DNA of 38,833 nt, from contig JACAEJ010000013.1 in NCBI GenBank assembly GCA_013388925.1, positions 1-38,833 on the forward strand, given 5' to 3'. Numbering within the stretch: position 1 is the first letter of the stretch; the number at the start of each line of letters is the position of its first letter. Made by a program: the position numbers and the translations under genes. This DNA is from Nitrososphaerales archaeon (lineage in GTDB: Archaea; Thermoproteota; Nitrososphaeria; Nitrososphaerales; JACAEJ01). This document shows, piece by piece, positions 1-38,833 of this stretch. A model generated the notes under the pieces. It was not told the DNA's origin and did not search any database. It saw only the letters and a list, made by a program, of their open reading frames with translations.

Positions 1-1
1 A

Positions 2-139
2 TCAAGCGATCAAGACAGCCTTCTTACCACAAAGGTTGGGATGGATGCAACGATGAGCCTCTTTAAACGAAAAGAAAAGTTTGAAATAGCAAGGATACCC
101 GGCGAAGAATTGGTCAACATAAAAGATTATACTGCCTGA
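2..139 (+). CDS. C-terminal fragment of a UbiD-like decarboxylase (truncated by window edge)
   Basis: An open frame runs in from the left edge and stops at TGA 137-139, giving 45 residues without a start. The stretch KVGMDATMSLFKRKEKFE resembles the C-terminal tail of UbiD-family (prenylated-FMN) decarboxylases, where a K-x-G-I-D-A-T segment is followed by a charged region and an Ile-Pro pair; here ARIPGEEL follows. UbiD enzymes decarboxylate aromatic or polyprenylated acids. The gene is convergent with the minus-strand superoperon, with 6 nt between the two stops. No catalytic residue is visible in the part present, so the family call rests on the tail alone. Confidence 0.5.
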   Translation, partial: SSDQDSLLTTKVGMDATMSLFKRKEKFEIARIPGEELVNIKDYTA

Positions 140-145
140 GCCTTA

Positions 146-478
146 TCAGGGTTCTATTTTGCAAAGCTCTTTGATCTCGTCGAGTAACCTTCTTACTATT
201 TGAGGCTCTATCGGTGATAGAGTATGCAAAGAGGCTATTACCACACCATCGATCATCACGGATATGCTCTCAGCTAATATTCTTGAGTAGATATCCCCGA
301 ATCTGCTCGGGATGATAATGGTAGAATTCGCCCTGTCCCCCACCTTTACTGACAGAGCTATAGAACCAAACTTTGCCTCTTCTCCTTCAGAAACGGTCAA
401 GAAGCATCCATTCTTCGCTCTCAGCATATGGATATTGAATACTTTCTTATCTACCACTAACATCTTATTTGAAATCAA
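146..478 (-). CDS. Small protein resembling proteasome assembly chaperone PAC3 (tentative)
   Basis: A 110-residue protein, the last gene of the exosome-proteasome superoperon; its start overlaps the pcc1 stop by 4 nt, so translational coupling is likely. Seen in the sequence: an N-terminal beta region, then EAKFGSIALSV, then STIIIPSRFGD, a helix (YSRILAESISVMI), a strand (GVVIASLH) and a C-terminal helix ending in EIKELC. That order matches what I know of eukaryotic PAC3 (PSMG3): a Lys-Met/Phe-Gly turn, a T-x-x-LLG-like loop, a helix, then a hydrophobic strand and a final helix ending in Cys. Eukaryotic PAC3/PAC4 act on the alpha ring, and psmA starts this same superoperon. Identity is inferred by eye; the gene itself is secure. 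Confidence 0.5.
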   Translation of the reverse strand: MISNKMLVVDKKVFNIHMLRAKNGCFLTVSEGEEAKFGSIALSVKVGDRANSTIIIPSRFGDIYSRILAESISVMIDGVVIASLHTLSPIEPQIVRRLLDEIKELCKIEP

Positions 479-780
479 CTCTCATCCAACCTGATATTTT
501 GGATGGTTTTCGTTATCGCACCTATGATTCGTACATAGGAATTTGTCATTGCCCTTAATTGGGATATTTCTTTCCCCCTTAAATTCAGGACCAATTTGCC
601 TCTATCATGTGATATCTTGACGATAAAACGTGATCTTGGGGCTTTCTCTATTTCTGGCTTTAGAGCAAGATGGGCAATCTTTGCCAAGTCCTCTCCTAGG
701 CGGGCCTCTATTCTAGCTTCTAATCCCTTAATTGTAGATTCTTTCTTAAGAAGACTTAATCGGCGCTGGTGTGATATCAT
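475..780 (-). CDS. pcc1: KEOPS complex subunit Pcc1-like
   Basis: A protein of about 101 residues if started at ATG 780; a TTG at 795 would add five. Family features visible: an N-terminal region ending in a conserved Pro-Glu (ALKPEIEKAPRSR), two strands (RFIVKISHDRGKLVLNL), then the signature SQLRAMTNSYVRII, matching the L-R-A-x-x-N-S-Y/F motif of Pcc1. Pcc1 is the dimerisation subunit of KEOPS, which with Kae1 and Bud32 makes t6A37 in tRNA. It overlaps the end of the eL43 gene by 35 nt, and its stop overlaps the next start by 4 nt. The position after eL43 in the exosome superoperon is typical for archaea. Confidence 0.78.
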   Translation of the reverse strand: MISHQRRLSLLKKESTIKGLEARIEARLGEDLAKIAHLALKPEIEKAPRSRFIVKISHDRGKLVLNLRGKEISQLRAMTNSYVRIIGAITKTIQNIRLDES

Positions 781-979
781 AGGCTCTTCCCGCAATAACT
801 AAGCCGCATGACCTGCACCCCCACACGCCCTTGCCCTTTCTCTTTAAGTTCCATGAGCCACAACTAGGGCACTTCCTCTTTAGCTTTAAAGTGCTGTATA
901 CCCTACCGTACCTCTTTCTTAGCGTCGACCCATACTTGGCACCAAGCCCTCTTAAGCCCTTCTCCTTAGCCTTTGGCAT
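746..979 (-). CDS. rpl37ae: Large-subunit ribosomal protein eL43 (L37Ae)
   Basis: 77 residues, the usual archaeal length. The basic N-terminus ([20 protein letters not shown]) leads into a C4 zinc ribbon: CPSC near residue 37, then CRSC near residue 55, with the conserved GVWGC between. The protein binds 23S rRNA on the large subunit. Its start overlaps the 3' end of rrp42 by 14 nt, and the pcc1 frame begins inside its 3' end, so this is a tightly packed operon. Pairing of this gene with the exosome core is a conserved archaeal arrangement. Confidence 0.95.
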   Translation of the reverse strand: MPKAKEKGLRGLGAKYGSTLRKRYGRVYSTLKLKRKCPSCGSWNLKRKGKGVWGCRSCGLVIAGRAYDITPAPIKSS

Positions 980-1802
980 CTTTTGTAATGCCCCCTAGTA
1001 TGATTTTTCTAACCTCCCTGGCTTTGACTTTGGCGATGTTTGCTGCCAGCTTGACTTGGTCGAAGTTAAGGGTTCCAGGCTGACCTTTCTGCCCTGCACA
1101 TACGTTATCTTCTTCGTCAAATACCAAAGTTATTCTGGCATCCATGACTGCCTCCTCTTCAGAGGTTGGGTCCACTAACAACACATCACCTATCCTAGCC
1201 AAAGTAACAGAGACCGGGATGCTTTTTATTGGCAAGGGTATGATCTCTTCTGTCCGCTTTATCTGTCCATTCTGATCGACGAAGAGCTTCGGCATCTTCG
1301 CCGTAGCGATAGAAGCAACGGTAGCGTAGGACGTGGCATCGAATAAGTTACCGTCTACGTTTAAGACATTCACATCTACAAAGACGGCATGTACCTTCCT
1401 CCCAGGGATCAGTATGAGCTTTGAGAGGTCTATCATCTTGGATTCTCTTACGCCTCTATCCACGACCCTCGCTAGCTCTATGGCATCTTCATCTGGAGGA
1501 CCAGGTTCTGCGTAGGCTGAAGCCAGAGGCAAGACCTCTGCATTTACCACCAAAAGCCCCTTATCTGGGGTGTCTGGAAAGGGTTCTCCTGTCTCTATCT
1601 TTACGCCAGCTATAACTTGTGTATTACCAACTTGGACCTTGGCTGAGCCACTTGCCCTCTCTATGACTCCTGTCTCAATGACGATGTTCCGGAGATCCAG
1701 TAGGCCTCTGTTGTCTAGCCGTTTCTCTTTCGACAAAAGCTCCACCATCTGATCCTTTCTTAACCTTTCGACTACCATCGATCTTTTGACAGCTGACATC
1801 AT
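966..1802 (-). CDS. rrp42: Exosome complex component Rrp42
   Basis: 278 residues with the RNase PH fold. Visible features are [11 protein letters not shown] at the N-terminus, [18 protein letters not shown], and the Rrp42-type segment [17 protein letters not shown]. Rrp42 is the inactive partner that alternates with Rrp41 in the hexameric 3'-5' exoribonuclease and tailing ring; consistent with that, it lacks the acidic catalytic cluster seen in the adjacent Rrp41. Two ATG codons stand in tandem at 1802-1797, and the first overlaps the rrp41 stop (ATGA-type junction). Archaeal Rrp42 is normally about 270-275 residues, so the length fits. Confidence 0.95.
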
Positions 1803-2524
1803 TCCTCACCTGCTTCCCCTTTGCCAAAGTACTTATCGATCAGAGCTTCGCGCTGAACTTCATAGATCTGATGACAGGCGCTAACAGCCATATTGAAAGC
1901 CTTCTCAAATTCCTCAGGTGCCATTATGCCGTCTAGCTGAAAGAGGGTAACTTGGTTCAGGTTCGGCATGATGGCAATAGGCAAATCAGCATCTCCTTCT
2001 TTGTCTTCTGTATCGTCTAGATCGATGACGACCTGCCCAGATATCTTTCCAGCGGCGCAGGCCACAACCATATCACGCATAGATATTCCAGCATCGGCTA
2101 GAGCAACGGCAGAGGCCGTAATCCCAGCACACCTTGAACCCCCGTCTGCCTGTAGAACTTCCAGATAGATGTTTATTGCGGTCCTAGGGTACTCCTCAAG
2201 AATGAGGGCTGGTTCAAGGGCTTCTCTAATCACCTTTGATATCTCTATTTCACGCCTTGAAGGTTGTGGAGGCTTACGAACATCCACAGAGAAGGGAGCC
2301 ATATGGTAACGACACCTCAAGACAGACCTGTCTGGTAAAGCCAGATGTTTTGGATGGACTTCTTTTGGGCCATATACTGCAGCCACGATCTTATTCTTCC
2401 CCATCTCTATGTATGAAGAACCGTCGGCATTCTTGAGCACGCCAACCTCTATCCTCAAGGGTCTTAGCTCATCCACTCCTCTACCATCTATCCTCAAACC
2501 CTTCTCGTTTATCAATTCTACCAA
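1799..2524 (-). CDS. rrp41: Exosome complex exonuclease Rrp41
   Basis: 241 residues with the RNase PH fold; the catalytic subunit of the exosome ring. [18 protein letters not shown] is the N-terminal signature, [14 protein letters not shown] lies mid-protein, [18 protein letters not shown] carries the phosphate-binding region, and [17 protein letters not shown] holds the Asp cluster expected for metal and catalysis. It degrades RNA 3' to 5' with phosphate. The chosen start is TTG 2524, two bases after the rrp4 stop; no ATG lies closer and the family N-terminus begins here. The order rrp4-rrp41-rrp42 is the classical archaeal exosome operon. Confidence 0.96.
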
Positions 2525-2526
2525 AT

Positions 2527-3207
2527 TTATACCTCCCTCGACCCAGACAAAAGACTTTGAATATCTTTTACCAAACTAGCCAAGTGAGCTTCGGATTCGA
2601 CCATCCTAATGGCCTGTGTTGCCAGTAGGACACCATCAGGGGGCCCCACTATTAAAATGATTCCATTCTGACCTATAATGAGCCTACAATTGGTGGCAGA
2701 CTCTATGGTTTTTATCATAGATCCTTTCTTACCTATCAACCTAGGAACTTTAGCAGGACCTATCTTGACCATTTCCCCTTTTGGAATTTGCCCTAGACCA
2801 TGACCTGAAATGCTTAAAATAGGGTTCCTTGTTCTGTCGTAAGTTACAACCTTTGCGTAAATCAGATCTCCAATGGAAAATCTTTCTGGGAGGGATTCGC
2901 GATCTGGTGAAAAGTTTCTACCGAATACGCTTTGAGCCGGAAGATAGGCGAAGAAGCAGGAGTTGATGTCAACCTCCCATGAGAAAGCTGAATAGTCCAC
3001 GATCTTGCCTATAACAAGATCATCAACTTTAGGTATGTAGGGTCCAGATAAAGGGATAACGCGAATGCCCTCATGACTGATTTCAGCTAGCCCTATCTTT
3101 ATGGCATAGAAATTGTCTTTGACTTTAATCACGTTGCTGATGGGCTTATAATTCCCCGTGGCTATCAACTCGCCAGGGGTCACATACTTTCTTTTAACTT
3201 CAGACAT
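2527..3207 (-). CDS. rrp4: Exosome RNA-binding cap protein Rrp4
   Basis: 226 residues from ATG 3207; an alternative GTG at 3216 overlaps the SBDS stop as GTGA and would add three residues. The order of parts is typical: an N-terminal domain ([10 protein letters not shown]), an S1 domain ([19 protein letters not shown] with [10 protein letters not shown]), and a C-terminal KH domain containing [20 protein letters not shown], a G-K-K-G nucleic-acid loop. Rrp4 forms the cap that feeds RNA into the Rrp41/Rrp42 ring. A GTGAG stretch 5-9 nt upstream favours the ATG. The other cap protein, Csl4, is not in this window. Confidence 0.95.
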
Positions 3208-3212
3208 CTTTC

Positions 3213-3902
3213 TCACTTTACAATCATTGCCTGTGAAGTGCCCTTGGTGATCGAGCCCAACTTATCGATTAGTGAAGAATGGACTCCAGCAGGTATTTCC
3301 ACAATCGCATTTAGTGATCCGTCTGGTAGCCATTCTTCCTTTTGAATCTCTCCGTAACTTTTTAGGGTTCCTAAGGCTTTAGGAGCGAACTGGGGTTGAA
3401 TTTTCACCATGAGCCTTATCTTCTCATACTTTAATGGAAGAATGGTTCGTAACTTCTCCACAACATTCTTAGCCTGTTCTTCAGAATTCTTAAAGGGATC
3501 TATAGAAACATGGATTTGGGACATAGCCTGCTCAACTCTGATCTGAGGATGGGGTAAGCCTGTCCTAGGATCGACAAAACTCTTGCATATGATAGAGATT
3601 ATTTGCTTCTTTTTATCTTCGGTTAGTTCACGCCTCTGCTCAGTGGTAAGCTGAAGTTCCCCTCTAATTAGGATTGTCTTAGCGGCTTCTATTGTGGATG
3701 TTGTATTAAAGAACTTCTTCAACTTGTCTACAGGCACACGTAAGCCTTTTGAAGCGTCAGAGTATACTTCGTCTATGGCGATGATCTTCGATGAGTCGAC
3801 TGGACGTCCTAACTTGTGGTCTAAAGCTGTCTTGGGGTTGACGAGTATCTCGAACCGCTCTCCATCTACCACTAACCTGACGACAGTGAACTTACTACTC
3901 AA
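3213..3902 (-). CDS. sbds: Ribosome maturation protein SBDS homologue
   Basis: 229 residues with the three-domain plan of archaeal SBDS: the N-terminal FYSH domain (RLVVDGERFEILVNPKTALD, then IDEVYSDASKG), a helical middle domain with TTEQRRELTEDKKKQIISII and FVDPRTGLPHP (both SBDS signatures), and a ferredoxin-like C-terminal domain. In eukaryotes SBDS works with EFL1 to release eIF6 from the 60S subunit; archaeal SBDS is linked to 50S maturation. The start is TTG 3902, 21 nt after the psmA stop. SBDS sits between psmA and rrp4 in many archaea. Confidence 0.95.
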   Translation of the reverse strand: MSSKFTVVRLVVDGERFEILVNPKTALDHKLGRPVDSSKIIAIDEVYSDASKGLRVPVDKLKKFFNTTSTIEAAKTILIRGELQLTTEQRRELTEDKKKQIISIICKSFVDPRTGLPHPQIRVEQAMSQIHVSIDPFKNSEEQAKNVVEKLRTILPLKYEKIRLMVKIQPQFAPKALGTLKSYGEIQKEEWLPDGSLNAIVEIPAGVHSSLIDKLGSITKGTSQAMIVK

Positions 3903-3923
3903 AGTAAGAAAAGCACCAGTCTA

Positions 3924-4664
3924 CTAAGACTTACCAGTGGGAGATAGCCTCTCCTTTGATTTTTCTGCGTACTTAGCTATCTCTTCATCAGTGAGGCGTA
4001 TCATTCTTTTACTCTCTGTATCTAACAGAGCCATTTTTATGTGCTTAGTACCCACCTTGTCCTCACTTACCAAATATATACAATCTATGGCCAGTACGCA
4101 TGCATCTTCCAAATTCATATTAGGATTGAACCTTTTCTCCAAGTATTCCATTACTTGATCGCTTCCAGCCCCTATGGCAATCCCATCGTAACTGAGGTAT
4201 GTCCCACTCGGATCCGTCGAAAAGAGCATCGCCCCGTTCCTATCCACACCTGCCAAGATCAGAGAGACGCCGAAAGGTCTTACACCTGCGTATTGAGTGT
4301 ACTGCTGATTCAAATCCCCTATACGCTTGGCAACAGCTTCCACTTCTACGGGTTCATCGTATATCAACTTGTTCATCTGAGCGAAAACTCGTGAGTGATC
4401 TACTTGAACCCGGGCATCTGGAACATAACCAGCAGCTGCTATGCCTATGTGGTCATCGACCTGAAAGATCTTCTGACTTATATCTGGGTTCTGAAGCTTT
4501 CTAGTCCTCTCTTCAACAGCCAAGATCACACCATTCTTTACCCTCAAGCCCAAAGCCAAAGTTCCTCTTCTCACAGTCTCTATAGCATATTCGACTTGAT
4601 ACAATCTACCATCTGGCGAAAATATTGTAATCGCCCTATCGTATCCAGCGCTTGGAGCAAACAT
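3924..4664 (-). CDS. psmA: 20S proteasome alpha subunit
   Basis: 246 residues from ATG 4664; GTG 4670 is a less likely alternative because a GGTGAG sequence stands 5 nt before the ATG. The N-terminal alpha signature YDRAITIFSPDGRLYQVEYA is intact; this part forms the gate and H0 helix. GVILAVEERTRKL and RPFGVSLILAGVD follow in the usual places. There is no N-terminal Thr nucleophile, as expected for an alpha subunit. The ring of seven alpha subunits caps the beta rings and receives substrate from PAN or Cdc48. It is the first gene of the minus-strand superoperon. No beta subunit gene lies in the window. Confidence 0.97.
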   Translation of the reverse strand: MFAPSAGYDRAITIFSPDGRLYQVEYAIETVRRGTLALGLRVKNGVILAVEERTRKLQNPDISQKIFQVDDHIGIAAAGYVPDARVQVDHSRVFAQMNKLIYDEPVEVEAVAKRIGDLNQQYTQYAGVRPFGVSLILAGVDRNGAMLFSTDPSGTYLSYDGIAIGAGSDQVMEYLEKRFNPNMNLEDACVLAIDCIYLVSEDKVGTKHIKMALLDTESKRMIRLTDEEIAKYAEKSKERLSPTGKS

Positions 4665-4700
4665 AACCACTCACCTTACTACAATAGTCCTATACTAAGA

Positions 4701-4710
4701 GTTTAAAACC
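4701..4710 (-). promoter_or_regulatory. Probable promoter of the psmA-exosome superoperon
   Basis: On the minus strand an A-rich, BRE-like stretch ending in GG is followed by GGTTTTAAAC, a TATA-like element about 37-46 nt before ATG 4664. A start of transcription about 25 nt downstream would leave a short leader containing the GGTGAG ribosome site. A second AT-rich element (TTATAAATA) lies further upstream, near 4728-4738. Confidence 0.4.
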
Positions 4711-4925
4711 TTTTTGTATCATAAAAGTATATTTATAATTCATGATCTGATTTGAGTTATGTTTAAGCCTTGATTTTAAAATTGGTATTTATTGGAGATT
4801 TCAGGAAGCTTCCAATTACTCCGCAAGTATTATTTCTTTACTACTTTACTGCTTCTTTTTAATATGCTTATTTAATTCTCACCTTTAGTATAATTACCTG
4901 GCTCCTGCAAAGTGAGTTAATATTA

Positions 4926-4944
4926 CTGATATTATCAATATCAG
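4926..4944. promoter_or_regulatory. 19-bp perfect palindrome, possible operator
   Basis: CTGATATT-ATC-AATATCAG is a perfect inverted repeat with 8-bp arms and a 3-nt centre. It lies about 50 bp upstream of the TATA box of the PRC-barrel gene, in the 360-bp divergent region 4671-5030. The spacing suits a dimeric regulator acting on the rightward promoter. No matching copy was seen elsewhere in the window. The rest of the gap is AT-rich and shows no gene. Confidence 0.35.
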
Positions 4945-4992
4945 GTAGCCTCATGGTTAATGAGCGGTGAAAGCAATAATCCTTTCCAAAAG

Positions 4993-5002
4993 TTTATAAA
5001 TA
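4993..5002 (+). promoter_or_regulatory. TATA box for the PRC-barrel gene
   Basis: TTTATAAATA preceded by an A-rich BRE-like CCAAAAG. The centre lies about 33 nt before ATG 5031, so the transcript would be leaderless or have a leader of a few bases. No ribosome-binding site precedes the ATG, which agrees with leaderless translation. Confidence 0.55.
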
Positions 5003-5030
5003 AAAGATGTAATTTAGAGATGAATCAAAA

Positions 5031-5378
5031 ATGGAAAAGAAGTCCATAACCAAGGAGAAAGTTGTCGGTATGCAAGTTATTAATGGCGAAGGCAGCCTAA
5101 TTGGAACAGTCAAAGACGTTTCTTTTGCAATTGGAGAGGCAAAAATGTTCATGGTTGTTGAAATGAAGGATGGAAGAACTCAAGAGTTTCCTTGGGAAGA
5201 TATTCAAGCAGCGAGTGATTTTGTGCTTCTAAAACCTAAGCCCAAGATCGAGGCTATAACTCCAACTCCGGCCTCAGTAGCTTCAACTCAGACTCTTTGT
5301 CCTGCGTGTGGAAAACCCCTAACTTACTACCCAGAACATAAACGTTGGTACTGCCATAACGAAAAGAAATGGTTATGA
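5031..5378 (+). CDS. PRC-barrel protein with C-terminal zinc-ribbon-like tail
   Basis: 115 residues. Residues about 8-70 form a PRC-barrel domain: VVGMQVINGEGSLIGTVKDV is the typical N-terminal half, and EFPWEDIQAASDFVLLKP closes it. A Pro/Thr/Ala linker leads to a metal-binding-like tail with CPACGKPLTYYPEHKRWYC. Related tails normally end with a fourth cysteine two or three residues after the third; here the segment reads CHNEKKWL, with Glu at that place, so the site is incomplete or uses the nearby His. PRC-barrels occur in RNA maturation (RimM), photosystem assembly and archaeal CdvA; the coiled coil of CdvA is absent. The specific function is unknown. Confidence 0.75.
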   Translation: MEKKSITKEKVVGMQVINGEGSLIGTVKDVSFAIGEAKMFMVVEMKDGRTQEFPWEDIQAASDFVLLKPKPKIEAITPTPASVASTQTLCPACGKPLTYYPEHKRWYCHNEKKWL

Positions 5379-5469
5379 GAGCTAAACCTTAGGCTCTAAT
5401 AGCGTAATCTGAGATATTCTCTATCTTAGAGTTATGTTTAAGTTATTCTTTAAATTACAATATGATGAT

Positions 5470-5667
5470 ATGCCTAAGCAGATTTTTAGTGTTGAAGATT
5501 TCAAGATTCTCTTAGAAAAGGCGATAGAATGCCGTGTCCTTAGGATGGATGATAAAGTAAAGTTAAAGCTCAGGACATCGAAAATGATCTATGTATTTAT
5601 CACCTCGAAAGAAGAAGCAGACAGACTCCTGAATGAAGTAAAAGTTGAAGTAAAGAAGATAGAATAA
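5470..5667 (+). CDS. rpl38e: Large-subunit ribosomal protein eL38
   Basis: 65 residues from ATG 5470. A longer reading from ATG 5434 adds 12 hydrophobic residues that do not belong to the family. MPKQI followed by an acidic Val/Ile-Glu-Asp-Phe segment is the eukaryotic and archaeal eL38 start; the core KVKLKLRTSKMIYVFITSK matches the family's V-K-F-K-V-R-C-S-R-Y-L-Y pattern, and the tail has the usual Glu-Lys-Ala/Asp-x-L helix. AT-rich DNA 25-35 nt before ATG 5470 could serve as TATA box for a leaderless message. eL38 occurs in only part of the archaea, mainly crenarchaeal and related lineages, so it helps placement. Confidence 0.85.
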   Translation: MPKQIFSVEDFKILLEKAIECRVLRMDDKVKLKLRTSKMIYVFITSKEEADRLLNEVKVEVKKIE

Positions 5668-5718
5668 CAGAGTATGGTTGTGATTCTTTATTCAATCCTT
5701 AACCTTTTATCTCTTTGA

Positions 5719-6975
5719 CTAGAAAGAGTGAATGTCACCGGTCTTAGGCGCTATGGCATCTAATCCGATTTCGATACTCAGCTCCTCGGCAAGTTTGACA
5801 CAGTTTTCCTCATCTCCATGCACAGTGTAAACTTTTGGAGAGCCTTTTATCCCTTTGAACATTTCCAAGAGCTCTTTCCTACCGCTGTGAAATGAAAAAT
5901 CGAATCTACGAACTTCAGCCTTCACCTTTTTTGGCTTGCCATTTATGATGGCTATGCCTTTATCGAGTAGAGTCCTTCCCGGTGTCCCAGGTATCTGGTA
6001 TGAGACGATGGTTATGGCATTTTTCGAATTCTTTGATATTGTATGATTATAGAAGACAGAGGCACCCCCTACCAGCATCCCGGCTGGAGATATGATAACA
6101 GAAGGGGTCTGTACTATACGTCTTCTCTGGCTCCAGCTCGTTATCAGCTCAATACTCTCGATGCTCTTGCGGAAGAGGGTCGGGTCTCTGAGATACTCTT
6201 GGTATCTGAAGAGGATTTCGTTAGTCTTCAAAGCCATGCCGTCCATGGCTACTGGATGTGGAAAGTTGTACTTCTTTAAAACGCACGCCACCTCTTGAGC
6301 CCTACCCACGGAGAAGGCTGGGACCAGTAGTGTGCCTCCTCGCTCTACAACCTCTCTTGCGAATTCTACAAACTCTTTCTCCACATCCTCTCTTGGTGGA
6401 TGATTGGCGTTTGCATAAGTGCTCTCGGTTATTACTACGTCCAACTCCCCAAATTCTGCATCAGCGCTCCTTAAGAGTAGAGAATCGCATGTATGTATAT
6501 CCCCGGTGTAGAGAATCCTCGTCCCCTCGCCTTCCAATATAATTGATGCCGACCCAGGGATGTGACCAGCTTCAAGGAACTTGGCTGTGAGCCCCTTTAT
6601 CTTGATCTGTTCATACAGCTTTAGCCCGTGGGCCATTCTCATCATAGACAGCAGGTCTATATACTCGAAGGGAAGGTAGAAGCCTGAAATCTTCAGGAAG
6701 TCCTCTATGAGCAACTTTGTCAACTCGATCGTGAGATCCGTAGCATATAACTCGGTCCTTTCAGATATGAAGAAGAGAGGTATAGCCCCACTATGGTCGA
6801 GATGGGCGTGTGTAAGAAGAACGGCGTCTACGTCCTTTGGTTGGACGTGCATAGGAAACGCTGGCTCTCTTGTGGGCTGTACCCCATAGTCCAATAGTGC
6901 GTTGCCCTCCTTAGTCTTAACTAGGAAACCAGATCTTCCAACTTCTCTTGTAGCTCCCAGAAAAACTATTTTCAT
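5719..6975 (-). CDS. Beta-CASP metallo-beta-lactamase ribonuclease (aCPSF2-like)
   Basis: 418 residues. The metallo-beta-lactamase half shows HAHLDHSG (motif 2, zinc ligands), EAGHIPGSAS (motif 3) and LYTGDIHT (motif 4). The beta-CASP half has VITESTYAN (motif A), GGTLLVPAFSVGRAQE, SVIISPAGML and SFHSGRKEL, ending with YTVHGDEENC. There is no N-terminal KH extension, so this is the aCPSF2/RNase J-like group rather than FttA (aCPSF1), which carries two KH domains. Archaeal members act as endo- or exonucleases in RNA turnover. Monocistronic, convergent with eL38, with its own AT-rich upstream region (6976-7050). Confidence 0.9.
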   Translation of the reverse strand: MKIVFLGATREVGRSGFLVKTKEGNALLDYGVQPTREPAFPMHVQPKDVDAVLLTHAHLDHSGAIPLFFISERTELYATDLTIELTKLLIEDFLKISGFYLPFEYIDLLSMMRMAHGLKLYEQIKIKGLTAKFLEAGHIPGSASIILEGEGTRILYTGDIHTCDSLLLRSADAEFGELDVVITESTYANANHPPREDVEKEFVEFAREVVERGGTLLVPAFSVGRAQEVACVLKKYNFPHPVAMDGMALKTNEILFRYQEYLRDPTLFRKSIESIELITSWSQRRRIVQTPSVIISPAGMLVGGASVFYNHTISKNSKNAITIVSYQIPGTPGRTLLDKGIAIINGKPKKVKAEVRRFDFSFHSGRKELLEMFKGIKGSPKVYTVHGDEENCVKLAEELSIEIGLDAIAPKTGDIHSF

Positions 6976-7133
6976 TTTAACAGCAATAGCGAAAGTTTTA
7001 ATACTTAGACAATTAATTAAGTGTGTCCTTAGTATATAATGTTTTACTCATAAAGAGTTGACAAAATAAAGACGTATGACAAAAAATTTCACATATAAAA
7101 TCGACCATTAGGATATCAATGAAAACTGAAGAT

Positions 7134-8729
7134 TTATGCAAGAAAATCTAAGAACGAGGGTTTTCTTGCTCCATTTATATCTCTGACGACCCTATCGAGG
7201 TCAGACCCTGTAGCATCGATCTTGTGGCAGTTCTTTATGGATCTGGCCATCTTCTTGAAGATGGGGCTACAAGCATCTGGGAGGTCTAGGAGGATTATCC
7301 TTTCAAAGGCATTCTTACTGACGAACTCTCTGATGTGCTTTAGCGTCTCTCCCATAACGTGGCGATCTGGCTTAAGGGAGCTCAAGTACTGTGATAATGG
7401 GTATACATCTGAGAGCTCCAGGGGCACCATCCCGAAGGGTAGAGTTAAGAAGCAGACCTGAAAATCCTCAAGAGCATTGCCAAGAGCTTTGGCCAATCTT
7501 GTGTAAAATGAAGACTTGTAGAAGGGTTTGACATCGGATTCTGGGAGGACCAACAACTTCTTTCTTACCATGGATAAATCTTCTAAGACCTTTCTATGGT
7601 GCCTTAGAGCCTCAGGTCTAACTAGATCGTTATGTTCATAGAAAAAGATGGCTTTTGGCTTGAAGGATGGAGTGCCATCTTCCAAAAATTTGCCATAGTC
7701 GCCTAAAAGATTAAAGGCATGCCAAAGCCTTGGGTGAGCCTTTGCCTTTATGCCAAGATACTCCCACAACCTGCCATCCCTTATCGCCTGCTTTGTAGTC
7801 CTTATTTCCTTTGACAGGACGTTCAAGTTATGAACGGCTATCCTCTGAATTCTTTCTTCAAACTCAAGATTCTCTATTTCTTTTAGCGTATATTCCGAAC
7901 ATACAGGGCAGTTGCACGGCAGATATGTCAATTCGTCCAACCTTGCAGTACCATAGTCCGTTATGTAACGCCCCTCTCTGGCGTATAGTATGTAGGAGGC
8001 AGAATCGAAGAGGTCACAGCCAAGGGCAACCGCAAGAGGAATTGTTAATGGGTGCCCAGCACCAAACAGGTGAAGAGGCTTGTCTATAGGCAAGGCTTGC
8101 TTTGTGGTGATTATCATCTTGGCCAACAAAACGAAGTTATAAGCTTCCATGACTTCTGTAGGGCTCCCTAGTGCGAATATATCAAATCTCATCTTGCCTG
8201 TTAGCTCTGCAGACTTCTTCAACAGATCGAGATAGCTCCCACCTTGGATTGGACCGACCCATAGTGTGCCTCCACCCTTCGCAGATTCTAGTGTCTCCTT
8301 CGCTGCCTTTAGAGTTATCCTAATAGTCTCGCTTGCCCGCCTCCTATCTACATCAATTCCAGTGGGTGTATCAAGTACCAAGGCCATATCAGATCCTATC
8401 TTTTCCTGAAATACGGCCATTTCTTTTGGTGTAACATCTATGTTTCCATACTTCAGCAGTTGATAGCCCCCCGAGTCAGTCATAATCGTGCCATCATAAT
8501 CGATGATTTTGTGTATACCCTTCTCTTCTGCCATCTTGCCAAAGACTTTTAGTGTGATGTAGGCATTCGTCATGACGGCGTCAAAGCCGAGCTTTGCCAT
8601 CTCTCTTGGTGCTATGCTCTGCCTTGCGGGATGGACCACAGGCAAGATGCAAGGAGTCTCCAATACCCCGCTCTTTGTCCTTAATTTGCCCACTCTACCT
8701 GCCAGATCGGTTGCTTTCACTTCGAACAT
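7134..8729 (-). CDS. tgtA: Archaeosine tRNA-guanine transglycosylase TgtA (no PUA domain)
   Basis: 531 residues. TgtA exchanges G15 of the D-loop for preQ0 on the way to archaeosine. Catalytic parts are present: MTDSGGYQLL (first Asp), QGGSYLDLL, LHLFGAGHPL and CDLFDSASYILYAREGRY (nucleophile Asp). The zinc site follows in CNCPVC with the His of AVHNL downstream. The C-terminal half has the archaeal lectin-like C1 and C2 regions. Many euryarchaeal enzymes continue into a PUA domain; this one stops at SFLDFLA with no PUA-like sequence in the remaining 100 nt. The PUA may be encoded elsewhere or be missing. It stands alone on the minus strand. Confidence 0.93.
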   Translation of the reverse strand: MFEVKATDLAGRVGKLRTKSGVLETPCILPVVHPARQSIAPREMAKLGFDAVMTNAYITLKVFGKMAEEKGIHKIIDYDGTIMTDSGGYQLLKYGNIDVTPKEMAVFQEKIGSDMALVLDTPTGIDVDRRRASETIRITLKAAKETLESAKGGGTLWVGPIQGGSYLDLLKKSAELTGKMRFDIFALGSPTEVMEAYNFVLLAKMIITTKQALPIDKPLHLFGAGHPLTIPLAVALGCDLFDSASYILYAREGRYITDYGTARLDELTYLPCNCPVCSEYTLKEIENLEFEERIQRIAVHNLNVLSKEIRTTKQAIRDGRLWEYLGIKAKAHPRLWHAFNLLGDYGKFLEDGTPSFKPKAIFFYEHNDLVRPEALRHHRKVLEDLSMVRKKLLVLPESDVKPFYKSSFYTRLAKALGNALEDFQVCFLTLPFGMVPLELSDVYPLSQYLSSLKPDRHVMGETLKHIREFVSKNAFERIILLDLPDACSPIFKKMARSIKNCHKIDATGSDLDRVVRDINGARKPSFLDFLA

Positions 8730-8806
8730 AATCTAGCGTATAACCCCCCTGAAGTTTCTATGGGATGTACTCAGACCTAAAACCAAAATTTGAGAGGCTT
8801 GAAGGG

Positions 8807-10561
8807 CTAAAAGGTTTTCTCCACGATCTTTTTGAAGACTTTGGAGTAGTGCTCTAGAGCTGTCCTTATGTAATCTCGATCTATAAAGCCATGGAGGGAT
8901 GGGGTCTCAAAAATCCTTTCGGGAGCCCTTAGACTGGTAGGGTCGAAGCCCTCTGAAGCCTTCAAGGCTTGCTTCTCCTCGTAGATACGCCTCCCCAAGG
9001 CTTCCAATTCTTCCTCATTTGATTCATAACCCAAAGCATTAAGGGCTTTCTTGACTACACTCGGTTCGTAAATACTTCGGGAAAAATAGCATACTACGAG
9101 GCTTGAAAGTGTCTGCCTCCAGCACTCTTCCTTTATCAGCCTATCGACAAGTTCATCAGGTGTTAAGCCTCTCGTCTTCTGATCTAAAGAGTAGCCAGCA
9201 CTATCTAGATGACTATGACGAGAGCCTATTAGATAGCCTATATAAGCTGCTGGACCCGTGTGATAGCCAGGCATCTCGTTGCCACCGAATGATAGAGCGA
9301 ATTCTTTGCCACCATAAACTTTAGATGCATAATCAATGCCTTTAGCTAAGGCTTCATAGAATTCGTTGGGCTGATTTAAAACAAACTCAACGGCAACTCT
9401 GTAAGCGTCTACCTTACCCCAATCGATATCCACCAATACATCGTTTGATTTAACAAAGCCTTTTTTGTAAGCTTCGGTAGCCCAAGCCAGAGCTACTCCA
9501 GTGCTCATGGCGTCCAGACCTCCTCTCTCTACTTCGTCCATCAGCTTTAATAGATCATCAACGTTAGAGATGCCGAGCATACTGCCCAAAGAGTATATAG
9601 GCTCATAATCGTAAGATACAAATGTAGTCTTGTAGAAGTAGGGCTCATCGGGATAGGGCTCTCTGATAGTTGCCAAATGTATGCAAGCAACTGGACAATG
9701 GCTACATGCTACCCTCCTACCAAGCTTATTGCTAGCCAAACTCTCTCCACTAATCCTCTCAGCCTCTTCAAACTTATTTGACGTGAGGTTTTTTGTGGGC
9801 AAAGCTCCTAAAGCGTTCAAAGGCAATACGTTCAAGGCTGTACCCAATTCGTGGTACTTCTTCATAGAATCAGACTTTATAGCAAGTCCGTATATTTCAT
9901 CATAGGCATCTCTGTAAACCTTTATTTTAGGAGCACGTATACTGGACTTACCATAAATTATCAAAGCCTTAAGCTTCTTAGAGCCGAATACAGCCCCTAA
10001 GCCCATTCTACCGAAATGTCTGTAAGTCTCTGTTACAACACAAGCATATCTGACGAGTTTCTCACCAGCTCTACCAATCCTCATTATTGTCCTTACGCCA
10101 GCCCCAAGCAAAGCCTCCCTCAGAACTCTACCGACAGTGTAAGTGCTCCTCATGCCCCAGAGCGTGGCTGCATCTCTAAATTGAACCCCCTTCTCACTTA
10201 TTACCAAGTATATGGGTCTATCGCTAACTCCTTTGATCACTATAGCTTCATAGCCAGCAGACCTAATTGCTGTAGCACTCCTTCCGCCTGCATGGCTCTC
10301 ACCATAATTCCCTGTCAATGGACTCTTAAAAACAGCTACAACTTTTGATGCTAAAGGGTAAAAAGCTGTAAGAGGTCCTATAGCAAATACAATAACATTA
10401 CCAGGATCAAAAGGAGTAGCACCTCTAACTGCCTCTTCCTTGTAAAGCTGAAGAGCTACGCCAACCCCTCCCAACCATTCGTTGAAGAGATCAGATCTAT
10501 TCCTTACGTGAAAACACTTCCTTTCAAGATCTATGTATAAAACATTGTTCTGATTCATCAT
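8807..10561 (-). CDS. Tungsten/molybdopterin aldehyde:ferredoxin oxidoreductase family
   Basis: 584 residues. The N-terminal domain shows NEWLGGVGVA, GPLTAFYPLASKVVAVFKSP and HAGGRSATAIRSAGYEAIVI, which form the bis-pterin-binding core of the AOR family. The [4Fe-4S] ligands are in CSHCPVAC (CxxCxxxC) and a fourth Cys near residue 500 (LVVCYF). GGLDAMSTG and SLDQKTRGLTP match later pterin contacts. Such enzymes oxidise aldehydes to acids and pass electrons to ferredoxin. The start (ATG ATG) overlaps the upstream 16-Cys ferredoxin stop by 4 nt, so the two form a heteromer; that pairing resembles WOR5 of Pyrococcus more than homodimeric AOR. The substrate cannot be predicted. Confidence 0.92.
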   Translation of the reverse strand: MMNQNNVLYIDLERKCFHVRNRSDLFNEWLGGVGVALQLYKEEAVRGATPFDPGNVIVFAIGPLTAFYPLASKVVAVFKSPLTGNYGESHAGGRSATAIRSAGYEAIVIKGVSDRPIYLVISEKGVQFRDAATLWGMRSTYTVGRVLREALLGAGVRTIMRIGRAGEKLVRYACVVTETYRHFGRMGLGAVFGSKKLKALIIYGKSSIRAPKIKVYRDAYDEIYGLAIKSDSMKKYHELGTALNVLPLNALGALPTKNLTSNKFEEAERISGESLASNKLGRRVACSHCPVACIHLATIREPYPDEPYFYKTTFVSYDYEPIYSLGSMLGISNVDDLLKLMDEVERGGLDAMSTGVALAWATEAYKKGFVKSNDVLVDIDWGKVDAYRVAVEFVLNQPNEFYEALAKGIDYASKVYGGKEFALSFGGNEMPGYHTGPAAYIGYLIGSRHSHLDSAGYSLDQKTRGLTPDELVDRLIKEECWRQTLSSLVVCYFSRSIYEPSVVKKALNALGYESNEEELEALGRRIYEEKQALKASEGFDPTSLRAPERIFETPSLHGFIDRDYIRTALEHYSKVFKKIVEKTF

Positions 10562-10962
10562 TTGCCCGTCTCCTCTATACCTAAAACCCTAAAGTTACAA
10601 TAGTTAACACAATAGCCACAGTGCACACAGATTACAGGCTTGTTCGTGCTATCATCCCAGAATATAGCCCTTATATCACAAGCCTTCTCACAGAATCTGC
10701 AACCTATACACTTAGACGGATCAAGCAAAACCCCTCCTCCTGTTCTAGCTCTCAAGGCATCCACGGGGCAAGCCCTAAGGCAAGGAGCGTCTATGCAAGC
10801 TCTACAGACTATGACCGTGAAGCCCCTCTCAAACCCCCCTACACTCTTCGCATATAGGGCTGCCTTATCGAGACCCGCGAAGCCAAGTCTCCTCGAACAC
10901 GCAAACATGCAGAGCTGGCAACCAACACAACGCTCTACATCTATTATGGCAAGCCTCTTCAA
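10558..10962 (-). CDS. Four-cluster [4Fe-4S] ferredoxin subunit for the AOR-family enzyme
   Basis: 134 residues with sixteen cysteines in four groups: CVGCQLCMFAC, CRACIDAPCLRAC, CIGCRFCEKAC and CVHCGYCVNYC. This is the layout of electron-transfer beta subunits of the DMSO-reductase B type and of the small subunit of WOR5. It probably carries electrons from the pterin and cluster in the downstream subunit to a soluble acceptor. Start TTG 10962 is the only plausible start before the first cysteine motif. The 105-bp upstream gap contains an AT-rich stretch near 10975-11000 that may be the promoter. First gene of a two-gene operon. Confidence 0.9.
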   Translation of the reverse strand: MKRLAIIDVERCVGCQLCMFACSRRLGFAGLDKAALYAKSVGGFERGFTVIVCRACIDAPCLRACPVDALRARTGGGVLLDPSKCIGCRFCEKACDIRAIFWDDSTNKPVICVHCGYCVNYCNFRVLGIEETGK

Positions 10963-11067
10963 TTTGGCACCTAATCTTTTTATGGATTTTATGTATTAAG
11001 CCTTTAATGAGAAAAATAGACATTAAGGACCTAGCTTAAGTCGATTGTTTGATGTGAAACTCAGTTC

Positions 11068-11475
11068 TCATTCTTTGGTTTCCCTCATAAACTCATCAAA
11101 GACGGACTTGACCCTCTCAACCGCCAGGCCACTTCCTTCCACTCCCTGTTCTGTCACCTTTATCTTGTCCATGACTATTATGGACCTTATATCCTCCATA
11201 ATTTTGACCATCCCTGGGAAGACCCTATTCAGCCTTTCGGCAAGGGCCCTTAGATCGAAGGGCTTCTCCACCAACCTTATCTCTTTCACAAAATCGCTGT
11301 TCAAGACGACCTTGTAGACGTTCTTACCCGCACCTAATACGTTGTTCAGTATAATATTGAGCTTCTCGTCTACTCCTACAAGATCCCCTTCGTATACCTT
11401 ACCTTCCGAAGTTACCACGGCTACCTTCCTCCCTATGAGCGCTATCAGCTCTTCGCCGAATCTTTTATGGGCTAT
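11068..11475 (-). CDS. Lsm (Sm-like) protein with C-terminal extension; start uncertain
   Basis: The Sm1 motif is seen in FGEELIALIGRKVAVVTSEG, then GKVYEGDLVGVDEKLNIILNNV; Sm2 is less typical (VVLNSDFVKEIRLVEKP). About 60 residues of charged, probably helical C-terminal extension follow, as in SmAP3-like proteins. Archaeal Lsm rings bind U-rich RNA. GTG 11418 would cut off the first helix and strand of Sm1, yet the open frame continues upstream to TAG 11524 without any ATG, GTG or TTG. The best candidate is ATA 11475, 9 nt after a GAGGT sequence; CTG 11484 is another option. Coordinates use ATA. A TATA-like AT stretch at 11514-11525 fits such a start. Confidence 0.7.
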   Translation of the reverse strand: MAHKRFGEELIALIGRKVAVVTSEGKVYEGDLVGVDEKLNIILNNVLGAGKNVYKVVLNSDFVKEIRLVEKPFDLRALAERLNRVFPGMVKIMEDIRSIIVMDKIKVTEQGVEGSGLAVERVKSVFDEFMRETKE

Positions 11476-11570
11476 GGATGACAGACCTCTCCCCCTCTCT
11501 GTTAATTCTCGTGTTAATAAAAACTATATGGTGATTAATGATAGAATTTGAGGCTTGGGCTCTGTTTTGA

Positions 11571-12158
11571 CTAGCCGAAGAAACGGTTCAATTGTTCAGC
11601 ATGTAAATGTTGTAGCCAGTCAACAAAACCCGCTCTTTTTGGATATTCTCCTTTTATTACTTTAATGATATCTTCAACAACGCTATGAGCGTCCCTCCCT
11701 GTCGTGTCAAACTCTGCCACCCTCTCCCTACCGAACTTCTTTAGGGCATCGTAAGCACATATGCCCAATATCTCCGAGGCCATGTTCTCTTTGACCTTCT
11801 CTGCGCCATAGTTTCTTGATCTATATCTGTTCTCGAGCTCAAGAGGCGAGCACCTCAAAACAACGACGAGTTCGATCCTTCTCTTAGAGAAGATAGATGA
11901 TAACAGATGTCCCACCGCGACTACTCTCTTCCCTTTGACAGATTCTCTTGCGTGCTTTCTCAATAGGTCTGTATCTGCTATAAAGCCGTGCTCATCCTCG
12001 CCCATTATAGCCCCTTTTTCTATGGCGAGTTGGTTCAAATCCAAAAAATCAAAGTTCAAAAACCTCGCCAGTAACCTACCCACGGTCTTCTTCCCAGTAC
12101 CAGGGGTGCCCGTTATGCCTATGACTCGTTCTAGTCTTCTCGTCCTATCATTCGGCAT
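11571..12158 (-). CDS. AK6/Fap7-type adenylate kinase-like NTPase
   Basis: 195 residues. The P-loop region GITGTPGTGKKTVGRLLA starts near residue 13 and is followed by FLDLNQLAIEKG, a lid-like segment RYRSRNYGAEKVKENMASEI and the family's DTTGRD. In eukaryotes Fap7/AK6 works in 40S maturation with uS11; archaeal forms are small adenylate-kinase-like NTPases. Odd point: the Walker A lysine is followed by Lys-Thr instead of Ser/Thr-Thr, so the residue that normally coordinates magnesium is replaced. The start overlaps the upstream zinc-ribbon gene by 11 nt. About 30 residues of extra C-terminal tail are rich in His, Gln and Phe. Confidence 0.83.
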   Translation of the reverse strand: MPNDRTRRLERVIGITGTPGTGKKTVGRLLARFLNFDFLDLNQLAIEKGAIMGEDEHGFIADTDLLRKHARESVKGKRVVAVGHLLSSIFSKRRIELVVVLRCSPLELENRYRSRNYGAEKVKENMASEILGICAYDALKKFGRERVAEFDTTGRDAHSVVEDIIKVIKGEYPKRAGFVDWLQHLHAEQLNRFFG

Positions 12159-12318
12159 ACTGGACTTGGACCTTTGTAGGAGTGAACTCTACGACCAAAG
12201 CTTGGCCACAATTGCTACATCTTGCCTGAAGGTAGATTGTGTGAGGAGGAGAGCCCGTCGTGTTCAGATTCTGGTTTAGGGTTATCTTTTCACTCTTACA
12301 GATAGTGCATGTCAACAT
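12148..12318 (-). CDS. Small zinc-ribbon protein
   Basis: 56 residues from ATG 12318; a frame from 12339 adds seven hydrophobic residues and is less likely. Two CxxC knuckles, CTIC near residue 4 and CSNC near residue 34, flank a Gly-Ser-Pro-Pro loop, with a beta-rich tail (ALVVEFTPTKVQVQ). I do not recognise a named family. It precedes the AK6/Fap7 gene with an 11-nt overlap, so the two are probably translated together; zinc-ribbon neighbours of ribosome-assembly genes are common in archaea, but a role here is only suggested by position. The 180-bp gap to grpE holds promoters for both directions. Confidence 0.65.
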   Translation of the reverse strand: MLTCTICKSEKITLNQNLNTTGSPPHTIYLQARCSNCGQALVVEFTPTKVQVQYAE

Positions 12319-12454
12319 AACAATCAAGGTCGATGCCAATTGAAGAATATGTAAATCTTTCGCCCATATGTATTATTATTTAAAAAAGTCGGATTCAACT
12401 TTTGAGCAAACTTAATAGAACTGTATTAGAGAGCATAAAGGTTATGAGGTAAAG

Positions 12455-12464
12455 TTTAAATAAA
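12455..12464 (+). promoter_or_regulatory. TATA box of the grpE-dnaK-dnaJ operon
   Basis: TTTAAATAAA after an A-rich BRE-like GGTAAAG. Transcription would start near 12485, about 40 nt before the GrpE ATG 12526, leaving a leader with a GGAGGT ribosome site at 12512-12517. Confidence 0.5.
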
Positions 12465-12489
12465 ATTTTGGGCTATCAACCTAAGGTTA

Positions 12490-12509
12490 GTATCTTCGAT
12501 ACACTGTAT
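12490..12509. promoter_or_regulatory. Two overlapping inverted repeats in the grpE leader, possible heat-shock operator
   Basis: GTATC-TTC-GATAC (12490-12502) and ATACA-C-TGTAT (12499-12509) share the ATAC at 12499-12502. They lie just downstream of the predicted transcription start, a place where archaeal repressors such as Phr bind. No known heat-shock consensus is claimed. Confidence 0.25.
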
Positions 12510-12525
12510 ATGGAGGTCTATGATC

Positions 12526-13095
12526 ATGGGAGAGCCCATTACAAAGGATGAATCTATGATGGAAGTTGAGAAGGTTGATAAGCCTATAGAATTGATTAAA
12601 CTAGAAAATGAAATAGACGAATTAAAGAAGGCTCTGAAAGAGGAACATAATAGGGCAGAAGAATACTTGAACCGGTTGAAGTACCTCCAAGCCGATTTCG
12701 AAAACTTTCAGAAGAGGGTGAACAGAGAGATTTTCGATCTGGTAAAGTATGGTAATGAGAGGTTGATCGTAAAATTGTTAAGTGTTATCGACGATCTTGA
12801 AAGAGCCATAAAATCTGGCAAGGAGAGCGATGGTAAAGAGGCCCTTTTGAACGGTATTAGGATAGTCCTGAAGGAACTGATGGACATTCTTAAGAAGGAG
12901 GGGTTGGATCAGATAGATACTATTGGAAAGAGCTTTGATCCTAACCTGCATGAGGCGATAGAATATGTAGAAACGAAAGACTGCCCAGAAAACACGATAG
13001 TAGAAGAGATAAGAAAGGGTTATCTTCTAAATGAAAGGTTGATAAGACCGAGCATGGTCAAGGTGGCCATAAGGAAGGGTGAGGATAATGAGTAG
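12526..13095 (+). CDS. grpE: GrpE nucleotide exchange factor
   Basis: 189 residues from ATG 12526, chosen because GGAGGT at 12512-12517 has 8-nt spacing to it but only 2 nt to ATG 12520. A long N-terminal coiled coil (about residues 20-60) leads to [17 protein letters not shown] and the head domain, with [20 protein letters not shown] and a closing VRKGYLL-like segment ([20 protein letters not shown]). GrpE releases ADP from DnaK. It is the first gene of the operon and overlaps dnaK by 8 nt. Archaeal Hsp70 systems are widely held to have come from bacteria. Confidence 0.96.
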
Positions 13096-14953
13096 CTCTA
13101 AGGAGAAGATATTAGGAATAGACTTGGGAACCACGAATTCGGCAGCAGCGATCATGGAGGCTGGGAGGACGGTAGTCATACCCAGTGCTGAGGGCCCTAC
13201 CGTAGCGGGGAAGATGTTCCCTTCTGTAGTCGCCTTCACAAAGGATGGCCAATTGCTGGTCGGAGAGCCTGCCAAGAGGCAAGCCCTAACGAATCCCGAG
13301 GGCACCATTTTTGAGATCAAGAGGAAGATGGGAACCGACTACAAGGCTTTTGTTCATGATAAGGAGTTCACCCCTCAACAGGTATCTGCCTTTATCCTTC
13401 AGAAGATAAAGAGAGATGCAGAAACATACCTTGGGAGGACCTTGAGCAAGGTGGTGATAACCGCTCCGGCCCACTTCAACGATAATCAGAGGCAGGCTAC
13501 AAAAGATGCAGGGAGCATAGCCGGACTGGATGTAGTGAGGATAATAAACGAGCCTACAGCAGCGTGCCTTGCCTATGGTTTAGACAAGCTGGAGAAGGAA
13601 ATGAAGATAATGGTCTTCAGCTTTGGTGGAGGGACTCACGACGTAACCGTTATGGATTTTGGCGGAGGGGTCTTTCAGGTAATAGCAACTAGTGGGGACA
13701 CACAGACTGGAGGGGCAGACATAGACTATGCCATAGTTGGCCATCTTGTTGAAGAGTTCAGGAGGCAGACAGGAATGGATCTAAGAAACGACAAGACAGC
13801 CATGACAAGATTGAAGGAGGCCAGCGAGAAGGCCAAGATAGAGTTATCAAACCTTTTCACGACAGATATCGACTTGCCCTTCATAGCCATGGACAAAGAA
13901 GGGCCGAAGCACTTCCACCATACATTGACAAGAGCGAAGTTAGAAGAGCTTGCTCTGCCTATAGTCAAGAGGACGGAGAGCGCTATAAGGAGAGTATTGG
14001 AGGATGCAAAGCTCACTCCAAGGGATATTGATAAAGTGATATTGATAGGAGGGCAGACGAGGATGCCTTTAGTGAGAAGATTCATTGAAGAAGCAGTTGA
14101 CAAGCCCCCTGAGTTGGGAGTAGATCCCATGGAGTGCGTGGCCATAGGAGCTGCCATTCAGGGAGCCATAATAGCTGGGGAAGTGAAGGACATTCTCTTG
14201 CTCGACGTTACACCCCTGTCTTTGGGTGTGGAAACTTTGGGAGGAATATTCACAGGGATTATTGAGCGTAATACCACCATACCCACAAAGAGGAGCCAAG
14301 TCTTTACGACGGCTGCCGATTTTCAGACTACCGTTACCATTCACGTCCTACAAGGTGAGAGGCCTATGGCTAGTGACAACGTATCGTTGGGGATGTTCAA
14401 TCTTACTGGCATACCACCAGCGCCCAGAGGAGTTCCTCAGATAGAGGTAACCTTTGACATAGACGTTAACGGAATACTGCACGTAACTGCCAAGGACATG
14501 GCTACAGGGAAGGAACAGAAGATAACCATCACGGCGTCAAAGAAGCTGTCAAAAGATGAGATGAGACGAATGGTCGGCGAGGCCGAGAAGTTCGCCGAGC
14601 AGGACAGGATAAGGAGAGAAGAAGCCGAGCTTCGCAACTTCTCCGATAACTTGATCTACGTAGCTGAAAAGACAAAATCAGATCTTAAAGAGAAGCTGAA
14701 CCAAGACCAGATAAAGAAGATAGACGAATCTGTGAACGAATTGAAGGATGCCCTTGGAGGAAAAGATGTGGACAAGATAAAGGCAAAGAATGAGCAGCTA
14801 TCAAAGGTCCTGCAGGAGATAGGAGCTGCGGCATACCAGCAATCAGCTCAGCAGGCTCAAAGGCAGGAGGAGCAGGGCAAGGAGCAAAAAGAGGAGAAGA
14901 AGGATAAGGTAATCGATGCCGACTACGAAGTGGTGGATGATAAGGATAAGTAG
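13088..14953 (+). CDS. dnaK: Hsp70 chaperone DnaK with altered phosphate-2 loop
   Basis: 621 residues from ATG 13088, which follows GGTGAG; GTG 13079 would add three. The nucleotide-binding domain shows [10 protein letters not shown] (phosphate 1), IFEIKRKMG (catalytic Lys), [13 protein letters not shown] (hinge Glu) and [12 protein letters not shown] (adenosine). The substrate-binding part has [16 protein letters not shown] and a C-terminal helical lid rich in Gln and Lys ending in DADYEVVDD. Unusual: the phosphate-2 motif, DLGGGTFD in most Hsp70s, reads SFGGGTHD, so the conserved Asp (E. coli Asp194) is Ser178 here. The codon is AGC (13619-13621), two changes from an Asp codon. The downstream Asp and the phosphate-2 Thr are kept. 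Confidence 0.97.
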
Positions 14954-14981
14954 AATCGATCGCATCAAAAGTTGAATCTTC

Positions 14982-16076
14982 ATGTATGGGGATAAAAAGG
15001 ACTACTACGACGTTCTAGGCGTCCCAAGGAATGCGACTCAGGAGGAGATAAAGAGCGCCTATCGTAAACTGGCATTGCAATATCACCCAGACAGGAACAA
15101 ATCTCATGATGCGGAGGAGAAGTTCAAGGAGATATCTGAGGCCTACGCTGTTCTATCGGATGAGGAGAAACGCAGGCAGTACGATATGTTCGGCCATGCA
15201 GGCATAGGTAGCAGATATACAAGAGAGGACATATTCAAAGGGGTCGACTTTGATGAAATCTTCAGGGATCTGGGCTTCGGTGGCTTCGATAGTATCTTTG
15301 ACATGTTCTTTGGGAGACGTAGGGAGCGCTATGGCCCAGAGAAGGGGGATGATCTGAGGTACGATCTTGAAATCACCCTTGAAGATGCCTTTAGGGGTCT
15401 AAATACGGAGATAGAAATCCCCCGAAACGAGGAGTGTAATGTGTGCAAAGGGACAGGAGCAAGGCCAGGGACAGGGCCAAAGACGTGTCTAAAATGTCAT
15501 GGTACGGGGCAGGTGCAGTACTCCCGCATGTCTGGTTTTACTAGATTCGTTCAGATAACTACTTGTGATAGGTGTAATGGTAGGGGGGTGGTACTAGAGA
15601 GTCCATGTAAGGAGTGCCATGGCACTGGCATAGTGAAGCACTACAGAAAGATAAGGATAGATGTGCCACGTGGAGTGGATACGGGCCACAGCCTAAGGCT
15701 GAGGGGGGAGGGCGAAGTAGGTGCAAGAAGAGGGCCAGCTGGCGATCTGTATATAGTAATAGGCATAAAGCCTCACAAGGTCTTTAAGAGAGAGGGAAAC
15801 GACATATTCTGTGATGCTATTATGGGCTTCCCTCAGGCAACCTTAGGATCTGAGATAGAGGTGCCAACCTTGGATGGGAAGGCCAAACTAAGGATACCTC
15901 CAGGTACTCAGACCGGGACTATATTCAGACTGAAGGGGAGGGGCATGCCAAAGATGAGAGGGTTTGGTAGAGGGGATGAAATGGTGAGAGTTATTTTAAG
16001 GACTCCAACAAACCTGACGGAGAAGCAGAGAAGGCTCCTTTTGGATTTGGCCAAGGAGTTTGGAGAAAGCAGTTGA
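14982..16076 (+). CDS. dnaJ: Hsp40 co-chaperone DnaJ
   Basis: 364 residues, class I. The J domain (residues 1-75) contains [20 protein letters not shown] and the HPD triad in YHPDRN. A short Gly/Phe region with [13 protein letters not shown] follows. Four zinc-finger repeats are present: [24 protein letters not shown] and CKECHGTG. The C-terminal domains contain [19 protein letters not shown] and [19 protein letters not shown]. It delivers substrates and stimulates DnaK ATP hydrolysis. It lies 28 nt after dnaK, completing the bacterial-type order grpE-dnaK-dnaJ. Because HPD is intact, normal coupling to DnaK is expected in spite of the changed DnaK loop. Confidence 0.97.
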
Positions 16077-16121
16077 AGGATTTTCCGAATGTAAAATACT
16101 GTTAACAAAGCAAAAAATTGA

Positions 16122-16387
16122 ATGTACAAGTTCAACATAACGAAGCAGACGAGAAGCTTCACTGACAAGGGTGGCAAAAAATTTAGCTGTGGTACCTGTC
16201 TAAGGATTGCCATTTGGAGGGTTCGGAGATGTGCCTGATCTTGACATTGGAAGATTTGTACAGGATAGTAAAGGAGAGCGACAGAATCGTCTTTTTTAGA
16301 AGCAAGCTTGAAATCAATCTGATCGTTGAATGCAATCCACGATCATTAATTGATTTTCCACCAAGTTTGGATGCGTGCCGGCCGTAG
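16122..16387 (+). other. Gap after dnaJ with two overlapping possible small ORFs
   Basis: Between dnaJ and the RNase P RNA gene no clear gene is seen. Two short frames overlap: 16122-16238 (38 residues, with a CGTC pair) and 16229-16387 (52 residues). The second has GGAGGG about 8 nt before its ATG and encodes an amphipathic LTLEDLYRIVKESDRIVFF. Its 3' end would run 18 nt into the RNase P RNA gene on the other strand. Neither is recognised. They may be one frameshifted gene, a pair of small genes, or chance. Confidence 0.2.
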
Positions 16388-16660
16388 CCCTCTTTCTGTT
16401 CTAGGCGGGATTAGACTAAGCGGCCTACCCGGGTCTCGTGCAGAGCTCATAGACCTCTTTTTGGCCTTGCTCCGCGAGGGGCAACCGTTTCACTCCTACC
16501 CAGGAACCTCAGGCACTCCATCATAGTACGCCCTGGTTCGGATGTCGTTTCTGTTTTGTTGCCAGCCATCTCTGGCTGTGCCTCACGGCACCTCGCCCCT
16601 GCAAGGAGAGAGGAGCTTCCTCAGGGCATAGCCCCGTGGCCCGCCCACCGACTCGCACCC
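16370..16660 (-). ncRNA. rnpB: RNase P RNA (archaeal type)
   Basis: Read on the minus strand, the universal RNase P core is in order: GAGGAAGCTCC (CR-I), ACAGAAACGAC (CR-II/III), GAGTGAAACGGT then GGAGCAAGGCCAAA (CR-IV), GACCCGGGTAGGCCGCTTA and finally AACAGAAAGAGGGCTA (CR-V). P1 pairs GGTGCGAGTCGG (16659-16648) with CCGGCACGCATC (16381-16370) with one mismatch. P2 pairs GGGCGGG with CCCGCCT. A GGGC-TAT-GCCC hairpin makes P3. P18 is absent, as usual in archaea. The RNA is the catalytic subunit that removes tRNA 5' leaders. It lies between dnaJ and pyrF; ends are set from P1 and may be off by a few bases. Confidence 0.95.
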
Positions 16661-16700
16661 ATTTACTAGCGATGTGGTTTTGGCGTATTAGTCTTTCGAT

Positions 16701-17468
16701 CTACTCCATGAGCCCCGTAACTCTGTTGATCCCATTTATTATAGATAGTGGGTCTTTGGAGTCCAATATTGACCTTCCCACTATCAGGAAGTCGGCCCCT
16801 GCCATGATGGCTTTCGAAGGGTCCCCACCTTGGGCCCCCACCCCAGGAGAAAATACTAGTATCAGCCCCTTTACCTTTGATGCTATGGATGATAGTATAT
16901 CCAAATCGTTGGCACCGACTATTACACCATCCACACGCCACTCCATGGCCCTTCTAATGAAGAACTCGTACACCTTCTCTTGTCTTAGGCCTTCACTCAA
17001 TATGGTCAGACCGTAGCCCTCCCTTGCACTCTTATGGCTCATGTAGGCCAAGAGGATCAACCCTCTGTTCATCTCGTGGGCTTTTTTGACGACGGGCTCA
17101 AGTCCTTCTTCATAACCAACAAGAGGATTTGCTATTATGGCGTCAAAGCCTACGTCCCATAGATAGTTACTGGCTATCAGGTTGGTGGATGCTATGTCGT
17201 TCAACTTCAGGTCGGCTATGGTTTGTAGTCCATGATCATGGGAGAGGTTGATTATCTTTTTGATGTCGGTGAAGAGGCTTAATGGTAAGAGAAGATGATA
17301 GTTAATCTTTACTGCGGCTATGTATTGTGATACTGTATTCAACATCGAAAGAGCCTGATCTAGAAGTTGATACCTTTTCTGAGCGATGATGTCAAGAGCC
17401 AAAACTATCCTACTGGAGTGGCTTTTTGAAGACAGCTTTATCCTGTCTGCAAAGCCTTTCTCTTTCAT
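16701..17468 (-). CDS. pyrF: Orotidine-5'-phosphate decarboxylase
   Basis: 255 residues, TIM-barrel. The catalytic tetrad is visible: the Asp in VLALDI, Lys in AAVKINY, and Asp-x-Lys-x-x-Asp in DLKLNDIAST. The phosphate-binding loops are PGVGAQGGDP and IVGRSI. It converts OMP to UMP, the last step of pyrimidine synthesis. At about 255 residues it is longer than the 210-230 typical of archaea, owing to an N-terminal extension of about 20 residues. ATG 17468 overlaps the stop of the upstream unknown gene by 4 nt, so the two are an operon. It starts about 40 nt beyond the 5' end of the RNase P RNA, in the same direction. Confidence 0.95.
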   Translation of the reverse strand: MKEKGFADRIKLSSKSHSSRIVLALDIIAQKRYQLLDQALSMLNTVSQYIAAVKINYHLLLPLSLFTDIKKIINLSHDHGLQTIADLKLNDIASTNLIASNYLWDVGFDAIIANPLVGYEEGLEPVVKKAHEMNRGLILLAYMSHKSAREGYGLTILSEGLRQEKVYEFFIRRAMEWRVDGVIVGANDLDILSSIASKVKGLILVFSPGVGAQGGDPSKAIMAGADFLIVGRSILDSKDPLSIINGINRVTGLME

Positions 17469-18166
17469 CTCTCCAACTCTACCAAGGGATGACTCCCTGC
17501 CAGCCTTATTATCTTGATGTAAATGTTACCATGCTCATCGACTCTATTCGTGAACCCTACCTCTCCAACCTTGAGGGCAGAGTACTTTAGGAAGTTGTTT
17601 GGAGGAGGTTCGTTCATTACAAGATAGAAGAAGAGAGAGTTCTCATCTATTTCGTCTACGCGGGTGAAGGCGCCAAGGAGGTTCTCGCCATTGGATTTGA
17701 AAAAGAAGAGGGGTAATGGTGGCTCTTCAAAGAGTACCTTGTAAGAACCGACCCTCGCCAAGCTTGCAATGTCCTTCAATTGAATCGAGAGGAATTTTTC
17801 CATCTTCTCTCTTGTCATCCCTAACCCCTTCTGAAAGAGTCTTGGAAGCTCCTTTAGGTGTATTATGGGGGCGTAGATGTAGGCAGGGTAGAGGGGAGAG
17901 TCGGATGGAAGGACTTCTTCCACACCGCCAGAGTTCTTATATCCTAGAAAGTGTCCTACCTCACTAGACTTTACATAGTAGAATATTGGCCTACCCATGA
18001 ATACGTCTATTTGCGTGGCAAGGAAGGCATTATTCCCAGACTCGAAGGAGAAGATAGGAATGGGTATCTTCTCAAAGGCACATGCTAGCCTTGCCAAGTC
18101 CTTCAGATCCGAGAGCTCCACAAAGCAAGGGGGCTTTAGCCTTCTCGGTCCTTTTGTAGTAGGCAT
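17465..18166 (-). CDS. Conserved-looking protein of unknown function upstream of pyrF
   Basis: 233 residues; I do not recognise a family. It is mixed alpha/beta with an N-terminal basic stretch (TKGPRRLKPP), a run VFMGRPIFYYVKSSEVGHFL, a Pro-rich EEPPLPLFFF patch and a final beta-rich part (GEVGFTNRVDEHGNIYIKII). No signal peptide, membrane helix, cysteine cluster or nucleotide motif is seen. The paired N-terminal and C-terminal halves each contain an F-x-x-K/R-V/S-aromatic pattern, which may reflect an internal duplication, but this is weak. It overlaps pyrF by 4 nt, suggesting co-translation. Codon use looks like its neighbours. Confidence 0.6.
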   Translation of the reverse strand: MPTTKGPRRLKPPCFVELSDLKDLARLACAFEKIPIPIFSFESGNNAFLATQIDVFMGRPIFYYVKSSEVGHFLGYKNSGGVEEVLPSDSPLYPAYIYAPIIHLKELPRLFQKGLGMTREKMEKFLSIQLKDIASLARVGSYKVLFEEPPLPLFFFKSNGENLLGAFTRVDEIDENSLFFYLVMNEPPPNNFLKYSALKVGEVGFTNRVDEHGNIYIKIIRLAGSHPLVELER

Positions 18167-18392
18167 GCCTTTTATTAAAAACTCTCTGCGTTAAATACAT
18201 TTACTACTCTGATTTCTAATTGGTAATTTAGTATATGCCCGCTGGCCTTTCGCTCTTATTCCTACCCTGAATCATCTCCCACCTTGATTCTCGGGCGAAG
18301 GCAAGGTAAAACGGGTATCGTAGAATGTCAAAGAGGCCATTAAGGCCATCCATAGAGTTAATAATACTTATTATTACATGGAACAATGATGG

Positions 18393-18509
18393 ATGAACCC
18401 GTTGGTAAGAGCCAACTGTAAGACTATCGCACTGACTGAGGCTATCGAAAGATCGAACGCAAAGGTTTTCAACCCCTTCGAGGATTTGTTGAATCCCATA
18501 AAGGGATGA
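18393..18509 (+). CDS. Possible 38-residue leaderless small protein coupled to the next gene
   Basis: A 38-codon frame starts at ATG 18393 and ends at TGA 18507-18509, overlapping the next ATG (18506) as ATGA, the usual coupling junction in this genome. A TATA-like TAATACTTATTATTA at about 18361-18375 is centred about 25 nt before the ATG, as expected for a leaderless message. The product contains a probable helix (IALTEAIERSNAKV) and FNPFEDLLNPIKG. No family is recognised. The remainder of the 339-bp gap 18167-18505 holds no other gene I can support, apart from the promoter region of the pyrF pair on the left. Confidence 0.45.
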   Translation: MNPLVRANCKTIALTEAIERSNAKVFNPFEDLLNPIKG

Positions 18510-18877
18510 GTGATTTGGTGGATAGAGTCGAAAGGGCAAGGTCTCTGATGAACGAAGCGATGAAGATGTGCAATGAGTCTATAGTGGAGTTCTCACAAGG
18601 TCGAGATTCAAAGGATGTGGTCGATACGGTATGGGAATCCTACAGAAGGGTAGAGCATGCGATAATCCTTATCAGGCTCAGCATTGGTGACGAATACGCT
18701 CCTGATAGAGAATCTTTGGAAGACTCTTCAGATATAGGAGGGTTGTTGGTAAAGGCATCGGATGCCCTATCCGAAGCTATAGGTAGGCTCGATTCGGATC
18801 TTAACGAAGTCCTCAGAAAAGCAAGAGTATCAAGAGACGCTTTAAGATCGGTGCTATCTCGCTTCAAAATGAGGTAG
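18506..18877 (+). CDS. Helical protein of unknown function
   Basis: 123 residues, almost entirely helical by eye and acidic. Helices are likely at about 3-28, 38-62, 75-100 and 102-121, which could pack as a four-helix bundle. A conserved-looking VWESYRRVEHAIILIRLSIG lies mid-protein; the Arg and His there vaguely recall HEPN-like bundles, but the R-x4-6-H catalytic motif of HEPN nucleases is not convincingly present. No membrane segment or cysteine. It follows the 38-residue frame with an ATGA overlap and is convergent with the eL22-like gene, 3 nt between stops. Confidence 0.6.
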   Translation: MSDLVDRVERARSLMNEAMKMCNESIVEFSQGRDSKDVVDTVWESYRRVEHAIILIRLSIGDEYAPDRESLEDSSDIGGLLVKASDALSEAIGRLDSDLNEVLRKARVSRDALRSVLSRFKMR

Positions 18878-18880
18878 TCG

Positions 18881-19156
18881 TTAGCCTTCTTCCCTGATCT
18901 CAATCTTTATGAGCTGTAATTCGTTGTCTTTTACAAAGACCTTGTAGTTGTCCCTTAGATCGTTTGCATAAAGATACCTCTTAAGATAGGTCTTTACTAT
19001 GCTTTTCTTCAGCCTTGCTTTAGCCTCCTCATTACCCAAGATTATCAAGCCTCCCTCTATAGAAGGTTTGATCTTGAGTCTCTTCTCCAAGAAGGTTGCC
19101 AAATCATCACCTTTCTCCTTCAGATCTCCAAGTTCTATCTTGAGCATGTCAAGCAT
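18881..19156 (-). CDS. eL22-like ribosomal protein (tentative)
   Basis: 91 residues from ATG 19156; ATG 19147 and GTG 19201 are alternatives. The body follows the pattern of eukaryotic eL22: a first strand (LKIEL), then a helix DLATFLEKRLKI matching the N-F-E-Q-F-L-x-E-R-I-K-V helix, a Gly-rich strand (GGLIILG), and a long basic helix KKSIVKTYLKRYLYANDLRD matching the Y-L-x-K-K-Y-L-K-K-x-x-L-R-D segment. The tail YKVFVKDNELQLIKIEI resembles L-R-V-V followed by Y-E-L-R-Y. It lacks the basic N-terminal extension and acidic tail of the eukaryotic protein. The match is by eye only. Function would be on the 50S subunit. Confidence 0.55.
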   Translation of the reverse strand: MLDMLKIELGDLKEKGDDLATFLEKRLKIKPSIEGGLIILGNEEAKARLKKSIVKTYLKRYLYANDLRDNYKVFVKDNELQLIKIEIREEG

Positions 19157-19260
19157 TAAAGGAAGTTTGGTTAAATTCTTTCCTATGGTGCGATAATACA
19201 CTGCGATACTTCTATTGTTTGCTTCCTTTTTTACCTTTAATTACCTGCTCGTGTAAAGCG

Positions 19261-20283
19261 ATGGTGACAGATATGCCTGCCATGGTAGTGGTTGGTGGAT
19301 GCTTTGGCGATGAAGGGAAGGGCAAGATAGTCTCTTACTTGGCGATGAAGGACAAACCTTCTGCAACAGTTAGGGGTGGAGTGGGTCCAAATGCTGGTCA
19401 CACAGTAGTATATGAAGGAAGGTCGTATAAGCTCAGGATGTTGCCGAGTGCCATACTAAGTAAGCAAACAAGGCTGATGATAGGCGCAGGGGTTCTGATC
19501 AACCCTAATGTATTGTTGGATGAGATCAAGACTTTCGACGTTAGTTCGAGGATCTTAATAGATTCTCAGTGTAGCATTATAGAGGATGATCACATAGAAC
19601 GGGACAAAGGAGGGCATCTTAGGGAGAGAATAGGCACGACTGGCTCAGGTACAGGTCCGGCAAATTCCGACAGAGTCTTGAGGATTGCAAAGGTTGCCAA
19701 GGATATAACATCTCTGAAGAGTTATGTGGGAGACGTATCCCTCGAGGTCAATAGACTCATAGACGATGGGGCGTTGGTAATACTCGAGGGCACCCAGGGC
19801 ACCTTCCTGTCCCTCTACCACGGGACTTATCCCTATGTAACATCGAAGGATGTGACTGCTTCCGCCATATGCTCGGACGTTGGAGTGGGACCGAAGAGGG
19901 TTAGTGATGTTTTGATAGTCTTCAAGTCCTACGTTACAAGGGTTGGTGAAGGGTTCCTCCCGGGGGAACTGAGAGAAGAGGAGACCATCAAGAGAGGGTG
20001 GAGAGAAATAGCAACTGTAACTGGCAGAGTAAGGAGGTCGGCTCCCTTCAACTTCGAGCTGGCAGAGAGGGCCGTGATGCTGAACAGCGCGACTCAGATA
20101 GCGTTGACAAAGTTGGACATACTCTTCCCCGATGCTCGTGGCATGACCCGCTTTGGAGACTTGCCAAAGGATGCCAAGAGTTTTGTCAAATGCATTGAAG
20201 ACTCGTTAAAGTTACCAGTATCAATCGTAGGCACTGGACCAGAAGTCTTTGATATCGTAGATAGAAGGGTTCAATTGAGCTAA
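19261..20283 (+). CDS. purA: Adenylosuccinate synthetase
   Basis: 340 residues from ATG 19261; an earlier ATG at 19219 adds 14 residues with no family match. The GTP site GDEGKGK, the IMP/His region GPNAGHTVV, TTGSGTGPAN and LEGTQGTFLSLYHGTYPYVT are all present. It is the short archaeal form, about 90 residues smaller than the bacterial enzyme. It joins IMP and aspartate with GTP in AMP synthesis. VTRVGEGFLPGEL near residue 233 carries the aspartate-binding region. The gene is divergent from the eL22-like gene; an AT-rich TTTTTACCTTTAATT at about 19227-19241 may be the promoter. Confidence 0.96.
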   Translation: MVTDMPAMVVVGGCFGDEGKGKIVSYLAMKDKPSATVRGGVGPNAGHTVVYEGRSYKLRMLPSAILSKQTRLMIGAGVLINPNVLLDEIKTFDVSSRILIDSQCSIIEDDHIERDKGGHLRERIGTTGSGTGPANSDRVLRIAKVAKDITSLKSYVGDVSLEVNRLIDDGALVILEGTQGTFLSLYHGTYPYVTSKDVTASAICSDVGVGPKRVSDVLIVFKSYVTRVGEGFLPGELREEETIKRGWREIATVTGRVRRSAPFNFELAERAVMLNSATQIALTKLDILFPDARGMTRFGDLPKDAKSFVKCIEDSLKLPVSIVGTGPEVFDIVDRRVQLS

Positions 20284-20289
20284 GTGAAG

Positions 20290-20559
20290 TCATGGTTTGA
20301 TGGGCGAAGCGACGTGAATTAGTGCCCTTGAGCCCAGTACGCTTTCGACCTTGGATATGAAGTGCCTAGCAATATCTTCATCGATAGCTGATATTACGAT
20401 CATGGCATCGAAGGAGCCTATGAGCATATATGCTGAAACAATCTCTATCCCTGGCTCTACATCTGAAAATATCAGCCTCTTTATTAACCCTGATAGAGCA
20501 TCGGATTTGCCTATGCCCGCCTTCAGTATGGCTGCTACGAGCATACCATCACCCTTCAT
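20290..20559 (-). CDS. Stand-alone Lrp/AsnC effector-domain-like protein
   Basis: 89 residues; ATG 20544 would shorten it by five. It has the beta-alpha-beta-beta-alpha-beta order of the RAM (AsnC ligand-binding) domain: AAILKAGIG, a helix, GIEIVSAYMLIGSFDAMIVISA and a helix, then a strand ending in IHVASPIKP. The aromatic-Gly-x-x-Asp turn (LIGSFDAMIV) is the family signature. It has no HTH domain. Such single RAM proteins form decamers and may bind amino acids or act with full-length Lrp proteins. It is convergent with purA (6 nt apart). A GYD-type fold is an alternative. Confidence 0.6.
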   Translation of the reverse strand: MKGDGMLVAAILKAGIGKSDALSGLIKRLIFSDVEPGIEIVSAYMLIGSFDAMIVISAIDEDIARHFISKVESVLGSRALIHVASPIKP

Positions 20560-20605
20560 GGTAAAGACTTGCCTATGCCATCGTTTATAGTTATTCTTCC
20601 GTCGA

Positions 20606-21388
20606 TTATCTGCCGAACCTTCTCTTCCTTCTCTGATAGGTCCTTATCGCCCTCATAAGGTCTATCTTTCTGAATTCGGGCCAGTAGGTATCTATGAAGA
20701 CGAGCTCGCTATAGGCACTCTGCCACAACAAAAAGCCGCTCAGCCTCTCCTCCCCAGACGTTCTTATTACTAGATCTGGCTCCGGGTTTGGAAGATGGGA
20801 AGTGTAAAGGTGCTCCTCAATGGTCTTGGGGGTTATCTCTGATGGGTCTATCTCCCCACGCTTGGCCTTCTCGGTTATGCTCTTTACCACATCGACTATT
20901 TCAAGCCTCCCACCATAGGCTATGGCAACGTTAAGAAAGCGCTCGTTATAATTCTTGGTAGCCTTCTCTATCCTGCCCAATAGATCCCTTATAGAATCGG
21001 GAAGAAGCTCTATCTTTCCCAGAGCCTTCACATGTATGTGATACTTGTGGATGCGTTCGTCCTGTAAGGTCTCCTTGAGCTTCTCTTCTATAAGGTTTAT
21101 GAGCTCTGCAACTTCTTCGGGCGACCTTTGAAGGTTCTCTATGGACAGAACGTAAAGGGTCAGAGTCTTTACGCCTAAATCGTTGCACCACTCCAAAAGT
21201 TTCTCGGCCTTTTTTGCTCCAAACAAATGGCCCATCCATCTTGGGTAGGAGCGAGCTTCTGCCCACCTTCTGTTACCATCCAGTATGATTCCCACGTGAT
21301 TGGGAGCTTCGGCCCTATTGACTTGATAGCTCAAGTACTTCTCATAAATCCTATAGACTCCTGCTATTCGAAGTAAAGATTCGAGCAA
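20606..21388 (-). CDS. uppS: Cis-prenyltransferase (undecaprenyl/polyprenyl diphosphate synthase)
   Basis: 260 residues. HVGIILDGNRRWAEARS carries the catalytic Asp and the diphosphate-binding Arg; GAKKAEKLLEWCNDLGVKTLTLYVLSIEN follows, and RTSGEERLSGFLLWQSAYSEL is the second signature with the conserved Arg and Ser. It adds isoprene units in cis to make the dolichyl-type carrier used in N-glycosylation of archaeal surface proteins. Start TTG 21388 lies just after the DUF373 stop. It is the last gene of a minus-strand run that starts at the ATP-grasp or coiled-coil gene. Confidence 0.95.
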   Translation of the reverse strand: MLESLLRIAGVYRIYEKYLSYQVNRAEAPNHVGIILDGNRRWAEARSYPRWMGHLFGAKKAEKLLEWCNDLGVKTLTLYVLSIENLQRSPEEVAELINLIEEKLKETLQDERIHKYHIHVKALGKIELLPDSIRDLLGRIEKATKNYNERFLNVAIAYGGRLEIVDVVKSITEKAKRGEIDPSEITPKTIEEHLYTSHLPNPEPDLVIRTSGEERLSGFLLWQSAYSELVFIDTYWPEFRKIDLMRAIRTYQRRKRRFGR

Positions 21389-21389
21389 C

Positions 21390-22514
21390 TTACTCTACCA
21401 GCTCTACCTTCTTGTGGGATTGAATGTAATTATAAGCCATCGATACGACTATGAAAGTAATCATGAGCCCCAGCAAGAGCTGCGATATAAGGGTAAAGGG
21501 GCTTTGGGTGGGGTTTATCAAAATCCGTGAAAATTCTTGGAGGGGTATGTATAGAAAGACCAATATTACAAGTGCGAATAAGTCTCGCCACACTCTGACG
21601 CTCTTCCTTACCCAATGGAGGGCCATAGAGGATCCCAAGTATATTGATAGTCCTATCCAGGTCAACGGGAGAGAATCTCTTATGAACGAGCCCAAGAGTA
21701 ATGGACCATGCCTAAATATCAATGATGGATCCGCTACGATCTCTCCATACTCGGGCATCTTTGATACACCCACAAAGGACTGAAAAAATGCTACGGATAT
21801 GACTAAAAGGGTCGTGATTGTGTAAAAGAGTCTGATATATGAGGACATCCTCATCCTCCTTAGAAATGTAGCATACTTGGTAAGATCAAAACCCCATGTG
21901 ATCAAAGCGATACCAAGAATTATGGAGATGATTTGTGTGGCGAGTTGAACAAGATTGAAGAGGTTGAGCAGTCCCATGGTAAGGAGTAGCAGGCCAGGAA
22001 TTCCTAGGGAGAATTTAGAATATCTTCGCTCTGTAACGAGCATCCTTAGGTATCGCCAAAAGATGGCATAGGATTCCTCTACGCTTCTACTGTGTTTTAT
22101 GATGACCCTCTTAATAGAAAGCACTGGTATTGTGCTCATCAGCACGGGCAGGATCTCTCTATCCTCAAAACCATCCGAAACCAAGATTGTTGCTTTGGCA
22201 TCGAATTTGCTAATTACATCGGTCAACTCCTTCCTCAGCTTTTGGTCTGCCTCGATGCCTCCTTCATGCAATCCCGTTATGACGGCTACTTCACATTCGT
22301 AGCCCTTGCTCACCAGCTCGTCGTACTGCTTCACGGCTGCGAAGATGGCGTTTGCATCAGCTTCTTCAGGATCGGCCATGACCAACTTTGTAGCCACTGC
22401 TATACAATCAGCCCTACCTATTATGGGGGTCTTTGCCTTGGCCTTGATCCCTACATCGTCGTCTCTATCTATGCCGAGTACAATCAGCCTAGATGGTTTC
22501 TTCTCTATGTCCAA
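21390..22514 (-). CDS. DUF373-family membrane protein
   Basis: 374 residues. The N-terminal 160 residues are soluble, with VLGIDRDDDVG, DANAIFAAVKQYDEL, VITGLHEGGIEAD and ILVSDGFEDREILPVL, all typical of the archaeal DUF373 family. The C-terminal half has five or six hydrophobic segments between about residues 168 and 365 (for example GIPGLLLLTMGLLNLFNLV and LLLGLMITFIVVSMAY). Function is unknown; the domain looks like a nucleotide- or metal-binding sensor facing the cytoplasm. Start TTG 22514. It lies one base before the cis-prenyltransferase start, so a link with lipid-carrier metabolism is possible but not shown. Confidence 0.8.
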   Translation of the reverse strand: MDIEKKPSRLIVLGIDRDDDVGIKAKAKTPIIGRADCIAVATKLVMADPEEADANAIFAAVKQYDELVSKGYECEVAVITGLHEGGIEADQKLRKELTDVISKFDAKATILVSDGFEDREILPVLMSTIPVLSIKRVIIKHSRSVEESYAIFWRYLRMLVTERRYSKFSLGIPGLLLLTMGLLNLFNLVQLATQIISIILGIALITWGFDLTKYATFLRRMRMSSYIRLFYTITTLLVISVAFFQSFVGVSKMPEYGEIVADPSLIFRHGPLLLGSFIRDSLPLTWIGLSIYLGSSMALHWVRKSVRVWRDLFALVILVFLYIPLQEFSRILINPTQSPFTLISQLLLGLMITFIVVSMAYNYIQSHKKVELVE

Positions 22515-22547
22515 CTCTTTATCATAAGATCATGCATATTGCTTAAA

Positions 22548-23405
22548 TCATTTACTCAAGTCTTCTCCAAACAAAACCTTTAACTCGTCCCAGCTTAGAC
22601 TCTTTCCCTTCTTGAGCTTGTCTTCTGCTTTGGACTTTGCTTCTTCGATCAAGACTTGTTCCTTCACCTTCATACTGGCCATCTCTTCCATTCTCTTTCT
22701 TTCCAGCATGCTACGCTTGCTCTCCCTCAGTCTGAACAAATCGGCATCTACACTCTTCAGATTTTCTTTTAGCTCTGCCATATCCTGCCCAATTTCTTTG
22801 TCCTCCCGCCACAGTTGAGCCCTAGCCATGGCGATATTACGTAGCATTTCTTTGTCGGCCTTCAAATGAAGCAGAGCCAGCTTTTTCATCTTACTAGCCT
22901 CGTCCAGCTTATCCCTAAGAGACTTTACCTCGGACAAAAATGCACCCAATTCCTGTCGAGTAGTGTAGGCCCTTTTCCAGAGGTGGAGCTTAAATTCCAG
23001 ATCCTTTATGTACTCTACAAGTTGCTTCTCTTCATCCCTTGTAAGAGGCTCTGTCTGAAGCTTCCACTCTATCTTCTTCAACCTCTCCGTCAGAGATTTC
23101 TCAGACTCGCGGGGTGCTTCTCTCTCAAACTCCCTTAGGACCTTTTCTACCTCCCTTACCCTTTCCTTTATCCCATTTATCTTCGATAGAGTGTCTTTGC
23201 GTGCATCTTCGAGCTGATTTATCAGTTCATTTTGCTCTAAAACTGCGCTCCTCTTCTCTTTCACCCTATTCACGTTCTCCTTGATCTCCCTTCTTAACTC
23301 CCGCTTCTTTTGGCTTAGCTTTCTGAGCTCGTCGATCAGGCTCACCCTATACATAGTTAGCGAGGAGATCTTCTGCTCCATCTGAGTCAGATCTTGCTCG
23401 TCCAT
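22548..23405 (-). CDS. Archaeal coiled-coil protein (COG1340-like)
   Basis: 285 residues, nearly all charged coiled coil, with heptads from about residue 4 to 255 broken near residue 150 (AYTTRQELGAFLSEV). The arrangement with KELRREI-type N-terminal coil and a C-terminal region VLIEEAKSKAEDKLKKGKSL followed by SWDELKVLFGED matches the uncharacterised archaeal coiled-coil group COG1340. No enzyme motif is seen. It may be a structural or scaffold protein. It is 3 nt before AcdB in the same direction of transcription (AcdB upstream), so co-transcription is likely. Confidence 0.8.
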   Translation of the reverse strand: MDEQDLTQMEQKISSLTMYRVSLIDELRKLSQKKRELRREIKENVNRVKEKRSAVLEQNELINQLEDARKDTLSKINGIKERVREVEKVLREFEREAPRESEKSLTERLKKIEWKLQTEPLTRDEEKQLVEYIKDLEFKLHLWKRAYTTRQELGAFLSEVKSLRDKLDEASKMKKLALLHLKADKEMLRNIAMARAQLWREDKEIGQDMAELKENLKSVDADLFRLRESKRSMLERKRMEEMASMKVKEQVLIEEAKSKAEDKLKKGKSLSWDELKVLFGEDLSK

Positions 23406-23408
23406 GAA

Positions 23409-24131
23409 CTATCCTCCAGATTCATAGGCTGGTATGATTCTTACGTCCAAAGCTACTAGACCTGATGGGTATACCATTATGGGATTTAAGTCGAGCTGAT
23501 CTATCTTATCGATGCTTATCATTAACTCGGATACCCTCACTATGACATCGGCTATGGCGTCTGTATCCAACTTCGGCGAACCTCTATAACCGATCAAGAT
23601 GGGGTATCCCCTTATCTCCCTAATCATGTCCAAGGCATCGTCCTTGTTGACAGGGGCAACTCTAAAGGATAGATCCTTTAGAAGTTCTATGAAGATGCCA
23701 CCCAGTCCAAACATCAAGACTGGGCCGAACTGCCTATCCCTTAAAGCGCCTACTACAACTTCTGTCGCTGAGGGGACCATCTTCTGTATCATTATCCCAG
23801 AGACTCTGGCTTCGGGTGCCTTCTCCCTAACGTTCTTTAGAATCTCGTTGAACTTCTCTGAAACTTGGTGTGGATTGACTATGTTCAATTTGACTCCCCC
23901 TACATCACTCTTGTGGGTTATGTCTGGGGATACGACCTTCAAGACTACCGGGTAGCCCAGAGCTTCGGCTATCTTCTGGGCTTCTTCTATCGAACTTGCA
24001 AGATGGAAGCTAGGGACAGGTATTCCCATAATGGACATTAGGGTCATTGCATCGGGCTCGAGCATTGAGCGTCTTCCCATGGACAAAGTAGTCTCGATCA
24101 ACTCTCTGGCCTTCTCGAGTTGTATTATCAC
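23409..24131 (-). CDS. acdB: ADP-forming acyl-CoA synthetase beta subunit (ATP-grasp)
   Basis: 240 residues from GTG 24131. An ATP-grasp domain of the acyl-CoA synthetase type: EPDAMTLMSIMGIPVPS at the start, GYPVVLKVVSPDITHKSDVGGV (ATP-binding Lys), GIMIQKMVPSATEVVVGALRD, FGPVLMFGLGGIFIELLKD with the Gly-rich loop, and IDQLDLNPIMV with the metal-binding Asp and Asn. With an alpha subunit it converts acyl-CoA, ADP and phosphate to acid, CoA and ATP, giving anaerobes substrate-level ATP. The alpha subunit is not adjacent. A broken thiolase start lies just upstream on the same strand. Confidence 0.93.
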   Translation of the reverse strand: MIIQLEKARELIETTLSMGRRSMLEPDAMTLMSIMGIPVPSFHLASSIEEAQKIAEALGYPVVLKVVSPDITHKSDVGGVKLNIVNPHQVSEKFNEILKNVREKAPEARVSGIMIQKMVPSATEVVVGALRDRQFGPVLMFGLGGIFIELLKDLSFRVAPVNKDDALDMIREIRGYPILIGYRGSPKLDTDAIADVIVRVSELMISIDKIDQLDLNPIMVYPSGLVALDVRIIPAYESGG

Positions 24132-24194
24132 AAAAGCACCCCTACCAGCACTCTTTGATATGATTTACTTATGCATTCCTTTTGGAGACAATGG

Positions 24195-24302
24195 TCAAAC
24201 CCTCTCCACGATCTTGTCTAGGCATTTCCTCCTCCCAAGCATGCCGTTGCCAAACTTGCCTATGGCAGTCCTAACAGCGCTGGCAATGAGGACATCCCGC
24301 AT
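24195..24302 (-). pseudogene. Remnant of a thiolase (acetyl-CoA acetyltransferase) N-terminus
   Basis: A 35-codon frame from ATG 24302 begins with RDVLIASAVRTAIGKFGNG, the diagnostic N-terminus of thiolases, then turns into LGRRKCLDKIVERV and stops. A complete thiolase has about 390 residues. The start signals survive: AAGGAGTG about 6 nt before the ATG and a TTTTTATAAG TATA-like element near 24328-24337. Deletion of nearly the whole gene body just after the first motif is the simplest explanation. It lies 63 nt upstream of acdB, so the two may once have been one acyl-CoA operon. Confidence 0.6.
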
Positions 24303-24346
24303 GTGTATCACTCCTTAACTTTTTACTAGGTCTTATAAAAACAAAA

Positions 24347-25729
24347 TTAAGAACGAGAATAATCTTCACAAGTTCTTAAAAAATTCTTTACAAACCTTCG
24401 TTGATAAGCGAAATGCATGTGCATGTAAGATGCCAAGGCCTTGTGCTCGAGCCAAGCGTCGCGCTTACCATCTATCCCCCTCCCCACCTTCATTCTGTAG
24501 GAGAACCTTGCATCAATAGGCACATCAAGGATCTTGGAGTAATGGAACTCATGACCTCTCAAAACGTCCCCTTTTCTCGATAGAGGGTTGTCTTCGACTA
24601 CATCAGCAAGGGTGTAGTTCAGGGTAAGATTCTTTGTCATGACGGACCTAGCGTTTAAGAGCCCTACCATCCTATAAGAGCGATTCTTGAAGTCTGTTAT
24701 GTAGTCCGTAAGGTACATCAGCCCTCCGCATTCGGCGTAGATGGGCATCTCGTCCTCGGCCACCTTCTTCACGCTCTTCAGCATGCTGATGTTGGCTCCC
24801 AGTTCTTCTGGTAGCATTTCGGGGAGGCCGCCTCCTATGTAAAGCCCGCTCACACCTTGTGGTATACTATTATCCCTTATCGTGCTGAAGAACTTGATGT
24901 CTGCACCGTAAGCCCTTAGCATGTCTAGGTTGTCCTGATAGTAAAAGTTGAAGGATTCGTCGAAGGCCACACCTATGGCTACGTTCTTCTCGTGCTCGTG
25001 CTCAGGATAGACCGTATGCCTTGATCTAGGGAGCTTCTCTGCGGACTTTGCTATGTATAGGATTTTGTCAATATCGATGTTCTCTTCTATGGTCTCTATG
25101 AGCTTCTCCAGAAAGGGTTCTGGGTGAGCCTTCTCACGCTGAGGTATCAGGCCAAGGTGCCTCTCCTGCATTTCTATGTCTCTATTAAAGGGGAGAGCGC
25201 CTAGGACTGGCAGGCCTGTTGCAGATTGTATCGCTCTTTTGCAAGAATTCTTGTGTTTCTCCCCAGCCACCTTGTTAAGGATAAAGCCAGAAACTCTCAG
25301 ATCAGGATCGTACAGCCTGTATCCAAGAGCCAAGGGTGCAGCGGACTTTGTCATGCCATGAGCGTTTATTACCAGTAAAACTGGGCTCCTCAACAGCTTT
25401 GCAATATGGGCGGTGCTACCGTTTCCATCGCTTTCATCAAAGCCATCGAAGAGTCCCATAACGCCTTCTATGACCGCTATGTCGACATTTCTAACGGCCC
25501 TCTCAAATATCTCTATGATGCCCTCCGAGCTTACCATCCAAGCATCTAGGTTTCGGGAGGGTCTGTTCAATATTATCGAGTGGTGGCTCGGATCTATATA
25601 GTCAGGACCTACCTTGAAGGCCTGAACCTTCAGACCCCTCCTTTTAAGGGCACCCATAATACCTACCGAGATGGTAGTCTTGCCAACCCCGCTGTAAGGG
25701 CCTGCTATCACTATTCTTGGATGAGCCAT
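24347..25729 (-). CDS. cbiA: Cobyrinate a,c-diamide synthase
   Basis: 460 residues, the normal length. The N-terminal P-loop GPYSGVGKTTISVGIMGAL is followed by KVGPDYIDPSHH and VMGLFDGFDESDGNGSTA. The C-terminal glutaminase part carries YAECGGLMYLTD with the nucleophile Cys and GHEFHYSKI near the end. It amidates side chains a and c of cobyrinate in cobamide synthesis; the closely related CfbB acts on Ni-sirohydrochlorin in methanogens. No other cobamide gene is in the window, so substrate choice rests on homology. It is preceded by an 88-bp gap and has its own ATG 25729. Confidence 0.93.
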   Translation of the reverse strand: MAHPRIVIAGPYSGVGKTTISVGIMGALKRRGLKVQAFKVGPDYIDPSHHSIILNRPSRNLDAWMVSSEGIIEIFERAVRNVDIAVIEGVMGLFDGFDESDGNGSTAHIAKLLRSPVLLVINAHGMTKSAAPLALGYRLYDPDLRVSGFILNKVAGEKHKNSCKRAIQSATGLPVLGALPFNRDIEMQERHLGLIPQREKAHPEPFLEKLIETIEENIDIDKILYIAKSAEKLPRSRHTVYPEHEHEKNVAIGVAFDESFNFYYQDNLDMLRAYGADIKFFSTIRDNSIPQGVSGLYIGGGLPEMLPEELGANISMLKSVKKVAEDEMPIYAECGGLMYLTDYITDFKNRSYRMVGLLNARSVMTKNLTLNYTLADVVEDNPLSRKGDVLRGHEFHYSKILDVPIDARFSYRMKVGRGIDGKRDAWLEHKALASYMHMHFAYQRRFVKNFLRTCEDYSRS

Positions 25730-25817
25730 TCTCTCGACCTCGAAATATGGTGATTAATCATCTTCTTCTCTCATACAGGACATTCACTCTTTAACTTAGA
25801 CGGTAGAAAGTCAGTCA

Positions 25818-26480
25818 TTATATATGCTTGGCTTTATCATCAAGAATCCTTCTTAGCGTCTCCAAGGCCGCTGCCTTTGCACCGAATTCTGCATTCTTTC
25901 TATCATCGGCGCTTCCTATGACTATAGAATCGCCCTCCTTGGGTTTCAACTTCTCTATCAACATGTTCAATATCTCGGGCGATCCCTTGAAAGCATCTTT
26001 TTTTCCAGGCATCATAAACTTGCCTTCCTTGTAGGTTAGCGTAGTAGCCCCCATAGCCCCCGCCTTAAGGGCAGCGTCCCTCTGTTCCACTCCATAACCT
26101 ATAACACTTGCAGAAGATCTGATCAAGACAGCCACGTTAAAACGACCCAGTGTGTAGGAGGATGGTGGGATCTCCAAATCTTCCGATATCCTTGAGCCCA
26201 AATCTGAGATTATCTCTTTACCAGAATTGGTAAGTACACAACCCGACTTTGTGGATTTGATGATGCCCTCTCTTTGCAGGCGCTTGACCAAGGTGCGGGT
26301 AGCGCCCTCTCCAAGTTTTAATGTATTTGACAGTTTCGTCCTTCCTATGGGCGATTTCGAGCTCAAAGCTTCCAAGGTCATGAATATGTGAGTGGGAGTA
26401 AAGGATGGGGAGGGCCCTGGCGCTATCCTTTTTACAACTTTATCTATTGTCTTCAAGAATTTCATTTTATCGATTTCCAT
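25818..26480 (-). CDS. Winged-helix protein with DUF4443-like domain
   Basis: 220 residues. The N-terminal 90 residues form a winged helix: TKLSNTLKLGEGATRTLVKR is the recognition part and REGIIKSTKSGCVLTNSG the wing. The C-terminal domain has VIGYGVEQRDAALKAGAMGA followed by TTLTYKEGKFMMPGKK, the pattern I associate with archaeal DUF4443 proteins, and ends with VIGSADDRKNAEFGAKAAAL. The lay-out suggests a ligand-responsive transcription regulator. It is a single gene on the minus strand. Its target is unknown; neighbouring cbiA is downstream of it and could be co-transcribed (88-nt gap). Confidence 0.65.
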   Translation of the reverse strand: MEIDKMKFLKTIDKVVKRIAPGPSPSFTPTHIFMTLEALSSKSPIGRTKLSNTLKLGEGATRTLVKRLQREGIIKSTKSGCVLTNSGKEIISDLGSRISEDLEIPPSSYTLGRFNVAVLIRSSASVIGYGVEQRDAALKAGAMGATTLTYKEGKFMMPGKKDAFKGSPEILNMLIEKLKPKEGDSIVIGSADDRKNAEFGAKAAALETLRRILDDKAKHI

Positions 26481-26562
26481 AAGTTATGAGTTACTCCTCT
26501 ATAAAATTATTGCCGATGTTTTATTGATCTTACCATTATAAACCAAAAAATTTTATCTAGAT

Positions 26563-27924
26563 TCACTTAAGAAGATGCTCTCTCTTCAAGATCTCCCTTG
26601 CGACTATGAGACCAGAAGTGGATGCCTGCACCAGCCCTCTCGTTATGCCCGCTCCATCTCCAGCAGTGAACAAGTTCTTGATCTTGGTCTCGAGGAATTC
26701 GTTGAGTTCGAGCCTTGATGAATAGAACTTTACTTCGATGCCATAAAGAAGTGTGTGTCTCGAGTGTATTCCAGGAGCTATCTTGTCAAGAGCGTTTAGC
26801 ATCTCTTTAATGTCTATCAGGTAGCGCCCTGGCAAGGCGAAGCTCAGATCTCCTGGCTCTGCATCCTCTAGAGTGGGCTTTACCACACTCCTGCTCAGCC
26901 TCTCCCGAGTGGATCTTCTGCCAACTTCGAGATCTCCAAGCCTCTGCACTATTACACCATTTACCAGCAGGTTGGCAAGCTTTGCTGTGTATTTTCCGTA
27001 GGCCACAGGCTCTCTGAAGGGCTCTGTGAAGGATGTGCTCACAAGAACTGCAAAGTTAGTATTCCCAGACTTCTTCTCCTCGTAGCTATGACCGTTCACG
27101 GTTATAACGTCGTCTAAGTGCTCCATCACAACAAAGCCTCTTGGGCAGACACAGAAGGTTCGAACCCTGTCGTCGAAGGACTTTGAATAATATGTAAACT
27201 TGGGTTCATAAAGAATGTCTGTAAGGTGGCTCATCACAGCCGCCGGAACTTCTACCCTAACCCCTATATCCACAGGATTGTTGATGGTCTTTAGACTTAG
27301 CCTAGAGGCTTCTTGCCTAAGCCAGTCCGCCCCGCCTCTTCCAGGAGAGACTACAACATACTTTGCAGGTATCTCATTTCCATCGTTCATCTTCACACCC
27401 TTTACTTCGTCTCCCTGGACTAGGAGGTTGCTCACGAGTCTTCCCATCATCACCTCCACCTTCCCATCTATTGCCTGCCTCATCTTCTTCAGCAACTGGG
27501 GGCATTGATCTGTCCCGAGATGTCTTATACGGCTCGGGATCAGTCTCAGTTCAGCCATAGCCGCTTTCCTAGCAATGTCGGCGATGGCATCGTCGTCATC
27601 GCCATAAATTTTAGTAGGAGCACCGAACTTCAGATAGATTCTCTCAACCTCTTGTATCAATCCTGTTAGCCTTTTCTCATCCACATAATCCTTCAACCAT
27701 CCTCCAGTCTCTGTGGAGAAGGTAAGCTTGCCATCACTGAAGGACCCGGCGCCTCCCCAGCCAAAGAGGATAGAGCCTTTTAAGCGAGTGCGCTCGGATA
27801 TGTCCTTGCCTTTGTCTAGGATTAATACTCTCAGATCTGATTTATCGCAAAGTTCAAGGGCGGTGAAGATACCTGCTGGGCCTGCGCCTACTATGACCAC
27901 GTCATACCTTTCAGGATGGGCCAT
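26563..27924 (-). CDS. FAD-dependent dehydrogenase (COG2509 type)
   Basis: 453 residues. The Rossmann GAGPAGIFTALEL binds FAD, followed by DKGKDISERTRLKGSILFGW and GGAGSFSDGKLTFSTETGGW, the hallmark of the COG2509 group. YVVVSPGRGGADWLRQEA is the second dinucleotide region, and LFTAGDGAGITRGLVQASTS is the C-terminal FAD contact. These are uncharacterised flavoproteins found in many archaea and bacteria. There is no membrane segment. Monocistronic, with ATG 27924 and a short upstream gap of about 80 bp to the aIF5A gene. Confidence 0.9.
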   Translation of the reverse strand: MAHPERYDVVIVGAGPAGIFTALELCDKSDLRVLILDKGKDISERTRLKGSILFGWGGAGSFSDGKLTFSTETGGWLKDYVDEKRLTGLIQEVERIYLKFGAPTKIYGDDDDAIADIARKAAMAELRLIPSRIRHLGTDQCPQLLKKMRQAIDGKVEVMMGRLVSNLLVQGDEVKGVKMNDGNEIPAKYVVVSPGRGGADWLRQEASRLSLKTINNPVDIGVRVEVPAAVMSHLTDILYEPKFTYYSKSFDDRVRTFCVCPRGFVVMEHLDDVITVNGHSYEEKKSGNTNFAVLVSTSFTEPFREPVAYGKYTAKLANLLVNGVIVQRLGDLEVGRRSTRERLSRSVVKPTLEDAEPGDLSFALPGRYLIDIKEMLNALDKIAPGIHSRHTLLYGIEVKFYSSRLELNEFLETKIKNLFTAGDGAGITRGLVQASTSGLIVAREILKREHLLK

Positions 27925-28006
27925 CTATCCTTTTCAATCAAGGATTCTTCGATGCTTTTAAGATTTTCCTTTTTGTCACATATGAGAGTATAAAGTCACC
28001 ATGGAG

Positions 28007-28402
28007 TTAGCCCTTTATACGCATTATCTTAGTCTTCCCTAAGACTCTCCAGTACTCCACTTCTTTCCCCGAGGAGAGCTTTTCCTTCAGCTCTGATTCA
28101 TCAGGCTCAGGAACCTCGAAGACTTAAAAACTTTCAAGGTCCATGATCTGAACCCTGTCGGGCATCGTGGAGACAATCTGACCTCCCTTCTTCTCCACTA
28201 TGGGGACTTGGACCATGCTGTCCACGGGGGACACTATGCTTCTCTTTACGCCATCGAATAGTCCTATACCTACAACTCTTGCCTTCGCAGACCCGTGCTT
28301 TCCTGGCTTGGATTTGTCGTAGGACACTATCCTGCAGGCTTCATTGTCAATGATTATGTACGAGCCTTCTTTCAGGCTACCAAGGTCTACTGGCTTGCTC
28401 AA
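28007..28402 (-). CDS. Translation factor aIF5A with an in-frame TAA (disrupted or read through)
   Basis: From TTG 28402 the frame gives the SH3-like domain with the hypusination site KPGKHGSAKARVVGIG and the start of the OB domain, ending MDLESF at TAA (28126-28124). The same frame continues for 38 sense codons to TAA 28009-28007 and encodes VFEVPEPDE, EVEYWRVLGKTKIMRIK, which is the normal aIF5A C-terminus. The whole frame has 131 codons before its last stop, the usual archaeal length. At the TAA, relatives have Glu (Y-E-T-F), so GAA to TAA, one base, explains it. aIF5A helps the ribosome with stalling sequences and is essential. The alternative is a sequencing error. Confidence 0.9.
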
Positions 28403-28470
28403 AATTAACTCCCCTACGCAACCTTGATCGTCTAAGTGGTATATAAATAAAAAAGACGATACTTTGAAGC

Positions 28471-28665
28471 CTATTTGTAGGCTATAAGGATTACACCGAT
28501 CTCCTTCTCCAGCTTCTGTACCTTTGCCAGATGCTCTTTGGAAAGAGTAGCTATAGCAGGGGTCTTCTCAACGACTAGAAGGTAAACGTCCCCCAATTCT
28601 TTTTCTAAATCCTGAACTTTTTTCAATTGGGTTTTCTTTAGGCGAGCGTATGTAGGATGCACCAT
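28471..28665 (-). CDS. Small protein with an internal repeat, unknown function
   Basis: 64 residues from ATG 28665. The chain repeats itself: QLKKVQDLEKELGDVYLLVV (about residues 13-32) and HLAKVQKLEKEIGVILIAYK (about 45-64) share the L-x-K-V-Q-x-L-E-K-E-hydrophobic-G pattern. Each unit would be a helix followed by a strand, so the fold may be a small alpha/beta hairpin dimer. No known family is recognised. It is 68 nt upstream of the aIF5A start on the same strand, and an AT-rich patch (ATATAAATAAAAAAG, about 28441-28455) between them could be the aIF5A promoter. Confidence 0.55.
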   Translation of the reverse strand: MVHPTYARLKKTQLKKVQDLEKELGDVYLLVVEKTPAIATLSKEHLAKVQKLEKEIGVILIAYK

Positions 28666-28877
28666 ATATGCTCTGTTTCTATTGAACCTCTCAGATATAT
28701 TAGCGTTTTGAGTGTTGATTTAAAGTTGGTCAATCATGATATACACTCTAAGATTACGTATCAGCACTCATAATCTCAATCATAGCGCTTGGCGCTCAGA
28801 CGGCTCTTCCTTTACATCATCCGATAATCCCTTCAACCCGTTACATTTAATTCTGTCCTGCTACAAGATGGTCTTGA

Positions 28878-29564
28878 ATGCGATCGATCGAAGGCTCAAA
28901 AGCGTTGGTGCTATCATCAGGCGGAAAAGATTCCATCCTAGCCCTTCATAAGGCTTGGCATGTAGGGTTAAGAATAGATGGAATAATAACCATGTTACCA
29001 GAAGACCCTGAGAGCATGCTGTACCATACTCACAACGTTGAGCATGTAGAGAAGATAGCCGATTGTATAGGCATAGAATGGTATGGATTCAAAGCCAGAA
29101 AAAAAGAAGAAGAATTATCACTGGAACGAGCCCTCAAGAAATTAGATGCTGAAGTTCTAGTCAGTGGAGGAATATCATCGAAGTATCAGAAGGATAGGTT
29201 CGATAAAGTATCCGAATCTGCTAATATGAGGCACTTTTCTCCTCTTTGGGGAATGAGACCTTACGATGTCCTAAAGGAGGTATTGTCTATGAAGATGGAT
29301 GTTATGATCGTCGCAGTTGCAGCCTATGGGCTGGATGAAAAATGGCTAGGCAAGCACCTTACGGAGGAGAGTGTTGGCGAATTGTTGGAACTATCGAAAA
29401 AGCACCACTTTGACCTTGTGGGAGAAGGTGGAGATATAGAGACCTTTGTCCTAGACGCACCCCTTTATAAGAAAAGGCTAATACCTTTAAAGGTAATAAA
29501 AAGATGGGAGAAAGACTCCGGTGCCCTGAAGATTCGAGATTTGATGGTGGTAGACAAAGGGTGA
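28878..29564 (+). CDS. dph6: Diphthine-ammonia ligase-like ATP pyrophosphatase Dph6
   Basis: 228 residues. LVLSSGGKDSILALHKAW is the PP-loop that adenylates the substrate; AEVLVSGGISSKYQKDR and FSPLWGMRPYDVLKEV, then EGGDIETFVLDAPLYKKRL, are the Dph6 signatures. The enzyme performs the last step of diphthamide synthesis on elongation factor 2, converting diphthine to the amide with ATP and ammonia. The length suits archaeal members, which lack the extra domains of the yeast protein. It precedes srp54 by 4 nt, so both are in one transcript. Confidence 0.88.
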   Translation: MRSIEGSKALVLSSGGKDSILALHKAWHVGLRIDGIITMLPEDPESMLYHTHNVEHVEKIADCIGIEWYGFKARKKEEELSLERALKKLDAEVLVSGGISSKYQKDRFDKVSESANMRHFSPLWGMRPYDVLKEVLSMKMDVMIVAVAAYGLDEKWLGKHLTEESVGELLELSKKHHFDLVGEGGDIETFVLDAPLYKKRLIPLKVIKRWEKDSGALKIRDLMVVDKG

Positions 29565-29568
29565 TGAG

Positions 29569-30891
29569 ATGCTAGATAGACTGAAGGAGGGTTTGCAAGC
29601 AGCGATAAGGAGGATTCTATCCGCCAGCACGGTGGATGAGCAATTGATAAAGGAGTTTGTGAAGGACACTCAGAGGGCATTGTTGCAGGCTGATGTCAAC
29701 GTAAAGTTGGTCTTTGATATATCATCAAAGATAGAGAAGAGAGCCATTGACGGAGAGCTCCCCCCAGGCCTGTCGAGAAAGGATTACATCTTAAAGATTC
29801 TCTACGACGAACTGACCAATATAATGGGCTCTGAAGGCAGACTAGAACTCCCAACCAACAGGGTCAATGTAATCTTGCTCATGGGTATTCAGGGATCTGG
29901 CAAGACGCTGGTTTCAGCAAAGCTGGCAAGATATTTACAGAAGAGAGGGTACAAGGTTGGTCTAGTCTGCACCGATACATTTCGACCCGGTGCTCTGGTA
30001 CAGTTGAAGACCTATGCTAAAGACATTGGTATAGATGTCTTCGGGGATGAAAAGTTCGATGATTCGATAAAGGTTGCCATAGAAGGGGTTAGACACTTCA
30101 AGGAGAAGAAGAACGTCATAATCGTGGATACGGCTGGGAGGCACAAGGAGGAGAAGGGGCTGTTGGAGGAGATGAGACAAATATCGAGCAAGATAGCTCC
30201 AGATCTAACGTTGCTTGTCATAGATGGTACTATAGGTCAGCAGTGCTATGCCCAGTCTGAAGCCTTCCACAAGGCCGTGCCCGTCGGAGGGATAATAGTT
30301 ACAAAGTTGGACGGTGCTGCGAAGGGTGGTGGTGCTCTTGCCGCTGCGGCGGCCACCGGAGCGAAAATACTTTTTATAGGCACTGGGGAGAGGGTGGACG
30401 ATCTAGAAGCTTTTTCCCCTACAAGGTTCGTTGGTAGGCTTTTAGGACTAGGTGATATAAGAACTCTCATCGAAAGAGCTAAGGAGCTAGAGATAGAGGC
30501 GGATGAGAAGAAGGTCCAGAGGATGATCTCTGGTAAGATGACCATGGATGACCTCTATTTCCAGTTGGAACAGGTAAAGAAGATGGGTTCCCTAAGAAGA
30601 ATATTTGAACTGATCCCTGGCCTATCATCGGCCATACCGAAAGAGAGTCTAGAAGAATTAGAGGTTAGAATGAAGAGATGGAAGAACATTATTCAGTCCA
30701 TGACGAAGGCTGAGAAGGAGAGCCCTGAAATTCTGAATTCGTCGAGGATAAGAAGGATAGCTATGGGTTCTGGCACCCACGAGAAGGAGGTCAAGGAGAT
30801 GCTGGCAAAGTATAGGCAGACCAAGGCCATAATGAAAGCATCGAAGGGCAGAGAAATGAGGCAGCTTCTGAAGAGGATGGCTACCGAGTGA
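29569..30891 (+). CDS. srp54: Signal recognition particle GTPase SRP54
   Basis: 440 residues. The N domain (1-90) has [18 protein letters not shown]. The G domain shows [20 protein letters not shown] (G1), [17 protein letters not shown] (G2), [18 protein letters not shown] (G3) and [13 protein letters not shown] (G4). The M domain holds [20 protein letters not shown] and [11 protein letters not shown], which bind SRP RNA helix 8 and form the signal-peptide groove. It targets nascent membrane and secreted proteins. It follows dph6 by 4 nt and is convergent with the copper chaperone gene. No SRP RNA gene is seen in the window. Confidence 0.97.
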
Positions 30892-30911
30892 TCTCTTATA
30901 GTGACATTTTA

Positions 30912-31160
30912 TTAATGATGTACAAAGGCTTCATATCCTGCTCTCTCTTTTATCAACCTTAGAATTTTGTCTTCGTCTATGACTTTGGGGTCGAATTCGA
31001 CAAAGACAGTATCCAAAACGTAACTCACCCAGACCCTCTTTATTCCCCTTATACCCTTTAGCGTCTTGTCTAGGACAAGTGAGCATGAGTAACAGTCCAT
31101 GCCCGTTATCCTGACCCTTATCCTACGCTTTTCTTCTGCTTTGGCCAATCTAAACATCAT
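30912..31160 (-). CDS. copZ: Copper chaperone-like HMA-domain protein
   Basis: 82 residues: a ferredoxin-like heavy-metal-associated domain with the [15 protein letters not shown] loop, giving the CxxC metal pair at about residues 23 and 26, and the later conserved Gly-Tyr of [11 protein letters not shown] short basic N-terminus precedes it. Such proteins hand Cu(I) to the P-type ATPase. Its start overlaps the stop of the copA gene by 4 nt and it is the second gene of that operon. The terminal His-His pair may add metal affinity. Confidence 0.85.
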
Positions 31161-33220
31161 TCTGGTCTGAACCTTCTAAGTAAGAGGGTGTTGGTCACTA
31201 CTGTGACGGAGCTCATAGCCATGGCCCCTGCGGCAAGTATCGGACTTATTATTCCCAAAGCAGCAGCAGGTATTAGGGCTGTATTATAGGCAAAGGCCCA
31301 GAAGAGGTTCTGTTTGACTTTGGATAAGGTCCTTCTGCTCAGCTTTATGGCGGTAACTACATCCTTTAAGTCGTCCTTGATCAAGATTATGCCTCCGGTC
31401 TCCTTTGCAATGTCTGTGCCACTACCCACGGCTATCCCAAGGTCGGCTTGGGCCAAGGCTGGAGCATCATTTATTCCATCGCCAACCATGGCTACAGACT
31501 TTCCTTCTCTCTGTAGTTTCTTGATGACCTCGGACTTTTCCCAGGGTAACACCTCAGCAATCACCTTACCTATGCCTAACTGTTTTGCTATAGCTTCGGC
31601 CGTCCTTTTGTTGTCTCCAGAAAGCATTATAACTTCCAGACCCAGTCTGGTAAGGCTTTCAACAGCTTCTTTTGCCTCCTTCTTAGGCAGGTCGGCAACA
31701 GCTATCAAGCCCATGACTCTTTGTTTCGAAGCCAAGAGCACAACTGTCTTCCCATCACCCTCCAGCTCCTTGATGCGATCTTCGTATTCATTGATGCCTA
31801 TCCCTTTGTCCGTCATGAGCCTTCTGTTGCCCAGAAGGTATTCACTCCCCTTGAAGGTCATCCTTACGCCATGGCCCGGGATTGCTTCAAAGGATTCTGG
31901 ATCGGATATTTCTAGCCCCCTTTCCTCGGCTTTTCTTAAGATTGCTTCTCCCAGAGGATGCTCAGACCCTCTTTCAGCTATTGCAGCTATCCTAAGAGTC
32001 TCTTCGTCACTGAGATCTGCCAAAGAGATTACATCCGTTACCGAGGGCTCTCCTTTTGTTAACGTGCCAGTTTTGTCGAAAACCATGGCGTCTATCCTGC
32101 GAGACCTCTCAAGGTACTCGGCCCCTTTAATTAAAATCCCATTCTCAGCGCCTTTTCCTGTTCCCGTCACTAGGGCTATGGGGGTCGCTATGCCTAGAGC
32201 GCAAGGGCAGGCTATTATTAAAACGGCTACGAACGCCAGCAAGGCAAAGCCAAAGCTTCTTCCAGCTATAAGGTACCAGCCTACAAACGCTCCTACTGCT
32301 ATGAAAATCACTATCGGAACAAAGTAAGAAGAGATCCTATCGACCAGCCTTTCGACAGGAGCCTTTGTGGACTGAGCCTCTTCTACAAGGTTGATGATCT
32401 GGGACAGAGTCGTGTCTGCGCCCACCTTTGTAGCCCTGAACTTTAATAGTCCAGTTTTGTTTATCGTAGCCCCTATCACTTCGTCGCCTACCTTCTTCTC
32501 CACGGGGATGCTTTCTCCTGTGATCATCTTCTCATCCACGGGGGAGTGGCCTTCTACGACCTCGCCATCGACGGGGATTTTCTCTCCAGGCTTGACCAAG
32601 ATTAAGTCTCCAACATTGACCTCTTCGACGGGAACCTGCTCCTCTCTCCCGTTACGGATTACGGTTGCGAGGGAGGGTTGTAGATCGAGAAGCCTTCTGA
32701 CGGCTTCAGAGGCTCTTCCCTTGGCTACATGCTCTAGAGTCCTCCCAACCAGCACTAGAGCTATTATGAGCGAAGCCGTATCGAAGTACACCTCTGAGCT
32801 GGGCAAAGCTCCAGGAAAGAAGGTTACTATCGTGCTGTAGAGCCAAGCTGTGCTCGTGCCAACAGCGATTAGAGAGTCCATGTTCGCCGACTTGTTTCTT
32901 ATAGCGTCCAGTGTGCCTCTGTAGAAGCGCATTCCAGCCACAAACTGTACAGGAGTTGCAACGAGGAACTGCAATGTATAGCCAGTAAAGGCGGGAGGGG
33001 TCAAAGGAGTAAAGGCTAGCAAGAATACGATCACCCCTAAAATCATCGAGAATGCCGTAAGCATCTTCAAATTACGCAATTCTACTTCTGGTTTGAGGAA
33101 GGTTTCCAAACAAGTCTTGCTGCAAAAATAATACTCCCTTCCCCTCACGGTCGCCTTAAGATTTGTGGTCTTCTCATTTACATACATACCACATACGGGA
33201 TCTTTTGCCACATATCTCAC
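31157..33220 (-). CDS. copA: Copper-translocating P-type ATPase with N-terminal YHS domain
   Basis: 687 residues from GTG 33220. A YHS-type metal domain ([10 protein letters not shown] and [12 protein letters not shown]) precedes the membrane part. [17 protein letters not shown] holds the CPC of TM6; [11 protein letters not shown] (TM7 Tyr-Asn) and [12 protein letters not shown] (TM8 Met-Ser-Ser) define the P1B-1 Cu(I) group. [12 protein letters not shown] carries the phosphorylated Asp, then ERGSEHPLG (HP motif) and [18 protein letters not shown]. Eight membrane segments are expected. It exports Cu(I) from the cytoplasm. The 208-bp divergent gap (33221-33428) is AT-rich and should contain the operon promoter; no operator was recognised. 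Confidence 0.95.
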
Positions 33221-33428
33221 CTCACTTTTTTGGATTTTTCAGGTGCTTCAACCAGATATTACCATAATTATCCTTAAAAGATTATCACTTTTGAATAAGA
33301 AAGAATTATAGCCGTGTAATTAGCAAAGTCAGATTGTTTACAGAGAGTTTTTCTTTTAAATCCAGTTTTGTTTCACTTAACTTATTAATCACCCTGCTGA
33401 AATGTCCAAACGCTCTTAAGGTGTCTTC

Positions 33429-34628
33429 ATGCCATCTGTTGGGAAGAATATAGTCAGGCTTGCAGAGGCCATACTTATCAGCTACCCTCTTTGCGATTGG
33501 TGCCTTGGAAGGCATTTCCCAAGCTTTAAAGGAGAGGATGATGAGACCAAGGGAAGGATGGTAAGAGGAGCAGTTAAGGCAGAAATAAAGGAAGGGCAGT
33601 GCTTTATTTGCCAAGGCATAATGCATTCTCTGAAGGATTCTTCTTCCAAGGTTTTGGAGCTATTAAGGGATTACGAGTTTAATGAGTTTCTTGTGGGTGC
33701 AAAGCTCCCAAAGGAAGTCGTAGAGAGGGAGGACGATCTAAGGGCTAGGTTCAAGCTCAGGGGAGGAGAGGCGATCAAGAGCGCTATAACAAGAGAGATA
33801 GGGAAAAAGATAGCCTCTAGCACCAACAAGAAGGTCAACTTTCGTAGCCCAGATATGACCGTCTTGATGGACTTTGTCTCTGGAGCAATCAGCCTCAATC
33901 CAAAGCCATTATTCGTTTATGGGAGATACCTGAAGAAAGCAAGAGGGCTCCCTCAGAAGAGAAGGAAGTGTAGAGAGTGTGGAGGCAAGGGATGTCATGA
34001 ATGCGACTATACAGGGTTTATGAGGGAAGTGAGTGTAGAGCAGATCCTTGCCCAAATGTTAACAGAGCGGTTTAAAGGGAAAGGGACAAAGTTCACCTGG
34101 GTGGGAGGGGAGAGCGCTGAGAGCCTTGTGCTGGGCAGTGGAAGGCCTTTCTATGCTGAGATAAACGAGACCAAGTTAAGGCGTTTAGATAGACCAGAAA
34201 TGTTCAAGGAGCAGGATGGCATAGTCCCAAAAGAGATCAGAATTATAGACAAGAAGCCAAGAGGGAGCCCAGGCTTCATTGTGACAGTCTCTGCTCGTGT
34301 AAAGTTTGATGAGGAGGTAAACGAAGACAAGCTCAACACACTCAAAGAAGTCCTTCAGAACTTCGAAGTCAAGGTTGTACCCTTAAGAAAGAAGGTTTTC
34401 ACGAAGAAAATATATTCTTTTGACGTGAAGCTCATAGATGGCAAAGAGGCCGAGATGCTCTTCAGATGTGATGGGGGGCTCAACATAAAGAAGTTCATCG
34501 GTGGCTCCAACTCTGGTCTAAGAGAGGAGGGGGTGTTGGAGATAACCCCGAACGTATCTGAATTGATGGGGGTAGGAGCAAACTGCGAGGTTTTTGATGT
34601 GCTAGACGTGGAGGTTTTGGGAGAATGA
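33429..34628 (+). CDS. pus10: tRNA pseudouridine synthase Pus10
   Basis: 399 residues. The N-terminal THUMP-containing part has a zinc-like site: CDWCLGR at the start with CFICQG downstream. KPLFVYGRYLKKARGLPQ begins the catalytic region, followed by a second Cys group (KCRECGGKGCHECDYTG), then LGSGRPFYAEINETKLRRLD and GSPGFIVTVSARVKF. In archaea Pus10 makes pseudouridine 54 and 55 of the T-loop. Archaeal members measure 380-430 residues, so this is complete. Together with TgtA and Pcc1 it forms a set of tRNA-modification genes in the window. It starts a plus-strand run with eL21 and rpoF. Confidence 0.93.
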   Translation: MPSVGKNIVRLAEAILISYPLCDWCLGRHFPSFKGEDDETKGRMVRGAVKAEIKEGQCFICQGIMHSLKDSSSKVLELLRDYEFNEFLVGAKLPKEVVEREDDLRARFKLRGGEAIKSAITREIGKKIASSTNKKVNFRSPDMTVLMDFVSGAISLNPKPLFVYGRYLKKARGLPQKRRKCRECGGKGCHECDYTGFMREVSVEQILAQMLTERFKGKGTKFTWVGGESAESLVLGSGRPFYAEINETKLRRLDRPEMFKEQDGIVPKEIRIIDKKPRGSPGFIVTVSARVKFDEEVNEDKLNTLKEVLQNFEVKVVPLRKKVFTKKIYSFDVKLIDGKEAEMLFRCDGGLNIKKFIGGSNSGLREEGVLEITPNVSELMGVGANCEVFDVLDVEVLGE

Positions 34629-34729
34629 AAATCAACCATCATCCTCCCACCTCTAAAATGCTTCCGCAACACCCAAATACTCTATGATTCTGTGACCGTA
34701 TGTCAGAAGTTAGATATCGCGGTGAGATT

Positions 34730-35041
34730 ATGCCGAGGTCCAAGGGTTTTAGGCGTAGAACAAGGAGCCTACTGATCAGAAGAGGAAGCAAGGGCTTGAC
34801 ACCTCTCCTTCACGAGTATAAGGTCAAGGATAAAGTTGTGATAAACATAGATTCAAGTCAGGTCAAGGGCATGCCCCATAGACGTTATCAGGGTCTTGTC
34901 GGTATCGTAGAAGAAGTTAGAAGAAGGTCTCTCATGATAGAGGTGCCAGTAGGAGGAAAGATAAAGAGGATAATAGCGAGGTTTGAGCATATAAAGCCAC
35001 ATGCCGAGGGGCTTCGATCTGAACAAGCCATCGAGAGGTAA
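34730..35041 (+). CDS. rpl21e: Large-subunit ribosomal protein eL21
   Basis: 103 residues from ATG 34730, which has GGTGAG shortly before it and gives the family N-terminus MPRSKGFRRRTRSLL. An earlier ATG at 34700 would add ten residues outside the family. KVKDKVVINIDSSQVKGMPH and RRYQGLVGIVEEVRRR are the conserved SH3-like core. Archaeal eL21 is about 95-105 residues. eL21 and rpoF stand next to each other in many archaea. Confidence 0.93.
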   Translation: MPRSKGFRRRTRSLLIRRGSKGLTPLLHEYKVKDKVVINIDSSQVKGMPHRRYQGLVGIVEEVRRRSLMIEVPVGGKIKRIIARFEHIKPHAEGLRSEQAIER

Positions 35042-35090
35042 AAATTTAAAATAAAGCCAAAATATTGTAAAGATTTTGTGGTGGTTTTGG

Positions 35091-35408
35091 TTGCCTAAAG
35101 GTAAAAGGACGGTTATCTCCATACCTGAAGCCAAAGAGATATTGGGGAAGATAGATGTAGAGAAGGCAGACCAGATACAGAAAAGGACTATAGACTACGT
35201 TGCAAAGTTCTCCAAGACTACGCCTGAAAGGGCGAGGGAGATGAGGGAGAGACTAATCATGGAGTGCTCTTTGACCGATGAAGAGGCCACAGAGTTGATC
35301 AACATAATGCCCAAGAGTATGGAGGAGATAAGGGTCTTCACTTCTGGCTGGAAGAAGCTCCTGCCTACAGAAGTTGTGAAAAAGATTATTGGAATTCTCA
35401 AATTCTAA
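35091..35408 (+). CDS. rpoF: RNA polymerase subunit F (Rpb4)
   Basis: 105 residues from TTG 35091, which has GGTGGT about 5-8 nt before it; TTG 35076 would add five residues with three Trp that do not match the family. ISIPEAKEILGKI, ATELINIMPKSMEEIRVF and LPTEVVKKIIGIL correspond to the helices by which Rpb4 binds Rpb7 in the polymerase stalk. The stalk partner RpoE (Rpb7) is not in the window. It follows eL21 by about 50 nt and precedes the tRNA-Gln gene. Confidence 0.9.
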   Translation: MPKGKRTVISIPEAKEILGKIDVEKADQIQKRTIDYVAKFSKTTPERAREMRERLIMECSLTDEEATELINIMPKSMEEIRVFTSGWKKLLPTEVVKKIIGILKF

Positions 35409-35462
35409 ATATTCTTATAAAATTCTCGGCAAATATTAATCATCCCAAACAGCGTCAAATAA

Positions 35463-35472
35463 GTTTTTAAAT
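35463..35472 (+). promoter_or_regulatory. TATA box for the tRNA-Gln gene
   Basis: GTTTTTAAAT preceded by AATAA. A transcription start about 25 nt on, near 35492, would leave a leader of about 12 nt before mature position 1 at 35505, a usual length for archaeal tRNA genes. Confidence 0.5.
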
Positions 35473-35504
35473 GAAAAGTGGAGAATGAATCCTAGCCCGG
35501 AAAG

Positions 35505-35633
35505 AGCCCGGTGGAGAGAGCCAGCCGAGTGTAGCGGTCAAGCAAGAAGTCTCTACTTCCTTGAGTAGCGGGCTTTGGAGGAATATCCCGAAGCCACCCG
35601 CTGACGCCAGTTCGAATCTGGCCCGGGCTACCA
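35505..35633 (+). tRNA. tRNA-Gln(UUG) with three introns and encoded CCA
   Basis: The exons are 35505-35514, 35530-35544, 35566-35578 and 35596-35630, making 73 nt, then CCA 35631-35633. Acceptor: AGCCCGG with CCGGGCT, discriminator A. D arm: TGT AGCGGTCAA GCA. Anticodon arm: GCGGG-CTTTGGA-CCCGC, anticodon TTG. T arm: GCCAG-TTCGAAT-CTGGC. Intron 1 (15 nt, 35515-35529) lies between positions 10 and 11. Intron 2 (21 nt, 35545-35565) lies between 24 and 25. Intron 3 (17 nt, 35579-35595) is at the common site 37/38. Each has a 4-bp central helix flanked by two 3-nt bulges, with cuts after the second bulge base; intron 1 has a weak outer helix. Confidence 0.92.
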
Positions 35634-35664
35634 TGAATTTTAGTCAGAACGACGTTAGTACATG

Positions 35665-36135
35665 TTATAATTTTGCCAACGATTTTTCATAGTCAACTGC
35701 AACGTATTCTTTGCCTTTCTGAACTACTTTGTGTCCTTCTTTTTCCAAAAGTCTCTTTTGCCCTTCAACTCCACCTGGATATTTTGGGTTTAGCACTCCT
35801 CCACTTTTCAGAGTACGCCAATATGGAGTAATGTCTTTTTCACCTTTTTGCCTTATTTCTTCGGCGGCGTTTGATGCAATCCATGCAAAGATGCCAGTGG
35901 TAATTGGACAACCGATTGTTGCGTTATGTTTTTTTGCCAAGGCTACACGAATCTCGTTAATGGTTGTAAGTTTTCCTTTTGGCACTCTTCTCATAATATC
36001 ATCGACTTCAATCGGTGATGGAATGACCACTGTACCTGTGCCCCATCTTTTACTCATTTTATCAGTTATTATTTCGACTTTTGGCAGACCTTTGTCATCT
36101 TTCAGTTTTTCAGACCAACTTTTTATTCTCACCAT
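35665..36135 (-). CDS. Alkyltransferase-like (MGMT-family) DNA-binding protein without the active Cys
   Basis: 156 residues. The C-terminal MGMT-like winged helix is visible in RVPKGKLTTINEIRVALAKK (the gate of the methyltransferase fold), GCPITTGIFAWIASNAAEE (recognition helix) and GGVEGQKRLLEKEGHKVV near the end. Where repair methyltransferases have Pro-Cys-His-Arg, this protein has PYWRTL, so the alkyl-accepting Cys is missing. Alkyltransferase-like proteins often have Trp at the Cys position and flag O6-alkylguanine for nucleotide excision repair. Whether this group does the same is inferred. It faces the tRNA gene, 32 nt from it. Confidence 0.75.
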   Translation of the reverse strand: MVRIKSWSEKLKDDKGLPKVEIITDKMSKRWGTGTVVIPSPIEVDDIMRRVPKGKLTTINEIRVALAKKHNATIGCPITTGIFAWIASNAAEEIRQKGEKDITPYWRTLKSGGVLNPKYPGGVEGQKRLLEKEGHKVVQKGKEYVAVDYEKSLAKL

Positions 36136-36192
36136 AGCTTTCCCTTAAGATTTGATTAACTTTCTTAATAAGTCTTTAACCCAAGTCAGATG

Positions 36193-36444
36193 CTATATTC
36201 TTTTGCTCCATGCTTCTTTTAGCTTAGAAACAAAACCTTTCTCGTCCTCTGCTATCCTCTTTTTCACCTCTCTCCCAGTAGCAGGACAATTCTTATACCC
36301 TACACCCACGATGCTATGAATGAGTCTGTCGATTTCCTGCTTGTTCTCAACCGTAACCTTAATTCCAGCTTTCTCGAAAACCTCTTTTAGATGTCTGAAA
36401 TAACAGGTCAAAACAAACTTCACCAATATAGGTGGACTTTTCAA
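36193..36444 (-). CDS. Small protein of unknown function
   Basis: 83 residues, basic and helical. Features: FVLTCYFRHLKEVFEKAGIK, ENKQEIDRLIHSIVGVGYKN, then CPATGREVKKRI and a C-terminal helix. HLKEVFEKAGI and the KNCPATxxEVKKRI pattern look conserved and I believe similar small proteins occur in other archaea, but I cannot name a family. The 48-nt gap to the alkyltransferase-like gene downstream would allow co-transcription. The first ten residues may not belong: no clear ribosome site precedes ATG 36444. Confidence 0.55.
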   Translation of the reverse strand: MKSPPILVKFVLTCYFRHLKEVFEKAGIKVTVENKQEIDRLIHSIVGVGYKNCPATGREVKKRIAEDEKGFVSKLKEAWSKRI

Positions 36445-36486
36445 GTTTATAACGATTTGTCAAATATTCTTTTCTCGTATTCCTAA

Positions 36487-36597
36487 GAGAGTCAAATTCG
36501 AACCGCGTTACAAGAGGAATGGGAGAACAACTACCACAAACCAGAGTTAGATGCTCTAACTAGCGGAAGAAGCTTTAACAAGATCCTTCACTATTAA
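36487..36597 (+). other. Short frame, possible gene fragment, and small hairpins
   Basis: A 36-codon stretch without an ATG lies between the two small genes and ends at TAA 36595-36597. It encodes QEEWENNYHKPELDALTSGR and a short tail. The Trp and Tyr-x-Lys-Pro spacing vaguely recalls transposase C-termini, but this is not enough for a call. A 7-bp hairpin (AGTTAGA-TGC-TCTAACT, 36545-36561) and a 5-bp one (GAGTT-AGA-AACTC, 36602-36614) lie in the same gap. Confidence 0.2.
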
Positions 36598-36649
36598 AAT
36601 CGAGTTAGAAACTCTTAAATAAAGTCAAGGCTGATAAACTCCGATTTGC

Positions 36650-37030
36650 ATGTATCATACGATTGTTCATTTCGAAATACCTGCAGAGAATGTGGAGAGA
36701 CTTAGGAAATTCTATAGTCAGCTCTTCGGTTGGAAGATAGAGAAGACGAAAGGCATGGATTACTGGTTGATAGAAACTGTTCCAGTCGATAAACAGGGCA
36801 GACCCAAAGCTCAAGGTGTCAATGGAGGGATGATGAAGAAGCAGAGTCCTGAGCATAAGTTCACATACTACGTTTTGGTGGAGTCGGTTGACGAATACTG
36901 TAAGAAGATTGAGAAATTAGGAGGAAAGGTCATAGTTCCGAAGATGGAAGTATCAAATATTGGATGGTGGGCTATGGCCATCGATCCAGAAGGCAACCAC
37001 TTTGCCATCTGGGAAGGAATGCAAAAGTGA
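36650..37030 (+). CDS. VOC-superfamily protein
   Basis: 126 residues with two beta-alpha-beta-beta-beta modules: HTIVHFEIPAENVERLRKFY with QLFGWKIEKTKGMDYW in the first, and TYYVLVESVDEYCKKIEKLG with GWWAMAIDPEGNHFAIWEG in the second. Metal ligands expected in the superfamily are plausible at His7 and Glu123. Members include glyoxalase I, dioxygenases and antibiotic-binding proteins, so the reaction is not predictable. Monocistronic, with AT-rich DNA (TTAAATAAAG) at 36615-36624 as likely promoter. Confidence 0.88.
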   Translation: MYHTIVHFEIPAENVERLRKFYSQLFGWKIEKTKGMDYWLIETVPVDKQGRPKAQGVNGGMMKKQSPEHKFTYYVLVESVDEYCKKIEKLGGKVIVPKMEVSNIGWWAMAIDPEGNHFAIWEGMQK

Positions 37031-37378
37031 TACCGAGTTAAAGTCATTTGAGCCCGACAGTAGCAGTTGGCCTTCGCAAAAGTTGCGCCATATGCTATCC
37101 GACAGTATCCTCTGATCTTAACTCTTCTTGCAGGCCCACCCGAGTCAACAAGAAAAAAGACGAGTAAAGCGTGGGTTTGCCATTCAATTCATTATGTTGG
37201 TGGAGACGACATCGGGTCGGAGGTTGATGGAATAGAAAAACAAGTATTTCTAAAATGGCAGGAACACGCATTCTGTTTTTTCTTGAGTCTTCTGTCGCTT
37301 TCTTTCCAAGATATTCGATAGGATTGTTAAACCCAAAACCTATAAAAGTTAATAGTTTCTAAAAAGGAGGAGCGAGAA
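37031..37378. other. 348-bp gap upstream of rubredoxin
   Basis: No gene is supported here. An 84-codon frame at 37067-37321 exists, but its product has no family features, no start signal and a low-complexity Leu/Ser/Phe tail, so I do not call it. The 3' part holds signals for the rubredoxin operon: TATAAAAGTT at 37341-37350 and GGAGG at 37366-37370, 8 nt before TTG 37379. The distance from this TATA to the start allows only a very short leader, so either the TATA or the GGAGG may not be used. Confidence 0.4.
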
Positions 37379-37538
37379 TTGCAAAAGTACAAATGCACAG
37401 TCTGCGGATATGTGTACGATCCTGAGAAGGGCGATCCTGATTCTGGTATAAAAGTGGGCACATCTTTTGAAGATTTGCCGGATGATTGGGTATGCCCAAC
37501 GTGGGGCTAGTAAAGAGGCATTTGAGAGGGTGGATTAA
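37379..37538 (+). pseudogene. rub: Rubredoxin with a frameshift that removes the fourth cysteine
   Basis: From TTG 37379 the frame encodes [20 protein letters not shown] and [11 protein letters not shown], then stops at TAG 37508-37510 after 43 residues. Rubredoxins have 50-55 residues and need two CxxC pairs; only three Cys remain. If two bases (TG) are added near 37502-37504 the end becomes [15 protein letters not shown] with TAA at 37536-37538, exactly the family C-terminus. So the gene has lost 2 nt, or the sequence contains an error. Rubredoxin is the electron donor for the flavodiiron protein whose ATG follows the restored stop by 3 nt, which argues that the intact gene existed recently. 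Confidence 0.85.
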
Positions 37539-37541
37539 GAA

Positions 37542-38729
37542 ATGGCAGTTAGAGAGTTAAAACCAGGCATTTATTCAGTAGGCGCAATAGATTGGGATAG
37601 AAGGCTATTTGATGAACTTATACCACTTCCAGACGGAACAAGCTATAACGCCTACTTGATAAAGGGTAGCGAAAAGACAGCGCTAATAGATACTGTTGAT
37701 CCAACCAAAGAAAGGGAGATTATAAGTAACCTTAAGGAACTCGGTATCAACAAAATCGATTATGTCATTGCCAATCATGCTGAGCAGGACCATTCGGGAT
37801 CGATACATAAAATTTTGATGATTTATCCTGATGCCAAAGTTGTCACCAATCCAAAATGTAAAGATATGCTTATGGATTTGCTCTTAATTCCTGATGAGAA
37901 AATCATCACGGTAAATGATAGAGAGAGTATATCGCTAGGAGATAAGACATTGGATTTCATCCTTGCTCCGTGGGTCCACTGGCCTGAGACGATGTTCACA
38001 TATTTGAGGGAAGACAGAATACTCTTCACTTGCGACTTTCTCGGCTCCCATCTTGCAACATCCAATCTATATGTGGTCGATGAAGCAACTGTCTATGAGG
38101 CAGCAAAGAGATACTATGCAGAAATAATGATGCCGTTTAGGATGGCTATTAAGAGGAATTTGGACAAGATAAAGGATCTGGAGATTAAAATAATTGCACC
38201 AAGCCACGGCCCAGTCTATGACAGACCAGAGTTTATTCTGAACGCATATAAAGAGTGGATTTCTGATGAGGTAAAGAGTGAAGTGATCATTCCTTATATT
38301 TCAATGCATGGTAGCACAGGTAAAATGGTCGATTACTTTGTAGACGCTTTGATTAAAAGGGGCATGACTGTAAAGCCATTTAATTTGACAAAAACGGATA
38401 TTGGAGAACTTGCTATGGCTCTTGTGGATGCCGCTGCTATAGTAATTGCCTCACCTACAGTACTGATAGGCCCTCATCCAAATATTGTATATGCAACTTA
38501 TCTTGTCAATGTCTTAAGGCCAAAGTTGAAACTTGCATCTGTAATTGGCTCTTGTGGATGGGGAGGAAAGATGTTAGAGCATATAAAAGAGATGTTAACC
38601 AATCTAAAAGTAGATGTCATTGAACCGGTTGTTGTAAAAGGATATCCTAAGGAAGAAGATTTTAAATCATTGGAAAGATTGGCAGAAGAAATCTCTAAAC
38701 GTACAACCCAGTTGAAGACTATCCCATGA
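37542..38729 (+). CDS. fprA: Flavodiiron protein (A-type flavoprotein)
   Basis: 395 residues. The N-terminal beta-lactamase-like domain carries the di-iron ligands: HAEQDHSG (His-x-Glu-x-Asp), the His of APWVHWPETM, the Asp of FTCDFLGSH and the His of APSHGPVYD. From about residue 250 there is a flavodoxin domain with IPYISMHGSTGKMVDYF (FMN phosphate loop) and SPTVLIGPHPN. The enzyme reduces O2 to water or NO to N2O using electrons from rubredoxin, protecting anaerobes from oxidative or nitrosative stress. Length matches FprA/ROO without extra domains. It follows the rubredoxin gene in one operon; its own reading frame is intact. Confidence 0.95.
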   Translation: MAVRELKPGIYSVGAIDWDRRLFDELIPLPDGTSYNAYLIKGSEKTALIDTVDPTKEREIISNLKELGINKIDYVIANHAEQDHSGSIHKILMIYPDAKVVTNPKCKDMLMDLLLIPDEKIITVNDRESISLGDKTLDFILAPWVHWPETMFTYLREDRILFTCDFLGSHLATSNLYVVDEATVYEAAKRYYAEIMMPFRMAIKRNLDKIKDLEIKIIAPSHGPVYDRPEFILNAYKEWISDEVKSEVIIPYISMHGSTGKMVDYFVDALIKRGMTVKPFNLTKTDIGELAMALVDAAAIVIASPTVLIGPHPNIVYATYLVNVLRPKLKLASVIGSCGWGGKMLEHIKEMLTNLKVDVIEPVVVKGYPKEEDFKSLERLAEEISKRTTQLKTIP

Positions 38730-38803
38730 AGAAATGCCTAGACAAGACTGATCCGCGTTCCAGAAGTAGGTTCATTAAGGAGGCTGTCCAGCACTATCTA
38801 TAG
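38726..38803 (+). pseudogene. Fragment resembling a ribbon-helix-helix regulator
   Basis: A 25-codon frame whose ATG overlaps the flavodiiron stop as ATGA. The end SRSRFIKEAVQHYL matches the second helix of CopG/Arc-type repressors (S-R-S-x-F-I-x-x-A-V-x-x-Y-L). A complete domain needs a strand and a first helix before it; here only KKCLDKTDPR precedes. It is therefore a truncated copy or a very short gene. Nothing else is seen in the last 30 bases. Confidence 0.4.
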
Positions 38804-38833
38804 AAAGTGGTGAAGATGAGAGTTTGGATATAG

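What the first reader, a model, noticed from the sequence alone, without database searches (positions are those of the whole stretch)
35505..35633. tRNA-Gln(UUG) interrupted by three bulge-helix-bulge introns
Removing 15, 21 and 17 nt at positions 10/11, 24/25 and 37/38 restores a perfect 73-nt tRNA with all arms paired. Each intron has a 4-bp helix between two 3-nt bulges: 35509-35512 with 35524-35527, 35539-35542 with 35560-35563, 35573-35576 with 35590-35593. Multi-intron tRNAs are known chiefly from Thermoproteales and a few other archaea. Two of the three sites are non-canonical, which implies a broad-specificity (heteromeric) splicing endonuclease. Introns of 15-21 nt are near the minimum, and all lie within the first half of the molecule.
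Basis: partly seen in the sequence, partly recalled or inferred. Interest (0 to 1): 0.75.

Follow-up and report, generated by a model that had tools for sequence, protein, structure and literature searches.

The report
Triple-intron tRNA with decoy leader strand
This archaeal glutamine-tRNA gene is cut by three tiny introns, which is a known kind of thing; but the short stretch just before it carries a second copy of the tRNA's first seven letters, and across Thermoproteota archaea that copy is present wherever the first intron is found, which suggests an unrecognised folding aid that lets the splicing enzyme reach an intron hidden beside the tRNA's main stem.

Summary
Window 35505-35633 (+) encodes tRNA-Gln(UUG) interrupted by 15-, 21- and 17-nt BHB introns at 10/11, 24/25 and 37/38. 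Relatives carry the joined exons uninterrupted at two of the three sites, and carry different introns at exactly the same sites. Multi-intron tRNAs are already known, so this part is a new member of a known kind.

The leader holds a second copy of the acceptor 5' strand (AGCCCGG, 35494-35500). All ~100 genes found with a 10/11 intron (77 distinct leaders) have such a copy, pairing 6-7 bp with the acceptor 3' strand. Only 6 of 78 Gln genes without that intron do. The copy follows acceptor changes, lies near the predicted transcription start, and recurs in a tRNA-Pro. Folding predicts it frees nucleotides 5-8 for the intron's BHB helix (probability 0.55 with it, 0.07 without). Best reading: a surrogate acceptor strand enabling splicing before RNase P. 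The return strand exchange is inferred, not shown.

The parts
35466..35471 (+). TATA-like box TTTAAA; predicted transcription start about 28 nt downstream, i.e. at or near the leader copy
   Evidence: Read directly. TATA-to-copy distance is 28 nt here and 28-33 in most intron-1 genes; TATA-to-tRNA distance in ordinary tRNAs is most often 28-33. Inference from spacing, no RNA data.
35494..35500 (+). Leader copy AGCCCGG of the acceptor 5' strand (surrogate strand), able to pair with 35623-35629; T35493 can extend the pairing to A35630
   Evidence: Exact 7-nt repeat of 35505-35511. MFE of 35485-35640 pairs it with the 3' strand. Co-occurs with the 10/11 intron in all genes examined.
35501..35504 (+). 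Spacer AAAG between the leader copy and mature nucleotide 1
   Evidence: spacer is 0-13 nt and unconserved in relatives.
35505..35514 (+). Exon 1, tRNA-Gln nt 1-10 (acceptor 5' strand 35505-35511)
   Evidence: Contiguous with exon 2 in relatives lacking intron 1.
35515..35529 (+). Intron 1, 15 nt, site 10/11; BHB helix 35509-35512 (nt 5-8, CGGT) with 35524-35527 (GCCG)
   Evidence: exon CCGT/intron GCGG replaces CGGT/GCCG where the acceptor is AGCCCCG.
35530..35544 (+). Exon 2, nt 11-24
35545..35565 (+). Intron 2, 21 nt, site 24/25; BHB helix 35539-35542 (CAAG) with 35560-35563 (CTTG); inner helix GAAGT/ACTTC
35566..35578 (+). Exon 3, nt 25-37, includes anticodon TTG 35575-35577
   Evidence: ARAGORN on spliced form.
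35579..35595 (+). Intron 3, 17 nt, canonical site 37/38; BHB helix 35573-35576 (CTTT) with 35590-35593 (GAAG)
35596..35633 (+). Exon 4, nt 38-73 plus encoded CCA (35631-35633); acceptor 3' strand 35623-35629 is the partner of both the true 5' strand and the leader copy
16373..16656 (-). Archaeal RNase P RNA (RF00373), the expected leader-removing enzyme component; a trans factor, elsewhere in the window
   Evidence: Rfam match 221 bits, E 6.8e-65.

Best explanation
The locus is the genome's only detected tRNA-Gln(UUG) gene. Its precursor has three BHB introns (10/11, 24/25, 37/38) cut out by an (alpha beta)2-type splicing endonuclease, and it begins with a second copy of the acceptor 5' strand. 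Intron 1 is special because its BHB central helix is built from nt 5-8, so it cannot form while nt 1-7 are paired in the acceptor stem. The leader copy (35494-35500) acts as a surrogate 5' strand: it pairs with the acceptor 3' strand (35623-35629), closes the tRNA body, and leaves the true 5' strand free to form the intron-1 BHB. After intron 1 is removed, the true strand is proposed to replace the copy, and RNase P cleavage at nt 1 then removes the leader and makes the exchange irreversible. Shown here by computation: the gene, its introns and splice registers, the strict co-occurrence of intron 1 and leader copy, co-variation of the copy with the acceptor, promoter spacing, and the predicted effect of the copy on BHB-1 pairing. 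Inferred: transcription from the copy, splicing in the cell, the strand exchange, and RNase P as the final step.
For: Gene and introns; no other Gln(UUG) gene found; two EndA subunits; RNase P RNA. Coupling: in 85 Gln genes of the order, intron+copy 43, intron only 0, copy only 4, neither 38 (Fisher p 5e-20; at family x isoacceptor level 17:0 against 4:11, p 1e-5). Tests after the rule was formed: 5/5 genes in families f40/f68 outside the order, against 2 weak among 36 intronless genes; 50/50 hits of a pattern blind to the leader; 20/20 real tRNAs in a phylum-wide pattern search, while the one non-tRNA hit had none. Pooled: 77 distinct leaders, all >=6 bp, spacer 0-13 nt. The copy follows acceptor changes: AGCCCCG genes have an AGCCCCG copy, and a tRNA-Pro-like gene in f26 (L347/L356) has GGACCGG, the exact complement of its own 3' strand CCGGTCC. 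Gain/loss contrasts inside families: f1 G000/G005 have both, G001-G004/G006 neither; also f2 CTG, f10 TTG, f17 TTG. Promoter spacing fits the copy (median 30 nt) rather than the gene (40 nt). Folding of 42 genes: P(BHB1) 0.55 native, 0.07 with the copy replaced; true acceptor stem 0.16 against 0.93 (Wilcoxon 4.5e-13). Other tRNAs with introns elsewhere: 3 of 37 loci reach 6 bp.
Against: No RNA data: transcription start, splicing and cleavage order are untested. In the folding model the copy stays paired even after all introns are removed (true acceptor 0.16, copy 0.81), so the return exchange is not explained by nearest-neighbour energies alone. For f8 CTG genes P(BHB1) stays near 0 with or without the copy. 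Exceptions: copy without a 10/11 intron in L162 (f11) and, 18-26 nt upstream, in f4 Gln(CUG) genes. Genes are related, so counts are not independent events. Some copies are 6 bp with a G.U (AGCTCG in f8 CTG). A promoter match was clear in only 23 of the 43 intron-1 genes.
Confidence: 0.62

Rival explanations
1. The leader copy serves mainly to set the processing order: by occupying the acceptor 3' strand it hides the RNase P site until splicing is done. Making room for the intron-1 BHB is secondary.
For: Same anatomy; the copy is predicted to suppress the true acceptor stem almost completely (0.16 against 0.93). Leader pairing that disturbs RNase P recognition is known in bacteria, though there through 3' RCCA pairing (abstract of PMC9433436).
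Against: Precursors with introns only at other sites, including 37/38 and 24/25, also need order but have no copy. The coupling is specific to the site whose BHB uses acceptor nucleotides.
Confidence: 0.16
2. The copy is a passive relic of the event that inserted intron 1 (a local duplication) and has no function.
For: Copy and intron 1 occur together; L162 and f4 CUG genes have a copy without the intron.
Against: The 7-nt copy is kept while the spacer varies 0-13 nt in length and sequence; it follows later acceptor changes and can match the 3' strand better than the true strand does (Pro gene); the promoter is spaced to it; it is absent in f1 relatives lacking the intron.
Confidence: 0.1
3. 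The upstream copy is the real exon 1, and a fourth processing event removes the spacer plus the second copy.
For: The two copies are identical here, so the mature sequence would be the same.
Against: Because the two strands are identical, the exon and intron windows of any such cut would have to pair with their own copy, so no BHB can form (by inspection); the removed piece would be only 7-20 nt; some copies differ from the conserved acceptor (AGCTCG, GGCCCGG, GTCCGG) and would give altered mature tRNAs.
Confidence: 0.04
4. The heptamer is a promoter or initiator element rather than an RNA-pairing element.
For: It lies at the predicted transcription start.
Against: It is absent from other tRNA genes of the same genomes, varies with the acceptor sequence and not with the lineage, and tracks an intron downstream.
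Confidence: 0.03
5. The gene is a decayed pseudogene or assembly artefact with chance inserts.
For: Standard finders miss it.
Against: Exons are unchanged against relatives; introns sit at identical sites in many genomes with variable sequences; no alternative Gln(UUG) gene was found.
Confidence: 0.01

Closest known systems
Multiple-intron archaeal pre-tRNAs (Thermoproteales; also Thaumarchaeota and Caldiarchaeum)
   Same: Up to three short BHB introns at 37/38 and non-canonical sites in one tRNA, with mosaic presence in relatives (PMC8450103, PMC4033280, PMC3293823).
   Different: A transcribed-leader copy of the acceptor 5' strand goes with the 10/11 intron; the papers read or searched do not mention it.
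Split (trans-spliced) archaeal tRNAs
   Same: Leader sequences pair with another part of the precursor to build a BHB-competent fold (PMC3293823, PMC4033280).
   Different: Here one transcript; the leader pairs with the exon acceptor 3' strand, not with a trailer or intron, and so sets up the BHB indirectly.
Circularly permuted tRNAs (Thermofilum, Cyanidioschyzon)
   Same: BHB splicing in an unusual precursor topology, found partly by unusual promoter-to-tRNA spacing (PMC3218864).
   Different: Gene order is normal; the displaced promoter reflects an added strand, not a permutation.
Riboregulators and attenuators using mutually exclusive helices
   Same: Two strands compete for one complementary strand, so the RNA can switch fold (general knowledge).
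   Different: No ligand or gene-regulatory output; the competing strand would be a processing aid inside a tRNA precursor.

Membership tests
Archaeal BHB-intron tRNA | Intron removal restores a full tRNA cloverleaf with identifiable anticodon | tested here: met
   ARAGORN calls the spliced sequence tRNA-Gln(ttg); unspliced not found.
Archaeal BHB-intron tRNA | 4-bp central helix between 3-nt bulges with cuts after the second bulge nucleotide | tested here: met
   4/4 pairs at all three sites in register. The outer helix of the intron-1 motif is weak or absent, so it is at best a relaxed BHB.
Archaeal BHB-intron tRNA | Splicing endonuclease present | tested here: met
   Two PF01974 genes; alpha matches 3p1z_B E 1.1e-39; beta-like subunit E 1.3e-27 to EndA 5x89.
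Archaeal BHB-intron tRNA | Introns actually removed in cells | not testable with these tools
   No RNA data.
(alpha beta)2-type EndA with broad specificity | Catalytic alpha with Tyr/His/Lys and structural beta lacking them | tested here: met
   alpha ...VYEHGPGIDHAP...VRKQ...; beta ...VYDRGDYGSKSAK... without His. Assembly as a heterotetramer not tested.
Split or permuted tRNA | tRNA halves encoded apart or in reversed order | tested here: not met
   All four exons lie in order on one strand within 129 nt.
Leader-copy class (proposed here) | 10/11 intron plus leader strand pairing >=6 bp with the acceptor 3' strand within about 14 nt of nt 1 | tested here: met
   Window: 7 bp, 4-nt spacer; 77/77 distinct leaders elsewhere.
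Leader-copy class (proposed here) | Copy needed for splicing of intron 1 | not testable with these tools
   Only thermodynamic prediction.

The most novel reading that the evidence does not exclude
A conserved cis-acting RNA switch in tRNA precursors: where an intron's BHB motif is built from acceptor-stem nucleotides, the precursor carries a transcribed surrogate acceptor strand in its leader. This strand holds the tRNA body together during splicing and is then exchanged for the true strand before RNase P cleavage. It is widespread in Thermoproteota (>20 families) and not restricted to tRNA-Gln.
Probability: 0.6. Interest if true: 0.75.

Novelty: new variant of a known kind. Interest (0 to 1): 0.62.

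Why it matters
A standing puzzle of archaeal tRNA introns is how an endonuclease that reads local BHB structure can remove introns whose BHB would break an essential tRNA stem. The leader copy offers a concrete, testable answer: the precursor brings a spare strand. It makes predictions about transcription start, splicing order and RNase P timing that can be tested with short synthetic RNAs. It also gives gene finders a new cue (a repeat of the acceptor strand upstream of a low-scoring tRNA), and shows that tRNA leaders, usually treated as waste, can be conserved parts of the maturation machinery.

Tried and rejected
Named relatives via rpl21e synteny gave the lineage (Nitrososphaeria and relatives), but none of those flanks held the tRNA. 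Searched for the same 10/11 intron in tRNA-Glu-like genes of 300 genomes: none. Searched f26 genomes for more such tRNAs: only the Pro-like gene; the two other hits are not tRNAs by inspection. Tested whether the strand exchange follows from folding energies alone: it does not. Considered and rejected: upstream copy as true exon 1 (no BHB possible, variants), pseudogene, promoter element. The low Rfam hits ceN63 and Vax2os1 are below their cut-offs and taken as chance. One search parsed two genes (L181, L184) with a misregistered intron 1, which lowers the native mean slightly. Literature searches found no description of a leader copy of the acceptor strand, but subscription papers (e.g. Sugahara 2008) are not in the library.

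Full report
1. What is there. The sequence at 35505-35633 (+) is a tRNA-Gln(UUG) gene with four exons and three introns of 15, 21 and 17 nt. Joining the exons gives AGCCCGGTGGTGTAGCGGTCAAGCATAGCGGGCTTTGGACCCGCTGACGCCAGTTCGAATCTGGCCCGGGCTACCA, which ARAGORN calls tRNA-Gln(ttg); the unspliced gene is invisible to it and below the Rfam cut-off. Each intron has the four-pair central helix in the register that puts both cuts after the second bulge nucleotide.

2. Is it real? Yes. The gene was compared with about 90 tRNA-Gln genes of the same order. Inside its own family, G002 has exons 1-3 contiguous and identical (38/38) with only intron 3, G004 and G006 likewise lack introns 1 and 2, G001 and G003 lack intron 1, and G005 has all three at the same sites with different sequences. 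The exon sequence is therefore a functional tRNA and the insertions are introns at fixed sites. No second Gln(UUG) gene was found in the 94%-complete genome; the Gln(CUG) gene at G000:C28 also appears to carry three introns. Flanking loci point to Nitrososphaeria. Multi-intron tRNAs, up to three introns and including Thaumarchaeota, are known (PMC8450103, PMC4033280, PMC3293823). To this point the finding is a new member of a known kind.

3. Eleven nucleotides upstream lies a second AGCCCGG (35494-35500), an exact copy of the acceptor 5' strand, so it can pair with the acceptor 3' strand CCGGGCT (35623-35629). In 85 parsed Gln genes of the order, all 43 with an intron at 10/11 have such a leader strand (>=6 contiguous pairs within 14 nt of nt 1), and only 4 of 42 without that intron do. 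Collapsed to family x isoacceptor units, this is 17:0 against 4:11. Contrasts occur inside families: f1 (G000, G005 with both; five relatives with neither), f2 CUG, f10 UUG and f17 UUG.

4. Tests made after the rule was stated. (a) Families outside the order, f40 and f68: 5/5 genes with a 10/11 intron have the copy; among 36 intronless genes two weak matches. (b) A pattern describing only the intron-1 splice region, blind to the leader, was run over 400 genomes of the order: all 50 loci read have the copy, including f8 and f10. (c) The same pattern over 398 genomes of the phylum: 20/20 real tRNAs have the copy; the single non-tRNA hit does not. (d) One of these is a tRNA-Pro-like gene in f26 (GGGCCGG...CCGGTCC). 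Its leader has GGACCGG, the exact complement of its own 3' strand. After removing identical leaders, 77 of 77 carry 6 (30) or 7 (47) pairs, with spacers of 0-13 nt. Counting by place, the sets in (a)-(c) and section 3 overlap partly and amount to roughly 100 genes. Controls: 37 loci for other tRNAs, mostly with introns elsewhere, from four genomes reach 6 pairs in 3 cases.

5. Reasons to think it is functional. The copy follows the acceptor: genes with AGCCCCG acceptors (f14) have AGCCCCG copies, and G077 has a different matching copy in each of its two Gln genes. The intron side of the BHB helix also co-varies (CGGT/GCCG, ACCG or ATCG against CCGT/GCGG). The spacer is not conserved. The TATA box is placed about 30 nt from the copy, the distance at which other tRNA genes place it from the tRNA itself, so the copy is predicted to be at or near the first transcribed nucleotide; a clear TATA match was found in 23 of the 43 intron-1 genes.

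6. How it probably works. Intron 1 is the only one of the three whose BHB central helix is made of acceptor-stem nucleotides (nt 5-8). In a nearest-neighbour model of 42 precursors, that helix has mean probability 0.55 with the native leader and 0.07 when the copy is replaced, while the true acceptor stem goes from 0.16 to 0.93. For the window the figures are 0.81 and 0.00. So the copy can act as a stand-in for the acceptor strand while the real one is in use for splicing. After intron-1 removal the real strand must take over; RNase P (RNA gene at 16373-16656) would then cut at nt 1. The model does not predict this return by itself; tertiary folding, modification, or the irreversible RNase P cut would have to drive it. 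This step is inferred.

7. Limits. There are no RNA data. Genes are related, so p-values overstate independence; the family-level contrast and the out-of-group tests are the better evidence. Four f4 Gln(CUG) genes and L162 have a copy without a 10/11 intron and remain unexplained. The literature library lacks most subscription papers; nine searches found no mention of the element.

8. Verdict. Three-intron tRNA: confirmed, known kind. Leader copy of the acceptor strand coupled to the 10/11 intron: strongly supported as a conserved association, moderately supported as a surrogate-strand mechanism, apparently undescribed.

Noticed in passing
G000:C28:11674-11793 (L143, 225-344): The genome's tRNA-Gln(CUG) gene also appears to carry three introns (16, 13 and 15 nt by alignment), on the same contig as the catalytic EndA subunit gene.
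   Followed up: partly
L149, L050, L052, L150 (f4 tRNA-Gln CUG genes): These genes have AGCCCG(G) 18-26 nt upstream of the tRNA, about 29 nt from the TATA box in three of the four, but no 10/11 intron; in two of them the leader also holds GAGGGCT, complementary to the true acceptor strand. Possibly another way to sequester it.
   Followed up: partly
L162 (G039, f11): tRNA-Gln(CUG) with leader AGCCCGG 1 nt upstream but no 10/11 intron; possibly a recent intron loss.
   Followed up: no
L218 (G008:C26, tRNA-Arg): A D-loop insertion of about 40 nt ends with a copy of the D-arm 5' strand (TAGCCTAG), which may be a second kind of surrogate strand, inside an intron.
   Followed up: no
G000, 31 RF00005 matches: Many tRNA genes of this genome are 85-115 nt long and carry introns, so the tRNA set is intron-rich as a whole.
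   Followed up: partly
window 16373-16656 (-): Complete archaeal RNase P RNA gene, 221 bits.
   Followed up: no
window 12520-16076 (+): GrpE-DnaK-DnaJ-like gene cluster (identified by eye from translations).
   Followed up: no
window 146-4670 (-): Exosome-like (Rrp42/Rrp41/Rrp4), SBDS-like and proteasome-alpha-like genes in a row (identified by eye).
   Followed up: no
window 34700-35408 (+): rpl21e-like and Rpb4-like genes directly upstream of the tRNA; the tRNA was not found next to rpl21e in the named relatives searched.
   Followed up: partly
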